A program made the position numbers and the translations under genes. This document shows, one piece after another, positions 1-64,000 of a stretch of DNA of 64,000 bases. Under the pieces are notes generated by a model that saw only the letters and a list, made by a program, of their open reading frames with translations, was not told the origin of the DNA and searched no databases. The first letter of the stretch is position 1, and the number at the start of each line of letters is the position of its first letter. The DNA lies in the NCBI GenBank assembly GCA_007121455.1, contig SKKN01000004.1:1-64000 (forward strand), written 5' to 3'. Source of the stretch: Gemmatimonadota bacterium. GTDB lineage: Bacteria; Gemmatimonadota; Gemmatimonadetes; Longimicrobiales; Gaopeijiaceae.

Positions 1-94
1 GAACCATCGCATCCAGGAAGGGCAACGCCACCGTCGCTCCCATACCCCTCAGGAACGTCCGCCGCTCTATGTGCTTCCCCGTAATCAGATGCAT
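1..94 (-). CDS. DUF1552 family protein, N-terminal fragment (runs off window)
   Basis: Only the first 31 codons are inside the window. They read as a twin-arginine type leader: basic start, a RRTFLRG box at residues 11-17, then a hydrophobic stretch ending ALPFLDAM. This leader is typical of DUF1552 secreted proteins. The gene lies 62 bases downstream of, and on the same strand as, the DUF1592 gene, and these two families are commonly adjacent in Planctomycetes, Acidobacteria and Gemmatimonadota. The family has no settled function. The ATG is preceded by GGAGAGAGGGAAA, a usable ribosome site. The body of the gene is not visible, so the family call rests on the leader and the neighbour. Confidence 0.7.
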   Translation of the reverse strand, partial: MHLITGKHIERRTFLRGMGATVALPFLDAMV

Positions 95-156
95 TTTTTT
101 TCCCTCTCTCCTCGTTCCGCGTCGCGTTTCCGCCTGCTCGTGACTGGCCCCGCGTT

Positions 157-2661
157 CTACCGTCGGTCTTCGGTATCCTGAGCGAGAGATCCACTCCGCT
201 TCATCTGGAATGCATCGCTCTCCACCACACCGAGGATGAAGGACGAGAGGCGGTAGTCCTCCTCCGCCGCTCGCCCGGTGATCGCACGGATCGTGGGTCC
301 GTCGCTGTAGTCCACCCGCCGCCCGAGCGCGTACGCCATCAGGTTCTTCGTGAAGGTTCTCACGAGTGGGGTCGGCCGCTCGAGAAGGGCGTCAGCGAGT
401 TCCACAGCGTTCTCGACGGCCGTTCCATCCCAGAGCTCCCCTCGGGTATCGAGAGGCGCGGATCGTTCGCGGATCCGCCACTGCCCCGTCACGTCGAAGT
501 TGTCGAGTGCCAATCCGAGCGGGTCGATGAACTGGTGGCAGGAGTTGCATGTGGGATTGCTGCGGTGCAACTCCAGCCGCTGCCGCGTCGTAAGCGCCTC
601 ACCGTCCTGCGTCGCTGCCGTCTCCTCGAGATCCGGCACGGGAGGCGGGGGCGGGGGCGGGGAGTCGAGGAGCACCTCCATGACCCAGAGCCCGCGTAGC
701 ACCGGCGACGTCCGGTTCCCCAGAGAAGTCAATACGAGCACGCTTCCATGCCCGAAGATTCCCCTCCGCTTGCTCCCCTCGGGATACTTCACCCGCTGGA
801 AGGCCTCCCCGACGACGTGGGGGATCCCGTAATGCCGGGCGAGCCGCTCGTTCACGAACGTGTAGTCCGCCCCATAGAACTCGAAGAGGCTTCGGTCTTC
901 ACGGACGAGGTTCAGGAAGAAGAGCTCCGTCTCCCGGCGCATCGCGTCTGCAAGCTGCTGGTCGTACCCCGGAAACCAGAAGGCATCGGGCCGCACCCGA
1001 TCCAGATCCTGAAGCCGTAGCCACTGCGCTGCGAACCGGGTCGCGAGTGCCTCCGCCCTCGGGTCCGCCATCATCCTGCGTGTCTGCTCCTCCAGGATAT
1101 CGGGATCGGACAAAAGGCCGTCGGCCGCGAGCTCCAACAGCTCCCGGTCGGGCAGCGACCCCCACAGGAAGAAGGAGAGCCGGGAAGCCAGCTCGAGGTC
1201 GCTGATCCGGTAGGACTCGCCGGGCTGGACATCCTCGGGTTCCCTCTCGAAGCGGAAGACGAAGTAAGGGCTTGCGAGGATTGCTTCCAGGGCATTGCGG
1301 ACCCCCATCTCGAAGCCCCCCTCCTCGACTCCTTCCTCGTAGAAGCGCAGCAGCGCACTGGAGTCCCGCTCGGTCAGGGGCCGGCGGTAGGCGGTCGTCG
1401 CGAGGTCCGAGAGGATCTCCTTCGCGCAGGCCCGTTCCTCCTCCGTCGACTCCGGTCGGCAGGTGAGCACACGGTCGCGGGCCGCCGGCTCCGAGACGCC
1501 GGTGGAGCTGTGGGGTCCGCTGATCGTCATCTCGCGGATATGCGGCGGGGAGGTGGTACCGTAGCTGACCTCGGTACCGGTGAGCGACCATTCGTGCGGC
1601 TGCATCAGGTCCTCGTAGGGCCCGTCCTGATTCCGGATGAACGCCGCGGTCACCCGGTGCTGGCCGGCCTTCACGAAGACCGAGTCGGTCCGAATGGGGA
1701 AGTCACGCCGCCCCTGGAAATCCACATTGCCGCCGTAGGGCAAGAGCGCCACCTGCTCGCCGTTGATCGATACGTCGATGTCCTCGAACCGCTCACCCCA
1801 ACCCGAGATGAACTCCATGTCGAAGACGTAGTACCCGTCCGCCGGAAAGTCGTGGACGATCGAGATCCCGCCCCGGGTGCCGTAGGGTGCTCCCTCCAGG
1901 CGTTCCCACGCGTGCTGCGAGACATAACGGGAGTTCGAGTAGGTCTTGTCCGTCCGCGTCGCCGCGGGATGACCCAGGGCGAGGCGGGCGATCTCGCTCG
2001 CCGCGTTCAGGTAGCCGTCCATCAGCGTAGCGGTGATCCCCTGTACGTCGGCGATGTTGTCGAAGTGCTGGCTGATCTGGTCGTCCGGGAGCCAGTCGGC
2101 CGCATCCACCTGAACCCCGAGCAGATCCCGGACGGCCTGCGAATACTCCGCCTGGTTCAGCCGCTGGAAGGTGCGCGTGCCCGGATCCGGACTTGCGGCG
2201 GCGCGCGCGTCGAGATCCCCCTCCAGGGTTTCCACGAGGAGCGCGAGCGTGTCTCCTCCCGGTCTCGGCATGCCCGGCGGCGGCATCATGTCGAGGTGGA
2301 GCTTGTTGATCATCTTCTCCGCCGCTTCGGCCCTCCCGGATGGTGCCGAAGCCACATCGAAGTCCTGAAGGGAAAGGTTCCCGGTCCTCATCTCGTCGTT
2401 GTGGCAGGCGACGCAGTTGCGTCGGACCACGGCGGTCAGGGCATCCCGGTCTACCCCGTCACCCTCGGAGGGAGCTGCGGTTACCGCACCTCGGGTGGCG
2501 GGCTGGGAGCCCGGGTCGAAGGAGGAAAGGAGGACATCCCCGTCGACCGCCGCCTGAGCGTACGCCATGGCCTGATGATCGACGGCACCCGATTCGGCGC
2601 TTTCCGCAATGAGAACGAGCAGGACTCCGAGCCCGGCCACTGCCGCGATCCATGTCTTCAT
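157..2661 (-). CDS. DUF1592/DUF1588/DUF1587/DUF1595/DUF1585 multidomain cytochrome-like secreted protein
   Basis: An 834-residue exported protein. Residues 1-25 are a signal peptide. A CVACH haem-binding motif lies near residues 83-87 and a second CNSCH motif in the C-terminal third, so two c-type haems are likely. In between are the DUF1587 region (NQAEYSQAVRDLLG), the DUF1595/DUF1592 region (SPYFVFRFE) and the DUF1588 region with a run of seven prolines; DUF1585 closes the protein. The central part also resembles a carbohydrate-binding beta domain. The reading frame is open further upstream, but the ATG at 2661 begins a clean signal peptide and is preferred. Substrate and reaction are unknown; a periplasmic electron-transfer or polysaccharide-degradation role with the DUF1552 partner is inference. 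Confidence 0.88.
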   Translation of the reverse strand: MKTWIAAVAGLGVLLVLIAESAESGAVDHQAMAYAQAAVDGDVLLSSFDPGSQPATRGAVTAAPSEGDGVDRDALTAVVRRNCVACHNDEMRTGNLSLQDFDVASAPSGRAEAAEKMINKLHLDMMPPPGMPRPGGDTLALLVETLEGDLDARAAASPDPGTRTFQRLNQAEYSQAVRDLLGVQVDAADWLPDDQISQHFDNIADVQGITATLMDGYLNAASEIARLALGHPAATRTDKTYSNSRYVSQHAWERLEGAPYGTRGGISIVHDFPADGYYVFDMEFISGWGERFEDIDVSINGEQVALLPYGGNVDFQGRRDFPIRTDSVFVKAGQHRVTAAFIRNQDGPYEDLMQPHEWSLTGTEVSYGTTSPPHIREMTISGPHSSTGVSEPAARDRVLTCRPESTEEERACAKEILSDLATTAYRRPLTERDSSALLRFYEEGVEEGGFEMGVRNALEAILASPYFVFRFEREPEDVQPGESYRISDLELASRLSFFLWGSLPDRELLELAADGLLSDPDILEEQTRRMMADPRAEALATRFAAQWLRLQDLDRVRPDAFWFPGYDQQLADAMRRETELFFLNLVREDRSLFEFYGADYTFVNERLARHYGIPHVVGEAFQRVKYPEGSKRRGIFGHGSVLVLTSLGNRTSPVLRGLWVMEVLLDSPPPPPPPVPDLEETAATQDGEALTTRQRLELHRSNPTCNSCHQFIDPLGLALDNFDVTGQWRIRERSAPLDTRGELWDGTAVENAVELADALLERPTPLVRTFTKNLMAYALGRRVDYSDGPTIRAITGRAAEEDYRLSSFILGVVESDAFQMKRSGSLAQDTEDRR

Positions 2662-3034
2662 CCACCATCTCCCATCAGAAAAACGCTCGTCCCTCGCCCC
2701 GGCTCGTACGGCCATGGCCCGAAGTCGAAATCGAAGTGCGGGGTGGGATCCTTGTGCAGGCATGTTGGAACGTCACTCCAACCCCCCCGCCGCCAGCGGC
2801 AGGGTGCGCCCCCTCGGTTCAGGACGTCCGGCAGGTTCGGTGAGCACAGCCTCCTCGAGCCGGCGAGACCACCTTCAAGCGTAATCTCACACGAAAGAAC
2901 TTTCAAGCTCGGACACCGGGTGATCCGCACCCGCCGCGATCGAGGCCGCACCGCCTGCATAAGGGATTAATACAAATGCGGCGACGCTCCGGTTCCGGCG
3001 TGCACCGATGGATCACCCCTGCAGCCCATTCTCT
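2662..3034. other. Intergenic region between lemA and the DUF1592 gene
   Basis: 373 bases without a supported gene. Both neighbours are on the minus strand, so the stretch should hold the DUF1592 promoter and the 3' end of the upstream transcript. It has a small inverted repeat (TTGGA/TCCAA, 2765-2781) and an AT-rich patch near 2958-2980. A GG-N10-GC spacing at 2799-2812 on the minus strand lacks the rest of a sigma-54 consensus. Nothing else was recognised. Confidence 0.5.
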
Positions 3035-3619
3035 TCAGTCGAACGACACCCTCGGCGTCTCCCGCTCTGCCGGGCTCTCCACCTCGAAGAGCTCCGCAGG
3101 GCCGAAGTTGAAGGCATTCGCCACCACGTTCGTCGGTACCGTCTGGCGGAGCGTGTTGTACTGCATCACTGAATCGTTGTAGGACTGCCGCGCGAACGCC
3201 ACGCGGTTTTCGGTCGATGATAGCTCCTCCTGCAGCTTCATCATGTTCTGATTCGCCTTGAGGTCGGGATATGCCTCCGAAAGTGCGAAAAACCGCCCCA
3301 TGGCTCCGGTCAGCGCCTGCTCTGCGCCGAGCAGGCCCTTCATCGCCTCCGGGTCCCCCGGCTGTGCCGCTGCCGCCTCTTCGGCCTGGCTCGCCTGGTT
3401 TCGAGCCTGAATGACCGCCTCCAGCGTCTCTTGCTCGTGCTTCATGTACCCCTTCGCGACCTCGACCAGGTTCGGGATGAGGTCGTAGCGCCGCTTGAGC
3501 TGCACATCGATCTGGGCGAAGGCGTTCCGGTACCGCTCCCTGAGCGCCACGAGCCGGTTGTACCGGGTCAGGAAGAAAAGACCGACGAGGACGATGACGG
3601 CGAGGATGACCCAGACCAT
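3035..3619 (-). CDS. lemA: LemA family membrane-anchored protein
   Basis: 194 residues, the usual LemA length. One N-terminal membrane helix (about 2-19) is followed by a long helical region holding the family signature: YNRLVALRERYRNAFAQID, then KRRYDLIPNLVEVAKGY and, later, ARQSYNDSVMQYN and a closing FNFGPAELFEVES. The function of LemA is not settled; structures show a four-helix bundle, and the family is often near TPM-domain or peptidase genes. No such partner is adjacent here: the gene stands alone between the DUF1592 gene and a zinc-ribbon gene on the same strand. ATG start at 3619. Confidence 0.93.
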   Translation of the reverse strand: MVWVILAVIVLVGLFFLTRYNRLVALRERYRNAFAQIDVQLKRRYDLIPNLVEVAKGYMKHEQETLEAVIQARNQASQAEEAAAAQPGDPEAMKGLLGAEQALTGAMGRFFALSEAYPDLKANQNMMKLQEELSSTENRVAFARQSYNDSVMQYNTLRQTVPTNVVANAFNFGPAELFEVESPAERETPRVSFD

Positions 3620-3811
3620 TGTGTTCTTCCTCCGCAGGAGTGCTCAGGGACCGCCGCTCCTCCACGTCCATCGATCGCTCGGGTTCGTGGGCGACCATTG
3701 GCGGCCATGAGAAAGACTACGGGAAGTTCATGCTCCACCGGCGGCGACGCCAGCCCACGTATCCGGCTTCCGCGCGAAGGAACCACCGGCGAGCCCCAGC
3801 CCCCAACCCGG

Positions 3812-4045
3812 TCACACCCGATCCTGGAGGCCTTCGACCCCGGCCTGGCGCGCACAGTGCGCGCAGCAGTAGATGGACTCACCGGCCTCCACGCCGTGCC
3901 CTACGATCCGGACTCCGCAATGCTCACAGATCGGTGCCAGCTTCTGGATGGCACATTCGAAGGAATCGAAGACGTGGCTGTTCCCCGCCGCCGTGACTTC
4001 GAAGGAAAGGTAGTAATCGTTCCCACACACCTCGCACACGGCCAT
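3812..4045 (-). CDS. Small zinc-ribbon protein, prokaryotic-metallothionein-like family
   Basis: 77 residues with four CxxC-type pairs: CEVC at 4-7, then a Cys in FDSFECAIQ, CEHC, and CCAHC near the C-terminus, consistent with binding one or two zinc ions. The opening MAVCEVCGNDY and the FDSFECAIQKLAPICEHCG core match a small conserved protein I recall from Actinobacteria and related groups, without assigned function. The frame is open upstream, but the ATG at 4045 follows GGGAGGAATCGGCC, a good ribosome site, and begins the conserved part. It is divergent from the 4263 gene across a 217-base region. Confidence 0.82.
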   Translation of the reverse strand: MAVCEVCGNDYYLSFEVTAAGNSHVFDSFECAIQKLAPICEHCGVRIVGHGVEAGESIYCCAHCARQAGVEGLQDRV

Positions 4046-4160
4046 GGCCGATTCCTCCCGTTGTTGGGTTGGTTTTCGTGCCCCCGGCCCCGAACTGGAA
4101 CGGGGCGTGTACAACCCTGAAAGATCCGGGCCAAAGCAGAGCGAACCAGGTCTCAGGGGA

Positions 4161-4176
4161 AGGCATGGACCTTGCT
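4161..4176 (+). promoter_or_regulatory. Sigma-54-like -24/-12 element upstream of the LolA-like gene
   Basis: The sequence AGGCATGGACCTTGCT has GG and GC separated by exactly ten bases and differs from TGGCAYG-N4-TTGCW only at the first base. The GC lies about 87 bases before the ATG at 4263, in the divergent region shared with the zinc-ribbon gene. Inferred from pattern only. Confidence 0.5.
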
Positions 4177-4262
4177 TCCGGTTCACCGCGCTCCATCGGG
4201 AGCCCCTGGCCCCGTGAGATCACGTCCCCACCGACCCGATCCGACGAGAAAAGGAGAGAGAG

Positions 4263-5171
4263 ATGCGTGTTGTGGAGAGAGCCCGGATGGCGGGCACCTC
4301 GGCGCTCCATACCGGCTCGAAGCTCCCGGGGCCCTGGACGACCTTCTGGGCGCTCGGTTTGGCGGCAGCCCTTCTGAGCCCCGGCCCGGCGGCGGGACAG
4401 GACGCGCAGACGATCCTCTCCGAAGCGATGGACCGGTATCGGGACCGGCTCACGGCCGTCGAGGATCTCACGATCCGGCAGGAGATCATGGGTGTGACGA
4501 CCACTTCTTACCTGGTGAAGGAATCCGTGGACGGCTACCCGCTCCTGAAGCCGGCGGACTCGGACGGAGCCGCGACCGAATTCGGTCCGATGGACGCGGT
4601 GGGCGAACTCTGGGCAAGCCCACACCACCTCTTCGTGGAACTCGCCCACGAGTGGTCCCTCGAGGGGAGGGGCTCGGTGAACGGTGAAGAAACGTGGACG
4701 CTCGTCCTGGAGGACGTCGAAGCCATGGATTGGAGGGGCATGTCCGGCAGCAACGATGCGTTCGTGGCCCAGCGAGTCGTGCTCGAGCTCTCGATCCGGG
4801 ACCTGGTTCCACTTTCGATGCGCCTGGACGGGGAGGCCCGTGGAAGCGACGAGCCGCGACCGTTCACGCTCCACATGGAGCTCTCCGACTACCGAGAGAT
4901 CGATGGATACCTTCACCCGTTTCTCGCCGTCGTCGAGACGGAAGGCACCCCGGCCGGACTGTCTCCGGAGGAGTTCGAGGAAGCGAAAGAAAGCCTCGAA
5001 GTGCTCCGGCAAGAGTTGGAGCGTATGCCCGAGGAGCAGCGAACGGCAATGGAGCGCCTCATGGGCGATCAGGTCAAGGCCTTCGAGGAGATGATCGCGA
5101 GTGGAAGGCTGCGGGTGGAGGTTCGCGTGACGGACGTACGGGTGAACTCCGGTCCGCCGGGGGCGCGCTGA
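4263..5171 (+). CDS. Secreted protein, LolA/outer-membrane lipoprotein-sorting-like fold
   Basis: 302 residues. A basic N-terminus (to about 20) precedes a hydrophobic helix ending AAGQ near residue 45, so it is exported. The mature part starts with an amphipathic helix (AQTILSEAMDRYRDRLTAVEDLTIRQ) followed by alternating beta strands. This layout is typical of LolA/LolB-like or DUF4292-type proteins, which form an open beta barrel that can hold a hydrophobic ligand. The C-terminal quarter is a charged coiled coil (EEFEEAKESLEVLRQELERM). A GAAAAGGAGAGAG ribosome site precedes the ATG. It is convergent with the TVP38 gene, ends 18 bases away. The ligand is unknown. Confidence 0.65.
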   Translation: MRVVERARMAGTSALHTGSKLPGPWTTFWALGLAAALLSPGPAAGQDAQTILSEAMDRYRDRLTAVEDLTIRQEIMGVTTTSYLVKESVDGYPLLKPADSDGAATEFGPMDAVGELWASPHHLFVELAHEWSLEGRGSVNGEETWTLVLEDVEAMDWRGMSGSNDAFVAQRVVLELSIRDLVPLSMRLDGEARGSDEPRPFTLHMELSDYREIDGYLHPFLAVVETEGTPAGLSPEEFEEAKESLEVLRQELERMPEEQRTAMERLMGDQVKAFEEMIASGRLRVEVRVTDVRVNSGPPGAR

Positions 5172-5189
5172 CCTCTCCTGGGGTCGACT

Positions 5190-5885
5190 TCAGGAGGAGG
5201 TGATCCCGAAGAAGGGCTTCTTCCCGGACTTCCGCACCACCGCGACGTAGAGGGGCGGCGCCAGGAGGAAGACGAGGTAGATTCCCCCCGCAAGCCAGAA
5301 CTCGGGTGAGGCCGGCCGGGTCAGCGTGTCACCGAGGAACGCGAGAACGAAGAGCGTCGGCCCGATGCCGAGCGCCGAGGCACCCATGAACTGACGGTAG
5401 GTGATCCGGCTCACTCCTGCGATGTGGTTCTGCAGCTCGTACGGGATGCTGGGGAGAAGCCGCAGATAGAAGAAGACGAGGAACGCGTTTCGATTGATGA
5501 GGTCCGCGTGCCTCTTGACCCGGCTGTTCCCGAGCTTCTCCTCCACCCACCGCCGGCCCAGCCGCCGGGACACCGTGAAGGGGACCAGGCTCGCGAAAAT
5601 CGTCACCGTGAAGGTGAGGAGCGATCCCCAGAGAGTCCCGAAGGCGAGGCCCGCCGCCATCGTCATGACCGTGGTCGCATACGGGATGAAGACGGCGAGC
5701 ATGTAGAGCGCGATGTACACGAACGGCGCGAGAGCGCCGAAGGAGAGGATGAAGCTCTGGAGATTCCCAGGATCGAGCAGCTCTGCTCGGAACAAGAGTG
5801 CCAGCGCGGCCAGGAGCGCGACGAAACCGGCGCCACGGGCCAGACCGGCGCGAAGCGCCTTCCTGTCGCGTCGATCTCCTCTCAC
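5190..5885 (-). CDS. TVP38/TMEM64 (VTT/DedA-superfamily) membrane protein
   Basis: 231 residues from the GTG chosen here. Five or six membrane helices; the family core is visible as PFVYIALYMLAVFIPYATTVMTMAAGLAFG, then RRLGRRWVEEKLG, then a loop with FVFFYLRLLPSIPYELQNHIAGVSRI. VTT-domain proteins are linked to lipid scrambling and membrane homeostasis; the bacterial members are little characterised. The frame stays open to 6047, but the upstream part is charged, low-complexity and overlaps the next gene, so the GTG at 5885 (or a TTG just before it) is more likely. The start remains uncertain. A second VTT-superfamily gene, DedA-like, lies at 24634. Confidence 0.85.
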   Translation of the reverse strand: MRGDRRDRKALRAGLARGAGFVALLAALALLFRAELLDPGNLQSFILSFGALAPFVYIALYMLAVFIPYATTVMTMAAGLAFGTLWGSLLTFTVTIFASLVPFTVSRRLGRRWVEEKLGNSRVKRHADLINRNAFLVFFYLRLLPSIPYELQNHIAGVSRITYRQFMGASALGIGPTLFVLAFLGDTLTRPASPEFWLAGGIYLVFLLAPPLYVAVVRKSGKKPFFGITSS

Positions 5886-5947
5886 CAATGTGTCCCGCTT
5901 CTCGGGGCAATGCACACGGCCGTCGTCTGCGCGCACAGGGTGACCCT

Positions 5948-5967
5948 CCTGGCGCAGGTGCGCCAGG
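5948..5967 (-). terminator. Perfect 9-bp inverted repeat between two minus-strand genes
   Basis: CCTGGCGCA and TGCGCCAGG are separated by two bases. The hairpin lies 40 bases after the stop of the 6007-6402 gene and 63 bases before the TVP38 start. There is no T-run, so it could be a terminator-like stem for the upstream gene or an operator for the TVP38 gene. Confidence 0.4.
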
Positions 5968-6006
5968 GGACCGGCTCGAACGGACCCATTCCCCTCGCTC
6001 CGGCGA

Positions 6007-6402
6007 TTACCGGAGATGCCACCGCGAGGTCTCCACTGGATTTCCAACCGTGAGGACGAGGGTATCCCCGGGTTTGAGCGAGATCCGTTCGGTCCGGTAC
6101 GATGCGCGCGAACCGATCGGGGTCACGAGGAGCTGGAACGCGTCGGCCGTAGTCCCCAGAAAACGGGGAAGCGCGAGAACCTGCTCCCCAATCCCTCCGA
6201 CCGAGCCGAGTCGCCGTTCGCTCTCGCCTCCGTCCATACGCAGGTAGACGACGACATCCTGGAAATTGCCGTTTCGAATCTCGAGCCGAGGATCGCCGTT
6301 CCGCGCCACGTCCTCTCCCCCTCCCCGCCACGGCAGGCAGGAGGCGGCGGCAGCCACCACGACGAGGATGAACAAGCGCCGGGTGACAGTCATTTTGAGC
6401 AT
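6007..6402 (-). CDS. Small secreted lipoprotein-like protein of unknown function
   Basis: 131 residues. The N-terminus (MLKMTVTRRLFILVVVAAAA) is a signal peptide running into SCLPW, a plausible lipobox with Cys near residue 22. The mature domain is beta-rich: LEIRNGNFQDVVVYLRMDG, LGSVGGIGEQVLALPRFL, ISLKPGDTLVLTVGN. It resembles a single Ig-like or calycin-like sandwich, but no named family was recognised. GGAGG lies five bases before the ATG. The upstream region carries a sigma-54-like element on the same strand. Confidence 0.7.
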   Translation of the reverse strand: MLKMTVTRRLFILVVVAAAASCLPWRGGGEDVARNGDPRLEIRNGNFQDVVVYLRMDGGESERRLGSVGGIGEQVLALPRFLGTTADAFQLLVTPIGSRASYRTERISLKPGDTLVLTVGNPVETSRWHLR

Positions 6403-6469
6403 GGAAGCCTCCGGTCCGATGATCTACATCGAATGCTTTGAATGTTATATCGACCAAAGGGGGGAAAAG

Positions 6470-6485
6470 TGCCAGAACCGTGCCA
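6470..6485 (-). promoter_or_regulatory. Sigma-54-like element upstream of the 6402 lipoprotein gene
   Basis: Read on the minus strand, TGGCACGGTTCTGGCA has a perfect -24 box (TGGCACG), the GG-N10-GC spacing and a single change in the -12 box (TGGC for TTGC). The start codon is about 68 bases downstream. The same bases can be read as a TGCCA direct repeat, so another regulator is possible. Confidence 0.45.
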
Positions 6486-6569
6486 CCGGGCCATGGCGCG
6501 ACTTGCCCTCACCGACCTCCGAATCCACTCTGACTGGATCATGCTGCGGCCTACAGACCGGGAGTACCG

Positions 6570-9020
6570 ATGAACCCTACCTCCGCACTCTCCCTTGCCC
6601 TTCCTTTCTCCATCGCTGGAATGCTCGTCACGTCGCCCCTGCCGGCCCAGGAGACGTACCGGACGCCCTCCGAAGAAATCGTCCAGATCCTGGAAGCCCC
6701 CGTGCTCCCGGACCTTCTCGTTTCGCCCACGGGGGAGTGGGCAGCCCTCCTCTCTCGACCGGCCATGCTCGGTCTCGAAGAGATCGCCGAACCCCGCCTC
6801 CATCTTGCCGGGTACCGCTTGAACCCACGGACGAACGGGCCGGCCCTCGCCGGAACGCCCCGTGGCAACGCGCTGGCGCTCGTCCACCTCGAGGAGGGAC
6901 GGCGGGTGACCGTGACCCTTCCGGACGACCCGGAGCTCGCTCATCTGCAGTGGTCCCCCGATGGGCGGTGGCTCTCTTTTGCCCATGTCGGCGCCAAAGG
7001 GTTCGAGCTCTGGGGGCTCGCGCCCGGGGATGCCGTCAGCCGCAGGCTCGCCCCGGGTCGCCTCAACGCCGCCCACGGTACGCCATGCCGTTGGGTCGCC
7101 GGAAGCGACGAGATCCTCTGCCGATTCGTCCCCGACGACCGCGTTCCGCCCCCGGACCGGCCCCTCGTACCGGCGGGGCCACGGGTACAGGAGTCCACCG
7201 GTGATCCGGCTCCGGCCCGCACGTTCCAGGACCTCCTCCTCGACGAGCACGAAGCGAACCTCTTCGAACATTACTACACCTCGCAACTCATGCGGGTGGA
7301 GGTCTCCGACGGGCGTGTGGAGCCGGTCGGCGAGCCCGCCATCCTCGATCAGGTGCTTCCGGCGCCGGACGGATCCCACGTCTTCGTCTCCCGCACCGTC
7401 CGGCCCTTTTCCTTCGTCGTCCCGGATCGGTGGAGGGAGAACGACTGGTTTCCCCGGGAGATGGAGGTCTGGGACCGAGCAGGGAATGTCGTGAGTTCGA
7501 TCGCCTCCCTGCCCCTCGAAGAGGATGTGGCCGTGTACGATTTCCGCACCGGGCCCAGGGAAGTCAGGTGGCAGCCGGGCGAGGCCGCCGCTCTGGTATG
7601 GGTGGAGCACGTGGACCGGGAGGGAGGAGAGGGGGGTGACCGTGTCTACCGGATGGACCAGCCGGAGGCGGAGCCGGCCATTCTCCTCGACCTCGCAGAT
7701 CGTCTCTCGGAAATGGCCTGGACCGATGATGGAAGGGGGCTGATCACCGAGGTCGACCGGTTTCCGCTTCGAGCTGCGAGTTGGACCCGGACCTGGCTCG
7801 TCGACGTGGACTCCCCGGAGGAGGAACCGGGCGCGATCTGGGACCGGAGCGCAGAGGAGCGGTTCGGGAACCCGGGAACGCCCGTTACGCGCGGAGCGAC
7901 GCTCCTGCGCGACGGGGACCGGATCCTCCTCCGAGGTGACGGGGTGACGCCGGAGGGAGAGCAGCCGTTCCTCGACCGACTCGACCTCCGCACCGGAAGG
8001 ACCGAGAGGCTCTGGCAGAGCGACCCCGATCGATACGAGTTCCCCGTCGCGGTCGTGGACGGCAACGCCTCCCGCTTCGTGGTCCGAAGTGAATCCCGGA
8101 CCGATCCGGCCAACTATCTCGTCGTGGACCGTCGAGAGGAGCGAGTCACTGCGCTCACGGAGCTCGACGACCCCGCGCCCCGGCTCCAGGGCGCGGACCG
8201 ACAGGTGCTCGTCTACGAACGGGAGGACGGGGTGCGGCTCGCCGGGGTCGTGTACACCCCGCCGGACTGGGACGGAGAAACACCGCTTCCCACCGTCCTC
8301 TGGGCCTATCCACGGGAGTTCGTCTCGGCCGATGCGGCGGGTCAGGTTCCTACCCAGGACAACCGATTCACCCGGATCAGCGGCGCCTCGCACATGTTCT
8401 TCCTCCTCGAGGGGTACGCCGTCTTCGATGGCCCCTCCATCGCGATTCTGGGCGGAGCGACGGCCAACGATACATACGTCGAGCAGCTCGTTTCGAGTAC
8501 CGAGGCAGCCGTGCAGGCCGTCGTGGACGCCGGGATCAGCGACCCGGACCGGATCGGGGTCGGCGGGCACTCCTACGGGGGATTCATGACGGCAAATCTC
8601 CTCGCACATTCAAACCTGTTCCGAGCTGGAATCGCCCGAAGTGCCGCGCACAATCGAACTCTCACGCCATTCGGGTTCCAGAACGAGCTGCGGACCCTGT
8701 GGGAGGCCCCGGAGGTCTACATGGGGATGTCTCCGTTCGCACACGCTCACCAGATCGAAGCGCCGATCCTCCTGCTCCACGGGGCCGATGATCCGAACCC
8801 GGGCACCTTTCCCATGCAATCGGAGCGGATGTTTCACGCACTGAAGGGCCTCGGAAAGGTTTCGCGGCTCGTGATGCTCGACTATGAGGACCATGGCTAC
8901 GGAGCCCGCGAGTCGATCTACCACTCGGTCGCAGAGATGATCGACTGGTTCGAGCGGTACGTGAAGACGCCGGACCCTGCCGTTTCACGGGAGGATGCGA
9001 GCGAGGGAGGTGGACCCTGA
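6570..9020 (+). CDS. Secreted prolyl-oligopeptidase-family (S9) serine peptidase
   Basis: 816 residues. A signal peptide of about 27 residues ends PLPAQ. Residues 30-560 form a beta-propeller-like region with WD-type blades (LQWSPDGRWLSFAHVG, LPAPDGSHVFVSR, MAWTDDGRGLITEV). The C-terminal alpha/beta-hydrolase domain carries Ser668 in GGHSYGG, an aspartate at 740-741 in HGADDPN and His775 in YEDHGYG, so the catalytic triad looks intact. Layout and C-terminus resemble secreted glutamyl-endopeptidase-like S9 enzymes, which degrade peptides outside the cytoplasm. The ATG follows CGGGAG. The ChaN-like gene begins 59 bases downstream on the same strand. Confidence 0.92.
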   Translation: MNPTSALSLALPFSIAGMLVTSPLPAQETYRTPSEEIVQILEAPVLPDLLVSPTGEWAALLSRPAMLGLEEIAEPRLHLAGYRLNPRTNGPALAGTPRGNALALVHLEEGRRVTVTLPDDPELAHLQWSPDGRWLSFAHVGAKGFELWGLAPGDAVSRRLAPGRLNAAHGTPCRWVAGSDEILCRFVPDDRVPPPDRPLVPAGPRVQESTGDPAPARTFQDLLLDEHEANLFEHYYTSQLMRVEVSDGRVEPVGEPAILDQVLPAPDGSHVFVSRTVRPFSFVVPDRWRENDWFPREMEVWDRAGNVVSSIASLPLEEDVAVYDFRTGPREVRWQPGEAAALVWVEHVDREGGEGGDRVYRMDQPEAEPAILLDLADRLSEMAWTDDGRGLITEVDRFPLRAASWTRTWLVDVDSPEEEPGAIWDRSAEERFGNPGTPVTRGATLLRDGDRILLRGDGVTPEGEQPFLDRLDLRTGRTERLWQSDPDRYEFPVAVVDGNASRFVVRSESRTDPANYLVVDRREERVTALTELDDPAPRLQGADRQVLVYEREDGVRLAGVVYTPPDWDGETPLPTVLWAYPREFVSADAAGQVPTQDNRFTRISGASHMFFLLEGYAVFDGPSIAILGGATANDTYVEQLVSSTEAAVQAVVDAGISDPDRIGVGGHSYGGFMTANLLAHSNLFRAGIARSAAHNRTLTPFGFQNELRTLWEAPEVYMGMSPFAHAHQIEAPILLLHGADDPNPGTFPMQSERMFHALKGLGKVSRLVMLDYEDHGYGARESIYHSVAEMIDWFERYVKTPDPAVSREDASEGGGP

Positions 9021-9079
9021 GCGGGGGGACGGGGACGAGGGGTAGGGCCTGGCTCATCACCGGCTGCGGGGCCGCACTC

Positions 9080-10066
9080 ATGCTGCTGGCCACTCTACCG
9101 ATCGATGCTGCCGCCGCACCCGATTCGATTCCCGCGGTGCCCGATCGGTGGGAGTCCGAACTCGGACGGGACCATCCGCTCGCCGGTGTGATCTGGGATG
9201 TGCAGGAAGGCCGCGAAGCAGAGCCGGAGCACGTGGCCCGGCGCGCAGCCGAAGCCCGCTTCGTGCTCCTCGGAGAGGTGCATGACAACCCGGATCACCA
9301 CCGTCTGCAAGCATGGGTCCTGGATGCGATGGCCGCGCAGGGGGCGAAACCGGCCGTGATCTTCGAGATGATCCGGCTGGACCGTGCGGAAGCCCTTCGC
9401 AAGCACCTCGAAGAGTCACCCGGAGATGCAGCAGGTCTCGGCGACGCCGTCGGATGGAAAGAAGAGGGTTGGCCCGATTGGGAGATGTACGAGCCGGTTG
9501 CCGAAGCGGCGCTGGCTTCCGGCATGCCGATCCGTGCCGGCGACGTCACCCGAGAGGAACAGGACCAGGTCTCCCAGGCTGGCCTCGACGCCCTCGATTC
9601 GGACCGGCGCTCGAAGCTGGCCCTCGACCGGCCCCTCCCGCCGGACCAGGCGGAGAGGATGAAAGAGGAGCTCCAGCGGGCTCACTGCGACCTCCTGCCC
9701 GAGCACGCCCTGCCGGTCGTCGCGCAGGTCCAGCGGCTTCGCGATGCCGTACTCGCGCACAGCCTCGTCTCCTCGGTCGAGGAGGACCATCGAGGCCAGG
9801 CCGTGCTCATTGCGGGTCGAGGACACGTGCGGGCGGACCGCGGAGTGCCGTGGTACCTTCGCCAGCATGGGGAGGAGGCCGTTCTCGTCGTCGGCCTGGT
9901 GCAGGTCGAAGACGAACACACCGACCCAGGGGCCTATCTGCGGGCACATGACGCCGCTTCGTCGGCCGGCGGATCCCCGACCTTCGACTACCTCTGGTTC
10001 ACGCCCCGACCACACGACCGGGATTTCTGCGCGGAGTTGAAGGAGAGGATGGGGGGAGAGGGCTGA
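9080..10066 (+). CDS. ChaN-like (Tiki/haem-binding uptake superfamily) protein
   Basis: 328 residues. The core FVLLGEVHDNPDHHRLQAWVLDAM, followed by AVIFEMIRLDRAEALRKHL, is the ChaN/Tiki signature; the GEVHD-x-x-x-H cluster supplies metal or haem ligands. Later VLIAGRGHVRADRGVPWYL also fits. The first ATG at 9080 gives only a short leader (MLLATLPIDAAAAP), whereas the in-frame codons just upstream (RAWLITGCGAALM) would complete a signal peptide but offer no ATG, GTG or TTG, so the true start is unclear. Downstream of the S9 peptidase on the same strand. ChaN binds haem at the outer membrane in Campylobacter; the role here is inferred. Confidence 0.8.
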   Translation: MLLATLPIDAAAAPDSIPAVPDRWESELGRDHPLAGVIWDVQEGREAEPEHVARRAAEARFVLLGEVHDNPDHHRLQAWVLDAMAAQGAKPAVIFEMIRLDRAEALRKHLEESPGDAAGLGDAVGWKEEGWPDWEMYEPVAEAALASGMPIRAGDVTREEQDQVSQAGLDALDSDRRSKLALDRPLPPDQAERMKEELQRAHCDLLPEHALPVVAQVQRLRDAVLAHSLVSSVEEDHRGQAVLIAGRGHVRADRGVPWYLRQHGEEAVLVVGLVQVEDEHTDPGAYLRAHDAASSAGGSPTFDYLWFTPRPHDRDFCAELKERMGGEG

Positions 10067-10080
10067 CGCAGCGCTCCACG

Positions 10081-10100
10081 CAGGCGCCGCCCGGCGCCTG
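10081..10100. terminator. GC-rich hairpin between convergent genes
   Basis: CAGGCGCC and GGCGCCTG form a perfect 8-bp stem with a four-base loop, 15 bases after the ChaN-like stop and 30 bases after the speA stop on the other strand. There is no T-tract, so it is a terminator-like stem of uncertain efficiency that could serve both genes. Confidence 0.5.
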
Positions 10101-10130
10101 GAGGGACGACGGAAAGCCCCCGTGCCGAGC

Positions 10131-12026
10131 TCAGCTCACCTCCCCTTCGAGGTAGGTATAGCCGGCGAGCCCCGAGATGTAGTCCGCGATGAACGCGTTC
10201 GCCTCGGCCCGCGGGAGAGAGGGTGTCTGTCGCACCTTCTTCCGGAAGTTCGCGATGAGGCGATCGCTGTCGAACTGTACATAGCTCAGCACATCCGTCA
10301 CGGTGTCGCCGTGAACGAGGTCCGCCACCTCGTATTCTCCCGCGGCCGTGAGTCGCAGGTGCACCGCGTTGGTATCTCCGAAAAGGTTGTGGAGGTCGCC
10401 CAGGATCTCCTGGTACGCCCCGGTGAGGAAGATCCCCAGGATGTAGGGCTCCGTCCGATCGAAGGCATGGAGCTCGAGGCTGCTCTTTCCCTCACGCTCC
10501 CCGACGAATCGATCAATCTTGCCGTCCGAATCACAGGTCACGTCCTGAAGCGTTCCTCGTCTCGTCGGCCGCTCGTTCAGCCGATGGATCGGCATGATCG
10601 GGAAGGGTTGATCGATCGCCCATGAGTCTGGGACGGACTGAAAGAGGGAAAAGTTGCAGAAGTACCGATCCGTGAGGATCGCTTCCATCTCGGGGAGGAT
10701 GTCTTCCCACTCCTCCGGGTCGCGCTGGGCAAGCTCGATGCCCCGGGTCATGATCGCGAGGAAGAGCCGCTCGGCCAGCGCCCGCTCGGGAAGGCTCAGG
10801 ACGCCGCTGTTGTAGAGCGTCCGCATGCGCTCCTTCCAGTAGGAAGCGTCGTGGTACACCTCGCGAAGGGAACGCTCGTCCATCCCGTGCAGCGTCTCGG
10901 CCAGGTCGTGCACGACGGTGTGCATCTCCTCGGCGATCTCGTCCCGGTCTTCGACGATCTGGGTCTCCAGATCGATCACGTTCACCAGAAGGAGGGCATG
11001 ATGCGCCGTGAGCGCGCGGCCGGACTCCGAGATGATGTGGGGCATCGGGACCTCGTTCTCCCGCGCGGCCTCCGCCAACGCATAGACGATGTCGTTCGCA
11101 TACTCCTGGATCGAGTAGTTCACGCTCGCCGAATGCGGGGAGCGGGTACCGTCGTAGTCGACGCCCAGTCCGCCGCCGACATCCACGTACGCGATGTCGA
11201 GCCCGAGATGCCGGAGCTCCACATAGTAACGGGCGACTTCGGTCATGGCCTGCTTGACGTGCCTCACATCCGGAATCTGTGAACCGAGATGGAAGTGGAC
11301 CATCCGGAGGAGGTCCGTGCGCCCGGCTGCCTTCAGCTTCTCCACCACCCTCATCAGCTCGGACGCGGACAGTCCGAACTTGCTCTTCTCCCCGGCGGTC
11401 TCCGACCAGCGGCCCGCACCGGCGGTCGACAGCTTGATCCGGATGCCGGCGGTGGGCGTGACGTCCATCTCTCCGGCGAGCTTGAGGAGGAGGTCGACCT
11501 CCGAGATCTTCTCGATCACGATGAGGACCTCATGCCCCAGCTTCTGCCCCATCAACGCGAGGTAAAGGTACTCCTCGTCCTTGTATCCATTGCAGACGAT
11601 CAGGTGGTTGGGCCGATCCGTGAGGGCGAGCACCGCCTGGAGCTCGGGCTTGCTCCCCACCTCGAGACCGACTCCGTGAGCGTCGCCCGCGGCGACCAGC
11701 TCCTCGAGCACGCGGCGCTGCTGGTTCACCTTGATCGGATAGACGAGGGTGTAGCCTCCGTCGTATTCGTACTCCTTCATGGCCCGACCGAAGCGGGAGA
11801 CGAGCGTCTCGATCCGGCTGCGGAGGATGTCGGGAAACCGGAGGAGGATGGGGAGTCCCATCCCCTGTGCCTCGAGGTCCGTCGCGATTTCGAACAGATC
11901 GAGGCCACGCTCTCGTTCACGGGTCGGATGGACGGTGACGTTGCCTGCACCGTTGATGTTGAAGTACCCAACGCCCCAGCCTTCGATGTTGTAGAGCTCT
12001 CGGGCATCGTCGATGGTCCATTCCAT
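10131..12026 (-). CDS. speA: Biosynthetic arginine decarboxylase (PLP-dependent, fold III)
   Basis: 631 residues, the normal SpeA length. It converts arginine to agmatine, the first step of the agmatine route to putrescine and spermidine. The PLP lysine is Lys99 in YPIKVNQQ. Other family blocks are LIVCNGYKDEEYL, VHFHLGSQIPD, YVDVGGGLGVDYDGT and, near the C-terminus, GAYQEILGDLHNLFGDTNAVHL. The N-terminal WGVGYFNINGAGNV matches SpeA. The frame extends upstream, but the ATG at 12026 follows GAAAGGACCGTCCC and starts at the family N-terminus. No agmatinase or speE gene is adjacent, so later polyamine steps are encoded elsewhere. Divergent from the CBS gene over 183 bases. Confidence 0.96.
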   Translation of the reverse strand: MEWTIDDARELYNIEGWGVGYFNINGAGNVTVHPTRERERGLDLFEIATDLEAQGMGLPILLRFPDILRSRIETLVSRFGRAMKEYEYDGGYTLVYPIKVNQQRRVLEELVAAGDAHGVGLEVGSKPELQAVLALTDRPNHLIVCNGYKDEEYLYLALMGQKLGHEVLIVIEKISEVDLLLKLAGEMDVTPTAGIRIKLSTAGAGRWSETAGEKSKFGLSASELMRVVEKLKAAGRTDLLRMVHFHLGSQIPDVRHVKQAMTEVARYYVELRHLGLDIAYVDVGGGLGVDYDGTRSPHSASVNYSIQEYANDIVYALAEAARENEVPMPHIISESGRALTAHHALLLVNVIDLETQIVEDRDEIAEEMHTVVHDLAETLHGMDERSLREVYHDASYWKERMRTLYNSGVLSLPERALAERLFLAIMTRGIELAQRDPEEWEDILPEMEAILTDRYFCNFSLFQSVPDSWAIDQPFPIMPIHRLNERPTRRGTLQDVTCDSDGKIDRFVGEREGKSSLELHAFDRTEPYILGIFLTGAYQEILGDLHNLFGDTNAVHLRLTAAGEYEVADLVHGDTVTDVLSYVQFDSDRLIANFRKKVRQTPSLPRAEANAFIADYISGLAGYTYLEGEVS

Positions 12027-12209
12027 GGGACGGTCCTTTCGGGGTGAAGCATGTCCGGCGTGGCGGCTCGGCGATCGCCGCAGCTGCGGAGTTCCGGGGT
12101 GTGAGAAGATCGCATCCCGCGGGCCCGATCTCAAATTCGGCGCCGATTTCTATGGAATCCGCCGATCCGCTCGTATATCTTTGGGGAAGTCGATATCGAG
12201 GAGGATCCC

Positions 12210-12650
12210 ATGAAGGCACGGAAGCTGCTCGAGAGGAAGAAGGCGAAGGTGGTGACGGTCCATCCTGATGCCGACATCTCCGGGGCTGCGGAGCTGATGA
12301 TGCGACACAGCGTGGGAGGGCTTCCCGTGGTGGTTCCCGACGGCACCGTCGTGGGGGTTCTCGCGGAGCGAGACGTGGTCCGCGCCGTGCATGAGCGGGG
12401 GGACCGGGTCCGGCGCACCCGGGTGCGGGATGTGATGCTCCCGCCTCCGATCTGCTCGGGCGACGATGAACACGAGGCGCTGATGGGGAGGATGACCCGT
12501 TCACGCCTCCGCCACCTCGTCGTGGTGGACGACGGGCAGGTGACGGGTGTGATCTCGGTGGGCGACCTCGTGAAGTACCGTCTCGAACAGCTCGAGACGG
12601 AGACCGGGGTCCTCCGCGACTACGTGGCGGCCCAGAGGGCGAGGGGCTGA
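12210..12650 (+). CDS. Two-CBS-domain protein
   Basis: 146 residues forming a tandem CBS (Bateman) module: the first unit ends with VGGLPVVVPDGTVVGVLAERDVVRAV, the second with RLRHLVVVDDGQVTGVISVGDLVKYRLEQLE. Such stand-alone modules bind adenine nucleotides or S-adenosyl compounds and act as energy or redox sensors for a partner protein. No effector domain is fused, and the neighbours give no obvious partner. GAGGAGG lies just before the ATG. It ends 25 bases from the convergent aminotransferase. Confidence 0.92.
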   Translation: MKARKLLERKKAKVVTVHPDADISGAAELMMRHSVGGLPVVVPDGTVVGVLAERDVVRAVHERGDRVRRTRVRDVMLPPPICSGDDEHEALMGRMTRSRLRHLVVVDDGQVTGVISVGDLVKYRLEQLETETGVLRDYVAAQRARG

Positions 12651-12652
12651 CG

Positions 12653-12684
12653 CGCGGGCTACCTCGACGCGGGGGCTACCTCAA
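12653..12684. repeat. Imperfect tandem repeat over the aminotransferase stop codon
   Basis: CGCGGGCTACCTCGA (12653-12667) is followed directly by CGCGGGGGCTACCTCAA (12668-12684). The second copy contains the aminotransferase stop (CTA on the plus strand, 12676-12678) and its last codons; the first copy repeats that stop 17 bases downstream. The two copies differ by a two-base G insertion and one substitution. Confidence 0.6.
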
Positions 12685-13860
12685 CACCCGGTCGAGATTC
12701 CGGAAGGCTTGCCGTACCCGCTCCTGGTTCTCGGTCATCGCGATCCTGACGTAGCCTTCTCCCTCCTCCCCGAAGGCCCCGCCCGGACACATGGCCACCT
12801 CCGCCTTGTCGATCATGTCGAGGCAGAACTGAATGGTGCTCCCACCGTACGGCTCCAGGTGTTCGGGGAGCACCTTCGCCCAGACGAACATCGTGGCCCG
12901 GGGCGGTTCGACCTCCCACCCGATCCGACGGCAGTGCCGGATGATGCTGTCGCGCCGGCTCTGATAGATTCTTGCCTGCTCGCCGACCTCCTGGTCACAC
13001 TCGCGCAGACCGATGATCGATGCGATCTGGATCGGCTGGAAGATCCCGTAGTCGTAGTAGCTCTTGATCTCGGAGAGTGCCCGGATCATCTCCGGGTTTC
13101 CCACGCAGAATCCGATCCTCCACCCGGCCATGTTGTACGCTTTCGACATCGTGGTGAACTCGACGCCGACCTCCTTCGCTCCCTCCGCCTCCATGAAGGA
13201 GGGGGCTCGATAGCCGTCGAAGCAGGTTTCCCCGTATGCGAAGTCCGAGATCACCATCACATCGTGCTTCCGGGCCATCGCGACGACCTGATCCCAGAAG
13301 GGAGGCTCGACGCACATCGTCGTCGGATTGTTCGGAAAGTTGAGAATCATCACCTTCGGCTTGGGCTGAAGGTGATGGATGATGGCCTCCACCCGCTCGA
13401 GAAAGGCGTCATCGTTTCCAAGCTCCACGCCGATGACGTTCGCTCCGGCCAGCACGACGCCATAGGTGTGGATCTGAAAGGCCGGCCGCGTCACGATCGC
13501 GGAATCGCCGGGCCCGAGCAGCGCGAGGCAGAGGTGGCTGAAGCCCTCCTTCGAGCCGATCGTTGCGATCACCTCGGTTTCAGGGTCGAGCGTGACCCCC
13601 CACTTTCGCTCGTACTTGAGCGCGACCTCGCGGCGGAGGTTGAAGATCCCCGCACTCGCGCTGTACCGCTGGTTCCTCGGGTCCACCGCGGCTTCGCTCA
13701 GCTTCTCCACGATCGTCGCCGGAGTGGGATCTCGCGGATTGCCCATGTTCAGATCGATGACGTCGAGACCCGCTTTGCGCTTCTCATGGGTCAGCTTCTT
13801 GATCTTGCCGAGCATGTACGGCGGCAACCGATCGAGTCGGTGGGCGACCTTGATCTCCAT
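12676..13860 (-). CDS. Class I/II aminotransferase (AlaC/LL-DAP-aminotransferase-like)
   Basis: 394 residues with the fold-I PLP enzyme motifs: the Schiff-base lysine is Lys240 in TTMSKAYNMAGWRIGF, the PLP-binding Asp and Tyr lie in VISDFAYGE (202-210), NFPNNPT is at 174-180 and the substrate arginine in VRIAMTENQERVRQA near the C-terminus. The N-terminus (HRLDRLPPYMLGKI, DLNMGNPRDPTP) is that of AlaC-type alanine aminotransferases, which pass the amino group of glutamate to pyruvate. Substrate is inferred from similarity. The stop codon lies in a short tandem repeat. Same strand as the FAH-family gene upstream, 110 bases apart. Confidence 0.92.
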   Translation of the reverse strand: MEIKVAHRLDRLPPYMLGKIKKLTHEKRKAGLDVIDLNMGNPRDPTPATIVEKLSEAAVDPRNQRYSASAGIFNLRREVALKYERKWGVTLDPETEVIATIGSKEGFSHLCLALLGPGDSAIVTRPAFQIHTYGVVLAGANVIGVELGNDDAFLERVEAIIHHLQPKPKVMILNFPNNPTTMCVEPPFWDQVVAMARKHDVMVISDFAYGETCFDGYRAPSFMEAEGAKEVGVEFTTMSKAYNMAGWRIGFCVGNPEMIRALSEIKSYYDYGIFQPIQIASIIGLRECDQEVGEQARIYQSRRDSIIRHCRRIGWEVEPPRATMFVWAKVLPEHLEPYGGSTIQFCLDMIDKAEVAMCPGGAFGEEGEGYVRIAMTENQERVRQAFRNLDRVLR

Positions 13861-13970
13861 CGTGGCGAGAACCCTCGAGTCGGGCGGTGGAAGGATGGCG
13901 GGTCAGGCTTCGGAGAAAGCTGCGCCGACCGGGAACGCGCCGAGGGCGTGGGCCGCGTCAGACAGGGCCC

Positions 13971-14774
13971 TCACGTTCGCGGGACGACCCTCACGACGAT
14001 CTCTGGAAGCCCCTCGATGCGGCCTTCCATGATGTCGCCCGGCACGACCGGCCCCACGTTTTCGGGGGTGCCCGAGTAGATGATGTCACCCGGGCGAAGC
14101 TCGGAGCTCCGGGACAGGTTGCTCACCTGCTCGGCGACGTTCCAGATCATCTGTTCCAGATTCGCCTCCTGCTTCGTCTCCCCATTCACCTGGAGTCGGA
14201 TCGACCCCTCCGTCAGGTGACCGACGAGCTCCGCGGGATGGATCGGGCCCAATGGGGCGGAGTGGTCGAAACTCTTCCCGATCTCCCAGGGTTTGCTCTC
14301 GTCCCCCATCGCACGCTGAAGGTCCCGCCGGGTCATGTCGAGGCCCACCGCATAGCCGAACACGCACTCGAGCGCTTCCTCGGGAGCGATGTCGCGTCCC
14401 CCACGATGCAACGCCGCAACGAGCTCGATCTCGTAGTGGTAGTTCTCGGTGAGGGGAGGATACACGTGGTCGGCCGTCTCACCGGGCATCACGATCTGGA
14501 CCGCGTCCGTGGCCTTCTGGAAGAAGAAGGGGGGCTCCCGGTCGGGGTCGGAGCCCATTTCGATCGCGTGCGCGGCGTAGTTCCGACCGATACAGTAGAT
14601 TCGTCGCACGGGAAAGAGATCGTCGGAATCGACGATTGGGATCGTGGTTCGAGGAACCGCGAAGAGGGTGTGGGCGTCGTCGTCCGCCGACGCCGAGCGC
14701 GCGCAGCCCGCGACCCCGCCGGCCGCGAGAACGCCCGCAGCCTTCAACATCGTACGGCGGTTCATCGTGTTCAT
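13971..14774 (-). CDS. Fumarylacetoacetate hydrolase (FAH) family protein with export leader
   Basis: 267 residues. The leader MNTMNRRTMLKAAGVLAAGGVAG ending in CARS carries a twin-arginine-like start and a possible lipobox, unusual because FAH enzymes are normally cytoplasmic. The catalytic domain shows IYCIGRNYAAHAIEMG, PFFFQKATDAV, the metal-binding YHYEIELVAALHRGG (E-x-E type) and PGDIIYSGTPENVGPVVPGD. Family members cleave C-C bonds of acyl-pyruvates or isomerise or decarboxylate homologous 2-oxo acids. GGAGG lies five bases before the ATG at 14774; another in-frame ATG lies at 14765. Divergent from the NosR-like gene. Confidence 0.88.
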   Translation of the reverse strand: MNTMNRRTMLKAAGVLAAGGVAGCARSASADDDAHTLFAVPRTTIPIVDSDDLFPVRRIYCIGRNYAAHAIEMGSDPDREPPFFFQKATDAVQIVMPGETADHVYPPLTENYHYEIELVAALHRGGRDIAPEEALECVFGYAVGLDMTRRDLQRAMGDESKPWEIGKSFDHSAPLGPIHPAELVGHLTEGSIRLQVNGETKQEANLEQMIWNVAEQVSNLSRSSELRPGDIIYSGTPENVGPVVPGDIMEGRIEGLPEIVVRVVPRT

Positions 14775-14998
14775 CGTGCCTCCCATTCGCAATGCTCCCC
14801 AACACGTACGGTAGGAACCCGGATCCCACACGGCAAGATCATTCCGTACCCCGGGATGGGGATCGGAGCAGGCGCGGTGCCGGTAGGAGGAGAAGACCGA
14901 CGTGGCGAGATGCCTCCGATCTGGCGATGATCAGGTGTGCCGGAATCCGACCTGGGATCGACTCCGGCATCTTCCACGTCCAAGTGCGAGGAGGGCGA

Positions 14999-17248
14999 TT
15001 GAACCGTAGAACCACCCGCCCTGACACGGTACTGCCTCGGTCCGTAGGCGCAGCCGCTGTCGCTTGGAGCGTCCTTCTGCTCGTACTCTTCGTCGGTCCC
15101 CCGGCTCTGAGCGACCTGGAGGCGCAGAGCCGAAGTCCGGTCCCCCCGGAACAGCTCGAGCGCGTCATGCCGGACGCCGACCGATTCTCGGAGTTGGACG
15201 GGGATCCGCCGGTCATACGGGCCTATCGGGCCGGCCCCTCCGGGGAAGAGGACCTCCTCGTCGGATATGTCTTCCTCACCTCGGATTGGCCCCCGCAGGT
15301 GATGGGCTACGACGCCCCGATCGACGTGCTCGTGGGGATGGACCTGGAAGGCACGCTGACCGGCATCAGCGTCGCGCGGCACCGCGAGTCTCTACAGCGG
15401 ACGCGCGGCGACTTCCTGTCCACGCGCGGCTATCAGGAACAGTACGCCGGAAAGCACATCACCGACCCGTTCCGTGTCCGGCGTGACGTGGACAACATCT
15501 CCGGGGCGACGATCTCGGTAGAGGCGATGGCGCTCGGCATCCGGAATGCCGCTCGGCGCGTCGCGTCCACCCACCTGACCGCGGGAGCCCCCTCTTCGGA
15601 CGAAGCCGACCGTGCTCCCCTCACCGTCGAGGAGTTCGCAGAGCTGAACTGGCTCGACCTGCTGAACCGTGGGCCCGTCGCCCGTCTCCCCGTCCTGGAT
15701 GGGGGGATCGTCCGGCTCGAGATCTTCCTTCTCCACCTCTGGGACGAAGAGGTGAGCGAGCTCCTCCTCGGACCCGAACGCTACGACGAGGCCCGGGAGG
15801 AAGCGGGGGAGCGCCTGGAGGAGAGAGAGGCCCTCTTTCTCGGAGTCGACGGCTCCACGATCCGCTTTCGGCCCTACATGCTCTTCCTCGCTCAGGACGG
15901 GGACACCCTTTCCGTGTCGAACGACGACCTGATCCTCTTTCCCGAGCCGAGGACGGGGATGGTCGCCGACCAGCTCCGGACCGCAGGACTCTGGCTCGTG
16001 GATGGGCCGTTCGATCCGTCACGTCCCTTCACGGTGCTCTTCGGAGGGGAACTCGGAATGGACGTGTTCACCGTCGAGGTTCCCGGCCGGCCTGCGCCCG
16101 CTGTCGTCGCAGAGGCGAGCCCGGCTGACGCGGAGGCGGTGGTGGAGTTGGACGAAGGTCCGGAGGGGGAGCCGGACGAACCGGACGAGCCGGAGGGAGG
16201 AAGCGCAACGGAGGACGACGAGCCGGAGCCGAGGCCGGAAGAAGCAGCTACGGTCGAGGAACCGCTGGAAGGAGCGAGCGAAGCGGAGGCCCCTGAGGAG
16301 GAGCTCGAGGGTGGGGCCGGAGCCGACGCGAGGAGCGCGGCTCCCCCTCCAGGCCTCCCCGACTTCGACCTCGACGCCGGGGCCCTCTACGAGATCGAAG
16401 AGGAGAGCCAGCTCGCCCGCACCCTGGCGCGGACCTCGTGGGCCCGTGTGGGCGGCCTGCTCGCCCTCCTGATCCTCGCCTCCGTGGCGTTCGCCACCAA
16501 GGCGACGCCGCTCCGGTGGGTCACCCTCACCGCCACCTTCCTCTACCTGGGGTTCATGCACGGCGGATTCCTCTCGGTCTCGCACATCACGAGCGGCATC
16601 GCCGTGGGTCCGGGCGTCTACCTGAACGATCTTTCGCTCCTCGCGATCGTGCTATTCACCCTCGTGACCACACTTCTCTGGGGTCGCATCTTCTGTGGCT
16701 ACCTCTGCCCATTCGGCGCATTGCAGGATCTGCTCGATCGGATCGTGCCCGACAGGTTTCGGCGCCGAATGCCTCCCTGGATCCACGACCGCGCGCTCTG
16801 GGTGAAATACCTGGTTCTCCTCATCGTCCTGGCCCCGGCCGTCGCAGGGATCCACGTCAGCCTCTATCAGTACTTCGAGCCCTTCGGGACGGTCTTCTTT
16901 CTGAGTCCATCGATCCTGCTGTGGGCGATCGCCCTCGGGTTCGTCCTCGCTTCCGCGGTCGTTCCCAGGTTCTATTGCCGATACGCCTGCCCGCTCGGAG
17001 CGGCGCTCGGCGTGGTCTCGCGCGTCTCCCCCTTCCGGATTCGGCGGGTCGAGCAATGCACGCACTGCAAGGTGTGCGAGCAAAGCTGCCCTACCGGGGC
17101 GATCCGTGGAGCCGTGGTCGACTTTCCGGAATGCGTTCGCTGCAGCGTCTGCGAGGTGAACCTCATCGAGCGAGCGGGAAGCTGCCGCCACGAAATGGAA
17201 ACGATCCGCCCCCGCCTCGTCCAACTCCAACAGCGCGCCGGATCATGA
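14999..17248 (+). CDS. NosR/RnfG-like membrane protein: FMN-binding domain, acidic linker, polyferredoxin
   Basis: 749 residues from a TTG preceded by GAGGAGGG. An N-terminal membrane segment (about 12-40) leads to a periplasmic FMN_bind domain holding D-N-I-S-G-A-T, an exact match to the ApbE target D-x-x-(S/T)-G-A-T; Thr171 would carry covalent FMN. A second periplasmic region follows, then a strongly acidic linker (about 375-450). The C-terminal third has about six helices with CGYLCPFGALQDLLDR and CRYACPLGAALG, the NapH/NosR pattern, and ends in CTHCKVCEQSCPTG plus a second Cys cluster, indicating two 4Fe-4S centres. NosR passes electrons toward periplasmic N2O reductase, but no nosZ is nearby. 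An earlier in-frame ATG (14927) lacks a ribosome site. ApbE follows after 19 bases. Confidence 0.87.
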   Translation: MNRRTTRPDTVLPRSVGAAAVAWSVLLLVLFVGPPALSDLEAQSRSPVPPEQLERVMPDADRFSELDGDPPVIRAYRAGPSGEEDLLVGYVFLTSDWPPQVMGYDAPIDVLVGMDLEGTLTGISVARHRESLQRTRGDFLSTRGYQEQYAGKHITDPFRVRRDVDNISGATISVEAMALGIRNAARRVASTHLTAGAPSSDEADRAPLTVEEFAELNWLDLLNRGPVARLPVLDGGIVRLEIFLLHLWDEEVSELLLGPERYDEAREEAGERLEEREALFLGVDGSTIRFRPYMLFLAQDGDTLSVSNDDLILFPEPRTGMVADQLRTAGLWLVDGPFDPSRPFTVLFGGELGMDVFTVEVPGRPAPAVVAEASPADAEAVVELDEGPEGEPDEPDEPEGGSATEDDEPEPRPEEAATVEEPLEGASEAEAPEEELEGGAGADARSAAPPPGLPDFDLDAGALYEIEEESQLARTLARTSWARVGGLLALLILASVAFATKATPLRWVTLTATFLYLGFMHGGFLSVSHITSGIAVGPGVYLNDLSLLAIVLFTLVTTLLWGRIFCGYLCPFGALQDLLDRIVPDRFRRRMPPWIHDRALWVKYLVLLIVLAPAVAGIHVSLYQYFEPFGTVFFLSPSILLWAIALGFVLASAVVPRFYCRYACPLGAALGVVSRVSPFRIRRVEQCTHCKVCEQSCPTGAIRGAVVDFPECVRCSVCEVNLIERAGSCRHEMETIRPRLVQLQQRAGS

Positions 17249-17267
17249 ACTCGAAAGGAACGGACGG

Positions 17268-18302
17268 ATGAACCAGAATGGCGAACGGAGGATGTCGCGC
17301 CGGGAGGCGCTGAAGATCACGGCCGTGACGGGCGTCTCCCTCGCCATCGGAGGAAGTGTCCTGGCCGGCCTCGTGCAGCGGGGCAGGCTGCATCGAGTGG
17401 CGGTCCGGGACATACGGATGGGAACCCTCGTCCACATCACCGTCGTGCACCCGGATCCGTCGGCGGCCCGCGAGATGGTCGACGCCGCTTTCGCCGAGAT
17501 GGAACGTCTCGAGGCGATCTTGAGTCGCCACCGGCCGGACACCGCCGTGTCGCGACTCAACCGTGAGGGTTCACTCCGCAGCGCGCCCCTGGAGCTGAGC
17601 AGGCTCGTTCGACTCGCGGGCGAGTACTCCGAGGCGACCGAGGGCGCATTCGACATCACCGTCGCCCCGGTGCTCCACCTGTACGCCTCGAGCTTCGAGA
17701 ACACGGGACAGCCTCCGAGCGATGCGGAGCTGAACCACGCACGCGAGCTCGTGGGTCACCATTCCCTCCGCGCCGTCGAATCCGATCTTCTGTTCGACGA
17801 GCCGGGTATGGCCGTCACGCTGGATGGGATCGCGAAGGGGTTCATCGTCGACCGTGCGGTGGAGCGCCTCGTGGCGGCCGGCGCCGATCGCGTGATGGTA
17901 GACGCCGGTGGCGATATGGCCTCGAGGGGAACTTCCGCTCCGGGCGAGCCGTGGAGCGTCGGGATCCAGGACCCCTGGGACGGACGCGGACGCCTGGGAT
18001 CGCTCCACCTGCGGAGTCAGGGGATTGGGAGCTCGGGGGATTACGTGCACCGATTCAGCGAGGACCGGCGCTTCCACCACATCATCGACCCACGCACAGG
18101 GAAGTCCCCCGATCACACCAGCGCCGTGACCGTCGTCGCCTCCACCGCCGTCGAGGCGGATGCTCTCTCCACCGCAGCGCTGGTGCTGGGACCCGAGGAG
18201 GGCATTGCTCTGCTGGAGGCGCGCGAGGGCATCGAAGGGCTGCTCGTGACGAAGGACCGGACGGAGATCCGCACCCGTGGGTTCGCGACGACCCTTACGT
18301 GA
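17268..18302 (+). CDS. apbE: FAD:protein FMN transferase
   Basis: 344 residues. ApbE moves FMN from FAD to a threonine of a target protein, with magnesium as cofactor. The N-terminus (SRREALKITAVTG followed by a hydrophobic helix) is an export or anchor signal with a twin-arginine look, as expected for a periplasmic enzyme. Family motifs are MGTLVHITV, ILSRHRPDTAVSRLNREG, GAFDITVAPV, TLDGIAKGFIVDRAVE, MVDAGGDMASRG and HHIIDPRTGKSPDHTSAVTV. It lies 19 bases after the FMN-binding NosR-like gene, whose D-x-x-S-G-A-T site is the obvious substrate, so the two very likely form an operon. Confidence 0.96.
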   Translation: MNQNGERRMSRREALKITAVTGVSLAIGGSVLAGLVQRGRLHRVAVRDIRMGTLVHITVVHPDPSAAREMVDAAFAEMERLEAILSRHRPDTAVSRLNREGSLRSAPLELSRLVRLAGEYSEATEGAFDITVAPVLHLYASSFENTGQPPSDAELNHARELVGHHSLRAVESDLLFDEPGMAVTLDGIAKGFIVDRAVERLVAAGADRVMVDAGGDMASRGTSAPGEPWSVGIQDPWDGRGRLGSLHLRSQGIGSSGDYVHRFSEDRRFHHIIDPRTGKSPDHTSAVTVVASTAVEADALSTAALVLGPEEGIALLEAREGIEGLLVTKDRTEIRTRGFATTLT

Positions 18303-18326
18303 GCCGGCCGGTGGGCGCCGCTTTCC

Positions 18327-18761
18327 CTATGAATCCGGGCTCCAGCAGACGGCCACCGTGCGTCGTCCCCACTCCAGCGCGGCGTCGACGTCTTCTCCCA
18401 TATAGATGTCGATCCGCTCCGTCCACCGGCTGTGGGTCCGGTCCTGAACGACCCACGTCCCGGAAAGCCCCTCGATCTCCACTTCGACGCCGCGCGTCAA
18501 CCCAAGGGCTTCGAGGTCCCGCGAAACCGCAACGACCTGCATTCCGGGCTCCAACTCGTCGCCGAACGCGGTGACGTCGGAATGTTCGGGATGGGTCTGT
18601 TCGGATACGCTGTTGTACGCGGTCGCCGTGACCTCGAGCCGCTCCACGCCCTCCTCCGTGTCGCACTCCTCCATCCCGACCGTCCCGGCGGCCGGAGTAC
18701 CGGCTGCGACCGCGAGGAAGGAAAGCGCAAATACCGCCCCGACACGGCGGATCCCAGCCAT
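18327..18761 (-). CDS. Secreted 3D-domain (RlpA/MltA-like double-psi barrel) protein
   Basis: 144 residues. A signal peptide (MAGIRRVGAVFALSFLAVAAGTPAAG) precedes a 3D domain: LEVTATAYNSVSEQTHPEHSDVTAFGDELEPGM, then VVAVSRDLEALGLTRGVEVEIEG and WVVQDRTHSRWTERIDIYMGED, ending WGRRTVAVCW. Three conserved aspartates give the domain its name; related domains occur in lytic transglycosylases and in YabE/YuiC, so an envelope or peptidoglycan role is likely. The frame opens further upstream, but the ATG at 18761 gives the signal peptide. It is convergent with apbE and divergent from the MenH-like gene. Confidence 0.85.
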   Translation of the reverse strand: MAGIRRVGAVFALSFLAVAAGTPAAGTVGMEECDTEEGVERLEVTATAYNSVSEQTHPEHSDVTAFGDELEPGMQVVAVSRDLEALGLTRGVEVEIEGLSGTWVVQDRTHSRWTERIDIYMGEDVDAALEWGRRTVAVCWSPDS

Positions 18762-18865
18762 GGCGAACTCTCCCGTGGAGGTGGAGTCGAGGTGGCATCC
18801 CGTTTGAACACGCCACCGCCGAAGAGGATCCCCTGTAATGGCGCCTGCCGAACGGAGCAGGAGCG

Positions 18866-19690
18866 TTGATCCGTCACCTCGACCTGGGTCCACGTGAGGG
18901 CAGGCCGATCGTGCTCCTCCACGGCTTCACAGGGTCGGCCGCGGCGTGGCGCTCCCTCGTGGTCGCGGCCCTCACCCGGCGCCGACGGCTCCTCCTCGTC
19001 GACCTGCCGGGCCACGGAAAGTCCGGCCTTCGGCCGGGATCACCCGGCGGGTGGTCCATGGAGCGCACGGCAGACGAACTCACCCGGCTCCTCGATCGGC
19101 TGAACATCGAGCGCGCCGACTGGATCGGCTACTCCATGGGAGGGCGGGTCGTGCTCGCCGTGGCAGTGCTCCAGCCTGCAAGGATCCGGCGACTCGTCCT
19201 CGAAAGCGCCTCCCCGGGGCTCCGAACCACCCGGGAGCGCTTGATCCGCCTGAAGAAGGACCACGACCTCGCGAGGGAGATCCGGGCGCGCGGAATGGAA
19301 TGGTTCGTCAGCTTCTGGCTGGACCAGCCCCTCTTCGCGACGCAGAAGGCGCTTCCCGTGGCCGTGCAGGAGGAGAGCCGCAGGCAGCGACTGCTCAACT
19401 CCCCCGCCGCCCTCGACAAGGCGCTCAGGACGTTGGGCGCAGGTGCCCAGCCTTCGTTCTGGGATGACCTGGCTGGGGTCACGGCGCCGACGCTCCTCCT
19501 CACCGGCGACCAGGACGAGAAGTTCGAGTCGATCGCCAGGGAAATGCGGCGAGCGCTGCCGAATGCGCGTCACCGCTCGGTACGAGGAGCCGGCCATGCA
19601 GTCCACCTCGAGGCTCCCAGGGAGTGGATCGGGGCGGTCGTGCCCTTCCTCGAAGCCCCGGATCCCGCATCGCCCTCGGAGCAGCGCTGA
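18866..19690 (+). CDS. Alpha/beta hydrolase, MenH-like
   Basis: 274 residues from a TTG five bases... after AGGAG. It carries IVLLHGFTGSAAAWR, LLLVDLPGHGKSG, the nucleophile Ser90 in GYSMGGRV, the acid in LLTGDQDEKF and the histidine in VRGAGHAVHLEAP. The cap region (LKKDHDLAREIRARGMEWFVSFWLDQPLFATQ) closely follows MenH, which removes pyruvate from SEPHCHC to give SHCHC in menaquinone synthesis. No other men gene is in the window, so a related carboxylesterase role cannot be excluded. Neighbours are ExoD (convergent) and the 3D protein (divergent). Confidence 0.8.
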   Translation: MIRHLDLGPREGRPIVLLHGFTGSAAAWRSLVVAALTRRRRLLLVDLPGHGKSGLRPGSPGGWSMERTADELTRLLDRLNIERADWIGYSMGGRVVLAVAVLQPARIRRLVLESASPGLRTTRERLIRLKKDHDLAREIRARGMEWFVSFWLDQPLFATQKALPVAVQEESRRQRLLNSPAALDKALRTLGAGAQPSFWDDLAGVTAPTLLLTGDQDEKFESIAREMRRALPNARHRSVRGAGHAVHLEAPREWIGAVVPFLEAPDPASPSEQR

Positions 19691-19740
19691 GGGTTGTCAG
19701 CTTCAGGGACGCGTCGGACACGGTTGGACCCACACCACGC

Positions 19741-20325
19741 TCAGCCCACCACGTACTCCCACAGCACCACACCGCCCAGGGCCACTCCCGCGGCGCCGGC
19801 GAGCGCCAGGGTCGCGGAGGCGAACGCAAGCGAAATGATCAGGCCGTCCCGCTGCAGCACTCCCACGCCGATGCCGACGACCCCGAACGCAGCGAGGATG
19901 TTCACCCCCGGGACGGGAACGGCCAGCAACACGGCCATCAGCACGCATACAATGCCCTGAAGCCGTCCGGACTCGGCGACCCGGGACCACCGCGGCCTGG
20001 AGATCCGGTCGAGCCCCCGGATCACGGGAAGTGCCCGGTCGATCGCAGAATCCAGCTTCGAACGGTCGACGGTCCGGTCTCGTAGCCAGCGGGGAAGGGG
20101 CGGGTTTATACCGTATGTGACCATATATGCCCCGACCACCAGGATCGGGAGCGCCAGGATCGCGGAGAGGCCGATCATTGGGATTGCCTCGGGCAGTCCG
20201 AGCAGGATCAGAATGAGCCCATGGGCTCGACCGCCCACGCCCTCGGAGATCTCCCCGAGGCTCACCCGTTCGCTCTCAGCGCCGTCTCGGACCCGCATGA
20301 GGAGTTCGGATGTCGGCTCGCTCAT
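19741..20325 (-). CDS. exoD: ExoD family inner-membrane protein
   Basis: 194 residues. The N-terminal cytoplasmic part (LLMRVRDGAESERVSLGEISEGVGGRAHG) and the membrane part (LILILLGLPEAIPMIGLSAILALPILVVG, LQGIVCVLMAVLLAVPVPGVN, two more helices) match the exopolysaccharide synthesis protein ExoD. In Rhizobium ExoD is needed for normal exopolysaccharide and alkali tolerance, but its reaction is unknown. The start was set at the ATG at 20325, where the family N-terminus begins; upstream sequence in frame is intergenic. Divergent from the SDR gene. Confidence 0.88.
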   Translation of the reverse strand: MSEPTSELLMRVRDGAESERVSLGEISEGVGGRAHGLILILLGLPEAIPMIGLSAILALPILVVGAYMVTYGINPPLPRWLRDRTVDRSKLDSAIDRALPVIRGLDRISRPRWSRVAESGRLQGIVCVLMAVLLAVPVPGVNILAAFGVVGIGVGVLQRDGLIISLAFASATLALAGAAGVALGGVVLWEYVVG

Positions 20326-20336
20326 CGCGCGACCTC

Positions 20337-20352
20337 TGGCAAGGATGTTGCG
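20337..20352 (+). promoter_or_regulatory. Sigma-54-like element upstream of the SDR gene
   Basis: TGGCAAGGATGTTGCG keeps GG-N10-GC and the TTGC of the -12 box and differs from TGGCAYG only at the sixth base. It lies about 150 bases before the SDR ATG at 20502, the longest leader among the sites listed, and only 12 bases from the ExoD start on the other strand. Confidence 0.5.
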
Positions 20353-20501
20353 TATCCCCAAGGACGGGATGCGGGGCCGGAGGGGAAGAGAACGCAACCT
20401 CTGAAACCCTGCCCGAGACGCGGCGTTCCGGCCGCGCAGCCCCGGAAGCGGCCCCCCCTCGCTGAGCGCTGACCTCACCCATCGTGAAGAGAGAGGTGAC
20501 G

Positions 20502-21515
20502 ATGAAGTCGATCCCGATCCAGGACCGTACCGCCCTGCTCCGAAAGATGACCGTCGTGATCACGGGTGCATCGAGCGGGATCGGCCGGGCCACGGCCCAC
20601 GCGTTCGCGGAAAGGGGCGCCCGGGTCGTGCTCGCGGCCCGCAATTACGAAGCCCTGCAGGCGACGCGCCGGGAGTGCGAACAACGCGGAGGGTCCGCCC
20701 TCGTCGTCCCGACAGACGTGACGAGGGAGGACGAGGTCCGCGAGCTCGCGCAGCGGACGACCCGGGAGTTCGGTCACTTCGATGCATGGATCAACAACGC
20801 CGCGGTCACCCTCTTCGGCCGGATCGAAGAAGTACCGATGAGCGATTTCGCCCGGGTGATCGAGACCAACGTTCTCGGCTACGCCTATGGCGCCCGCTTC
20901 GCCATCCGACACTTCCGGGAGAGAGGACGAGGTGTCCTCGTCAACGTCTCCTCGGCCGTGGGATACAAGGGGCAGCCGTATACGAGCGCCTACGCCGCGA
21001 GCAAGTTCGCCATCCGCGGCCTCGGGGAATCGCTCAGGATGGAGCTCCTCGACGCCAAGCACATCCACGTATGCACATCCATTCCCGGCTCGATCGACAC
21101 GCCGCTCTTCGAGCACGCCGCGAACCACACCGGGAGGGCGATCAAGCCGCTCGAGCCGGTCTATGCTCCGGAGCAGGTGGCCTACGACATCGTGGGACTC
21201 GCGCAGAAGCCGCGACGGGAGCTCGTGACCGGGGCGACCGCACAGGCGCTCCCCTTCATCGACAAGCTCGCTCCGGCGCTCGTCGGGGAGCGCGCCATGG
21301 CGCGAACGGTAGAGCGCGACCACCTCGACAACCGTGCCGCCCCTCCCACCGACGGGAACCTCTTCGAGGCCCGTAGGAATGGCGATGGGCGCGTCCACGG
21401 AGGTTGGGAACACCTTCAGCGAGGGCGGCTACGCCGCGGAGGGCGCGTCCTTCTGGGTTTCGCCCTGGTGGGTGCGGCAGCCGCAGTCGTGCCGCTATAC
21501 CGCCGCTTCGCGTAG
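20502..21515 (+). CDS. Short-chain dehydrogenase/reductase with C-terminal membrane tail
   Basis: 337 residues. A classical SDR: cofactor motif TGASSGIGRA, INNAAVTLFG, the serine in NVSSAVGYKG and the catalytic YAASKFA. The basic residue after the first strand (AARNYEAL) suggests NADP. Beyond the SDR domain (about 250) lies an Arg-rich stretch and a C-terminal hydrophobic helix (GFALVGAAAAVVPLYRRFA), which should anchor it to the membrane. Two starts are possible; the ATG at 20502 follows AGAGAGGTGACG and is preferred over the GTG at 20484. The next gene starts 46 bases downstream on the same strand. Substrate unknown. Confidence 0.88.
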   Translation: MKSIPIQDRTALLRKMTVVITGASSGIGRATAHAFAERGARVVLAARNYEALQATRRECEQRGGSALVVPTDVTREDEVRELAQRTTREFGHFDAWINNAAVTLFGRIEEVPMSDFARVIETNVLGYAYGARFAIRHFRERGRGVLVNVSSAVGYKGQPYTSAYAASKFAIRGLGESLRMELLDAKHIHVCTSIPGSIDTPLFEHAANHTGRAIKPLEPVYAPEQVAYDIVGLAQKPRRELVTGATAQALPFIDKLAPALVGERAMARTVERDHLDNRAAPPTDGNLFEARRNGDGRVHGGWEHLQRGRLRRGGRVLLGFALVGAAAAVVPLYRRFA

Positions 21516-21561
21516 CCGCTCTCCACGTCTCAGCGAATCGGACGCACTCAGGAGGAAACGC

Positions 21562-23028
21562 ATGACACCGCCCGTTGCCAAATTCGATTCCGCCACCGCG
21601 ATGCTCTCCGCCCTCGCGGAGTTCCTCCATGGCCGGGACTTCCGGGCCCTCGGCCAACCCGCCTTCCTCGAAACGGTCGTCCCCGTGGCCAACCATCTGC
21701 CCGGGTCGATACGTGAGGGTGTGTACGCGGTAGGGGGGGTGATGGAAGCTGCGTCCCACGGACGGATCGCCCGATATGATGCGAACAAGATCTACTCCTG
21801 GCTCGCGCGCCAGTACCCGAGAGAACGCCATCCGTGCGTGGTGATCGGCTCGTCGAACGGGGCACTCACGAACCTGTGCGCGGCACTCGGTGCGCCTTGG
21901 CTCCCGCAGACGGTCTTCGTCCCCCTTCGGCAGACGGACGTGCACCCGGACGAGCCACGGGACGGCCTCGAGAGGGCGAAGGAGACGGGACGACGCTTCC
22001 TCGAGAAGAATCCGGACATCCAGCTCCATCACATGCACGATCCGAATCAGGACCGGCTCATGCTCGCCCTGATGACCTACTTCCGGATCAAACGCCGCCG
22101 ACTGGGCCCCCCATACGAGGCCTTCCTCGACCGGAGCCTGCGTCCGGGCGACCCCATCCTGGTGGTGGACTGCGGAGAGAGCTGGCCGGTGACCAAGGTG
22201 GGGGAACGCCACTACTTCCAGTTCGGGGCGGTAGGCGGGATTCCGCCGGAGGAGTTCTTCGAAGGCAGCCGTAGAGTCGAGAAGTACCTCGCCTACTACG
22301 AATCACACCGCAGAAGTTGGGACGCACCAGCCGCGAACGTCCGGGTTCCGGAAGCGGAGTGGGGCTTCGAGCCTACGCTTCTCCGAGACATCGAGCGGTA
22401 TGCGGCGGAGAGGGAGCTGCGGGTGGTGCGCCTGAGATTCGAGGAGACGATGGACCTGAGCCCGTTCGTGGCGGAGCTCTATCGCTGGTGGTACGCACGC
22501 CGGGGACGTCCCACCGCCAAGATGCTCGTTCAGTCCTTCCTCCTCGTGGAGCCGTACATGGCCCTTCGGGCCGGCATGATCCCCTACTGGCTCACCTTTG
22601 GAACGGACCCGATCGCCGACGCCTTCGAGAAGTATCTCGACACGCACGGCCCCTTCGACGAGATCCACATGGCCCTTTTCTCACACGGCACGGAAGGTGC
22701 CGGCCTCGCCGGGATCGACCGGTGGCGGGAGCTCCTCGGACGAGCGCAGGAGCTGGGCGAATTCAAGGGGGTGAACGAGGATCTCTACCCTCGCGACTTC
22801 GCAACCTTGACCCGCTTCCAGGAATCGCTCCGCTCCCTGCCCGGCCGGTTCCCGCTGGATCAGCGAATCACGTTGACGGAGATCGCCCAGTTCGTCCGGG
22901 AGCGGGGACACGAGTTCTCCGTCGAATGGGTCGGCCTGGAGGAGTTCGTCGAAGACCGGGAGCCGACCGAGGCACACGGAGGAGAGAGAGCGCTGACAAC
23001 TGAAGAAAGCAGAGTCGTCGGCGCGTGA
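21562..23028 (+). CDS. Unrecognised 488-residue protein with GxSxG nucleophile-like motif
   Basis: I do not recognise this family. The start is firm: AGGAGG lies seven bases before the ATG. The protein looks cytoplasmic, with no signal peptide or membrane helix. CVVIGSSNGALTNLCAALGAPWLP (from residue 92) has the strand-turn-helix shape of an alpha/beta-hydrolase nucleophile elbow with Ser98. Further blocks that look conserved are HHMHDPNQDRLML, ILVVDCGESWPVTKVGERHYFQFG, WWYARRGRPTAKMLVQSF and MALFSHGTEGAGLAGIDRW; the last could hold the catalytic histidine. It lies 46 bases after an SDR on the same strand, so the two may act on the same, possibly lipid-like, substrate. This is inference. Confidence 0.6.
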   Translation: MTPPVAKFDSATAMLSALAEFLHGRDFRALGQPAFLETVVPVANHLPGSIREGVYAVGGVMEAASHGRIARYDANKIYSWLARQYPRERHPCVVIGSSNGALTNLCAALGAPWLPQTVFVPLRQTDVHPDEPRDGLERAKETGRRFLEKNPDIQLHHMHDPNQDRLMLALMTYFRIKRRRLGPPYEAFLDRSLRPGDPILVVDCGESWPVTKVGERHYFQFGAVGGIPPEEFFEGSRRVEKYLAYYESHRRSWDAPAANVRVPEAEWGFEPTLLRDIERYAAERELRVVRLRFEETMDLSPFVAELYRWWYARRGRPTAKMLVQSFLLVEPYMALRAGMIPYWLTFGTDPIADAFEKYLDTHGPFDEIHMALFSHGTEGAGLAGIDRWRELLGRAQELGEFKGVNEDLYPRDFATLTRFQESLRSLPGRFPLDQRITLTEIAQFVRERGHEFSVEWVGLEEFVEDREPTEAHGGERALTTEESRVVGA

Positions 23029-23099
23029 CCCGGCGCATCACCGCGCCAGGAGGACGGCGATCCCCTATGCAAAGGGACCCAAGGTAGCGAAGGCCGCCT

Positions 23100-24164
23100 T
23101 TACTCCACGCCGCGGGAGCTCAGCCCCATGACGTCCGCAAGCAACTCGTAGGATCGGCGTCGGGCTTCGAAGCTGTGGGTCACGGTGACGGTCATCACCT
23201 CCCTCACCCCGTACCGTCGTGCCAGCTCGTGGATCGCCGTCCGCACCTCCTCCGGGCTCCCGACGATCGTGCGGGGGTCCGGGTACAGCTCCGTGAGCGG
23301 GATTCCCGCCTCTGCGAGCTCCTCCTCCGCCTGCTCCGGGGAAGGAATGCCACGATCCACACCGCGGATGATGCGCATCATCCAGACGTGCTTACTGAGG
23401 GCAAGGCGCTCCGCCTCCTCCCGGGTATCCGCGCAGACGACACCTACAGCCACGTGTGCACTGGCTTCCTGAAAGGGCCGGCCGGCCTCGAATCGCTCCC
23501 GGTACCGCCGTGTGGCCTGCGCTCCATCCGTTCCGCTGATGAACTGGGCAAAGGAGTACCCGCACCCTGCGCGGGCCGCCTCCTCCGCGGTGGATCCGCC
23601 GGAGCCCAACATCCAGATCTCGGGAAGATCGGTCCCTCGAGGTGTGGCCCTGACGCGAGCGTACGGGTGTCCCGGCTCGAAGGCTTCACCCAGCCACCCG
23701 ATCAGGTCGGCCACCTGCTCGGGGAATCGATCCACCGGAATGGCCGGTCGGCCGTACCGGAGCGCATCCGCCGCCCGCCCGGTTCCGGCGGGAGCTCGTC
23801 CCACCCCGAGGTCGATGCGCCCCGGAAAGAGGGTCTCGAGCATGCGAAACTGCTCGGCGACCTTGTAGGGAGAGTAGTGGGGAAGCATGACCCCGCCGGA
23901 TCCGACGCGAATGTCCCGGGTGACGGATGCGACCCGGGGGATCAGGACTTCCGGGGCCGATCCGGCGAAAGAATTCGTGCTGTGGTGCTCGGCCAGCCAG
24001 TACCGCGAATACCCGAGCCGCTCCGTCAGGCGCGCCAGCTCGAGGGTGGCTTCGAGGGCCTCGGTCGCGGTTCGGCCGTTCGGAACCGGTGACTGATCCA
24101 CGACCCCGAGCCTCAAGGATGGGGAGGTGGAATTCAGGGCCTGAGCGTTGGTGGTTCGGGTCAC
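23100..24164 (-). CDS. LLM-class flavin-dependent monooxygenase (luciferase-like, MsnO8 type)
   Basis: 354 residues in a TIM-barrel bacterial-luciferase fold: [85 protein letters not shown]-like block, and [18 protein letters not shown]. This set matches the alkanal-monooxygenase-like MsnO8 group, which uses reduced FMN to oxidise unknown substrates. It lacks a paired beta subunit. GTG start at 24164. It is convergent with the GxSxG gene and divergent from a small membrane protein; the 110-base divergent region holds two overlapping sigma-54-like elements. Confidence 0.92.
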   Translation of the reverse strand: [354 protein letters not shown]

Positions 24165-24193
24165 CGGTGCCGTCCGGGTATGGGCGGACGTCG

Positions 24194-24209
24194 TGGCATG
24201 AATGGTGCA
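24194..24209 (+). promoter_or_regulatory. Sigma-54-like element upstream of the small membrane protein
   Basis: TGGCATGAATGGTGCA has a perfect TGGCATG -24 box, GG-N10-GC spacing and one change in the -12 box (GTGC). The ATG at 24275 is 66 bases downstream. It overlaps, tail to tail, the minus-strand element at 24206-24221, sharing the TGCA. Confidence 0.5.
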
Positions 24210-24221
24210 ACTCCCATTCCA
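24206..24221 (-). promoter_or_regulatory. Sigma-54-like element upstream of the LLM monooxygenase
   Basis: On the minus strand TGGAATGGGAGTTGCA has GG-N10-GC, a perfect TTGCA -12 box and one change in the -24 box (A for C). The GTG at 24164 is 42 bases downstream. It shares the TGCA bases with the opposing element at 24194-24209. Confidence 0.5.
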
Positions 24222-24274
24222 TGAGACGCCCGGCGATTGGCAGGGCAGCGTATCATCGAAAAGGAGAGGGTTCC

Positions 24275-24544
24275 ATGAGAATCGCGGATGCCATCAAGCG
24301 GGAAGGTCGCAAGCGGAAAGGACGTGAGGGACGCGTGGCCAGGGCGATCGAAGACCAGACGGAAAAGATCCCATCCGACCTGTTTCTCTGGGGGGCCGGG
24401 GCGTCGATCATCGGTTCCCTTGCGCTTCAGATCCTGGATCGGGAAGAGGATGCCCAGTTCGTCGGCCAATGGGTACCCACTCTCCTCATTCTCGGACTCT
24501 ACAACAAGGTCGTCAAAGAGCTGGGTCACGATCGTTTCGATTGA
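24275..24544 (+). CDS. Small membrane protein of unknown function
   Basis: 89 residues. A very basic N-terminus (MRIADAIKREGRKRKGREGRVARAIEDQ) is followed by two hydrophobic segments, LFLWGAGASIIGSLALQIL (about 40-58) and VPTLLILGLYNKVV (about 67-80), so it is probably a two-helix membrane protein with both ends inside. No family is recognised, though similar short proteins occur in many Gemmatimonadota and Acidobacteria as far as I recall. AAAAGGAGAGGG precedes the ATG. It has its own sigma-54-like promoter. Convergent with DedA. Confidence 0.7.
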   Translation: MRIADAIKREGRKRKGREGRVARAIEDQTEKIPSDLFLWGAGASIIGSLALQILDREEDAQFVGQWVPTLLILGLYNKVVKELGHDRFD

Positions 24545-24633
24545 CGGCGCCGCCCCCCGATCCTTCTCCTGCCCTCACTCCGCCGCGCCACGGATCACGG
24601 CGATGACGCGAGTGGGGGCAGGGGGGGCCGGGA

Positions 24634-25236
24634 TCACGTCCGTGCGCGGATACGACGGCGCCAGATCACCCACCCCACGACCAGCGCGATCCCAACGAGG
24701 ACGGCGATGCCGGCCCACGTCGCGGTCCGCGCAGCGCGCTCCACTCCAAACCCCAACCCGTATGCCCCCCCCACGAGCAGGGGATAATAAACGATGGAGG
24801 CCACGACCACGAAGCCCATCGCCTTCCACACCGGCATGTCGGACGCCCCCACCACCACCGGGAGGACGTTCTTGAGTCCCCATGCCGGCCGTCCGATCAG
24901 GAGTGCCAGCGCACCTCGTTTCGCCGCAAACGCGCGGACGGAGGTGAGGTCGAGCCGGTCCTTTCCGAAGCGCCGGTGCCAGACCGAGAAGGCCCAGGGG
25001 CCCGCCCATCGTCCGATCAGGATGCTCGCGAACGTCCCGGTGGCATCGCCCGCCGCTGCGAGAACGGCCACGTACATCGGGTTCAACTCGGAGAACGGTG
25101 TCGTGAGCGCTGCCACGAGAACGACGACCTGCCCGGGCACCACCATCCCCATGACGAAGACGCTTTCCAGGAGCGCAGCCCCGAAGACGATGGGGTAGCC
25201 GTACCCTTCTAGGAGGACGCCGATCGCCTCGAGCAT
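24634..25236 (-). CDS. DedA family membrane protein
   Basis: 200 residues with five or six membrane helices. DedA features: the N-terminal GYGYPIVFGAALLESVFVMGMVVPGQVVVLVAA (acidic residue in the first re-entrant segment), AGDATGTFASILIGRWAG, and RPAWGLKNVLPVVVGASDMPVWKAMGF, where the Arg-Pro pair and glycine-rich loop are family features. DedA/VTT proteins flip phospholipids or undecaprenyl phosphate and support envelope integrity. It ends in a basic tail. ATG start at 25236. This is the second VTT-superfamily gene in the window (see 5190). Confidence 0.9.
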   Translation of the reverse strand: MLEAIGVLLEGYGYPIVFGAALLESVFVMGMVVPGQVVVLVAALTTPFSELNPMYVAVLAAAGDATGTFASILIGRWAGPWAFSVWHRRFGKDRLDLTSVRAFAAKRGALALLIGRPAWGLKNVLPVVVGASDMPVWKAMGFVVVASIVYYPLLVGGAYGLGFGVERAARTATWAGIAVLVGIALVVGWVIWRRRIRART

Positions 25237-25333
25237 GCGGGTCTCCCTCCCGGATCGGGATCAGTGTGAGGATTCCGTCCACCTTGCTACACGCGGGAGA
25301 AACGGACGTCACGCGGACCGGGAGGACGCCGGC

Positions 25334-25349
25334 TGGAATTTTTCTTGCA
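25334..25349 (+). promoter_or_regulatory. Sigma-54-like element upstream of the thioredoxin-reductase-like gene
   Basis: TGGAATTTTTCTTGCA keeps TGG, GG-N10-GC and a perfect TTGCA, with a T-rich spacer; the rest of the -24 box departs from CACG. The ATG at 25391 lies 42 bases downstream. The T-tract between the boxes is common in strong sigma-54 promoters. Confidence 0.45.
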
Positions 25350-25390
25350 CCCCACCTCCCGCAGCACGCCTCCTCGAACGCCGGAATGGG

Positions 25391-26649
25391 ATGAGCACGT
25401 CACGCGAAGAGATCCGTCTCATCGGGTTCCGCTGGTCGCCCGAAACTCACGAGATCAAGGATTTCCTGGCGCGAAACCAGGTCACCTATCACTGGCTCGA
25501 CCCCGATACCGACCCGGAGGCACGCGCACTCCTCGAAGACCCGGAGCTCGCGGGCACGAGCCTCCCCCTGCTCCTGTTCCCGGACGGGAGCCGCCTCGTG
25601 GCACCCTCCGACGCGGAGGTCGCGGAGAAGATCGGTCTGAGCACGGAAGCCACGTCTCCGTTCTACGACACGATCATCGTAGGAGGCGGCCCCGCCGGCC
25701 TCGCCGCGGCGGTATATGCGGGAAGCGAAGGTCTGCGCACGCTGATCGTCGAGCGGGACGCACCCGGCGGCCAGGCCGGGTACAGCGCCCGAATCGAGAA
25801 CTGCCTCGGTTTTCCAGATGGAATCGGAGGAGGGGAGCTCGCACGGAGGGCCGTCAAACAAGCCGAGCGCTTCGGGGTGGAGATCCTCGCAGCCCGCACC
25901 GTGACCGGGATCGCGGCGGAGGGACGGTACCGCTTCCTGACCCTCGACGAAGAGGGCAATACCCGCGAACTCGCCTGCCACACCATCCTGCTCGCCACCG
26001 GGATCTCCTGGCGCCTGCTCGAGGCGCCGGGGTGCAGCGACCTACTCGGCGCCGGTGTATACTATGGGGCCGCCTCGAGCGAAGCAGCAGCATTGGAGAA
26101 CCAGAACGTATTCATTGCCGGAGGGGGGGAATTCGGCCGGACAGGCCGCAGTGGAGCTCGCGCGCCACGCCCACTCGGTCACCCTCGTGATGCCGGAAGA
26201 ATCGCTTTCGGAGCGGATGTCCCACTATCTTGTCGATCGAATCGAACGGACCCCGAACATCAGGATGCGGCCCGAGTGCTCCGTGACCGGCGCGGCGGGA
26301 AGCACGAACCTGGAGACACTCACGATCCGGGACCTCACCTCGAGCGAGGAGGAGACCGTGGAGGCGAGCGCTCTTCGTACTGATCGGTGGCCGGCCCGAA
26401 ACGGACTGGCTGGAAGGTACGCTCGCGCGGGATCCCGAAGGGTATGTGATCTGCGGCAGGGGGATCGGTGGTGATGAGGCTCCGGAGCCGTGGCCGCTCC
26501 CGCGGGAGCCGTTCCTCCTCGAAACGAGCCTTCCTGGTGTATTCGCCGCCGGAGACGTCCGATCCGGATCGGTGAAGCGGGTCGCGTCGGCCGTCGGAGA
26601 AGGATTGATGGCGGTGCAGTTCATCCACCAGTACCTGCGACGTCGATGA
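25391..26649 (+). pseudogene. Thioredoxin-reductase-like flavoprotein with N-terminal thioredoxin-like domain, two frameshifts
   Basis: The intact protein would have about 418 residues. Residues 1-90 look like a thioredoxin/glutaredoxin-type domain (LARNQVTYHWLDPDTDPEAR, GTSLPLLLFPDG) without a CxxC. Then come the FAD motif IIVGGGPAGLAAAVYAGSEG, GGQAGYSARIENCLGFPDGI, the NADPH motif GGGNSAGQAAVELA and the terminal FAD block GVFAAGDVRSGSVKRVASAVGEG. The usual redox CxxC is replaced by VYYGAASSEA, as in reductases fused to cyclic-nucleotide or regulator domains. Frame is lost in a run of seven G (26123-26129) and again near 26358-26372, each by one extra base. Sequence is otherwise well conserved and the last frame overlaps the next ATG by four bases, so sequencing error is as likely as decay. 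Confidence 0.82.
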
Positions 26650-27758
26650 ACCCGAGCGGAAAGCGGCGGAGCAGGGGATCTCCTCTTCCAGTCCTCGCCG
26701 TTGCACTCCTCTTCCTCCTCCCCGCATGCAGCGACCTGCCCCTCGGGTCCGGGAACGATCGGGACACGGTAGGGGGCGTCGACCTGAACGCCCTCTTCGC
26801 GCCGCCCACACCGGCCGAACGCGCGGAGATCGAGCGGGACTGGGCCGCCCGCGATCCCCGGGCAGTCGAAGTCCATGAAGAATGGGATCAGGCGGCGGAG
26901 ATCGGAGGAGAGGGTGCCCGGGTCCGGGTTGTCTCCCATCTCGTCGACGGGGTGCAGCATGTCGGCGCGATCCTGCAACCGGCTGAAATCCCACCGGACC
27001 CCATCCCGGTCCTCGTCTATGCGCACGGAGGCGACCAGGGGGTATCGTTGGAGGAGGTTCTCCTCATCGCCACATCCCTGAGGCTCGCCGCCGGCGACTA
27101 CGTCGTGGTCGTCCCCTCATTCCGCTCGGAATCCTTCCGGGCCGGTCCGCGTAGCTGGTCCTCGGAAGGAGCGGCGAGCGTATGGGACGGCGACGTGGAT
27201 GACGCTCTCGCGCTCCTCGACGTCGCCCTCTCCACCATTCCCTTCGCGGACGGGGAACGAATCGGTGCCGTCGGCTTCAGCCGGGGAGGAACCGTCGCGC
27301 TCCTGATGGCGATTCGGGACCCCCGGATCGCGGGTGTGGTTTCCTTCTTCGGACCGACCGACTTCTTCGGCCCATTCGTCCAGGAGGTCTTCCGCGCAAG
27401 CCTGCTCGGTGACCCGCCCCGCCTTCCGGGGGTCCCGTTTCTGATCGCAGAGATCCTCGAGCCGCTACAGACGAGCGAGATGGGGGTCGACGAGGCTCGG
27501 CTCGAGCTCCTCACGCGCTCTCCGGCTCACTTCGCGGACAGGATTCCCGCGGTTCAGGTCCACCATGGAACCGCCGACGACATCGTCCCGGTCGAGGAGG
27601 CACTGCAACTCGCGCTCGCGATGGAGGAGCTCGGGAGAGGAGAGCCGGAGTTTCAGCTCCACCTCTACCCGGGTGCCGGGCACTCTCCCCTGGGGATGCC
27701 CCAGAGCGGTCCTCTCGCCCTCGAGTTCCTGAGCACATTCGTCGAGCGAAGGCCCTGA
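26646..27758 (+). CDS. Lipoprotein alpha/beta hydrolase (prolyl-oligopeptidase-like)
   Basis: 370 residues. A signal peptide ends in LLFLLPACSD, a clear lipobox, so the protein is lipid-anchored. The catalytic domain shows PVLVYAHGGDQGVSLEE, YVVVVPSFRSESFRAG, the nucleophile elbow GAVGFSRGGTVAL, the acid in HHGTADDIVP and the histidine in YPGAGHSPLG. Arrangement is that of small S9-like or dienelactone-hydrolase-like esterases; substrate unknown. Its ATG overlaps the stop of the reductase-like gene by four bases (ATGA), which implies translational coupling. Confidence 0.87.
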   Translation: MNPSGKRRSRGSPLPVLAVALLFLLPACSDLPLGSGNDRDTVGGVDLNALFAPPTPAERAEIERDWAARDPRAVEVHEEWDQAAEIGGEGARVRVVSHLVDGVQHVGAILQPAEIPPDPIPVLVYAHGGDQGVSLEEVLLIATSLRLAAGDYVVVVPSFRSESFRAGPRSWSSEGAASVWDGDVDDALALLDVALSTIPFADGERIGAVGFSRGGTVALLMAIRDPRIAGVVSFFGPTDFFGPFVQEVFRASLLGDPPRLPGVPFLIAEILEPLQTSEMGVDEARLELLTRSPAHFADRIPAVQVHHGTADDIVPVEEALQLALAMEELGRGEPEFQLHLYPGAGHSPLGMPQSGPLALEFLSTFVERRP

Positions 27759-27789
27759 TTGTGACTTGCGACGGGGAGGAGACCACCAC

Positions 27790-28689
27790 ATGCTCCGGTC
27801 GATAGGGTACGCATCCGTTCGCTCCCTCCACGCGAGGCTTCAGGTCATGTATCAGAACCCGGTGACGCCGCCGCCGCTCCGCCCCCGGCCCCCCTCCCGC
27901 CTCCGTGGCTCCGGCCTGCTTGCGGCACTCCCCGTCGCCCTCCTCGGCGTGGGGAGCGGAGGCTCCGTCCTCGCCCAGGAGTCGCTGAAGGAGCGATCCG
28001 AACTCAGGGGTGAGGCCCCTCCCGGCACCTTCTCGATCGTCGGATACGATCCCGCCACCGGAGAGGTGGGAGTCGCCGTTCAGTCCCGGGTCTTTTCCGT
28101 CGGCAACGGGGTGATCTGGGGCGAGGCCGGGACGGGAGTCGTAGCGACGCAGGCATGGGTCGACGTCAGCTATGGACCGCGGGGGCTCGAACTCCTGCGG
28201 GAGGGACTGCCTCCCGAGGAAGTGGTCGAGCGGCTTGAGGCCGAGGATCCCGACCCTCACCCGGAGGGTTGGCCGAAGGCCGGGCGTCAGGTCTCGGTCA
28301 TGGACGCCGAGGGTCGGGTCGCGACCTCGACCGGACCTGCGGCGAGCGACTGGGCGGGACACAGGATCGGGCGCCACTCCTCTGCGCAGGGCAACATTCT
28401 CGCCGGGCCCGAAGTCGTGGACCGGATGATCGAAGCGTTCGAGGAGACGGAAGGGCACCTTTCCTTCCGCCTCCAGGCAGCGCTCGAAGCGGGACAGGCA
28501 GCCGGCGGAGATACGAGAGGCAAGCAGTCGGCCGCCATGCTGATCGTGCAGGAGAGTGGAGGAGTGTGGCTGAACAACGACGTCGTCCTCCGGCTCCACG
28601 TCGATGATCACCCAACGCCGATCACGGAGCTCGGACGGCTCGTGGAGCTGGCGGACCAACAGCGAAGGGCTCGCAGCGGAGGCCCCTGA
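27790..28689 (+). CDS. DUF1028 family Ntn-hydrolase-like secreted protein
   Basis: 299 residues from the ATG at 27790. A long N-region and hydrophobic segment (GLLAALPVALLGVGSGGSVLAQ) form an export signal; an ATG at 27847 closer to that signal is an alternative start. The mature part opens with TFSIVGYDPATGEVGVAVQSRVFSVGNGVIWGEAGTG and continues GVVATQAWVDVSYGPRGLELLREG, DAEGRVATSTGPAASDWAGHR and SAQGNILAGPEVVDRM, the full DUF1028 pattern. These proteins have an N-terminal-nucleophile hydrolase fold; a few are linked to peptide or amide hydrolysis, but most are uncharacterised. It is 31 bases after the hydrolase gene on the same strand. Confidence 0.9.
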   Translation: MLRSIGYASVRSLHARLQVMYQNPVTPPPLRPRPPSRLRGSGLLAALPVALLGVGSGGSVLAQESLKERSELRGEAPPGTFSIVGYDPATGEVGVAVQSRVFSVGNGVIWGEAGTGVVATQAWVDVSYGPRGLELLREGLPPEEVVERLEAEDPDPHPEGWPKAGRQVSVMDAEGRVATSTGPAASDWAGHRIGRHSSAQGNILAGPEVVDRMIEAFEETEGHLSFRLQAALEAGQAAGGDTRGKQSAAMLIVQESGGVWLNNDVVLRLHVDDHPTPITELGRLVELADQQRRARSGGP

Positions 28690-28703
28690 AGCTTCCAAGG
28701 GAT

Positions 28704-28719
28704 CGGCACGCTTCCTGCG
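28704..28719 (+). promoter_or_regulatory. Sigma-54-like element upstream of the alpha/beta hydrolase
   Basis: CGGCACGCTTCCTGCG keeps GG-N10-GC, CACG and CTGC and differs from the core consensus at the first base. It lies 45 bases before the ATG at 28764, just after the DUF1028 stop. Confidence 0.5.
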
Positions 28720-28763
28720 CCCTCCCTCCAAACCCTGAAGAGGGAGACATTGGAGGAGAGACG

Positions 28764-29582
28764 ATGCCGGCATTCGGAATCAGGAGCATGTGGTGCGAGG
28801 CGGGCGGATACCGAATCCACTACCGGTTCGGGAAGCAGAGCGGCGAAGGGCCTCCGGGAAGACCGCTCGTGCTCGTTCACGGTCTCGTGGTGTCGAGCCG
28901 CTATATGATTCCCTTGGCGACCCGCCTGGCGGCCGACCAGGATGTCTATGCCCCCGACCTCCCCGGATATGGCCGGAGCGAGAAGCCCGAAACCGCGCTT
29001 TCCGTCCCGCGTTTCGCGGAGGCTCTCGGTGCGTGGCTCGACGAAGTGGGCCTGGATCGACCGAGCTTTCTCGGCAACTCCTTCGGGTGCCAGATTCTCG
29101 CCGAGTTCGCGGCGCGCCGGCCGGAGCGCGTCGATCACCTCGTCTTCGTCGGACCGACGATGGACCCGCACGCCCGATCGGCACTTCGGCAAACCGTGCG
29201 GAGCCTCCGTTCGCTCCGCCACGAGCCCCGTTCCTATCCCCTCGTCTTGGTACGAGACTATGCGGATGCCGGCCTCGCCCGTGCGAGGGAGATGTTCGAC
29301 CACGCCCTCGAGCACCGAACCGAGGAGCTCCTTCCCAGGATTGAAGCGCCGACCATGGTCGTCCGGGGAACCCGCGACCCGATCGTGCCCCAACGCTGGG
29401 CTGAGGAAGCCGCCCGCCTTCTTCCGGACGGTACCCTGAAGATCATCCCCGGCGCCGGGCACGCGATCAACTATGGCGCCCCGCTCGAACTCCACCGTGT
29501 CACCCGTCCCTTCCTCCAGGAGAACCGGGCGACGTGGCGACACGACACAGGCACGTTGGAACACTTGCAGAGCCCACGGTGA
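28764..29582 (+). CDS. Alpha/beta hydrolase
   Basis: 272 residues, cytoplasmic. LVLVHGLVVSSRYMIPLATRL (oxyanion region), VYAPDLPGYGRSEKP, nucleophile Ser106 in FLGNSFGCQ, acid in VVRGTRDPIVPQRW and histidine in IPGAGHAINYGAP. It belongs to the broad group of meta-cleavage-product hydrolase- or haloalkane-dehalogenase-like enzymes; the nucleophile serine rules out the dehalogenases. The substrate cannot be told. GGAGGAGAGACG precedes the ATG. Confidence 0.9.
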   Translation: MPAFGIRSMWCEAGGYRIHYRFGKQSGEGPPGRPLVLVHGLVVSSRYMIPLATRLAADQDVYAPDLPGYGRSEKPETALSVPRFAEALGAWLDEVGLDRPSFLGNSFGCQILAEFAARRPERVDHLVFVGPTMDPHARSALRQTVRSLRSLRHEPRSYPLVLVRDYADAGLARAREMFDHALEHRTEELLPRIEAPTMVVRGTRDPIVPQRWAEEAARLLPDGTLKIIPGAGHAINYGAPLELHRVTRPFLQENRATWRHDTGTLEHLQSPR

Positions 29583-29716
29583 GATAACCGACGCCGACGA
29601 GTACGGTAAATTTTCCACCGCACGCGCGCGGAACTTCCCTCCTCCAGCTTCCGCTCCATGTCCGAGTGCCGCCCCCATCACCGCTACCAGGCTCGCTCGG
29701 GGTTCGGACACCGCGA

Positions 29717-29732
29717 TGGCATGCAACCTGCC
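29717..29732 (+). promoter_or_regulatory. Sigma-54-like element upstream of the GT4/debrancher operon
   Basis: TGGCATGCAACCTGCC is a full match to TGGCAYG-N4-YTGC. The GT4 ATG at 29784 is 52 bases downstream. It is almost identical to the element at 33276-33291. The rest of the 200-base gap after the hydrolase holds no gene. Confidence 0.6.
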
Positions 29733-29783
29733 TTTCCAACTCCCGTGTTTCAGCGTCACTGACTCACTCCTGCCCAGGCTCCC

Positions 29784-30893
29784 ATGCGCATCGCCATGAT
29801 CTCCACCCCGTTCGTCCCGGTGCCCCCGAAGGGGTATGGCGGGACGGAGCTCATCGTTCACGAGCTCACCGAGGGACTCCTCGATGCCGGCCACCAGGTC
29901 GAGCTCTTCAGCACAGGGGATTCTCACACCTCCGGCCGGCTCCACCACCTCTACCCCGTGGCCCAGTGGCCCATGGACCGGCTGCAGGACCTGAACCACG
30001 TATCGTGGGCCATGCGCCTGGTTCAGAGAGAAGGCTTCGATCTCGTGCACATCCATTCGGCGGAAGCTCTCGCCTGCTCGCGGCTCCTCCCCGACCTGCC
30101 GGTGGTCTATACCGTCCACCACGTTCGGGAAGCGCTGCTCAGCGACTACTACAAGTACTTCCCGGAGGTTCACTTCGTCACCATCTCCCAGGATCAGCGG
30201 GGCCGAGAAACGCCCCTCTTCCGAGGGACCACCATCCACCACGGACTTTCACCGGGAACGTACGAGTGGAGGGACGAGCCGTCGGATTACGTGGCATTCC
30301 TCGGTCGCTTCACCGAGATCAAGGGGCTTCATACCGCGATCGATGCCACTGCACTCGCCGGGGTCCCGATCGAGGTCGGGGGGGAGATCCACTCGGTCGA
30401 CGCGCTGTACGGCGAACGGGAGGTCAAGCCGAGGCTCGCGCTCCCTCACGTCACCTACCTCGGCACGGTCGGTATCGACCGAAAGGTCCCGCTTCTGCGG
30501 GACGCGCGAGCCGTGCTCTTTCCCATCGAGTGGAACGAACCCTTCGGTCTCGTACTGATCGAGGCGATGCTCTCCGGATCCCCTCCGATCGCGTTTCCCC
30601 GCGGCAGCGTGCCCGAGTTGGTCGAAGACGGAGTCACCGGGTTCGTCGTACAGGATATGGGGGAGATGGTCGAGCTCCTGAAGCCCGGAAGCCGGCTTGA
30701 CGCATTCGACCGAGCACGGTGTCGGGAGAGGGCCGTGGACAGGTTTTCGGCTGAGCAAATGGTGAGGGAGCACGAGAAATACTACCGCACCGCGACTCGG
30801 TTCGCGGCTTCGCAGCCCGCCGTCGGCGCGAAGGAGCTCCCCTCACCTCCTGGAACCCGATCGGTAGCCGGAAGGACCGCGCCGAGTCGATGA
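29784..30893 (+). CDS. Glycosyltransferase family 4 (GT-B fold)
   Basis: 369 residues. It starts with MRIAMISTPFVPVPPKGYGGTELIVHELTEGLLDAGHQVELF, the glycine-rich loop of GT4 enzymes; the middle has HIHSAEALACSRLLPDLPVVYTVHH, and the C-terminal Rossmann half holds FLGRFTEIKGLHTAIDA, the nucleotide-binding FPIEWNEPFGLVLIEAMLSGSPPIAFPRGSVPELVEDGVTGF. The E-x7-E motif is intact. It transfers a sugar from an NDP- or GDP-sugar to an unknown acceptor. Its stop overlaps the next gene's ATG by four bases, so it is coupled to the debranching-type enzyme, which suggests a role in storage- or trehalose-like glucan metabolism or in a glycoside built and trimmed together. Confidence 0.93.
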   Translation: MRIAMISTPFVPVPPKGYGGTELIVHELTEGLLDAGHQVELFSTGDSHTSGRLHHLYPVAQWPMDRLQDLNHVSWAMRLVQREGFDLVHIHSAEALACSRLLPDLPVVYTVHHVREALLSDYYKYFPEVHFVTISQDQRGRETPLFRGTTIHHGLSPGTYEWRDEPSDYVAFLGRFTEIKGLHTAIDATALAGVPIEVGGEIHSVDALYGEREVKPRLALPHVTYLGTVGIDRKVPLLRDARAVLFPIEWNEPFGLVLIEAMLSGSPPIAFPRGSVPELVEDGVTGFVVQDMGEMVELLKPGSRLDAFDRARCRERAVDRFSAEQMVREHEKYYRTATRFAASQPAVGAKELPSPPGTRSVAGRTAPSR

Positions 30894-33169
30894 CCGAGTC
30901 CAGGCCGACCTCCCCCGCGCGTCCGTCGAGGACGTCGAAGCGCGAGGGAGGCAAGGGGAGCAATGAGCCGGAGCCCATCTCGATGCGGGAAGCGGTGGGG
31001 TACCCGGAGATCGCTTGTGCTCATCAGACCAAGAACGACGACACGCTCATCGCGAAGCATGATCGACTCTTCCTCCTGATGGACCCCCACGGCGACATCA
31101 CCCCCCCTGGGCATTGCGGCCTGGGTCTCTTCGAGGAAGACACCCGAATGCTCAGCCACTACGCACTGCGGTTCTTCGGGGAGCCCGCGGCCCTTCTCTC
31201 CTCCCGGGCCACGAGCGCGTATGCGCTCCGGGTCGACATGGCGATCACGGATCAGCGCTATGGAGGGGATTCCTGGGACCCGACGAACAGCATTCACATC
31301 TCGAGAGACATCGTCATCGGGAGTCGCCTCGCAGAGCGGGTGACGTTGACGAACTTCCTCTCGCGACCGATCGAGTTGTGGATGGAGTTGAGCGTCGGCT
31401 GCGACTTCGCCGACATCTTCGAGCTACGTGGATGGAAACGACCCAGCAGAGGACAGTACTTCCGCCCCACGGTGACCGCGGATTCCCTGGACTTCTCGTA
31501 TCGTGGAACCGACGGAGAGACGATCCGCAGTGGAACGCACTTTGCGGCCGCTCCGGACTCCCTCGTGACGGGGCGCGCCCGGTGGCACCTCCACCTCGAC
31601 CCCGGAGAGCCTCAGGCGATCGAGTGGCAGGTCGTCCCGCACCGGGTGCTCGCCGAAGAGGAGTCGGCACAGCACTCGGATGCCGGGGGAACGGTGGAGC
31701 GCGGACGCATGATCAACCGCGAGCCGATGCGAAAGATCTACCGGGCGTGGAAGGAGGAGTGCACGAGTTGGTCGACGGACGTCGCCGAATTCAACAACAG
31801 CCTCGATCAGGCGAGAACCGACCTCCGTGCCCTTCACGTAGGAATGGACGGAGTGGAGGTGCTCGCCGCGGGCATCCCCTGGTTCTCCACGATCTTCGGG
31901 CGGGACGCAATCCTCGCCAGCCTTCAGGCGCTGGTGCTCTCCCCACGCATGGCGCAGCAGACGCTCGAATACTTGGCTCGTCACCAGGGTGAGGAGGAGG
32001 ATCCGTTCACGGAGGAGCAGCCCGGAAAGATCATGCACGAGCTGCGCCGAGGGGAGCTGGCCCGGGCGCGCGAGATTCCGCACCTGCCCTACTACGGAAC
32101 GATCGACGCCACCCCGCTCTGGCTGATCCTCCTCCACGAAACGTGGCGCTGGACGGGGGACCAGGACCTCGCGCGGCGCCTTCTGCCTCACGCGGACCGC
32201 GCACTCACGTGGATCGACCGGTACGGGGACATGGACGGGGACGGTCTCGTCGAATACCGCAGAAGCTCCGAGAAGGGGCTCGTCAACCAGGGGTGGAAGG
32301 ACTCGGGGGACGGTGTCCCCTTCCCGGACGGACGGATCCCGGAAGGGCCGATCGCCCTCGTGGAGGTCCAGGGATACGTGCACGACGCAAAGATCCGCAT
32401 GGCCCAGCTCTACCGCGCCATGGGCCGGAAGGATCGGGCGGAGGAACTCGTGCGGGAGGCGGAACAGCTCCGCGTAGCAATCATCGACCGATTCTGGATG
32501 GAAGAGGCGGGAACGTTCGCTCTCGCCCTGGACGGAGAGAAGAACCAAGTCCCCAGCATCACGTCGAATGCGGCGCATCTCCTCTGGAGCCGGGTCCCGA
32601 CTCGGGAACAAGCCGAGCGTATGGCCGCCCTCCTGCTGAGCGATGAGATGTTTTCCGGGTGGGGGATCCGGACACTCAGCAGAAGGCATCGGGTGTACAA
32701 CCCGATGAGCTATCACAACGGATCCGTATGGCCCCATGACAGCGCCATCGTGGGATTCGGCCTCGCTCTGGCCGGCCGAACGGAGGACATGCTCCCGATT
32801 CTCACAGGGATGCACGACGTCGCCGCCTCACTCGACGATCACCGACTTCCCGAGCTGATCTGCGGGATGAGGCGTCGGGGGCCGGCCCCGGTTCAGTACC
32901 CGGTGAGCTGCTCGCCGCAAGCGTGGGCGGCGGGAGCCTTCTTCATGCTCCTCCACGCCGCAACCGGGATCCTCCCGGACGCCCCGGCACGCCACCTCCA
33001 CATTCGGGAGCCACGACTCCCCAAGTTCATCCGGGAGCTCTCCGTATCCGGCCTCCGGGTCGGCGACTCGAGGATCTCGATGGAGTTTTGCCGGGAGGAC
33101 GACCGTACCGTCGTGAAGCTCCTCGAAGTGGAGGGAAGCCCCCTGCATGTAACCGTCGAGCTCGGGTGA
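30890..33169 (+). CDS. Glycogen-debranching-type amylo-alpha-1,6-glucosidase
   Basis: 759 residues. The N-terminal domain (about 60-290: DTLIAKHDRLFLLMDPHGDI, GLGLFEEDTRMLSHYALRF) is the glycogen-debranching N-terminal domain; the C-terminal (alpha/alpha)6 barrel shows GIPWFSTIFGRDAILASLQAL, HELRRGELARAREIPHLPYYGTIDATPLW, GDGLVEYRRSSEKGLVNQGWKDSGD and MSYHNGSVWPHDSAIVGFGL, the GH133-like pattern with an acidic pair (GRDA and the Glu/Asp around WKDSGD). It probably removes alpha-1,6 glucose branches or trims glucosides. About 45 residues before the domain are Ser/Pro/Lys-rich. ATG at 30890 overlaps the GT4 stop by four bases. Confidence 0.93.
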   Translation: MTESRPTSPARPSRTSKREGGKGSNEPEPISMREAVGYPEIACAHQTKNDDTLIAKHDRLFLLMDPHGDITPPGHCGLGLFEEDTRMLSHYALRFFGEPAALLSSRATSAYALRVDMAITDQRYGGDSWDPTNSIHISRDIVIGSRLAERVTLTNFLSRPIELWMELSVGCDFADIFELRGWKRPSRGQYFRPTVTADSLDFSYRGTDGETIRSGTHFAAAPDSLVTGRARWHLHLDPGEPQAIEWQVVPHRVLAEEESAQHSDAGGTVERGRMINREPMRKIYRAWKEECTSWSTDVAEFNNSLDQARTDLRALHVGMDGVEVLAAGIPWFSTIFGRDAILASLQALVLSPRMAQQTLEYLARHQGEEEDPFTEEQPGKIMHELRRGELARAREIPHLPYYGTIDATPLWLILLHETWRWTGDQDLARRLLPHADRALTWIDRYGDMDGDGLVEYRRSSEKGLVNQGWKDSGDGVPFPDGRIPEGPIALVEVQGYVHDAKIRMAQLYRAMGRKDRAEELVREAEQLRVAIIDRFWMEEAGTFALALDGEKNQVPSITSNAAHLLWSRVPTREQAERMAALLLSDEMFSGWGIRTLSRRHRVYNPMSYHNGSVWPHDSAIVGFGLALAGRTEDMLPILTGMHDVAASLDDHRLPELICGMRRRGPAPVQYPVSCSPQAWAAGAFFMLLHAATGILPDAPARHLHIREPRLPKFIRELSVSGLRVGDSRISMEFCREDDRTVVKLLEVEGSPLHVTVELG

Positions 33170-33275
33170 CCTCACTGCACCAATATGGTGAGTACCACCT
33201 ACCTGACCGCACTACTTCCAGGCCGACTGCCGCACGTCGCACCACAAAAGCCTTGTCCTGTCTGGGATCTCCGCC

Positions 33276-33291
33276 TGGCATGCACCCTGCG
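33276..33291 (+). promoter_or_regulatory. Sigma-54-like element upstream of the acidic-tail lipoprotein
   Basis: TGGCATGCACCCTGCG fully matches TGGCAYG-N4-YTGC and is nearly identical to the element at 29717. The ATG at 33359 is 68 bases downstream. Confidence 0.6.
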
Positions 33292-33358
33292 CCTTCCCTG
33301 AGGCGAAATGCCCTCCCCCCATCCCGGGGAGGCGAACCGAGAACCAGGAGGTCAACCG

Positions 33359-34027
33359 ATGAACGTGCAGCGCACCACGGCGACCGGCTTTCGTGCCCTG
33401 GCCCTGTCCCTGAGCCTCGCCGTCATCGGCACGGGCTGCGATGATGACATCACCGGGGCCGAAGAGACCGGGCCCATGCAGGCATACGTGAACGACAACC
33501 CGAGTTCGGCCGGAGCGGTGTCGAGCGAGCCCGCAGCGAACCGAGCCCCAGCCGCAACCTCCCTCCAGTATTCTGGATCCCTCGACGCCGATGCCCAGGT
33601 CGCGATCTCGGCCGACGGCCAGTCATGGATCGAGCTCGGCCCGGCGCATTCGATCTCCGCAGAGCTGCAGGCGTCCGGAGAAGGAGCCGATGTTCACGGA
33701 GAGGTGCGTGTGCCCGTCGGTACGTACTCGCACGTACGCCTCGTCCTGGACGATGCCCGCGCGAACGTGGCTGCCGGGAGCACGCTCGGAGGCCTTCTCA
33801 TTTCGGCGACCCTCTCCCTCAGGCTCGGCAGTGAGAGTCGGGTCACGATCGAGAAGTCGATTCCTCCCTTCGAAGTGACCGCCGGCTCCCGGACGCGCAT
33901 TCACTGGACGATGAACTCGCACCAGTGGATGTCGGAGGAGAAGGCGGAGGAGGAAGAGGTTGAGGAGGAGGAGGTCGAACAGGCTGCTGAGGCCCGTTCG
34001 GAAACCACGTCGGAGAGCGAGTTCTGA
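33359..34027 (+). CDS. Putative lipoprotein with acidic C-terminal tail
   Basis: 222 residues. The signal peptide ends in LAVIGTGCDDD, a lipobox. A low-complexity Ser/Ala/Pro stretch follows, then a beta-rich domain (ADAQVAISADGQSWIELGPAHS, GEVRVPVGTYSHVRLVLDDARANV, TIEKSIPPFEVTAGSRTRIHWTMNSHQW) that resembles DUF4382-like sandwiches. The last 30 residues are mostly Glu with scattered Ser/Thr. AGGAGG lies 9 bases before the ATG. No function is assigned. It is the only gene between the debrancher and the convergent 490-residue membrane protein. Confidence 0.72.
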   Translation: MNVQRTTATGFRALALSLSLAVIGTGCDDDITGAEETGPMQAYVNDNPSSAGAVSSEPAANRAPAATSLQYSGSLDADAQVAISADGQSWIELGPAHSISAELQASGEGADVHGEVRVPVGTYSHVRLVLDDARANVAAGSTLGGLLISATLSLRLGSESRVTIEKSIPPFEVTAGSRTRIHWTMNSHQWMSEEKAEEEEVEEEEVEQAAEARSETTSESEF

Positions 34028-34048
34028 AGCTGACCGACCCGAAACGGA

Positions 34049-35521
34049 TCAGTAGCGAATCGTGAGGAGGGGAAGGACCGGGCCCGTCCCGTCGGAGCCG
34101 GTGAACGCCATCACCGCTGCCGGCAGATCCAGGCGGAGCTCCGGTCCTTTCCCCCTCGCGTGTTCGTGCCCGGCTCCTCCCCCCCTCCGCGCTTCAGCGT
34201 CTGAAGCGACGGACCGCCAGACGAATCCAGCCCCCAGAATCGAACCGGCCGTGGACGTGCTGAGGTAGAGGAGCTCCCGGTCGTCCAGGTCGTCGACGAT
34301 GAGGTAGGTGACCCCGAGCGCCACAGCTCCCCCGGCGAGGTGACCGGCATTCACGAGGAGCCCTTCCCCCCTCGTCAGGTTCCGAGGCGCGAGGAGTCGG
34401 TCTCCCAGAGCGGTCCCTCCGAGTCCACCTGCGAGAGCGCCCGCCGCAATCCCTCTCCCCTCCTCGACGCCCACGCCACGAGTCGCGGTGGCCCCGAGCT
34501 GAGCCCCGAGGATCATCGAGCTGCGCAGCGCTGCGACGTCGCCCTCCGAATGCGTCCGGCGATGCCCGAGCCACGCTCCGGCTGTGAGCCCGGCCGCCTG
34601 ACCTGCCACCGTGATCGCATGGCCAGCCCGGCGACTCCGGCGGCGCCTCTCGATCCACTCGAAGCCGTCCTCCCCGCGGATCACCTCCTCCTCGGCGTAC
34701 GGACCCGCCACGTAAGCCAGGGCGGCACCCGCCGCCAGCCCAGCATCCCCCAGGGCGCCCCAGAGCGCCCCCGTTCCGGGATCGGGGAGCCAACGATCCA
34801 CCGCGTGGAACCCCGCGATCCCTCCGGCCACCCCTCCCGCCACGCCTCCGCCGAGTCGAAGACGCTCGCGATCATCGTTCACGCGCAAGGTTGCGTCCGA
34901 AGCGAGGAGGCCGCCGAGGAGAACCCCGGTGAGTACGCCCCTGGTCCCACCGTACATCGAGAGATTCCGGTGGGTGTCGCTGACCGTTCGGTCCCGGGTG
35001 AGCCGGTACGGTACGTAGAAGGCGGCTCCGGCTGTGAGGAGGTAGGATGCGACACCCGCCTGGGCGGAGGACACCCCGAGCGTGACCGGCACGGCCCATC
35101 CGTGGAATCCGAGACCGAGGAGGGTGTGTCCGACCACGAGGCCGCCGCGGCCCTCCTGGGTGCCCAGCACGCGAACGTCCTGCTCGTCGAGCAGCTCGGA
35201 AAGGCGGTCCCGGAACGCCTGGAGCTCCACTTCGGCCAGAAGGCGCCGCTCCCGGTGGAGCGCGCCGTCCCGGAGTGACTCGATCTCGAGCACGGCGGTC
35301 CGGTCATCACGGAGCCACAACCGTGCGGCCCTGAAGTCGGTGGTCTCGGGGAAGAGTCCGAGGCGGGCACGGAGCTCCGGTGAAATCTCCACGACGCCCC
35401 GCTCGGGGGCGAGCTCCACCTGTCGCTCCCGTTCGACGACCTGCCCTGCGAGCGCTCCCGAGCAACCGAGCGCAGGCAAGAGCAGGAGGAATACGACGAT
35501 CGAGAGCGAGAGGCTCTTCAT
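34049..35521 (-). CDS. Exported protein with glycine-rich helical repeats, unknown function
   Basis: 490 residues. The signal peptide ends in LPALGCSGALAGQ with a possible lipobox cysteine. Residues 30-130 form a beta-rich domain; the remainder alternates short hydrophobic Gly/Ala-rich segments (GVLTGVLLGGLLASD, LGGGVAGGVAGGIAGFHAV, GIAAGALAGGLGGTALGDRLL) with polar loops carrying dibasic and Asp-Arg pairs. This recalls glycine-zipper membrane proteins. The sequence DRYL/DRLL and LTRGEGLLVNAGHLAGG recur as pseudo-repeats. I recognise no family. The start was set at the ATG at 35521, which gives the signal peptide; upstream in-frame codons lie in modC. Confidence 0.65.
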   Translation of the reverse strand: MKSLSLSIVVFLLLLPALGCSGALAGQVVERERQVELAPERGVVEISPELRARLGLFPETTDFRAARLWLRDDRTAVLEIESLRDGALHRERRLLAEVELQAFRDRLSELLDEQDVRVLGTQEGRGGLVVGHTLLGLGFHGWAVPVTLGVSSAQAGVASYLLTAGAAFYVPYRLTRDRTVSDTHRNLSMYGGTRGVLTGVLLGGLLASDATLRVNDDRERLRLGGGVAGGVAGGIAGFHAVDRWLPDPGTGALWGALGDAGLAAGAALAYVAGPYAEEEVIRGEDGFEWIERRRRSRRAGHAITVAGQAAGLTAGAWLGHRRTHSEGDVAALRSSMILGAQLGATATRGVGVEEGRGIAAGALAGGLGGTALGDRLLAPRNLTRGEGLLVNAGHLAGGAVALGVTYLIVDDLDDRELLYLSTSTAGSILGAGFVWRSVASDAEARRGGGAGHEHARGKGPELRLDLPAAVMAFTGSDGTGPVLPLLTIRY

Positions 35522-35564
35522 CCGGACTCCACGTAGACAGGTACCGCGCTCGGAGGGCATCAAG

Positions 35565-36284
35565 CTATCCGAGCTCCTCGGATTGGAACAGGTATGCCGC
35601 CGGGGATTCACGATCGTCCAGAAGGTCGGAGGTCGCGCCGGAAGCGACAACGCGGCCCCGGTCCATCAGCACCAGCGAATCGGACAGCTCCCGCACGTCC
35701 GCCACGGAGTGGGTCACCAGGACGAGAGGAACCCCCGTCCGGAGATGAAGCGCCCGCAGGGACGACCTCAGCTCCCTTCGGACCCTGAAGTCGAGGGCGG
35801 CGAACGGCTCGTCGAGGAGGAGCAGCTCCGGCTCCGGGGCGAGAGCCCTCGCCAGGGCGACCCGCTGGCGCTCACCCCCCGACAGGCTCCCGGGCGACCG
35901 GTCCCCGTAGCCGGTGAGACCGATCGTCGTGAGGAGCTCCTCCACCCGCCGGCGCCGGTCCCTACGGCGTCTCCTGTGGAGGCCGTAGGCGATGTTCGAA
36001 CCCACGCTCAGATGCGGAAAGAGGGCGTACTCCTGGAAGACGAGGCCGATCCGACGTCGGCTCGGCGGAAGGTGAAGGTCCGCCCCGGAATCGGACAAGA
36101 CCCGCTCGCCGAGGACGATGCGGCCCTCGTCCGCACGTTCGAGCCCCGCCACATGCCGGAGAGTGAGACTCTTTCCGGCCCCGGAAGGGCCGAAGAGCGC
36201 CGTGATGCCCGATCCCGTCTCGAAGCGGACGTCCAGCTCGAAGGCTTCCAACCGTGTCCGGAAGTCGACGAGCAGGCTCACCAT
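35565..36284 (-). CDS. modC: Molybdate ABC transporter ATP-binding protein
   Basis: 239 residues. Walker A is GPSGAGKS, the Q-loop FQEYALFPHLSV, signature LSGGERQRVALARAL, Walker B LLLLDEPFAALD and the switch histidine THSVADV. It powers molybdate or tungstate import. It lacks the C-terminal MOP/TOBE domain (about 100 residues) of classical ModC, so it ends after the ATPase core; a separate molybdate sensor domain is not present. The ATG at 36284 overlaps the modB stop by seven bases. The frame opens much further upstream but this lies on modB and modA. Confidence 0.9.
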   Translation of the reverse strand: MVSLLVDFRTRLEAFELDVRFETGSGITALFGPSGAGKSLTLRHVAGLERADEGRIVLGERVLSDSGADLHLPPSRRRIGLVFQEYALFPHLSVGSNIAYGLHRRRRRDRRRRVEELLTTIGLTGYGDRSPGSLSGGERQRVALARALAPEPELLLLDEPFAALDFRVRRELRSSLRALHLRTGVPLVLVTHSVADVRELSDSLVLMDRGRVVASGATSDLLDDRESPAAYLFQSEELG

Positions 36285-36937
36285 CCCGGACTTCGCCCGA
36301 TGCGGGTGAGAACGAGGAGGGCTCCCGCCGTCGTGAGCGTGAGGAGGAGCGCGAGGAGATTCGCTTCGTCCATCCTCCCCGCCTGCACCGCGTCGTAGAT
36401 CGCGATGCTCCCGGTTCGGGTCTCGCCCGGAATGTTGCCGGCTACCATGACCGTGGCTCCGAACTCCCCGATCGCACGTGCGAAGGTGAGAGCGACCCCC
36501 GCGAGAATCGCTCGCCATGCGAGGGGAACGGTGACGGTGAGGGCGATCGCCGCCTCGCTCCGACCCAAAGTGCGGGCCGCCTCCTCGTACGTCCGGTCCA
36601 CCTGTTCGAACCCTGCTTGAGCCGCCCGGATGAGGAAGGGCACGGAGGCGACGAACGCGGCGATCACCGCGGCGGTCGGCGTGAACACGAGCCGTCCCAG
36701 ACCGACCGCTTCCGCCCAACCTCCGACGGGCCCCTCCCTTCCGATCAGAAGGAGCAGGTAGTACCCGAGGACGGTGGGCGGAAGGACCATCGGGAGCAGG
36801 ATCAGGACCGTCCAGAAGTCGCGGCCCGGCACGGACCTCCGTGCCAGGACCCAGGCGACGGGGAGGCCCACGGTCAATGAGAGCACCGTGGCCCAGGTCG
36901 CCACCCGGAAGGAGAGGGCAAGAGGGTGGAGGTCCAC
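36278..36937 (-). CDS. modB: Molybdate ABC transporter permease
   Basis: 219 residues, five or so membrane helices. The permease EAA loop is AARTLGRSEAAIALTVTVPLAWRAILAGVALTFARAIGEFGATVMVAGNIPGETRT, diagnostic of ModB/CysU-type permeases and best matching ModB. The GTG at 36937 is five bases after the modA stop and begins in family register (DLHPLALSFRVA). The stop overlaps modC by seven bases, so modA-modB-modC are translated as a unit. Confidence 0.93.
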   Translation of the reverse strand: MDLHPLALSFRVATWATVLSLTVGLPVAWVLARRSVPGRDFWTVLILLPMVLPPTVLGYYLLLLIGREGPVGGWAEAVGLGRLVFTPTAAVIAAFVASVPFLIRAAQAGFEQVDRTYEEAARTLGRSEAAIALTVTVPLAWRAILAGVALTFARAIGEFGATVMVAGNIPGETRTGSIAIYDAVQAGRMDEANLLALLLTLTTAGALLVLTRIGRSPGW

Positions 36938-36942
36938 GATAC

Positions 36943-37845
36943 TCAGTGGCTCCCGCTCGCCACCGTCCCGGTGCGGGGCCCCTCCTCCGCATTGAACTCT
37001 ACGCGCTCCGTGGCAGCGTGCGGCGACTCGAATCCGTGCCGGAGAAGGATCGCGCCTCCGTCCTCGGAGAGCACGAAGTCCAGGAAGGCATGCGCGGCAT
37101 CGGGCCGGCTCGAGGAGCTCAGAACCCCGGCGGCCTGCCTGAGCGGAGGATGCAAGCGATCGTCGATGATCGTGTAGGGGCGCTCCGGACCGGGCGCCCC
37201 GAGGATCAGGGGGAGTGCGACGATCCCCGCGTCGGCGTTCCCCGTGCGAACGAGCTGATAGGTCTGTGCCACGTCTTCTCCGAGGACGAGCCGCCCACTC
37301 ACCTCCTCCCAGACTTTCGCGGCGCGGAGCGCCTTCCTGGCCATTGCACCGTAGGGGGCGTGCTCGGGGTTGGCGATCGCCACGAGCTCGTACTTCGACT
37401 CTGCGAGCGCTTCCGGGCTCCGGGGCGGGACCGCGCCGGGAGGCGCCACGAGCGCCAGACGGCCGACCGCGTAGAGGTGCCGAGAGGCCGGATCGATGCG
37501 GCCCGATTCGACGAGCGGATCGAGAAAGCCTTCATCGGCGGAGAAGAAGAGGTCGGCGGGCGCTCCGTGGCGGATCTGGGCGGCGAGATTCCCCGACGAT
37601 CCGAAGGCGAACCGGACCCCGGTGCCGGAACGCTGCTCGAAGGCGGCCCCGACCTCCTCGAACGCCACCCTGAGGTCCGAGGCCGCCAGAACGAGCAGGG
37701 AGCCCTCCGCCGTGGAGCGGGCGGACTCCTCCCCCACCCCGCCCGCCCGGCCTTCTGCGCTCCCGCATGCCGTGAACCCGGCCGAGCCGGCCCCCAGGAG
37801 AAGCGCGCAGAGGCCCCGGCTCACGCTCCGGGTCCAATCCTTCAT
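36943..37845 (-). CDS. modA: Molybdate-binding periplasmic protein
   Basis: 300 residues. The signal peptide ends near GFTACGSA, a likely lipobox, so it may be lipid-anchored. The ModA fold is visible: LLVLAASDLRVAFEEVGAAFEQRSGTGVRFAFGSSGNLAAQIRHGAPADLFFSADEGFLDPL, YAVGRLALV, EHAPYGAMARKAL, LVLGEDVAQTYQLVRTGNADAGIVALPL and HAFLDFVLSEDGGAILLRHGF. SSGN and the Ala-Ser region supply oxyanion contacts. Its ATG overlaps the regulator stop by four bases. Confidence 0.95.
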   Translation of the reverse strand: MKDWTRSVSRGLCALLLGAGSAGFTACGSAEGRAGGVGEESARSTAEGSLLVLAASDLRVAFEEVGAAFEQRSGTGVRFAFGSSGNLAAQIRHGAPADLFFSADEGFLDPLVESGRIDPASRHLYAVGRLALVAPPGAVPPRSPEALAESKYELVAIANPEHAPYGAMARKALRAAKVWEEVSGRLVLGEDVAQTYQLVRTGNADAGIVALPLILGAPGPERPYTIIDDRLHPPLRQAAGVLSSSSRPDAAHAFLDFVLSEDGGAILLRHGFESPHAATERVEFNAEEGPRTGTVASGSH

Positions 37846-38948
37846 GCCGGCCGCCCCATCGCCGCCACGTCGTAGCCCCCGAGGGCCGCCACCTGCCGCC
37901 CGAGCGCCGGACGGCGCAGGGTCGAGAGAAGGAGCTGCACGGAGGGAAGCTCGAGGAAATGATCCGGAACGACCAGCTCGTATGGCTCCTCCGCGAGAGG
38001 AATCGACTCGAGGCCACGCGCCAGAGCGACCGCGCGGATCGCGACTCCCGCATCCGCCGCGCCGGCCCGGACCGCCGAACCCACGGTCAGGTGCCCGTCC
38101 GCGGAGGTTTCCTCGAAGCCCGGCACGGACTCGCTCGGGATTCCCGCTTCGGCGAGGCGGAGCTCGAGGAGGTGCCGGCTCCCGGAACCGGGCTCCCTGT
38201 TCAGGAAGCGAAGATCCGGACGCGCCAGATCGGCGACGCCGCGGACGCCGAGTGGGTTGCCCGGGCGCAGGAGCAACGCCTGCTCCCACGTCGCGAAGGA
38301 GATCCTCGTGACGGAGAAGGGCACGAGGAGGCGTACCCACGGCTCATTATACACTCCTGTGTCCGCGTCCCGGAGATGCGTTCCGGCGACGTGCACCGTG
38401 CCTTCCCCGAGTGCCTGCAGGGCCGCTCTACTTCCGGTGGACAACCAGAGCACCTCCACTCCGTGCTCCCGGCGGAGAAGCTCGCACACGAGACCAAACG
38501 CCGGATCGCAGCCGGCGACCACGAGGTCCGGCGGTGGGGGACGTTCCGTGAAGAGGCGGACCTCCGCCCCACAGCCTCGGACATCCACCCCTACTCCATC
38601 CGCGGGGACGGTGCCATGGGTCCCACCGGCCTCGAGTTCGTGCGCCACGAGCCGCCCCGCCACCGTCGCAAGGCGGACTCGCCGCCCGCCGGGGGAGGAC
38701 GGACCGACGGCGTCCACCCGAACCACCTCGGGCTCCTCGGCAGCGAGCTGGAAGAGTTCCTCGACCGAGGTCCCGAGCGCCCGCGCGAGCCTCAACGCGA
38801 CCTCGGTCGAAGGCACGGAGCGCCCGGATTCGATCGCAGCGTAGCTCTGGCGGGTGATCCCCGCCCGCTCCCCGAGCTGCTCCTGGGACCAGCTCCTCTG
38901 GAGTCGACAATCGAGAAGCGACGAGCGGAGACGTTCGCGTTCGGACAT
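37842..38948 (-). CDS. XRE-type HTH regulator with periplasmic-binding-protein-like sensor domain (molybdate-type)
   Basis: 368 residues. Residues 5-65 are a HTH_XRE domain (LRSSLLDCRLQRSWSQEQLGERAGITRQSYAAIESGRSVPSTEVALRLARALGTSVEELF). Residues 150-360 are a PBP-like domain of the kind found in molybdopterin-related regulators: DLVVAGCDPAFGLVCELL, GSRAALQALGEGTVHVAGTHLRD, RFLNREPGSGSRHLLELRL, SADGHLTVGSAVRAGAADAGVAIRAVA and LEELPS-like end. It probably reads the cytoplasmic molybdate or molybdopterin level and controls modABC. It is first in the operon, coupled to modA by a four-base overlap. The ATG at 38948 coincides with the predicted transcription start. Confidence 0.9.
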   Translation of the reverse strand: MSERERLRSSLLDCRLQRSWSQEQLGERAGITRQSYAAIESGRSVPSTEVALRLARALGTSVEELFQLAAEEPEVVRVDAVGPSSPGGRRVRLATVAGRLVAHELEAGGTHGTVPADGVGVDVRGCGAEVRLFTERPPPPDLVVAGCDPAFGLVCELLRREHGVEVLWLSTGSRAALQALGEGTVHVAGTHLRDADTGVYNEPWVRLLVPFSVTRISFATWEQALLLRPGNPLGVRGVADLARPDLRFLNREPGSGSRHLLELRLAEAGIPSESVPGFEETSADGHLTVGSAVRAGAADAGVAIRAVALARGLESIPLAEEPYELVVPDHFLELPSVQLLLSTLRRPALGRQVAALGGYDVAAMGRPA

Positions 38949-38954
38949 GCCAAA

Positions 38955-38983
38955 GTTGTAAGGCCTGCCTGCCCATACGTCAA
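38955..38983 (-). promoter_or_regulatory. Sigma-70-type promoter of the mod operon, leaderless
   Basis: On the minus strand TTGACG (38983-38978) and TACAAC (38960-38955) are separated by 17 bases. Transcription would start near 38948, the A of the regulator ATG, so the mRNA would be leaderless. This is inferred from spacing and box similarity only. Confidence 0.55.
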
Positions 38984-39035
38984 GCAAACCCTACACCCCT
39001 GCGCCCGGTGCTCCGCCCCCCCTGCTCCCGGGCAC

Positions 39036-39884
39036 TCAGGCCCGGGGCGGTGCCAGAAGCACCCACCCGGGAGCTTCCCGGAGGACCTCCCGGCTCACCG
39101 ACCCCAGCACGGCCCTGGCGGCCCGGCCGCGGCCGTGTGTGCCCATCACGATGAGGGTTTGCGAGTGCAGGCCCGCCTGCCGGAGAATCTCATCCGCGAC
39201 CTTTCCCGTCGTGACTACCACCTGTACTGCTCCCGCACCGCCCTCCCGCAGACGCTCAGCGAGGCCCTCGAGGCCATCCCGGCCGGCCGGCCCGAAGCTT
39301 CCTCCTTCGGCAGCTTCTTCCCCCCGCACGTGCAGCAGGGTGACGGAACGGAGTCCGGCACGGACCAGTGACTCTACGAGCGGCAAGGCCCGTTCGGCAC
39401 CCTGGGAGAAATCGGTGGGAACGAGAACCTCCGTCGTCCGGTCGAAGCAGGACGCGACCGGGGGGCCGTCCTCCCCCTGTGGCTCGATGCGCTGCACGAG
39501 CACCGGAAGCGTCGCGCGCCGGGTCACTTCCGAAGCCACACTGCCCACGAACGCCTCGCGGACCCGGCTGTGGCTCCGCGACCCGACCATCACCATCGAA
39601 GCTCCGACCGCCCCTGCCGCCTTCAGGATCTCCGCCGCGGGACTCCCGACACCGGCTACCACATTCACGGTGAAGCCCTCCTCTTCGAGCGACGCCGCGG
39701 CGGAAGCGAGCCGCTCACGGTGCCGATCGAGATGGGCGACCCCTCCGAAGACCGGATATTCGACCTCCGCCACGTGGACCAGCGTCAGCCTGCGCGTTCC
39801 CAACTCCCGCAGGCTCGGGAGGCATCGGAGCATGGAGTCCGCCGCCGGCGAGAGGTCCAGCGCGACCGCGATGTGCTCGAACAT
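39036..39884 (-). CDS. Universal stress protein, tandem UspA domains
   Basis: 282 residues in two UspA halves. The first (2-140) starts HIAVALDLSPAADSMLRC and contains GASMVMVGSRSHSRVREAFVGSVASEVTRRATLPVLV; the second (about 155-280) starts EVLVPTDFSQGAERALPL and contains TLIVMGTHGRGRAARAVLGSVSREVLREA. The G-x2-G-x9-G(S/T) ATP-binding pattern is present in both, so it should bind ATP. It is the last gene of the arsenic transcription unit, 42 bases after the CC-motif gene. A stress-survival role is likely. Confidence 0.93.
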   Translation of the reverse strand: MFEHIAVALDLSPAADSMLRCLPSLRELGTRRLTLVHVAEVEYPVFGGVAHLDRHRERLASAAASLEEEGFTVNVVAGVGSPAAEILKAAGAVGASMVMVGSRSHSRVREAFVGSVASEVTRRATLPVLVQRIEPQGEDGPPVASCFDRTTEVLVPTDFSQGAERALPLVESLVRAGLRSVTLLHVRGEEAAEGGSFGPAGRDGLEGLAERLREGGAGAVQVVVTTGKVADEILRQAGLHSQTLIVMGTHGRGRAARAVLGSVSREVLREAPGWVLLAPPRA

Positions 39885-39926
39885 GGGCCAGAATCCTGGT
39901 TACGAGTTCGGTTGAACCGACACCGC

Positions 39927-40217
39927 TTACATCCGGATGACCGTGCCGTCCACCCGCAGCCGATTCCACCGCCAGAGACCGTCGACGCCGATCACGAGCG
40001 GCTCCGAACCGTTCGCCATCTCGGGCTCGAGATAGACAGTGATGCCGTCGGAGTTGATCGATCGGTGATCGGAAGGGCCGACCGGCGGACCCGGATGAGC
40101 AACCGGCACGAAGGCGGTACCGCCGCAACACCCATGACGAGGCGAGCCGCGGAGGGTCACCGCGCCTCCATGCCGCGCGAGGTACTCCCTCGCCTCCGGC
40201 TCCACACGGATCTCCAT
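39927..40217 (-). CDS. Small CC-motif protein (CC/Se motif family-like)
   Basis: 96 residues. The centre has RHGCCGGTAFVPVAHPGPP with Cys30-Cys31, followed by a beta-rich domain (SDGITVYLEPEMANGSEPLVIGVDGLWRWNRLRVDG). I recall a family named for a vicinal CC, or Cys-selenocysteine, motif that lies beside arsenic genes; this protein fits by motif and by neighbourhood, but its function is unknown. Vicinal cysteines can bind As(III). AGGAGG lies nine bases before the ATG. It lies between ACR3 (39 bases) and the universal stress protein (42 bases) on one strand. Confidence 0.68.
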   Translation of the reverse strand: MEIRVEPEAREYLARHGGAVTLRGSPRHGCCGGTAFVPVAHPGPPVGPSDHRSINSDGITVYLEPEMANGSEPLVIGVDGLWRWNRLRVDGTVIRM

Positions 40218-40256
40218 CGCTCGTTTCCTCCTGTCTCGATCCCCGGTGACCGGCGG

Positions 40257-41357
40257 CTATCCGGCCACGGGGTCGGAAGCGGGGAAGTGCCCCCGCGTTC
40301 GATTGGCGAAGCGCACCAGCATCAGCATCAGAGGCACCTCCACCAGAACGCCGACCACCGTGGCCAGGGCCGCCCCGGACTGGAGCCCGAAGAGGACGAT
40401 CGCCGCGGCGACCGCCAACTCGAAGAAGTTGCTCGCCCCGATGAGGGCAGCAGGTGCCGCCACGCTGTGCTGCACCCGCCAGAGCCTCGCCCACCCGTAC
40501 GCAATGGCGAAGATGAAGATGGTCTGAATGACGAGCGGCACCGCGATCAGCGCGATGTGCAGTGGGTTCGCGAGGATCGTCTCTCCCTGGAAGGAGAAGA
40601 GGAGGACGAGGGTGAGCAACAGCCCCGCCATGGTGACCGGCCCCAGCGCCTTGAGGAAGACCGTCTCGAACCACTCCACTCCCTTCGTCCGGATCAGCCA
40701 GACCCGGGAGATGTAGCCGGCGACCAGTGGGATCACGATGTACAGGACCACCGAGAGCAGCACCGTGTCGTAGGGTACGGTGATGTCGCTGAGCCCCAGA
40801 AGGAGCAGGACGATCGGTGCGAAGGCGAAGAGCATGATGAGGTCGTTGATCGCCACCTGCACCAGCGTGTACGCCGGGTCCCCTCGCGTCAGGTAGCTCC
40901 ACACGAACACCATCGCGGTGCAGGGAGCCGCGCCCAGCAGAATCGCGCCGGCCACGTACTCCCGCGCGAGCCCCGCCTCGATCAGCGGTGCAAAAAGGAC
41001 CTGGAGGAAAAGCCAGGCAAATACGAACATGGTGAACGGCTTGATCAGCCAGTTCACCACGAGGGTGATGGTGATGCCCTTCGGCTGTCGGCGCACACCG
41101 ACGATACTGGCGAAGTCCACCTGCACCATCATCGGGTAGATCATGAGCCAGATCAGGATCGCGACGGGAATGTTCACCTGCGCATAGGTGAACCGGGCGA
41201 GCACGTCCGGCACGGCCGGAAGAAGCTGACCGAGTGCCACACCGCCGATCATGCAAAGCGCCACCCAGATGGTCAGGTACCGCCCGAAGAACCCGAGGTC
41301 GTGCGTGGTCGCCTCATGCACCTCCGGTTCTTGCACGGGGCTCTCACGCCTCACCAT
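40257..41357 (-). CDS. acr3: ACR3-type arsenite efflux permease
   Basis: 366 residues, about ten membrane helices. It exports As(OH)3 or Sb(OH)3 using the membrane potential. ACR3 motifs are VNIPVAILIWLMIYPMMVQVDF, the conserved cysteine in LLGAAPCTAMVFVWSYLTRGDPAYTLVQVAINDLIML and the essential glutamate in LIGASNFFELAVAAAIVLFG. ACR3, not ArsB, is confirmed by these and by the ten-helix layout. The ATG is two bases after the phosphoesterase stop, so the two are coupled. Confidence 0.96.
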   Translation of the reverse strand: MVRRESPVQEPEVHEATTHDLGFFGRYLTIWVALCMIGGVALGQLLPAVPDVLARFTYAQVNIPVAILIWLMIYPMMVQVDFASIVGVRRQPKGITITLVVNWLIKPFTMFVFAWLFLQVLFAPLIEAGLAREYVAGAILLGAAPCTAMVFVWSYLTRGDPAYTLVQVAINDLIMLFAFAPIVLLLLGLSDITVPYDTVLLSVVLYIVIPLVAGYISRVWLIRTKGVEWFETVFLKALGPVTMAGLLLTLVLLFSFQGETILANPLHIALIAVPLVIQTIFIFAIAYGWARLWRVQHSVAAPAALIGASNFFELAVAAAIVLFGLQSGAALATVVGVLVEVPLMLMLVRFANRTRGHFPASDPVAG

Positions 41358-41359
41358 CG

Positions 41360-42139
41360 TCAGCCGGCGTCCCCGGAGGCGGCAGGCGGAAGAGGAACCC
41401 CGCCCGTCCGGAGATGCTCGGCGAAGTCGTCCGGGAGGTCGCTCTTCCGGATCGCCTCCACGGCCGTGTCCAGATCGTACGAAACCCGCACGAACTCCAC
41501 GGCCGGCTCGCCCTCTCCCACATCGACCAGGGCATAGCCGGCTCGCCAGTCGCCGTCCTTGGGGCGCCCAACCGAACCGGTGTTCACGAACCGCACCCCG
41601 TCCACGGTCCGCTGCCAGGGTCTGTGGGTGTGCCCGAAGGCGATGACGTCACCCGCCTTCGCTCCCGCTGCGTCCGCCATCCGCGAGCAGAAGCGGTCGT
41701 CCCGGTCCTCGGTCCAGTACACGGTATTCAGGACCGGATTGCCATGGACGAGGATGAGCCTCGGGCCCGAGGCGTGCCCCCCCAGGGGCCGAAGGTCCAG
41801 GCGGAAGGGAAGAGCCCCGAGCCACCGCTTCGTCTCCCGCGAGACGTTCCGCCCCGTCCACGCGTAGCTCAGGTGGCTCAACTCCTCCTGCCGTGGATCC
41901 TCGTACCGGCATCCACAGTGAGCGTACTCCGTGGCCACCGTCGAATCGTAATTGCCGGCGACTCCCGAAATTCCACGGTCCCGTATGAGAGCCACCACTT
42001 CCTCGGGCCACGGAGCGTAGCCGACCAGGTCACCGAGGTGAAACCGCGCATCCACGTCCGTGCGCGAATCGACGTCGTCCAGCACTGCTTCGAGCGCAGG
42101 CAGGTTCGCATGCACGTCGCTGATCAGGGCATACCTCAT
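41360..42139 (-). CDS. Metallophosphoesterase (calcineurin-like)
   Basis: 259 residues, cytoplasmic. Metal-binding motifs are DVHAN (residues 8-12), GDLVGYAPWP, GNYDS, HGNP and GHTHRP, a complete dinuclear phosphoesterase set. It resembles YfcE/DUF-type phosphodiesterases. It is the first gene of the unit with ACR3, two bases apart, which is unusual because the family is not a standard ars gene; its substrate is unknown. The ATG at 42139 follows GAAAAAGGAAAAGGCGTC. An ArsR-like operator lies 55 bases upstream. Confidence 0.88.
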   Translation of the reverse strand: MRYALISDVHANLPALEAVLDDVDSRTDVDARFHLGDLVGYAPWPEEVVALIRDRGISGVAGNYDSTVATEYAHCGCRYEDPRQEELSHLSYAWTGRNVSRETKRWLGALPFRLDLRPLGGHASGPRLILVHGNPVLNTVYWTEDRDDRFCSRMADAAGAKAGDVIAFGHTHRPWQRTVDGVRFVNTGSVGRPKDGDWRAGYALVDVGEGEPAVEFVRVSYDLDTAVEAIRKSDLPDDFAEHLRTGGVPLPPAASGDAG

Positions 42140-42193
42140 GACGCCTTTTCCTTTTTCGCGAGGCCGAAGGAAGGGGGTCGAAGCCGCCAACCC

Positions 42194-42209
42194 ATCAATT
42201 TCGACTGAT
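42194..42209 (-). promoter_or_regulatory. ArsR-type operator upstream of the phosphoesterase-ACR3 unit
   Basis: ATCAATTTCGACTGAT has the 16-base form ATCAA-N6-(T/C)TGAT seen in front of arsR, with one mismatch in the arm symmetry. It lies between the arsR stop and the phosphoesterase start (42139), where an operon promoter under ArsR control would be expected. Confidence 0.6.
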
Positions 42210-42232
42210 GTCTTCGAGAAAAAAAACGACCC

Positions 42233-42556
42233 TCATTCGCACATCCGGGAGCCGGGAGGTGTCTCCTCCGTAGAGCGCATCTCCCTCAGCAATGCCTCGA
42301 TCTCGGCGAGGGCTCCGCGCTCCAGGCGGTAGTAGACCCACCGCCCATCCCGCCGATCCGTCACGAGGCCGGCGTCCTTCAGCGTCCGCAGATGGAAGGA
42401 AAGGAGGGACTGCCCCGCCTCGAGCTCGTCCTGGAGATCACAGACGCAGCGCTCCCCGCCCGCTAGCGTACGCAGGATGCGGAGCCGCCTCTCGTCCGCG
42501 ACCGCCTTCAGGCGCGGGAGAAGCTCCTGGTCCGTGGGTGCTGTCCGTAGACTCAT
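42233..42556 (-). CDS. arsR: ArsR family metalloregulator
   Basis: 107 residues, winged helix. LKAVADERRLRILRTLAGGERCVCDLQDELEAGQSLLSFHLRTLKDAGLVTDRRDGRWVYYRL is a typical ArsR. The As(III) site is C37-V-C39 in ERCVCDL, the ELCVCDL motif of ArsR; a third cysteine lies at the C-terminus (SRMCE). Without arsenite it should bind its operator and repress; arsenite releases it. The ATG at 42556 follows AAGGTGG and is preferred over an in-frame GTG at 42565. Divergent from an amino-acid permease. Confidence 0.95.
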   Translation of the reverse strand: MSLRTAPTDQELLPRLKAVADERRLRILRTLAGGERCVCDLQDELEAGQSLLSFHLRTLKDAGLVTDRRDGRWVYYRLERGALAEIEALLREMRSTEETPPGSRMCE

Positions 42557-42570
42557 GACCACCACCTTGC

Positions 42571-42586
42571 ATCAACATGGGTTGAT
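42571..42586. promoter_or_regulatory. ArsR-type operator in front of arsR
   Basis: ATCAACATGGGTTGAT is a perfect inverted repeat (6-bp arms, 4-bp centre), 15 bases upstream of the arsR ATG, and has the ATCAA-N6-TTGAT form typical of ArsR/SmtB operators. It lies 92 bases before the permease ATG on the other strand, so it could control both directions. Confidence 0.7.
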
Positions 42587-42677
42587 GAGTCAAGATGCGG
42601 CCGGACCCGAGGTTCGTGCATCGGCCGGGATGGGCGCACCGGGGGTCCTGATCTCTCTCGTCGTGCACGGAGAAGCC

Positions 42678-43985
42678 ATGGATCCCCAGCGGAAGGAGGG
42701 AAGGCTCGAGCGGGAGGTCGGTCTTGCCGGAGCGGTCCTCCTGGGCCTCGGGTCGATGGTGGGGACCGGAGTCTTCGTGAGCATCGGAATTGCGGCCGGA
42801 GTCGCGGGCCCCTCACTTCTCGCCGCCACTCTCCTCGCCGCGGCCGTCGCGGCGGCGAATGGACTCTCGAGCGCTCAACTCGCCGCGACCCACCCCGTGA
42901 GCGGCGGGACCTACGAGTACGGGTACCTGGAGTTGTCGCCGGCCTGGGGGTTCTCGGCCGGGTGGATGTTCCTCCTGGCCAAGAGCGCCTCCGCGGCGAC
43001 GGCCGCCCTCGGCCTTTCAGGCTACCTCTTCGGGCTTCTGGGAGTGGACCTCGACCCACTCCAGGTCGGCATGGCCGTAGCGGGCACGCTCCTGATCACC
43101 GCCTTCGTTGCGGGAGGGATCCGGCGCTCCAACACGGGAAATGCGGTCGTGGTGGGATTGACGCTGCTCGCGCTCGTGGCCCTCGTCGTCGCGGCGGTCC
43201 CGAGGATCGCGTCCGAAGGGATGCAGCGCTTCACACCCTTCGTTCCCGGCGGCGAAACATGGACCGCGGGCCTGGAGCCGGTCTTCCACGGCGCAGCCCT
43301 GATGTTCGTGGCCTTCACCGGGTACGGGCGGATCGCCACCCTGGGAGAGGAGGTCAGGGAGCCCCGCCGCGTGATCCCCCGCGCGGTGATCCTGACGATG
43401 GGCATCGTGACGCTCCTCTATCTCGGCGTCGCCTCGGCCGGCGTCGGGGTACTCGGCGCCGAGGCGTTCGGCCGCGCCGCCGAGGAGACCGCGGCTCCCC
43501 TCGAGGCCGTGGCCGCCGCCCTGGGGCTGCCGGCCCTGCAGGTGGCGCTGGCCATCGCGGCGGTCACGGCGATGGCCGGCGTGCTCCTGAACCTCGTCCT
43601 TGGCCTTTCCCGGGTCCTGCTCGCCATGGCGAGACGGGGAGATGCCCCCGGCTTCCTCCGACGGGTCGACGAGGAGCGGGGGAGCCCCGTCGCGTCGGTC
43701 TGGGCGTGCGGGCTCGGGATCGCGGCGATCGCACTCCTGGGAGACGTCCGTCTCACCTGGTCGTTCAGCGCATTCACGGTGCTCATCTACTACGGCATCA
43801 CGAATCTCGCGGCACTGCGCCTCTCCGGAGCCGAGCGGCTCTTTCCACGCTGGATTCCGGTGGCGGGATTGATCGGGTGTCTCGGGCTGGCATTCTGGGT
43901 CGAGCCCGTGGTCTGGCTCACCGGCCTCGGACTCCTCGCGCTCGGGCTGGCGGGACACGCCCTGGGGCGCCGGAGGACCGCATGA
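42678..43985 (+). CDS. APC superfamily amino-acid permease
   Basis: 435 residues, about 12 membrane helices. The first helix motif is GLAGAVLLGLGSMVGTGVFVSIGIAAGVAGP, the APC signature GSMVGTGVF; further blocks are THPVSGGTYEYGYLEL, FVAFTGYGRIATLGEEVREPRRVIPRAVI and LNLVLGLSRVLLAMARRGDAPGFLRRVDEERGSPVASV. It should co-transport an amino acid or amine with protons; the substrate cannot be told. The frame is open upstream, but the ATG at 42678 after CACGGAGAAGCC sits just before the family core. It shares its upstream region, including the ArsR-type operator, with arsR. Confidence 0.92.
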   Translation: MDPQRKEGRLEREVGLAGAVLLGLGSMVGTGVFVSIGIAAGVAGPSLLAATLLAAAVAAANGLSSAQLAATHPVSGGTYEYGYLELSPAWGFSAGWMFLLAKSASAATAALGLSGYLFGLLGVDLDPLQVGMAVAGTLLITAFVAGGIRRSNTGNAVVVGLTLLALVALVVAAVPRIASEGMQRFTPFVPGGETWTAGLEPVFHGAALMFVAFTGYGRIATLGEEVREPRRVIPRAVILTMGIVTLLYLGVASAGVGVLGAEAFGRAAEETAAPLEAVAAALGLPALQVALAIAAVTAMAGVLLNLVLGLSRVLLAMARRGDAPGFLRRVDEERGSPVASVWACGLGIAAIALLGDVRLTWSFSAFTVLIYYGITNLAALRLSGAERLFPRWIPVAGLIGCLGLAFWVEPVVWLTGLGLLALGLAGHALGRRRTA

Positions 43986-44013
43986 GACCTTCCGGAACGG
44001 GTCCGTACGGTCG

Positions 44014-44034
44014 GGAGGTCGACGCGAGACCTCC
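44014..44034. terminator. Hairpin between convergent permease and FMN reductase genes
   Basis: GGAGGTC and GACCTCC form a 7-bp stem with a seven-base loop, in the 55-base gap between the two convergent stops. No T-tract follows, so it is terminator-like only. Confidence 0.45.
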
Positions 44035-44040
44035 GCCGTC

Positions 44041-44613
44041 CTACGTCGCGTGCCGGCGCACGAGCTCCCCCAACTCCTCCAGGAGCCGCCGCACGAACCC
44101 GCGTGTGGCATCGTGCGTGAGCCGCCTGTCCTCATCGAACCGCTCCTTCGCCTTCGCGACGAGCACCTCGGGCTGTAATACCATCGGGCACCGGTTGTAG
44201 ACGAGGGCCTGCCGGAGCTGCGCCTGGGCACGGGCGGTCCCCCACATCCCGGGGGTGGCGCCCATGATCGCCACCGGCTTGCCGAGAATCGTAGCCTTTC
44301 CGGGAGGACGGGAGGCCCAATCGATCGCATTCTTCAGGACACCGGGGACGCCGTGTTGGTACTCGGGGGTCGAAATGAGGAGCCCATCGGCCCGTTCGAT
44401 CGCTTCGTGGAATGCCTCCACCCGCTCCGGGAACCCCTTCGCCTCCACGTCGCCGTCGAAGAGCGGAATCCCCTCGAGCCCGAAGATCTCGACCTCCATC
44501 CCGTCCGGCGCCGCTTCCGCGGCCGCGCGGACGAGCGCCCGATTGTACGACGCTTTCCGCAAGCTTCCGGCGAACGCGAGAATTCGAATGTCACCGCTCC
44601 CCGTCCCGTTCAT
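44041..44613 (-). CDS. NADPH-dependent FMN reductase (flavodoxin-like fold)
   Basis: 190 residues. IRILAFAGSLRKASYNRALVRAAAE (FMN phosphate loop), IPLFDGDVE, ISTPEYQHGVPGVLKNAIDWASRP (flavin-ring loop) and VAIMGATPGMWGTARAQAQLRQ are the NADPH-FMN-reductase/azoreductase signature. It reduces FMN or quinones with NADPH. ArsH belongs to the same superfamily but is longer and has different ends, so I do not call it ArsH, although it is next to arsenic genes. GGAGGGAGGGAGAG precedes the ATG. Confidence 0.92.
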   Translation of the reverse strand: MNGTGSGDIRILAFAGSLRKASYNRALVRAAAEAAPDGMEVEIFGLEGIPLFDGDVEAKGFPERVEAFHEAIERADGLLISTPEYQHGVPGVLKNAIDWASRPPGKATILGKPVAIMGATPGMWGTARAQAQLRQALVYNRCPMVLQPEVLVAKAKERFDEDRRLTHDATRGFVRRLLEELGELVRRHAT

Positions 44614-44665
44614 CTCTCCCTCCCTCCTCTGTGTCCCGACCGTGCTTTTCCTCCTCACCCGGTAA

Positions 44666-44681
44666 GGCAAGGAACATACCC
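44666..44681 (-). promoter_or_regulatory. Sigma-54-like element upstream of the FMN reductase
   Basis: On the minus strand GGGTATGTTCCTTGCC has GG-N10-GC, TATG in the -24 half and a perfect TTGC, with two differences from TGGCAYG. The ATG at 44613 is 53 bases downstream. Confidence 0.4.
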
Positions 44682-44753
44682 ACCCGAAGTCGGCGGAGTG
44701 GGAGGACAGGCTGCTGGAGCCCCGCGAGGATGCCGCCCCGGAGGCGGCGCCGC

Positions 44754-45062
44754 CTACAGCTCGTCCGGCCGAATCGGGTTCGTCGCATAGCGTCCGGCGA
44801 CCGTCGCCCACTCCCGCACGCGCCACTCGGCAACCAGGCCGTTGATCACGTACGGGTCCTCCCGGGCAAACTTCCTGGCGACCTCGGGTGAGGATCCCTC
44901 GAAGACCAGGAGCGCGCCGTCGACCGGGTCCACGAGCGCTCCCGCCAACACGAGCTCCCCACGTTCGTGAGCCGCCCAGGCATGCTTCAGATGCTCCGCG
45001 CGGTAGTCGGGGCGTTTTTCCAGATATTCGGGCGCCGCGTCGTAAAAGAGCAGATAGTGCAT
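44754..45062 (-). CDS. YciI/YCII-related domain protein
   Basis: 102 residues. The ferredoxin-like alpha/beta fold of YciI: MHYLLFYDAAPEYLEKRPDYRAEHLKHAWAA (the histidine and aspartate of the presumed active site), GELVLAGALVDPVDGALLVFEGSSPEVARKFAREDPYVINGLVAEWRVREWATV. YciI-type proteins are small enzymes or sensors, some acting as hydrolases or dehydrochlorinases. ATG start 45062. It is 140 bases upstream of the FMN reductase and 30 bases after the carbonic anhydrase on one strand, so they may be one unit. Confidence 0.92.
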   Translation of the reverse strand: MHYLLFYDAAPEYLEKRPDYRAEHLKHAWAAHERGELVLAGALVDPVDGALLVFEGSSPEVARKFAREDPYVINGLVAEWRVREWATVAGRYATNPIRPDEL

Positions 45063-45092
45063 TCATCCCTCCCGATCACGTCGACGTACGGC

Positions 45093-45770
45093 TCAACTCT
45101 CCGGCAGGAGCCCTTCCGCTCGCCATTCCTCCTCGGGCAAGGGGAGCGGCTCCAGAAAGCCGGTCTCCACGCGAAACATCCAGCCGTGGAGGTGGAGCGG
45201 AGGTCCGTCTCCGTCGAGGCGCCTTCGCACGGCTGCATTGCCGAGAGCATTCCGAAGCTGCGCGACCACGTTGCGCTCGGCCAGCCGGTCGGCCCGCTCC
45301 TCCTCCTCCGCGATCGCATCAAGCTCGGCACGGTGCTTCTCGGCGAGGTGGCGGAGGGGTTGGATCCAATGGCCGACTGCTCCCTGGCTCAAGCCCTGGA
45401 GTCCCGCGTGGATCCCGCCACAGCGTGTATGCCCGCTCACCACGATATGCCGCACCTCGAGGACCGACATCGCAAACTCCAGCACGGCTTCCGAAGCCGG
45501 ATCTCCGGGAGGGAGCAGGTTCGCGATGTTCCGGTGGATGAAGAGCTCTCCCGGGTGGGTTCGCGTGAGGAGGTCCAGCGGTTTTCGAGAGTCACAGCAG
45601 CCCACCAACAGAAAAGGCGGCTTCTGCCCGCGGATCAGCCGCCGAAACGCATCGGCGTCCTCGAGCAGCCTCCCTTCCACGAATGCGCGGTTTCCCATGA
45701 GCAGACGCTCCACCTCCGCGGCTCCCTCCCCGCGGCCGACGGAGAACGTCTGAGCTTCGGCTTCGGGCAT
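45093..45770 (-). CDS. Beta-carbonic anhydrase
   Basis: 225 residues, normal for the class. Zinc ligands Cys58, His114 and Cys117 lie in GCCDSRKP and VVSGHTRCGGIHAGL; the Asp60-Arg62 dyad is intact. It interconverts CO2 and bicarbonate. The protein is cytoplasmic. Other conserved blocks are ELFIHRNIANLLPPGDPASEAVLEFA and LHLHGWMFRVETGFL. ATG start at 45770. Same strand as YciI and FMN reductase genes. Confidence 0.95.
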   Translation of the reverse strand: MPEAEAQTFSVGRGEGAAEVERLLMGNRAFVEGRLLEDADAFRRLIRGQKPPFLLVGCCDSRKPLDLLTRTHPGELFIHRNIANLLPPGDPASEAVLEFAMSVLEVRHIVVSGHTRCGGIHAGLQGLSQGAVGHWIQPLRHLAEKHRAELDAIAEEEERADRLAERNVVAQLRNALGNAAVRRRLDGDGPPLHLHGWMFRVETGFLEPLPLPEEEWRAEGLLPES

Positions 45771-45898
45771 GTCTTTTTCTTCCTCCTGCGTTGTCGGTCG
45801 TGGAGAGGCGTCCGGCGCGGATGACGCACCGCTTCAGTAGACCAGAGGCCCCTCATCCGGAGGACAATCTGTGAAGAAGGGCGGTCCGGGGCACCCCG

Positions 45899-46771
45899 TC
45901 ACTCCACGCACGACGCGGCCTGGACGCCCGAATCCGCAAACCCGTGCTCGGTGACGACCTGGAACGAGCCATCCCGGGTGGCGGAAATGGAGACCGTTCC
46001 CTCGTCGGCGGTGAGCAGCACGGCCGCTCCCACCGCCTCGTACCTTTCGAGAGCCTCGACGTGCGGATGCCCGTACGGGTTGTTCCGACCGGCACTCACG
46101 ACCACCAGCCGGGGGCATACCCGCTCCAGCACCGCTCCCACGTCCCCATTCCTCGAGCCGTGGTGAGAGGCCTTGAGCACTCCTACTGGACCGAAGTCGT
46201 CCGCCGCGGTCTCGAGCCAGTGGCGCCAGAGCCGTCTCTCGGCATCGCCTGCGAGAAGGGCGCGGAACTCACCGAACCGGACCACCACGCCCACGGAGTT
46301 GTCGTTGTGTCCCCACGTCGGCTCGCCCGGGGGAGAAAGGATGTCGAGCGCGGCATCCCCGACTTCGATCGTGCGCCGCTCGGGCTCGAGGAGAGGGATG
46401 TCGAGGTCGCGGAGGGTCTCGAGAAGCCTCCGGTAGGTGCGCGTGGTGTGCGCGACCCCGTTGTCCATGAAAAACCGAACCGGAATCTCCTCGAGCACTG
46501 CGACCGCACCGCCGATGTGGTCCGCGTGATTGTGCGAGGCGATGAAGAGCTCGATCGTGTCCACCTGCAGGCGAAGCAGGTGCTCCAGAACCGCATCGTC
46601 CCGGCCCGCATCGATGAGGACCCTCTGGCCCGTCGGGACTTCGATGAGCACCGCGTCGCCCTGTCCGACATCGAGGAAGCGGAGCTGGAGGATATCCCCC
46701 GGTTCCTGGGCAGACAGCGCCGTCGGTAGAAGGAGGGCGACCAGGGCCGCGCGAAGAAGAAACCGGCGCAC
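45899..46771 (-). CDS. ComEC-like metallo-beta-lactamase-fold hydrolase (secreted)
   Basis: 290 residues from a GTG. The N-terminal stretch MRRFLLRAALVALLLPTALSAQ is a signal peptide. The MBL domain starts LQLRFLDVGQGDAVLIEVPTGQRVLIDAG and holds the metal motif H80-x-H82-x-D84-H85 (SHNHADHIGG), then WGHNDNSVGVVVRFGEFRALLAGDAE, VLKASHHGSRNGD and PYGHPH. These match the DNA-degrading domain at the end of ComEC/Rec2 in competence, here alone. It follows a DUF3006 gene by eight bases. No clear ribosome site precedes the GTG; coupling to DUF3006 may drive translation. Confidence 0.88.
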   Translation of the reverse strand: MRRFLLRAALVALLLPTALSAQEPGDILQLRFLDVGQGDAVLIEVPTGQRVLIDAGRDDAVLEHLLRLQVDTIELFIASHNHADHIGGAVAVLEEIPVRFFMDNGVAHTTRTYRRLLETLRDLDIPLLEPERRTIEVGDAALDILSPPGEPTWGHNDNSVGVVVRFGEFRALLAGDAERRLWRHWLETAADDFGPVGVLKASHHGSRNGDVGAVLERVCPRLVVVSAGRNNPYGHPHVEALERYEAVGAAVLLTADEGTVSISATRDGSFQVVTEHGFADSGVQAASCVE

Positions 46772-46779
46772 GGAGGAGG

Positions 46780-47043
46780 TTATAGCGACATCGGGCCGGA
46801 GGGCCCGCGCCGAAGGGACGAGCGGAGGTCCTCGGCCTCCTTTCGGAGGCGCTCCGTCGCATCGACGTCGACCCTGTACCGAGCCGCCCCGTCGTCCCGC
46901 ACCTCCCGCAACGCGTCGCCCTCCTTCGCGTCTGGCCCCAGAGCCGCACGCGGCACGGTCCGTTCCTCCCCGCTCTCCGCGAGCAGGATGGCACGGCCGT
47001 GGTCCTCGAATCGGTCGAGAACCCAAAGCGTCGGTGTCGTCAT
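46780..47043 (-). CDS. DUF3006 domain protein
   Basis: 87 residues. TLWVLDRFEDHGRAILLAESGEERTVPRAALGPDAKEGDALREV, followed by a helical tail (ATERLRKEAEDLRSSLRR), is the DUF3006 pattern. Such proteins are typically encoded just before ComEC-like MBL genes in Firmicutes and others. The stop is eight bases before the MBL GTG, indicating one operon. AGGAGCCTCG precedes the ATG. The function is unknown. Confidence 0.87.
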   Translation of the reverse strand: MTTPTLWVLDRFEDHGRAILLAESGEERTVPRAALGPDAKEGDALREVRDDGAARYRVDVDATERLRKEAEDLRSSLRRGPSGPMSL

Positions 47044-47212
47044 CGAGGCTCCTGTGCGTCTTCCGGCGCTCTCTCGGCCCGCCGTGTCGCGGCATGGGCC
47101 GGGGGACCGAACCCCCGATGCTCCCGATCGTGGCCCACGAGGGATCCCCTATTCTTCTCGAGTATACTGTCAGGGGTGGGTCGCTGCCGAGGCATACCGA
47201 AGGAGGCCGGAG

Positions 47213-48163
47213 ATGCGGGGGACGGTTCTGAAGGATCCGCTGTCGATGCTGCGGGCGGGAACGGTGGTCATCGGGCTCCTCGTGGCCGGTGCCGTGTTCG
47301 GGCGGCCTACGGATGCGGCCGACGCGGCGACAGCCCCGCAGGGCGAGCCGGTGGCCGAGGACCGGGAGGTCATCCTCATCACGGGCTCCACGGGCGGACT
47401 CGGCCGTGAGGTGGCACTGGAGCTCGCCGGCACGGGAACCCATATCGTCGTTCACGGCCGGAACCAGGAGCGGGGGGAGGAGGTGGTGAGACAGATCGAG
47501 GAGGCGGGGGTGGGAAGCGCCCGCTTCTACGCTGCCGACCTCGCGTCCCTGGCCGAGGTTCGGGCCTTCGCGGACGCGATCCTGCGTGACTACGACCGCC
47601 TCGACGTGCTGGTGAACAACGCAGGGATCTGGCTCGACCAGGAAACACGGCAGCTCAGTCCCGATGGACACGAGCTCCACTTCCATGTGAACTACCTCTC
47701 CCACTACATGCTCACGCGCCTCCTCCTGCCATTGATCGAACGGAGTACACCTGCTCGGATCGTGAACGTCTCCTCCGTGGCGCAACGGCCGCTCGAGTTC
47801 GACGACCTGATGCTGGAACGCGACTACAGCGACTCCAGGGGATACGCGCAGAGCAAGCTCGCCCAGATCCTCTTCGCCTTCGACCTCGCCGAAGAGCTGG
47901 CGGGCACCGGGATCGGGGTCTTCGCCCTGCATCCCGCCACAATGATGGACACGGACATGGTTCTCTCCCGGGGTGCGGAGCCCCGTGCCTCCGTACGGGA
48001 AGGCATGGAATCGGTGGTTCGTGCAGTCAGGGCACCCGATCTGCAGAGTGGTCAGTACTTCAACGGGACCGCTGCCGCGGAGGCGAACGAGCAGGCGTAC
48101 GACGAGGAAGCGCGGGCACGACTCCGGAGGGTAAGCGAAGATCTCACCGGGGTGCCACGCTGA
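47213..48163 (+). CDS. Short-chain dehydrogenase/reductase, retinol-dehydrogenase-like, exported leader
   Basis: 316 residues. A 35-residue hydrophobic leader (LRAGTVVIGLLVAGAVFGRPTDA) precedes the SDR domain: VILITGSTGGLGREVALELAGTG, DRLDVLVNNAGIWL, RIVNVSSVAQRP and the catalytic YAQSKLAQILF. The R-N-x-E after the second strand (VHGRNQERGEEV) suggests NADP. The leader may anchor the enzyme to the membrane, as in the SDR at 20502. AGGAGGCCGGAG precedes the ATG. Substrate unknown; perhaps retinol- or polyprenol-like. It is divergent from DUF3006. Confidence 0.88.
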   Translation: MRGTVLKDPLSMLRAGTVVIGLLVAGAVFGRPTDAADAATAPQGEPVAEDREVILITGSTGGLGREVALELAGTGTHIVVHGRNQERGEEVVRQIEEAGVGSARFYAADLASLAEVRAFADAILRDYDRLDVLVNNAGIWLDQETRQLSPDGHELHFHVNYLSHYMLTRLLLPLIERSTPARIVNVSSVAQRPLEFDDLMLERDYSDSRGYAQSKLAQILFAFDLAEELAGTGIGVFALHPATMMDTDMVLSRGAEPRASVREGMESVVRAVRAPDLQSGQYFNGTAAAEANEQAYDEEARARLRRVSEDLTGVPR

Positions 48164-48210
48164 CCGGAGAACGCACACGGACGTTCCGCGCACGAGCCGG
48201 AGGCCGGGGC

Positions 48211-48780
48211 TTGACCGGGGACCGGGCTGCGGGTGTATTCTCCGCACGGCAACGACCCTGCGGAGGAGAGTTCCCTCTTCCCATCTGGAGGCAGCGCATC
48301 ACGGACGAAGCACCCCCTTCGGGAGAAGTCGAGCTCGACGGCCGACGCTGGGAGTGGGAGGCCCACCCCATTCCACCTCGCGAGGGCGAGCCGGCGCCCC
48401 TCCTCGGGTGGCACGAGTTCCGCTTTCGCCTCCAGGAAGATCCGGACCAGATGGCTCGGATCCGCGCGGGCGTACCTGCCGAGACGTGGTCGCCGGATAC
48501 CCTGAATCAGGTGCTCCGGGGCGCCAGAGAACGCATCTGGAGAGATGTCGACGGCCGCCTCTGGAAGGTGAAACGGACGGGATGGCCCGCGGCCGTCGGA
48601 GGTACGGCGAGACTGAAGGAGGGGGAAGCCGAAGCACCGCCGATTGTCCTCTTTCATCCGCTGGAAGACACCTCCGCCGAGCCGGCGCAATCTCCCGCCC
48701 GCGACCTCCCATCCCTCACAGGCGCATCGGACGAAGAGCTCCAGGCGCTCCTCACGCGGTCCCAGGAGGCAGATTCATGA
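48211..48780 (+). CDS. Unrecognised 189-residue protein coupled to a HugZ-like gene
   Basis: 189 residues from a TTG that follows GGAGGCCGGGGC. It appears cytoplasmic: GEVELDGRRWEWEAHPIPPREGE, GWHEFRFRLQEDPDQMARIRAG, RERIWRDVDGRLWKVKRTG, IVLFHPLEDTSAE, and a C-terminal tail LTGASDEELQALLTRSQ. It is rich in Trp and Arg. I know no family for it; the short basic-acidic pattern recalls small adaptor proteins. Its stop overlaps the next gene's ATG by four bases, so it is translated with the HugZ-like protein. Confidence 0.62.
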   Translation: MTGDRAAGVFSARQRPCGGEFPLPIWRQRITDEAPPSGEVELDGRRWEWEAHPIPPREGEPAPLLGWHEFRFRLQEDPDQMARIRAGVPAETWSPDTLNQVLRGARERIWRDVDGRLWKVKRTGWPAAVGGTARLKEGEAEAPPIVLFHPLEDTSAEPAQSPARDLPSLTGASDEELQALLTRSQEADS

Positions 48781-49595
48781 GCGAAGCCCCAGAACCGAAG
48801 CATCACGGATACACGTCGAGCGAATCCGAGCACCCGGAGGTCCCCGAGCCGACGTACGCGGAGCGGGCTCGCACCCTGCTCACGAAAGCGCAGGAAGGGA
48901 CGCTCGCGACCCACTCGCGAAGGCGGCCAGGCTATCCCTTTGCATCCCTCATGCCGTACGCCCTGGACTCCGCGGGACGTCCTCTGCTCCTCGTGAGCAC
49001 GCTCGCAGTGCATACACAGAACCTGAAGGAGGACGGACGGTCGTCGCTGCTCGTCGCCTCCCCCGATGCCGAAGACCGGAATCCACTCGCACTCGCGCGC
49101 GTCACCCTCCTCGGGCGGTGCCTTGCAGTACCTCCGGAAACGGAGGATGCAGGGGAGGCACGGAAGCTCTACCTCGACCGCCACGCCTCGGCACGCTACT
49201 GGGTCGACTATCCGGATTTCCAGTTTTGGCGAATGGATGTGGAGGAGGCGTATTACGTGGGTGGCTTCGGCGTCATGGGATGGGTGAGCGGAGACGAGTA
49301 CCGTGGAGCCGAGGCCGACCCTCTGACGGATCATGCCGCAGCGATCATTGACCACATGAACGAGGATCATGCCGATGCTCTCGAGCTCCTCGTTCGCTCG
49401 GAGGGGATCGAAGGGGTGGAGGAGGTCCGAATGAGCGCGGTCGACCGGCTGGGCTACCATCTGCGGCTGCGAACCGACGAGGGGATGCGCGGGATGCGCC
49501 TCGCCTTTCCGGACGAAGCCCGCACCCCGGCGAAGGTGCGGGAGTATCTCGTGGAGCAGGTCCGTGCGGCACGGGAGGGGGGGGCCAGCGCTTGA
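48777..49595 (+). CDS. HugZ-like pyridoxamine-phosphate-oxidase-fold protein (haem utilisation)
   Basis: 272 residues. Residues 25-150 form a split beta-barrel (RTLLTKAQEGTLATHSRRRPGYPFASLMPYALDSAGRPLLLVSTLAVHTQNLKEDGRSSLLV), with YWVDYPDFQFWRMDVEEAYYVGGFGVMGWVS, typical of HugZ/HutZ haem-degrading enzymes. The C-terminus has the DUF2470 domain (HAAAIIDHMNEDHADALELLVRSEGIEGVEEVRMSAVDRLGYHLRL), which contains HxxxH residues able to bind haem. AGGAGG precedes the ATG. Heme degradation is inferred from the family. Confidence 0.88.
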   Translation: MSEAPEPKHHGYTSSESEHPEVPEPTYAERARTLLTKAQEGTLATHSRRRPGYPFASLMPYALDSAGRPLLLVSTLAVHTQNLKEDGRSSLLVASPDAEDRNPLALARVTLLGRCLAVPPETEDAGEARKLYLDRHASARYWVDYPDFQFWRMDVEEAYYVGGFGVMGWVSGDEYRGAEADPLTDHAAAIIDHMNEDHADALELLVRSEGIEGVEEVRMSAVDRLGYHLRLRTDEGMRGMRLAFPDEARTPAKVREYLVEQVRAAREGGASA

Positions 49596-49627
49596 GGAGG
49601 GGCCAACCGGACCCGTGCAGCCGGACG

Positions 49628-50380
49628 TCAGCCCTCGGCGTCGAGCTCCCTGTCAATCTCCACGCGCGAATGGGGCGAAGAGGCGTCCCGCCACGGCGGG
49701 GGAGCGCCGAACTCGTACTCGCCCAGGATGAGTACGGGGGTGCCCTTCTCCAGAACCTCCCGACCGGTTTCGTCGAGCGTCCATCCCTCTCCCCATTCGT
49801 AGACCCACCGCGCATCACGCTCCAGGAGCCGGACGCAGGCATGGCTGGCAGGCTCGCCGGGGAGCGAGTACTGGTGGAAGGAGAGGCCGCGGGCGTTATG
49901 GAAGTTGTAGTACCACTCCAGATACCAATCGGGACTCACCGTGCTGTGCCGCCCCGGTGAGCGCCAGTTCAGGTGAAAGCGCCCCGCGGGCGTCGGGTGC
50001 TCCTCTCGCCCGGTGCTCACCGGTCCCCACCGCACGAGCCGGCCGTCCTTGTAGGCGCCGAACACCTGACTCGGTTGATGCACCACGAGAGCTTTTTCAT
50101 AGCCGACCAGGCCGGTCGCCTCAGAGGGGAGGGGGCTGTACTCCACTTCGTCGAGGTCCCACCGGTCCGGGACCACCATCGTCTCCAACCGGGCCAGGTG
50201 ATCCACGTCGACCCGATTCAGCTTCTCGAGGATCGCGAGCTCTTCCGATGAGTGTCGCTCCAGGAGATCCTCGGGCACGGGCTCCAGGGCAAACGAGAGC
50301 CCGCTGGAATCGGCGCCGAGACCGAGTCCATGGGCTTGCCCGAGTGGCAACGCGAGCAGGATGACGAGAGGAAGAAGCAT
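49628..50380 (-). CDS. L,D-transpeptidase (YkuD family)
   Basis: 250 residues. Signal peptide at 1-17 (LLPLVILLALPLGQAHG). The catalytic domain spans about 95-220: KALVVHQPSQVFGAYKDGRLVRWGPVSTGREEHPTPAGRFHLNWRS, then FHQYSLPGEPASHACVRLLERDARWVYEW, with the nucleophile Cys182 in SHACVRL and His169 upstream. It cross-links peptidoglycan stem peptides (3-3) or anchors lipoproteins. The ATG at 50380 begins the signal peptide; the frame opens upstream without a better start. Confidence 0.93.
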   Translation of the reverse strand: MLLPLVILLALPLGQAHGLGLGADSSGLSFALEPVPEDLLERHSSEELAILEKLNRVDVDHLARLETMVVPDRWDLDEVEYSPLPSEATGLVGYEKALVVHQPSQVFGAYKDGRLVRWGPVSTGREEHPTPAGRFHLNWRSPGRHSTVSPDWYLEWYYNFHNARGLSFHQYSLPGEPASHACVRLLERDARWVYEWGEGWTLDETGREVLEKGTPVLILGEYEFGAPPPWRDASSPHSRVEIDRELDAEG

Positions 50381-50484
50381 CTTGTGCCAGACCGGCTCCG
50401 CTGTGTGGGCAGGGGAAGAAGCCCCTCCATGAGGACCCGTGCGACACCTCCCGGTTCCATCCTTCGCGGTTAGCGGAGGGGGCG

Positions 50485-50500
50485 TGGCACGGCGGTTCGA
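50485..50500 (+). promoter_or_regulatory. Decayed sigma-54-like element in front of the DAG-kinase relic
   Basis: TGGCACGGCGGTTCGA has a perfect -24 box and correct spacing but the -12 GC reads CG. It lies 64 bases before the GTG of the broken gene. Weak and inferred. Confidence 0.25.
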
Positions 50501-50563
50501 TAGAAGGGCCCCACTCAGCGTGCACTCCCAGGTCCTGAGCCCCTTTCCCGAAGTGGAGCGATC

Positions 50564-50783
50564 GTGATTCCGGCGTTCCTCAACCCCGACGCCGGAACCG
50601 CTCCCCGCGGAGACGGGGGTGGAACTCGCAATTCTGCCGGCCGGAACCGTCAACCGCTTCGCCCGCGACATGGGGATCCCCTCGACCCCCCGCACGGCAC
50701 TGGACCTGGCGGCCGGGCCGGAAACGAGGTCGGTGGACGTAGGATACGTGAACGGGCAGTGGGAGTGCGCGAGCGGGACCTGA
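50564..50783 (+). pseudogene. Diacylglycerol-kinase-like gene relic with internal deletion
   Basis: The GTG at 50564 starts VIPAFLNPDAGTA, the usual N-terminus of bacterial DAG/sphingosine-kinase-like proteins. Then sequence is missing: in another frame it resumes with VELAILPAGTVNRFARDMGIP, TALDLAAGPETRSVDVGYVNGQW and stops at 50781-50783. The skipped part would hold the nucleotide-binding GGDGT motif and about 50 residues; the rest of the enzyme (about 200 residues) is absent. So it is a remnant, not a gene. The same region on the minus strand is not coding. Confidence 0.75.
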
Positions 50784-50880
50784 CCCTGGCGGGATTCGGG
50801 CAGAGGATCGAAGGCGGCAAGCCGAACCTCCACGTCGTGGTCGTCGGCCGGCACCCCCGCCTCCGCCTCCTCGCTGAAGG

Positions 50881-51816
50881 TCAGCGCCGGGCCACTCCGG
50901 TCCGGGTGCCACGTTGTGCGACCCACACTCCGCTGATGATGAGCAGGCCCCCCAGGATCGCGGCAATGCCGAGCCGTTCCCCGAGAAACAGGGCACCGGC
51001 GACCACAGCCACCAGGGGGATCAGGTACGTGACCAGAGTCGTGTTCGTTGCTCCCACCCGCTCGATCAGCGTGTAGAAGACGAGGAAGGCCGCTCCCGTC
51101 CCGAAGGCTCCGAGAGCCAGGACCGATCCCACGACGGGGAAAGTGAGGAGGCTCAGATCCGGCAGGGGATCCAGGAGGATGGCGGCCGGAAGCACCACGA
51201 TGAAGGCGGCGAGGACCTGCCCCGTCGCGATCGTCAGCGGCGAAGCGCTCCCGGAGACGCGGCGATTCGCATACACAGCACCGCTCGCATACATGAGGGT
51301 CGCGAGCACCACCACTCCGATGGCGATCAGCCGTCCCGGCTCGCCCGTGTCCGAGGCGACGGTGAGGCCCACCCCGCAGAGAGCGAGCCCGAGGCCCACC
51401 ACGCGAGCCGCGGTGAACCGCTCCAGCTTCACGGCGACGGAGACGATGAGGGTGAACGTCGGCACGGCTGCCATGAGGAGCGCCACCAGCCCCGAAGGCA
51501 GGAACTGCTGCGCCCATGCCGCCCCACTCCAGGGCACGGCGTTCGTGAGCACCCCGAGCAGGATCATCTGTTTCCAGAGATGGAACGAGCGAGGGAGCCA
51601 CTGACCGCGAATCCGAAGTACTGCAAGGAGCACGGCAGCCCCCACGGCGGTCCGGCCGACCACGATCCAGAGAGGCGCCAGTCCCCACAGGGCCACCTCG
51701 ATGAAGAAGAAGGAGAACCCCCACATCCCCGCGAGGGTCAGGAGGAGCGCGCCCTCCGAAGGGCCGAAGCCGCGAGGCCGAAGGACGGTGTCGGGCACCG
51801 GAGCCGACACCGTCAT
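50881..51816 (-). CDS. EamA/DMT-superfamily membrane transporter
   Basis: 311 residues in two EamA repeats, about ten helices: ALLLTLAGMWGFSFFFIEVALWGLAPLWIVVGRTAVGA, NAVPWSGAAWAQQFLPSGLVALLMAAVPTFTLIVSV in the first, and GVVVLATLMYASGAVYANRRVSGS, LVTYLIPLVAVVAGALFLGERLGIAAILGG in the second. Such proteins export metabolites or amino acids. Start at the ATG at 51816; the frame opens upstream (51876), but this overlaps the relic next door. It lies between two gene relics. Confidence 0.92.
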   Translation of the reverse strand: MTVSAPVPDTVLRPRGFGPSEGALLLTLAGMWGFSFFFIEVALWGLAPLWIVVGRTAVGAAVLLAVLRIRGQWLPRSFHLWKQMILLGVLTNAVPWSGAAWAQQFLPSGLVALLMAAVPTFTLIVSVAVKLERFTAARVVGLGLALCGVGLTVASDTGEPGRLIAIGVVVLATLMYASGAVYANRRVSGSASPLTIATGQVLAAFIVVLPAAILLDPLPDLSLLTFPVVGSVLALGAFGTGAAFLVFYTLIERVGATNTTLVTYLIPLVAVVAGALFLGERLGIAAILGGLLIISGVWVAQRGTRTGVARR

Positions 51817-51820
51817 CCCC

Positions 51821-52087
51821 TCATCCCTCGGACGGACCCACGACCGGAAGGAGGATCCGGAAGGTGGTTCCGGCACCGGGCCGGCTCTCCACCTCGATGT
51901 GTCCCCGGCAAGCCTTCACGATGGCGACCACATTGCTGAGGCCGAGCCCCGTTCCGGCACTTCCGGCCTTCGTCGTGAAGAAGGGGTCGAACATCCGTGC
52001 GAGCGTCTCACTTCCCATACCCTCTCCGCTGTCTACTACCGTGATCTCGAGGTTCAAGAACACCTGCTCGACCTGTTCGTGCCTGGA
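51821..52087 (-). pseudogene. Histidine-kinase ATPase-domain relic
   Basis: The C-terminal half of a sensor kinase: [71 protein letters not shown]. These are the G1 and G2 boxes of a HATPase_c domain. The start of the N-box (QVEQVFLNL) is joined directly to the G1 box ([11 protein letters not shown]), so about 25-35 residues between them are missing. An in-frame stop lies at 52088-52090. There is no sensor domain, dimerisation domain or partner response regulator nearby. Stop is five bases before the transporter ATG. Confidence 0.75.
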
Positions 52088-52278
52088 TCACTCTCGGCTC
52101 CCCATCCTTGGGCCGGCTGACGTGCATGAGCTGTGCCGTATGAGACCGCGCTCCCTTCGATCGGACACGAGCGTCTTTCTCTCATACCGGGCCTACCGCT
52201 AAACTGAGGGGACCGGCTCGCCGCTCCGGCAGGCGTCTATTCGCCGCATCCGAACGATTCCAGATCCGAGGTTCATCG

Positions 52279-53895
52279 ATGTTCGCTCGCTCCCTCTCCC
52301 TGCTGTGCCTTTGCGCGGTGCTTCACCTCGCTCCGCCCGCACATGGGCAGGAGATTCACGTCGGCCACGACGAGGTCGACCACGAGGCCGTCGACCATGG
52401 CGTGCCACTCTACGGAACGCTGGGGGCGCACAGCCGCTCCGTGACGACCTCCTCGGAACGCGCTCAGGCGTACTTCGACGAGGGTATGCAGCTCATGTAC
52501 GCCTTCGGCACGAGCACGGCGCGACGCTCCTTTCAGGCCGCTCGGCAAGAGGACCCGGAGTGTGCGATGTGCTGGTGGGGCGAGGCATGGTCCCTTTCCC
52601 CCTACCTGAACGGACGACCCGGGCCATCCGCCGAGCGAGAAGCCCGCGAGCGAATCCAGCGCGCTCGGGAGCTGGCTCCCGGCCGAACCGACGCCGCGGA
52701 GGAAGCGTTGATCGAAGCGATGGCCGTCCGCTTTTCGGAGGAGCCGGAGGAAGGGCGAGCGCACCTCGATTCCCTTTATGCCCAGGCGATGGAGGACGTC
52801 GCACGACGGTTCCCGGACGACCTGGACGTTCAGACCCTTCACGCCGAATCCCTGATGCTCCTCCGGCCCCGGCGAGGCCCCGTGGACCTCGCCGACCCTT
52901 CGGTGCGCGAGATCACCGACATCCTGGAGGAGGTCCTGGATCGGGACCTGAAGCATCCCGGAGCGTGTCACCTCTACATCCACCTCGTCGAGGCCTCCGC
53001 GGAGCCCGAACGGGCCGAGGCGTGCTCCGACCATCTGGCAGACGCGATCCCGGGGGCGAGCCACATCCAGCACATGCCCTCGCACATCTACATGACGATC
53101 GGACGGTACGGCGACGCCGTCAGAGGGAACCTACGGGCGCGACACGTCGACGAGCAGGCGGAGCATGGCGGGGTGCCAGGCATCTACCGGGCGCACAACC
53201 TCCACATGCTCGTCTTCGCCGCCGTCTTCGACGGTCAGAGCGCGATCGCGATCGACGGGGCCCGGGAGCTGGCGAGGATGTCGGAACCCCAGTCGTTCTA
53301 TCTGCCCCTCACCCTGGCGATCTTCGGGCGTTGGGACGATGTGCTTGCGCTCCACGAGCGGCCTCGGGACGAGTTCCGCGAGGGGATGTGGCACTGGGCG
53401 CGGGGAATGGCGCACCTGAGAACCGGCCTGCCGGGTTCGGCTGGGGACAACCTCCGGCTCCTCCGGCACATCGAAGCGGAGATCCCCAAAGACCGGAACT
53501 TCCGCTTCCACCCCCAGCGCGTGCTACTCTCGATCGCCGGTGGAATCCTCGAGGGCGAGCTCGAGGCAGCTCGAGGGGATGAGGAGGCGGCAATCCGGGT
53601 CCTCCAGGAAGCGATCGCTGCGCATGACGGACTGGTGTACGACGAACCCGCGCCCTGGCACCTCCCGCCCCGACTCACGCTCGGCGCCCTCCTGGTCGAT
53701 ATGGATCGCGCTGCAGAAGCGGAATCGGTCTACCGGAAAGCCCTCACGCACCACCCGAATCTCGGCTGGGCCCTCTTCGGGTTGGAGCAGGCGCTTCGCG
53801 CCCAGGGACGCGAGGCCGAAGCGGACGAAGCTGCACGAGAGTTCGAGGAGGCATGGGCCCGAAGCGACACCTGGCTCCGCAGTTCACGGTTCTGA
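52279..53895 (+). CDS. Secreted tetratricopeptide-repeat protein
   Basis: 538 residues. A signal peptide of 24 residues ends APPAHGQ. After about 50 residues come helical repeat units, TPR-like: SERAQAYFDEGMQLMYAFG, ARRSFQAARQEDPECAMCWWGEAWSLSPYLNG, ARERIQRARELAPG, and so on to AEAESVYRKALTHHPNLGWALFGLEQALRAQGREAEADEAAREFEEAW. It has a conserved GASHIQHMPSHIYMTIGRYGDAVRGN block, also present in the paralogue at 56491-58125 (SVPHALHMPSHIYVRLGEWEDVIEWN). Function unknown; a periplasmic scaffold or substrate-binding role is likely. Confidence 0.86.
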   Translation: MFARSLSLLCLCAVLHLAPPAHGQEIHVGHDEVDHEAVDHGVPLYGTLGAHSRSVTTSSERAQAYFDEGMQLMYAFGTSTARRSFQAARQEDPECAMCWWGEAWSLSPYLNGRPGPSAEREARERIQRARELAPGRTDAAEEALIEAMAVRFSEEPEEGRAHLDSLYAQAMEDVARRFPDDLDVQTLHAESLMLLRPRRGPVDLADPSVREITDILEEVLDRDLKHPGACHLYIHLVEASAEPERAEACSDHLADAIPGASHIQHMPSHIYMTIGRYGDAVRGNLRARHVDEQAEHGGVPGIYRAHNLHMLVFAAVFDGQSAIAIDGARELARMSEPQSFYLPLTLAIFGRWDDVLALHERPRDEFREGMWHWARGMAHLRTGLPGSAGDNLRLLRHIEAEIPKDRNFRFHPQRVLLSIAGGILEGELEAARGDEEAAIRVLQEAIAAHDGLVYDEPAPWHLPPRLTLGALLVDMDRAAEAESVYRKALTHHPNLGWALFGLEQALRAQGREAEADEAAREFEEAWARSDTWLRSSRF

Positions 53896-53928
53896 GGCCG
53901 CGCCCGCTGCCCCACCCGCATCAGGGCG

Positions 53929-53973
53929 CCCTGACCGCCGAGTCCGGCCGTGGTCTGGACTCGGCGGTCAGGG
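53929..53973. terminator. Strong 17-bp perfect hairpin between convergent genes
   Basis: CCCTGACCGCCGAGTCC pairs fully with GGACTCGGCGGTCAGGG over 17 bases around an 11-base loop (53946-53956). The M14 stop (53968-53970) lies in the right arm and the TPR stop is 34 bases to the left, so the stem can end both transcripts. It has no T-tract. Confidence 0.7.
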
Positions 53974-55572
53974 GACGGTCGCCGCAGGGAGCGGCGTCTC
54001 GGACATCAGCTTGTAGATGGGAATGAGAGGCGCCGCATGGCGTGCCGGGTCCTCCCGGTGCGCCTGCAGGTCGGCGAGCGGAAGGAGCGAGGTCATCTTG
54101 TTCCAGTAGACCGCGCTGTCCGTCGTCTCCGGCTCGAGCAGGTGAGCGACGACCCTCCCGAGCTGCTGCCCCGTTCGGACCACGTACGCGCCCCACGGGA
54201 ACTCCAGCTCCTCTTCCTGAACTGACCCCACTTCGACACGGACTGCCGCCCGGTGGTGGTTGTCGCTGTTCTCGAAACGGATCCCTTCGAGGGTATAGGT
54301 CTGGACCCTGAGCCTCACCGGCTCCACGAGGCGCTCCACCGCGATGTTGTGCCGGCGGAGAAGAGCCGCCGTCTCGGCCGCTTCGGCGGGAAGGAGATAG
54401 GCGTACGGGCGGTCCCGGTACAGGGTGCCCACGGGCTTCTTGAGGAACTCGGCATCCCTGACGGTGAGGAGCTCGTCGCCACCCGCCGGATTCTGGATCC
54501 GGTACGTCACCCGAAAGTCCTCCGGCTCCATCGTCTCCGCCACGGGGATCTGTCCTTCGGCACGGTCACCGAGCTCGATCGTCCGCCGTCGAGCTTCCTC
54601 CACCGTGGCGATGAGCGCGTCGCCGTGGTTCTGCGCGTACCCGAGCACGGTGGTGTAGGCGAGGATGCCGGTCTCCACCGCGACCGGCTTCTCATGCCAT
54701 TCCGCGAGCTCGAAGAGGATAGAGAGCTTGTTCGCGAGGCCCCCGTAGTTTCGTCCCATCCGGGGCGCGGCTCCTCCGCCGTACCAGCGATCTTCGTCGC
54801 CTCGCGCCCAGTAGAACGCCTCGAACCCGGCGGCCTCGAAGTTCCGGTCGATGAGCGGAAAGATCTCCTGGTCGGCCAGCTCGGTGAGGCTCGGGTCCGC
54901 CCCTGCCAAGCCGGCGGCTTGATAGAGGAGACTGTACGGATAAGCGCCTCCATACTGCACCGCCCCGCCATCATGCCCATCGACGAAAAGGTGCGGATCC
55001 CACTCGTTGATCACCCTTCCGATGTACGCGGCCATAGCCGGGTGCTCCAGCGCCATGTAATCCCGGTTCAGATCCGCACCGAGAGCGTTCAACCGACTGG
55101 CGGCTTCCAGTCCGTCCGGATTCTTCGAAGGCACCACGAGAACGATCAGGTCGTCGAGCATCCCGTTGAGCTCGGTCCCCCGTGTTCCCAGATCCCGGAT
55201 CATCAGGAGGAGAGATTCACGGAGCGTGTAGTTGAATCCGTGGACGTTCGCGCCGAGGACGAGGATCGGCTTCCCGGAGGCGTGCGCCTCCGCCGGTGAC
55301 GTGACCCGGGGCCGGCTGAACGTGGCGACGTACAGCTCACGGCCCTGGTGCGTCCGCCCGTAGCTCCCCAGGGCCATGTCGTGGGAGCCCGCCTTGACCT
55401 CCTTCAGGTACGCCACCATCTCGTCGTGACTCGTGTGCCGCTCGTATTCCGACACCTCGAGCGGAGTGCGCGGCTCCTGCGCCTGGGCAAGCGGCGGGGC
55501 GACCTGAGGTGCAAGAGCAAAGAGCAGTACGAGGAGGATGAGCCGGGTAGGCCCTGGGATGCAGTCGATCAT
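53968..55572 (-). CDS. M14-family carboxypeptidase-like protein with altered zinc motif
   Basis: 534 residues, signal peptide at 1-32 (ends PLAQAQ). The M14 fold is seen in GSYGRTHQGRELYVATFS, ILVLGANVHGFNYTLRESLLLMIRDL, VPSKNPDGLEAASRLNALGADLNRDYMALEHPAMAAYIGRVINEWDPHLFVDGHDGG, with His111 and His200 as zinc ligands. The HxxE glutamate is absent: the sequence reads H-G-F-N, so Asn114 replaces Glu. A later ILFELAEWHEKPVAVETG has candidate catalytic glutamates. A C-terminal beta domain follows. Activity is doubtful or shifted to a different metal geometry. The start is the ATG at 55572. Flanked by TPR paralogues. Confidence 0.85.
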   Translation of the reverse strand: MIDCIPGPTRLILLVLLFALAPQVAPPLAQAQEPRTPLEVSEYERHTSHDEMVAYLKEVKAGSHDMALGSYGRTHQGRELYVATFSRPRVTSPAEAHASGKPILVLGANVHGFNYTLRESLLLMIRDLGTRGTELNGMLDDLIVLVVPSKNPDGLEAASRLNALGADLNRDYMALEHPAMAAYIGRVINEWDPHLFVDGHDGGAVQYGGAYPYSLLYQAAGLAGADPSLTELADQEIFPLIDRNFEAAGFEAFYWARGDEDRWYGGGAAPRMGRNYGGLANKLSILFELAEWHEKPVAVETGILAYTTVLGYAQNHGDALIATVEEARRRTIELGDRAEGQIPVAETMEPEDFRVTYRIQNPAGGDELLTVRDAEFLKKPVGTLYRDRPYAYLLPAEAAETAALLRRHNIAVERLVEPVRLRVQTYTLEGIRFENSDNHHRAAVRVEVGSVQEEELEFPWGAYVVRTGQQLGRVVAHLLEPETTDSAVYWNKMTSLLPLADLQAHREDPARHAAPLIPIYKLMSETPLPAATVP

Positions 55573-55902
55573 GGTTTCTACCGATCCGGGCACCGAGGGA
55601 CGAAGCGGGCCAGGGAAGGATGCTCGGGACGGGCAGAGCCCGGAGGCACCCAAGCCGCTTGCCGAGACTTTCGACGTCGCCTGGAGAGTAGATCGGCCGA
55701 GGGCCCCAGGGCAACTTCGTCTGTGGCCTTCGCCGCTCCACATCAGACCGGAACCCCGACGCAGAAACCGAGCGGAGTGAGCCCTCGCAGCCGCCACTCG
55801 CCCGCAATGGCACCGGGTACGGTGCTTGCAGAACTGGCCTGGAGGACCGCGCCGGCGGTGGGCGCCGGCCGGAATGGAAAAGGAACCGAGGGGAGGACGG
55901 CC
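55573..55902. other. Divergent intergenic region between M14 gene and small membrane protein
   Basis: 330 bases without a gene. It holds one sigma-54-like element (55815-55830) for the plus-strand gene. No promoter is recognised for the M14 gene. Confidence 0.5.
55815..55830 (+). promoter_or_regulatory. Sigma-54-like element upstream of the 165-residue membrane protein
   Basis: GGGTACGGTGCTTGCA has GG-N10-GC, ACG and a perfect TTGCA, with two differences from TGGCACG. The GTG at 55903 is 73 bases downstream. Confidence 0.42.
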
Positions 55903-56400
55903 GTGAACTGGAGGAGGATCTCCCGCCGTGGAACCATCGCAGGCCTGCTCGGGGCCGTGACGGTAGCCGCCTGGTTCCTCCTCGTCGATACGATCCTGCT
56001 GCATCCTTTCTTCACACCCGGTGCGCTCGGCTCCGCACTCTTTCTCGGCGCCACCGACCTCGGCTCCGTCGAGGTGAACCTCTGGACGGTGGGGGGCTAC
56101 ACGGTCTTCCACCTCCTCACCTTCGCAGTGATCGGGTTCGCGGCCTCCGCGTTGATCGAGAAGGCGGAGCAGAAGCCGTACGTGGTTCTGGCTGGACTGC
56201 TCGTCGGTGTGGTGATCCTGGCGTTTTTCCTGGGGCTCCTGACAATCCTTGCCGAGTTCCTCCTCGGAGCCCTGACCTGGTGGGCGATCGCGGTGGGAAG
56301 CCTTCTCGGCGCCCTGGCGATGGGCCTCTACCTCTGGGAGCGAGACCCGAAACTGGAAGAGGCCGTGGAAAAGGACCCCTTCCGCAAGCGCCACACCTGA
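55903..56400 (+). CDS. Four-helix membrane protein of unknown function
   Basis: 165 residues from a GTG that follows GGGAGGACGGCC. Helices are GTIAGLLGAVTVAAWFLLVDTI, VGGYTVFHLLTFAVIGFAASALIE, VVLAGLLVGVVILAFFLGLLTIL and LTWWAIAVGSLLGALAMGLYLWE. The TM1 region has RGTIAGLLGA-x-AAWFL-DT as in some conserved small membrane proteins of soil bacteria. A charged tail (RDPKLEEAVEKDPFRKRH) ends it. No family is known to me. Confidence 0.75.
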   Translation: MNWRRISRRGTIAGLLGAVTVAAWFLLVDTILLHPFFTPGALGSALFLGATDLGSVEVNLWTVGGYTVFHLLTFAVIGFAASALIEKAEQKPYVVLAGLLVGVVILAFFLGLLTILAEFLLGALTWWAIAVGSLLGALAMGLYLWERDPKLEEAVEKDPFRKRHT

Positions 56401-56412
56401 TCGCGAAGTCGG

Positions 56413-56505
56413 CCTCGACGGGTCAGCCGCCCTCGACGGGTCAGCCGCCCTCGAGGGGTCACTCGGCGTTGAGGGTCAGCCGCCTCCCACTCAGCCGCCT
56501 CCCAC
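56413..56505. repeat. Two short tandem repeats at the 3' end of the TPR lipoprotein gene
   Basis: An 18-bp unit CCTCGACGGGTCAGCCGC occurs twice perfectly (56413-56448) and a third, diverged copy follows (56449-56466). Next, a 15-bp unit TCAGCCGCCTCCCAC occurs twice perfectly (56476-56505); the second copy contains the TPR gene's stop, and the first copy adds a second in-frame stop four codons later. Confidence 0.75.
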
Positions 56506-58125
56506 CCGTTGAAGCGCGTCCGCCGCACCTTCGCGTCCCGGGTCGGCGTCCGCCGCCAACTCGGCCAGCTCCTCGTGGTAGCGGAGAGCCACCCCCTCCT
56601 CCCCCGCGGCTTCCGCCGCGCGAGCAGCTCCCAGAAGGCTGTGATACCGCCGAGGCCACGTGTCGAGGGAGGTCGAATAGGCTTCCAACGCTTCATCCGG
56701 ACGGTCGGCCTCGAGAAGGAGGTCTCCATGGAGTTCGTACGCCGGTTGCAACGCACCGGGGGTCACCGGGTGCTTCTCCATCTCCCCCTCGAGCTCCGCC
56801 GCGGCGGCCATCTCCCGAACTGCGTCCTCGGAACGCCCTTCCGCGAGCGCGATCCACGCGTACACGCTCCTACGCTGGACCTCGATCTGCTGTGCCCAGT
56901 ATGCATCTTCCGCCGCGATCGCAGCGTCAGCGAGCTCGCTCAACCGCTCCATCGCGGCGCGAGCCGTCTCGAGGTCTCCGGAGCGAGCTGCCCCGAGGCC
57001 GCGGGCGAAGTGGCTCATCGCCTCGGCGCCCGGGAATTCGTCCCAGGGGAAGGCGGCGGGCACCCGATCGTCCAGTCGAGCCGCTTCTTCCCATTCCCTC
57101 CGCTCCACGTGCCATCGGGCCGGAATCGCCGCGAGGGCGTAGGCGCTGATGAATGTCGGCTGGTAGTTCTCGAACTGCCGAAGCTCCTCGAGCACCTCCC
57201 ACGCCCGCTCGTCTTCCCCTCGCTGGAGAAAGCCGTACATGAGGTAGTCGAGAGCGTGCGGGTGATGATGGGACACATACTCGCCGGCGGGTGACTCGAG
57301 AGCAGCGTCGGCCGATCGCCGATTCCATTCGATCACATCCTCCCACTCCCCGAGCCGAACGTAGATATGGCTCGGCATATGGAGGGCGTGCGGGACGGAG
57401 GGAGCGATCTGGTCGTACGTATGGGCGAACTCGATTCCGCCTTCCGCCCGCCCCTCCACGTCATGGACGTGGATGGAGTAGTGGATCGCACCGGGATGTT
57501 CCGGTTCCGCTTGATACACCCCCTCGAGAATCGATGCAACTCGGTCCTGACGTCCCCCGTCCGCAGGATCGAGCGCGAGATGAGCGAGCGCATAGAGGGA
57601 TGCGGCCTCCTGGTCCTCCGGGAATTCCCGGTGAAGCTCCTCCATCGCGGCTTCCCATCGCTGGAGACGGGAGGCGTACCCGGCTTCCATCTCCTCGTAG
57701 AAGGAGAGGGCGGCCCGTGCGTAGGCCCGCTCCCGTTCGCTTGCCGGCTCGAGCTCGACGGCGTGCTCCGCGGCGGCGCGTCCTCTCTCGAGAGCCTCCG
57801 GACCGGGCTCACCCGGCCAGAGCGGCTGGAACTGGGTCATCGCGATCCCCCAGTGTGCCATGGCACAGTCCTCCTCCACCCGCGCGGCTTCGGAAAATCC
57901 CTCCTCGGCCTCCACGTACATCATGTGATGGAGGAGGGCGAGCGCCCGGTCGAGGTGGACCTGCGCCTCAGCGGAGCAGGAGGTCGGAAAGTCGACCGCT
58001 CCGAGCGAGGTGTCGCCGTCCGACTCGAAGGGCTCCTCGGGGCCGCACCCCACGAGGATCAGCGCGCCGAGGAGCGGGAATGCGAGCGTTGCCCGCAGCG
58101 CGGGACGAAAATCATGGAAACGCAT
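56491..58125 (-). CDS. Lipoprotein with tetratricopeptide repeats
   Basis: 544 residues. The signal peptide ends LGALILVGCGPEE, a lipobox. The repeats start at about 55 (CSAEAQVHLDRALALLHHMMYVEAEEGFSEAARVEEDCAMAHWGIAMTQFQPLW) and continue to DEALEAYSTSLDTWPRRYHSLLGAARAAEAAGEEGVALRYHEELAELAADADPGREGAADALQ. It shares the CAMxxWG and HxMPSHIYxRLGxWEDxI blocks with the 52279 gene, so the two are paralogues in opposite orientation. No function is known. Follows the methyltransferase by 69 bases on the same strand. Confidence 0.87.
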   Translation of the reverse strand: MRFHDFRPALRATLAFPLLGALILVGCGPEEPFESDGDTSLGAVDFPTSCSAEAQVHLDRALALLHHMMYVEAEEGFSEAARVEEDCAMAHWGIAMTQFQPLWPGEPGPEALERGRAAAEHAVELEPASERERAYARAALSFYEEMEAGYASRLQRWEAAMEELHREFPEDQEAASLYALAHLALDPADGGRQDRVASILEGVYQAEPEHPGAIHYSIHVHDVEGRAEGGIEFAHTYDQIAPSVPHALHMPSHIYVRLGEWEDVIEWNRRSADAALESPAGEYVSHHHPHALDYLMYGFLQRGEDERAWEVLEELRQFENYQPTFISAYALAAIPARWHVERREWEEAARLDDRVPAAFPWDEFPGAEAMSHFARGLGAARSGDLETARAAMERLSELADAAIAAEDAYWAQQIEVQRRSVYAWIALAEGRSEDAVREMAAAAELEGEMEKHPVTPGALQPAYELHGDLLLEADRPDEALEAYSTSLDTWPRRYHSLLGAARAAEAAGEEGVALRYHEELAELAADADPGREGAADALQRVGGG

Positions 58126-58194
58126 GTGCTCCCTCCTGATGTGCCTGTGGATTTCCCGTCGTTCGGTGCCGGGTCCTGATGCTCGACCCTCGGT

Positions 58195-58977
58195 TCAGTC
58201 GCGTCGCGCCCGGAAGACGACCGACTCCGCACCGAAGGAGGCGGCAAGCCGACGGGTCTCGTTGCTCGGGCTGTGTGCGAAATAGTCGAGGTGTGTGAGA
58301 ACCTCGATCTCCGAGAACCCCACCTCCTGGAAGTACGAGATATACTCGCTCTCCCTCGTCGCCCCGACAATGCATTCAGCCCAGAGCTCCGGTTTGCTCC
58401 GACACGCATCCGAAGGCGTCTCGGCGAGGACGATGTCCGAGACCTGGGCCCAGCCGCCCGGCCGGAGGACTCGATGAATCTCGCGTACGGCCTTTGGCTT
58501 GTCGGGAACGAGATTCAGAACGCCGTTCGTCGTCACGATGTGCACGGAACCATCCGGCAAGGGAATCTGCTCGGCCGTCCCCCCGATGACCCGCACGTTT
58601 CGCACACCCATCTCGGCAGCGTTCTCGACGAGCCGCTGTCGCATGGCCTGGGTCATGTCGAGCCCCACCACCTCGCCGGTGGGACCTACGAAGCTGCTCG
58701 CGATGAGCGCGTCTGTCCCGGAGCCCGAACCGATGTCCAGGACCACGTCCCCTTCCCGGATCACATCCGCTGCGAAAGGAAATCCCACCCCGGCGAACGA
58801 TGCAAGGGCCTTCTCGGGAATCCGGTCCAGCAACTCAGCGGGATACCCCTCCAGCTCACACGCCCGTCGCCCCGTCGCGAAGTGGAATCCCCGCTCCGGC
58901 TCGCGGGCCACTTCCGTGTACATTCTCCGTACGGCGTCGAGGATGACCTCTCTCTGGTCCGAGGTGATGACCACCAT
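58195..58977 (-). CDS. SAM-dependent methyltransferase, ArsM-like
   Basis: 260 residues. Class I fold: SAM loop VVLDIGSGSGTDALIAS, VVGLDMTQAMRQRLVENA, NVRVIGGTAEQIPLPDGSVHIVTTNGVLNLVPDKPKAVREIHRVLRPGGW. Overall order resembles arsenite methyltransferase, with a cysteine in ELWAECIVGA as in ArsM, but the ArsM GCGNP segment is FAGVGFPF here, so arsenite methylation is doubtful. Substrate unknown. It begins 55 bases downstream of the anti-sigma gene on the same strand, so it may belong to the sigma-factor operon. Confidence 0.82.
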   Translation of the reverse strand: MVVITSDQREVILDAVRRMYTEVAREPERGFHFATGRRACELEGYPAELLDRIPEKALASFAGVGFPFAADVIREGDVVLDIGSGSGTDALIASSFVGPTGEVVGLDMTQAMRQRLVENAAEMGVRNVRVIGGTAEQIPLPDGSVHIVTTNGVLNLVPDKPKAVREIHRVLRPGGWAQVSDIVLAETPSDACRSKPELWAECIVGATRESEYISYFQEVGFSEIEVLTHLDYFAHSPSNETRRLAASFGAESVVFRARRD

Positions 58978-59032
58978 GGTTCGCTCCGGTCGAATACGAG
59001 TAGGTGCGAAAATACGGCTCCGACGCGTCCGC

Positions 59033-59299
59033 TCAAGACTCCGAAGCCCGACGTCCGAGGAGCGTGCGGATCCTCTCCTCGAACTCCCTGGGCACCTCGT
59101 CGAGCACCAGGCCGCGCTGGATCCGTTCCTTCAGACGCCGTTCGAACTCCGCCCGCGAGAAGCAACTCCGGCATCGCTCCAGATGCCGCTCCATTTCATC
59201 GCGTCCGGTTCGGTCCAGCTCCTGATCGAGGTAGGCCGCCAGACGCTCCAATGCCTCCTCGCAATCGATCGGCTCGCGGTCACTCGTCCGTGCATTCAT
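59033..59299 (-). CDS. Anti-sigma factor with zinc-finger (ZAS) domain
   Basis: 88 residues. CEEALERLAAYLDQELDRTGRDEMERHLERCRSCFSRAEFERRLKERI has the ZAS motif H-x3-C-x2-C (HLERCRSC) plus an upstream cysteine, typical of zf-HC2 anti-sigma proteins. There is no membrane helix, so it is cytoplasmic and may respond to redox changes. Its ATG overlaps the sigma-factor stop by four bases. Confidence 0.9.
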   Translation of the reverse strand: MNARTSDREPIDCEEALERLAAYLDQELDRTGRDEMERHLERCRSCFSRAEFERRLKERIQRGLVLDEVPREFEERIRTLLGRRASES

Positions 59300-59955
59300 T
59301 CGAGCAATCCTCGGACTCGGGCCTCGGGCTCCTTCAGGCCCCGTTCGACGGCGTGATTCCAGAGTGCCTCCTGGAGGCGGGAACGTGCCCGGGCGAGGCG
59401 GGAACGCACGGTTCCCACCGGCAGTTCCAGTACCTCGGCGACCTCCGCGTACGAAAAGCCCTGCACGTCCGCCAGGACCACGACGACGCGGTGGTGCTCC
59501 GGGAGGCCGTTGACTGCTCGCTCGAGATCCTCCTCGAGAAGGGTGTTCAGAAACTCCTGCTCCGGGTTTCCCCACCAGAGCAGGAAGGGCTGATGGAGCC
59601 GTTCGAAGAGCGAGAACGAGGCATCCTCCTCACCTTCTCCGGAGAGGGAGATCTCATGCGGACGCGCATGCCGCCTTCGACGCTCGCTGAGGAAGCAGTT
59701 CCTGAGGATGCGGAAGAGCCATCCCCGCAGCCGGTCTCGCTCGCGAAGGTCGGCGCGGCGTTCCCAGGCTCGAGCGACGGCGTCAGCGACCAGGTCCTCC
59801 GCGTCGGCGCGGCTGGCCGCCATCGAAAGCGCCCCGCTGAGGAGGGCCGGGAGGAGGTCGAGCACCGCCTCCGCGAACCAGGTCTCCTCCTCGTTTCCAT
59901 GCCGCTTGCACATCGCTTCGTCCGTGCTCCCCTCTGGCGCTCGTCGGATCGACAC
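59296..59955 (-). CDS. ECF-type RNA polymerase sigma factor
   Basis: 219 residues. Region 2 is ADAEDLVADAVARAWERRADLRERDRLRGWLFRILRNCFLSERRRR and region 4 is LEDLERAVNGLPEHHRVVVVLADVQGFSYAEVAEVLELPVGTVRSRLARARSRLQEAL. A long linker (ARPHEISLSGEGEEDASFSLFERLHQPF) lies between. It is paired with the overlapping anti-sigma gene. Start is a GTG at 59955; an in-frame ATG at 59913 is possible. Confidence 0.93.
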   Translation of the reverse strand: MSIRRAPEGSTDEAMCKRHGNEEETWFAEAVLDLLPALLSGALSMAASRADAEDLVADAVARAWERRADLRERDRLRGWLFRILRNCFLSERRRRHARPHEISLSGEGEEDASFSLFERLHQPFLLWWGNPEQEFLNTLLEEDLERAVNGLPEHHRVVVVLADVQGFSYAEVAEVLELPVGTVRSRLARARSRLQEALWNHAVERGLKEPEARVRGLLE

Positions 59956-60045
59956 CGCCTTCTATGTTAGTGACGCGGCGACCGACGAAAGAGTTCCACA
60001 TGAGTGCGCCGAATGCCCATTTCACATCCCGAGCACGGAGGAGCC

Positions 60046-60666
60046 ATGCCCGACCATGCACCCAGCCCGGAGGAGCACCGGCCCCCCCCTGTGGCCTACG
60101 AGAAGGCGAATACGGAACTCGGGATGTCACCGGCGAGGCACCGCAGGGGATCGCCTGGCGACGTCATCCGGTACGGAGTGGGGACGTCCCGATTCGGGCC
60201 CCTCCTGATCGCGGCAACGGAGAGGGGAATCTGTTCCGTGAGCCTGGGTCATCCCCGGGAACGGCTGATCCTGGAGCTTGAAGGAGAGTTTCCCCGCGCG
60301 GTTCTCAGGGAAGCCCCTGAAGCGTTCGCGCCATGGCTCGAGGTAATTGTGGATCATCTCGCCGACCCCTGCCCAGGACTGGACCTGCCCGTCGACCTCA
60401 CGGGAACCGAATTCCAGATCCGGGTCTGGCGGGCGCTCCGCGAGATCCCGGACGGGGAGACTCGGTCCTACCGCCAGGTGGCGGAGTCGATCGGACGACC
60501 TTCGGCGGCCCGGGCGGTGGCCCACGCGTGCGCCACGAACAAAGTCGCCCTGATCGTGCCCTGCCACCGGGTGGTTCGGGAAGATGGCCGGCCCAGTGGA
60601 TACCGGTGGGGCATCGAAGTCAAGCGGGAGTTGCTGCGCCGGGAGCGAAAACAGAAGCACCGATGA
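60046..60666 (+). CDS. ogt: Methylated-DNA-protein-cysteine methyltransferase
   Basis: 206 residues. The acceptor Cys173 lies in VPCHRVVRED and the helix-turn-helix in TRSYRQVAESIGRPSAARAVAHACATNKVALIVPCHRV. It repairs O6-alkylguanine by transferring the alkyl to the cysteine. The N-terminal 40 residues are Pro/Glu-rich and unrelated to Ada. GGAGGAGCC precedes the ATG. Divergent from the sigma-factor gene. Confidence 0.95.
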   Translation: MPDHAPSPEEHRPPPVAYEKANTELGMSPARHRRGSPGDVIRYGVGTSRFGPLLIAATERGICSVSLGHPRERLILELEGEFPRAVLREAPEAFAPWLEVIVDHLADPCPGLDLPVDLTGTEFQIRVWRALREIPDGETRSYRQVAESIGRPSAARAVAHACATNKVALIVPCHRVVREDGRPSGYRWGIEVKRELLRRERKQKHR

Positions 60667-60707
60667 ACCCAGAGCCCGTTCCCGAGTGAAGCGGGGGGTC
60701 GGACGCG

Positions 60708-60723
60708 CGGTCCAATCGTTGCA
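60708..60723 (+). promoter_or_regulatory. Weak sigma-54-like element upstream of the NmrA-like gene
   Basis: CGGTCCAATCGTTGCA has GG-N10-GC and a perfect TTGCA but a poor -24 box. The ATG at 60795 is 72 bases downstream. Confidence 0.32.
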
Positions 60724-60794
60724 GTCGAATCCGGGGAGAACGTATGCTGCGGAGCAGGTGGCACGCACGCGACCTCAACTGAATAGGAGGCCCC

Positions 60795-61682
60795 ATGAGC
60801 TCGTCTCAGCCGACCATCCTCGTGACCGGAGCCACAGGGAAGCAGGGCGGGGCCGTCGCGCGTCATCTGCTTGCAAGCGGGAGCTTCGAGGTGCGTGCGC
60901 TCACGCGGGATGCTGGGAAATCCGCGGCCCGCGAGTTGAGTGGAGCAGGAGCCGAGGTCGTGCAGGGGGACCTCGACGACCGGGCGTCGCTGGACCGGGC
61001 GCTGGACGGTGTCGCCGGCGTGTTCTCGGTGCAGAACTTCTGGGAGACCGGGTACCAGAGCGAAGTGGATCAGGGGGTGAGGCTGGCCGACGCGGCCAAG
61101 TCCGCGAACGTCGAGCATTTCGTCTACTCCTCCGTCGGAAGCGCACACCGCGATACCGGTCTCGAACACTTCGAGAGCAAGTGGAGGATCGAGGGCCACA
61201 TCCGCGAGATCGATCTTCCCTACACGATCTTCCGGCCGGTCTTCTTCATGGACAACTGGGAAGCTCCAATGCTGCGCGACTCGATCCTGGAGGGGGCGCT
61301 CGCGCAGCCCTTGAGTCCGGACCGGCCGTTCCAGCAGGTAGCCGTCGACAACGTGGGGGCGTTCGCGGCCCTCGCGTTCGGGAACCGGGAGGAGTGGCTC
61401 GGTCGGGAGCTGGATCTGGCGGGTGACGACCGCCCGATGCCGGAGATCGCGGAAGCCTTCTCCGCCGCCATCGGCCGGACGGTGTCCTACGTCCGGGTGT
61501 CCTGGGAGGACTTCCTCGCCGCCGCCGGGGAGGAGTACCACAAGATGTACCGCTGGTTCGAGGAGGTGGGTTACGACGCGAACATCGCGGAACTGCGCCG
61601 GATCCATCCGGGGCTCACGTCTTTCGACGAGTACCTGAAAGCCGCCCGATGGTCCGAAGGTGGGCCTTCCGGGGACGCATGA
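60795..61682 (+). CDS. NmrA/HSCARG-like NAD(P)-binding protein
   Basis: 295 residues. Rossmann motif TGATGKQGGAVARHLL, EVRALTRDAGKSAARELS, GVFSVQNFWETGYQSEVDQGVRLADAAKSANVEHFVYSSVGSAHRDTGLEHFESKWRIEGHI and FRPVFFMDN. It is a redox-sensing or reductase member of the atypical SDRs, without the Tyr-x-x-x-Lys dyad at the usual place. AATAGGAGGCCCC precedes the ATG. Convergent with mgtE. Confidence 0.92.
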   Translation: MSSSQPTILVTGATGKQGGAVARHLLASGSFEVRALTRDAGKSAARELSGAGAEVVQGDLDDRASLDRALDGVAGVFSVQNFWETGYQSEVDQGVRLADAAKSANVEHFVYSSVGSAHRDTGLEHFESKWRIEGHIREIDLPYTIFRPVFFMDNWEAPMLRDSILEGALAQPLSPDRPFQQVAVDNVGAFAALAFGNREEWLGRELDLAGDDRPMPEIAEAFSAAIGRTVSYVRVSWEDFLAAAGEEYHKMYRWFEEVGYDANIAELRRIHPGLTSFDEYLKAARWSEGGPSGDA

Positions 61683-61716
61683 GGAAGCCGGGACCCCCTA
61701 CGCAGTACGCAGCCTC

Positions 61717-63087
61717 CTACAGGAGCGCTCTGAGGAGCCAGGTCGCCAGACCGAAATAGATCAACAGGCCCGAGACGTCCTTGATCGTGGTGATGAAGGG
61801 GTCGGCCACCGCGGCGGGATCTTTCCCGGCCTTGTGCGCAAGCCAGGGCACGGCAAAGCCCACGACGCTGGCGATCGTGCACGTGGCGACCATACTGAGG
61901 AAGATCACCAATCCGAGCTCCGGAATCCCCTGCCAGAGCCAGGCCGCGCCCCCGCCCACCACACCGACGATGAGCCCGACCGACAGGCCCGTTCGCCCTT
62001 CACGCCAGACGTGGCGCCAGACGTTCTGCGCACTGATGTGCCCCAGAGCGAACCCCCGGACGAAAATCGTCGACGCCTGAGTGCCGACGTTTCCGCCCAT
62101 GTCCATGATGACCGGAATGAAGAAGGCGAGAATGACGATCGACTCGAGCGTATCCTCGAACTGGCCCACGACGCCTCCGGCCATGAGCCCTCCCCCCAGC
62201 GCCACCAGAAGCCAGGGCAAGCGGAGCTTGAGGACCTTGGGTAGCGAAGCTTCCAGGATCGTGGCCGACCGGCCCAGCTCCTCCTCCGACCAGGAGATTC
62301 CCGCAAGCCGGTACATGTCTTCCGTGAACTCACCCTCCGCCACATCCATGACGTCGTCGTGCGTCACGATCCCGAGCATGAGCCCATCGCCATCGACTAC
62401 CGGGAGGACCGGCAGGTCGTAACGCTCCATCACCCTCACCGCCTCCTCACGGTCGTCGGAGGCGTTCAGCGTGATTACCGGTCCTCGAACGAGATCGGCG
62501 ATCAGCGAGCCCGACTCTGCCATCAGAAGGCGACGAAGGCCCACGGCATCCAGGAGACGGCCATCCTTTTCGGCCACGTAGACGATGTTCACCGTCTCGT
62601 ACTCTTCCGCCCGTGAACGGACGTGTTCGAGCGCCTCCTCCACGGTTCGATCGGGACGGACCATGACGTAGTCCGGGGTCATCAGCCGCCCGACGCTTTC
62701 GTCCGGATATCCGAGAAGCCATCGAGCCTCCCTCAGCTCCTCCCGGGGCAGGGTATCCAGCAGGTGGCGCACCACCTCCGCCGGGAGCTCCTCCAGGAGC
62801 CGGGTGCGGTCGTCCGGCTCCATCCCGCTCAGGACCTCCCGAGTCTCCCCATCCGTGAGCGCTTCCATCAGCTCGTCTCTCGCGGACGGTGGAAGATGAG
62901 TGAAGACCTGCCCTGCGAGCTCCCGTGGCAGGGCGCGGAAGAACAGGATACGGTTCGTCTTGTCCTTTTCCACGAGGAGATCGGCGAGCTCCGCAGGCGG
63001 CCACTCCGACACCAGCTCCTCGATCTCCTGCCAGTTCCGATTGGCCACGAGCCGGCGCAGCTCGTCGAAGAGCTCCGAGTGGGTCAT
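61717..63087 (-). CDS. mgtE: MgtE magnesium transporter
   Basis: 456 residues. N domain (1-130) with LPRELAGQVFTHLPPSARDELMEALTDGE and LLEELPAEVVRHLLDTLPREELRE, two CBS domains (GRLMTPDYVMVRPDRTVEEALEHVRSR; VITLNASDDREEAVRVMERYDLPVLPVVDGDGLMLGIVTHDDVMDVAEGE), then five helices with RLPWLLVALGGGLMAGGVVGQFE, the pore-lining MDMGGNVGTQASTIFVRGFALGHI and ISMA-like loops. A Mg2+ channel gated by cytoplasmic Mg2+. The ATG overlaps the stop of the upstream gene by four bases. Confidence 0.95.
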   Translation of the reverse strand: MTHSELFDELRRLVANRNWQEIEELVSEWPPAELADLLVEKDKTNRILFFRALPRELAGQVFTHLPPSARDELMEALTDGETREVLSGMEPDDRTRLLEELPAEVVRHLLDTLPREELREARWLLGYPDESVGRLMTPDYVMVRPDRTVEEALEHVRSRAEEYETVNIVYVAEKDGRLLDAVGLRRLLMAESGSLIADLVRGPVITLNASDDREEAVRVMERYDLPVLPVVDGDGLMLGIVTHDDVMDVAEGEFTEDMYRLAGISWSEEELGRSATILEASLPKVLKLRLPWLLVALGGGLMAGGVVGQFEDTLESIVILAFFIPVIMDMGGNVGTQASTIFVRGFALGHISAQNVWRHVWREGRTGLSVGLIVGVVGGGAAWLWQGIPELGLVIFLSMVATCTIASVVGFAVPWLAHKAGKDPAAVADPFITTIKDVSGLLIYFGLATWLLRALL

Positions 63088-63839
63088 GTCTCGCCTCCAA
63101 CTCCGAAGATGCGGCCCGACACGAACTGCACCCCCGCGGTGAACCGGGCCCCCCGCTCACCCTCCTCCAGGTGTCCACCCCAACTCAGGTCGATCTCGAT
63201 GCCCGCGTCCGGGAGGTGAATGCGCACTCCGCTTTGGTACTCGGGTCGGGCGCTGCCCTCTTCGGACAGCTCTCCTATCGCGGTCAGATCCGGAAAAAGG
63301 CCGAGATCGGCCCGCACGCCCCAGGTCACCTCATGATCGCCCTCGCCCGGGCCACCGTCCTCCTGACGGTCGGCTCGGTCCCACTGCCACCCTGCGTTTC
63401 CGTGCAGCACCACGAGATCGTCCGAGAGGGAGAGACTCGCCGGGAGGAAGGCATACACGTCCCCGAGCCGCCGCTCCCCGGGGACGGCACTCGGATTCGG
63501 GCCGAGACCCAGAACGATCCCGATGCCCCAATCGTTCGGGGACAGGGACCGGAGCAGGGTCTTTGCCTCGAGGGCGTACGTGGGCTCCCGAGCTCCATCC
63601 CCTTCGTCGACGAAGCCCACGCCTGCCGCAAACTCCCAGTTCGAGATCGGCTGACAGGCAGGGAGGATCCACGACGCGTGACGACCGTGCCACGCCTCGA
63701 GGTGGCATGCCCCCGGATCCACGATCGCAGCGTCGTCCACCACGTATTGCTGGGCGGTCGCCGGAAGAGCGACGCAGAACGCCAGCGCCGCGAAGGCACT
63801 GAAAACCAGGGAGATGCGGCTGAGGAGGACCTTGCGCAT
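63084..63839 (-). CDS. Secreted beta-rich protein upstream of mgtE
   Basis: 251 residues. Signal peptide ends PATAQ. Mature part is a chain of amphipathic strands (WEFAAGVGFVDEGD, TYALEAKTLLRSLSPNDWGIGIVLGLGPNP, GDVYAFLPASLSLSDDLVVLHGNAGWQWDR, VTWGVRADLGLFPDLTAIGELSEEG, QSGVRIHLPDAGIEIDLSWGGHL, ARFTAGVQFVSG), which looks like an outer-membrane beta barrel. It has a Cys pair (GACHLEAW and LPACQP). Its stop overlaps the mgtE ATG by four bases, so the two are translated together. Function unknown; perhaps an outer-membrane porin that serves the transporter. Confidence 0.75.
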   Translation of the reverse strand: MRKVLLSRISLVFSAFAALAFCVALPATAQQYVVDDAAIVDPGACHLEAWHGRHASWILPACQPISNWEFAAGVGFVDEGDGAREPTYALEAKTLLRSLSPNDWGIGIVLGLGPNPSAVPGERRLGDVYAFLPASLSLSDDLVVLHGNAGWQWDRADRQEDGGPGEGDHEVTWGVRADLGLFPDLTAIGELSEEGSARPEYQSGVRIHLPDAGIEIDLSWGGHLEEGERGARFTAGVQFVSGRIFGVGGET

Positions 63840-64000
63840 GGTTCGCCTTGGAAAGCACTGCCGCGGTGCGCGGCGGCCGGAGGCGAACCGTCAGAGCGCC
63901 TACCCGGAGAGAGGCTCGCTCCGACGCGTACGGACGGACGCCACGGCACCACGATTCGGTGCCGGATGTGATGTTCGGGCACGGCTGCCTGGCCGAGCCT

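Follow-up and report, generated by a model that had tools for sequence, protein, structure and literature searches.

The window analysed here, the whole stretch of 64,000 nucleotides from the genome of a Gemmatimonadota bacterium, contains a pair of adjacent genes coding for a NosR-like membrane protein and for the flavin transferase ApbE. The pair has the following features:

14999-17248, + strand: NosR-like flavin and iron-sulfur membrane protein, 749 aa, TTG start (open reading frame, Shine-Dalgarno sequence, Pfam, partial NosR model, relatives)
15305-15553, + strand: FMN_bind domain with flavinylation motif DNISGAT, predicted acceptor T171 at 15509-15511 (PF04205 match, RnfG fold)
15611-16093, + strand: second periplasmic domain, about residues 205-365, common to nos-cluster NosR (alignment with four NosR, model pLDDT)
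16094-16408, + strand: acidic linker, 36% D/E and 2% K/R, disordered in the model (composition, model)
16439-16966, + strand: membrane part, predicted to have five helices, containing the first CX3CP motif, C566-C570 (Fer4_5 match at 16631-16765, model)
16967-17245, + strand: second CX3CP motif, C660-C664, and 2x4Fe-4S ferredoxin-like tail, predicted to be cytoplasmic (Fer4_5 and Fer4 matches, invariant Cys)
17268-18302, + strand: ApbE, FAD:protein FMN transferase, with Tat-type signal (PF02424, 1e-74; closest PDB entry 5mgy)

Both genes are in frame at the coordinates that an earlier note on this DNA had given them. An AGGAGG sequence lies about 5 nt upstream of the TTG start at 14999, the NosR-like protein begins with a signal sequence, and apbE follows directly, as that note had it, after a gap of 19 bp. 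The Pfam matches of the NosR-like protein are FMN_bind (PF04205, 1.4e-9), two copies of Fer4_5 (PF12801, 1.5e-20) and Fer4 (PF00037). The N-terminal periplasmic flavin domain already proposed for it is borne out by the first of these matches and by the RnfG fold retrieved from the PDB in a Foldseek search with the model, and the ApbE target motif is indeed present at T171, in its canonical form. The NapH/NosR-type cysteine motifs and the two 4Fe-4S sites are there too: C566-x3-C570P, C660-x3-C664P, C687/690/693/697P and C712/715/718/729 are shared without exception by 27 relatives, the last eight cysteines forming the motifs for two 4Fe-4S clusters.

The AlphaFold2 model (mean pLDDT 73) shows two periplasmic domains, the FMN domain and one rich in beta strands, besides a linker that is disordered and a membrane part of five helices. 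The second periplasmic domain is absent from the description in the earlier note and has pLDDT values mostly between 80 and 95; it found no match in the structure search of the PDB, in which RnfG alone was matched, via the FMN part. The other Foldseek matches were immunoglobulin-type noise (E above 0.01) and were rejected. The acidic linker, present as first described and 104 aa long in the window protein, measures 66-187 aa in Gemmatimonadota, while the homologues from Gammaproteobacteria and the NosR of nos clusters have about 13-31 aa; in its long form it is, among the sequences compared, a trait confined to Gemmatimonadota members, which refines the original observation.

Among solved structures in the PDB, the one nearest to the window's ApbE is 5mgy, which we take to be the P. 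stutzeri ApbE that matures NosR. The catalytic triad of ApbE (Ser, His and Asp; PMC12052999) appears to be kept in SSGDY, HHIIDP and ADALS, but the window's enzyme adjoins a target that does not belong to a nos cluster and has a Tat-type signal. Targeted searches of the host genome (3.53 Mb, 95.6% complete, with masked stretches and a missing 4% that could hide genes) recovered a single ApbE, a single FMN_bind domain and a single Fer4_5 protein, so that this ApbE has one obvious target. Since the NosR-like protein is the sole FMN_bind protein found in the genome, the arrangement is not that of Rnf or Nqr, with their separate RnfG/NqrC and RnfD/NqrB. In the window flanks no nos gene (nosDFYL included), rnf gene or nqr gene adjoins the pair, in agreement with the earlier note, and the flanking genes for a fumarylacetoacetate-hydrolase-family protein, a 3D-domain protein and a MenH homologue are not conserved beside homologues. 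The first of these (13971-14831, - strand) is divergent from the NosR-like gene and carries a Tat-like signal, unusual in a family that is normally cytoplasmic. The MenH-type gene (18866-19690; TIGR03695 over cut-off), 560 bp past apbE, is a hint of menaquinone synthesis.

Homologues of the NosR-like protein occur in 30 of 58 genomes of the host family and are rare outside it, the named relatives coming from Gemmatimonadota (Longimicrobiales, BD2-11) and marine Gammaproteobacteria such as Pseudohongiella. A search of their neighbourhoods, which the earlier note had proposed, singled out apbE as the conserved neighbour, adjoining the gene in most relatives. Within the host family, ApbE is found in 29/30 genomes with the NosR-like protein vs 13/27 without it (p=3.5e-5). 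An open frame of 24,438 aa in relative G029 was rejected as an artefact of masked N.

The same architecture is found in true NosR, and the protein could in principle be one, serving an N2O reductase whose gene lies elsewhere or is missing from the assembly. It aligns end to end with four nos-cluster NosR proteins (C. necator pHG1, Shinella, Labrenzia, Eleftheria), with which it shares the FMN domain with SGAT, the second periplasmic domain, both CX3CP motifs and the Cys-rich 4Fe-4S tail, and clade II nosZ is present in some genomes of the host family. The NCBIfam NosR model is matched as well, but in its C-terminal part only (8.5e-50), at 169.7 bits against an equivalog cut-off of 1000. Identity to nos-cluster NosR is about 30%, the linker is 104 aa vs 13-30 in those four proteins, nosZDFYL are lacking nearby, and in the phylogenetic tree nos-cluster NosR falls outside a 68-member subfamily containing the window protein, a split with 100% support. 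The search for a nosZ elsewhere in the genome, suggested when the pair was first noticed, found no NosZ over cut-off in the 95.6% complete assembly, only cupredoxin-like fragments. Furthermore, nosZ occurs in 1/30 host-family genomes with the protein vs 12/28 without it (p=3e-4 by genome, p=0.15 by genus). A true NosR is therefore extremely unlikely; given the absence of NosZ from the host's matches, the separate clade and the near-exclusion of nosZ among relatives, there is good support for a conduit role outside N2O reduction.

The earlier note held this gene arrangement to be undescribed. This is not so: the class has been known since 2021, when Meheust et al. (PMC8238504) surveyed 'NapH-like' flavinylated systems and counted 1,926 gene clusters with a fused N-terminal FMN domain, the majority of them without a known reaction. 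In these systems a PF12801 iron-sulfur protein of the membrane carries a fused FMN_bind domain; apbE or FMN_bind genes share the cluster, and in most cases no known oxidoreductase does. The window's pair is a further member: PF12801 is present with five model helices, FMN_bind is fused to it, apbE is in the cluster, and the motif [S/T]GA[S/T], from which covalent FMN is predicted, is present as DNISGAT. What sets it apart is the long acidic linker and its host, Gemmatimonadota being unnamed in the main text of that survey. PceC/RdhC of organohalide respiration, whose topology and FMN site have been demonstrated (PMC5928378), shares with the window protein the exocytoplasmic covalent FMN domain (predicted in the latter), the membrane helices and two CX3CP motifs; PceC lacks 4Fe-4S motifs at its C-terminus, and its outer domain is shorter than that of NosR (PMC5928378), whereas the window protein has two invariant 4Fe-4S motifs.

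As regards class and general mechanism, and leaving the partner aside, it thus seems quite likely that the pair consists of a flavinylated NapH-like transmembrane electron carrier, related to NosR and PceC, and the maturase dedicated to it. Since the genome yielded a single ApbE with a single flavinylation target and no N2O reductase, it would be a clear example of the stand-alone type. By analogy with the known relatives, from which we infer covalent FMN, topology and electron flow, ApbE would be exported, take FAD and link FMN as a phosphoester to T171 in the periplasmic domain. Electrons would then pass between this FMN and the CX3CP/4Fe-4S centres on the cytoplasmic side via the five-helix membrane part, and the quinone pool, through putative quinone binding, or a cytoplasmic ferredoxin/Fe-S pool may in this way be coupled to a redox enzyme of the periplasm whose gene lies elsewhere in the genome.

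NosR and NirI were originally taken for regulators, on the basis of genetics, and the NosR model is still termed a transcriptional regulator by NCBIfam, so that a redox-sensing regulator could be considered instead of an electron carrier. This is very improbable, as the protein has no DNA-binding domain, no regulator was recognised adjoining it, all cofactor ligands are strictly conserved, and a redox role of the family has been argued (PMC5928378).

For the electron carrier, the presumed direction of flow depends on its partner. Those known for NapH-like systems are nosZ, pceA, nirS (133 genomes) and exaA-type PQQ alcohol oxidases (172 genomes; PMC8238504). In the host genome, NosZ is joined as a missing partner by full cytochrome cd1/NirS, of which only 80-residue propeller fragments were found, and by reductive dehalogenase, with zero matches in a search that had no positive control; the NosR-like protein therefore stands without a known terminal partner in its host. 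The same class of protein may nevertheless work outward, taking electrons from quinol or ferredoxin and passing them to some periplasmic reductase (of nitrite, organohalides, metals or thiols), the direction assumed for characterised NosR and PceC (PMC5928378, PMC8238504) and one consistent with low-potential cofactors. No recurrent reductase gene lies beside the NosR-like gene in the neighbourhoods examined, which, together with the NirS and dehalogenase results, leaves outward flow a serious contender at somewhat below even chances.

The one partner signal that did emerge concerns PQQ-dependent dehydrogenases. Grouping by genus being the only correction for kinship in these statistics, host-family genomes with the NosR-like protein have a median of 7.5 PQQ-dehydrogenase-like genes vs 2 without it (p=4e-4; p=0.006 at genus level), and a PQQ dehydrogenase lies within 6 kb of the NosR-like gene in 6/19 genera vs 1.2 expected from copy number (P=4e-4). 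The raw count, with PQQ dehydrogenases at 28 of 80 loci, was dropped as evidence and replaced by this copy-number-corrected test, because genomes hold 13-53 copies each: such numbers of matches were found in all 26 genomes, mostly gammaproteobacterial, reached via loci of the named-genome collection, and up to 53 per genome occur in Gemmatimonadota and Pseudohongiella-like Gammaproteobacteria. Arrangements vary, the dehydrogenase gene lying directly behind apbE in relative G051 and adjacent but divergent in G010. Relative G027, with zero PQQ dehydrogenases, counts against such a partner. As for the window itself, the host has one PQQ dehydrogenase, a full PF01011 protein on another contig, so that the link is indirect, drawn from neighbourhoods and copy numbers in relatives. 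Literature searches, on NosR-type proteins together with PQQ dehydrogenases and on PQQ in Pseudohongiella, returned nothing pertinent.

The PQQ/PQQH2 couple has a potential of about +90 mV. This lies above that of free FMN (-205 mV, quoted in PMC5928378), so that electrons could reach the flavin only if the flavin's potential were raised. Periplasmic PQQ-dependent dehydrogenases taken on their own are the leading candidate partner, unproven and put forward tentatively; otherwise the partner would be some other reductase or oxidase. The signal, if real, gives a widespread class of orphans a partner that can be put to the test, and it would favour the direction opposite to that from cytoplasm to periplasm. 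Of the transmembrane conduit proposed in the earlier note, the conduit itself stands, as one not serving N2O reductase, while the outward direction would be at odds with the sole partner signal if that is real; the extracellular acceptor also envisaged there finds no support in the analysis. Very large sets of PQQ dehydrogenases, with 13-53 matches in genomes of 1.6-4.5 Mb, are a feature of the genomes of L101-L154 and of relatives G003, G019, G038 and G049.

The canonical motif of the window protein is the less common state among its relatives. The glycine position of S-G-A-T is occupied by G in 24 of 72 aligned proteins and by R, Q or N in the other 48, the state having changed three to four times along the tree; among loci L042-L068 and L101-L154, the variants read S-R-A-T, S-R-V-S, S-Q-V-S or similar at the positions aligned to residues 168-171, whereas the homologue of the isolate Pseudohongiella nitratireducens (L151) has SGAT. 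Mutagenesis cited in PMC12052999 found flavinylation reduced to about half by Gly-to-Ala and Ala-to-Val changes in the motif, and arginine at the glycine position is absent from that review. Among variant-motif relatives apbE still adjoins in most Gemmatimonadota members, and G011, G040, G044 and G051 (R/Q-type) each have a single, adjacent ApbE and no FMN_bind protein other than the NosR-like one. If the S-R-A-T variants with their dedicated ApbE are flavinylated, the accepted recognition motif would have to be widened. The fullest reading would make the subfamily the missing electron acceptor of heme-free periplasmic PQQ-dependent dehydrogenases (electrons passing from PQQ dehydrogenase via covalent FMN and Fe-S to quinone), with ApbE acting on a non-canonical S-R-A-[T/S], glycine replaced by arginine, in most relatives; we regard this combination as speculative and rather unlikely.

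Two arrangements of the pair in relatives may be added. Contig C5 of G019 carries two NosR-like/apbE pairs (L043 and L068) about 26 kb apart, which fall on different branches of the tree. At L078, L080, L112, L113 and L115, all from one Gemmatimonadota group (the BD2-11 clade and relatives), the pair is flanked by genes for a P-type metal ATPase on one side and a LutB-like iron-sulfur protein on the other.
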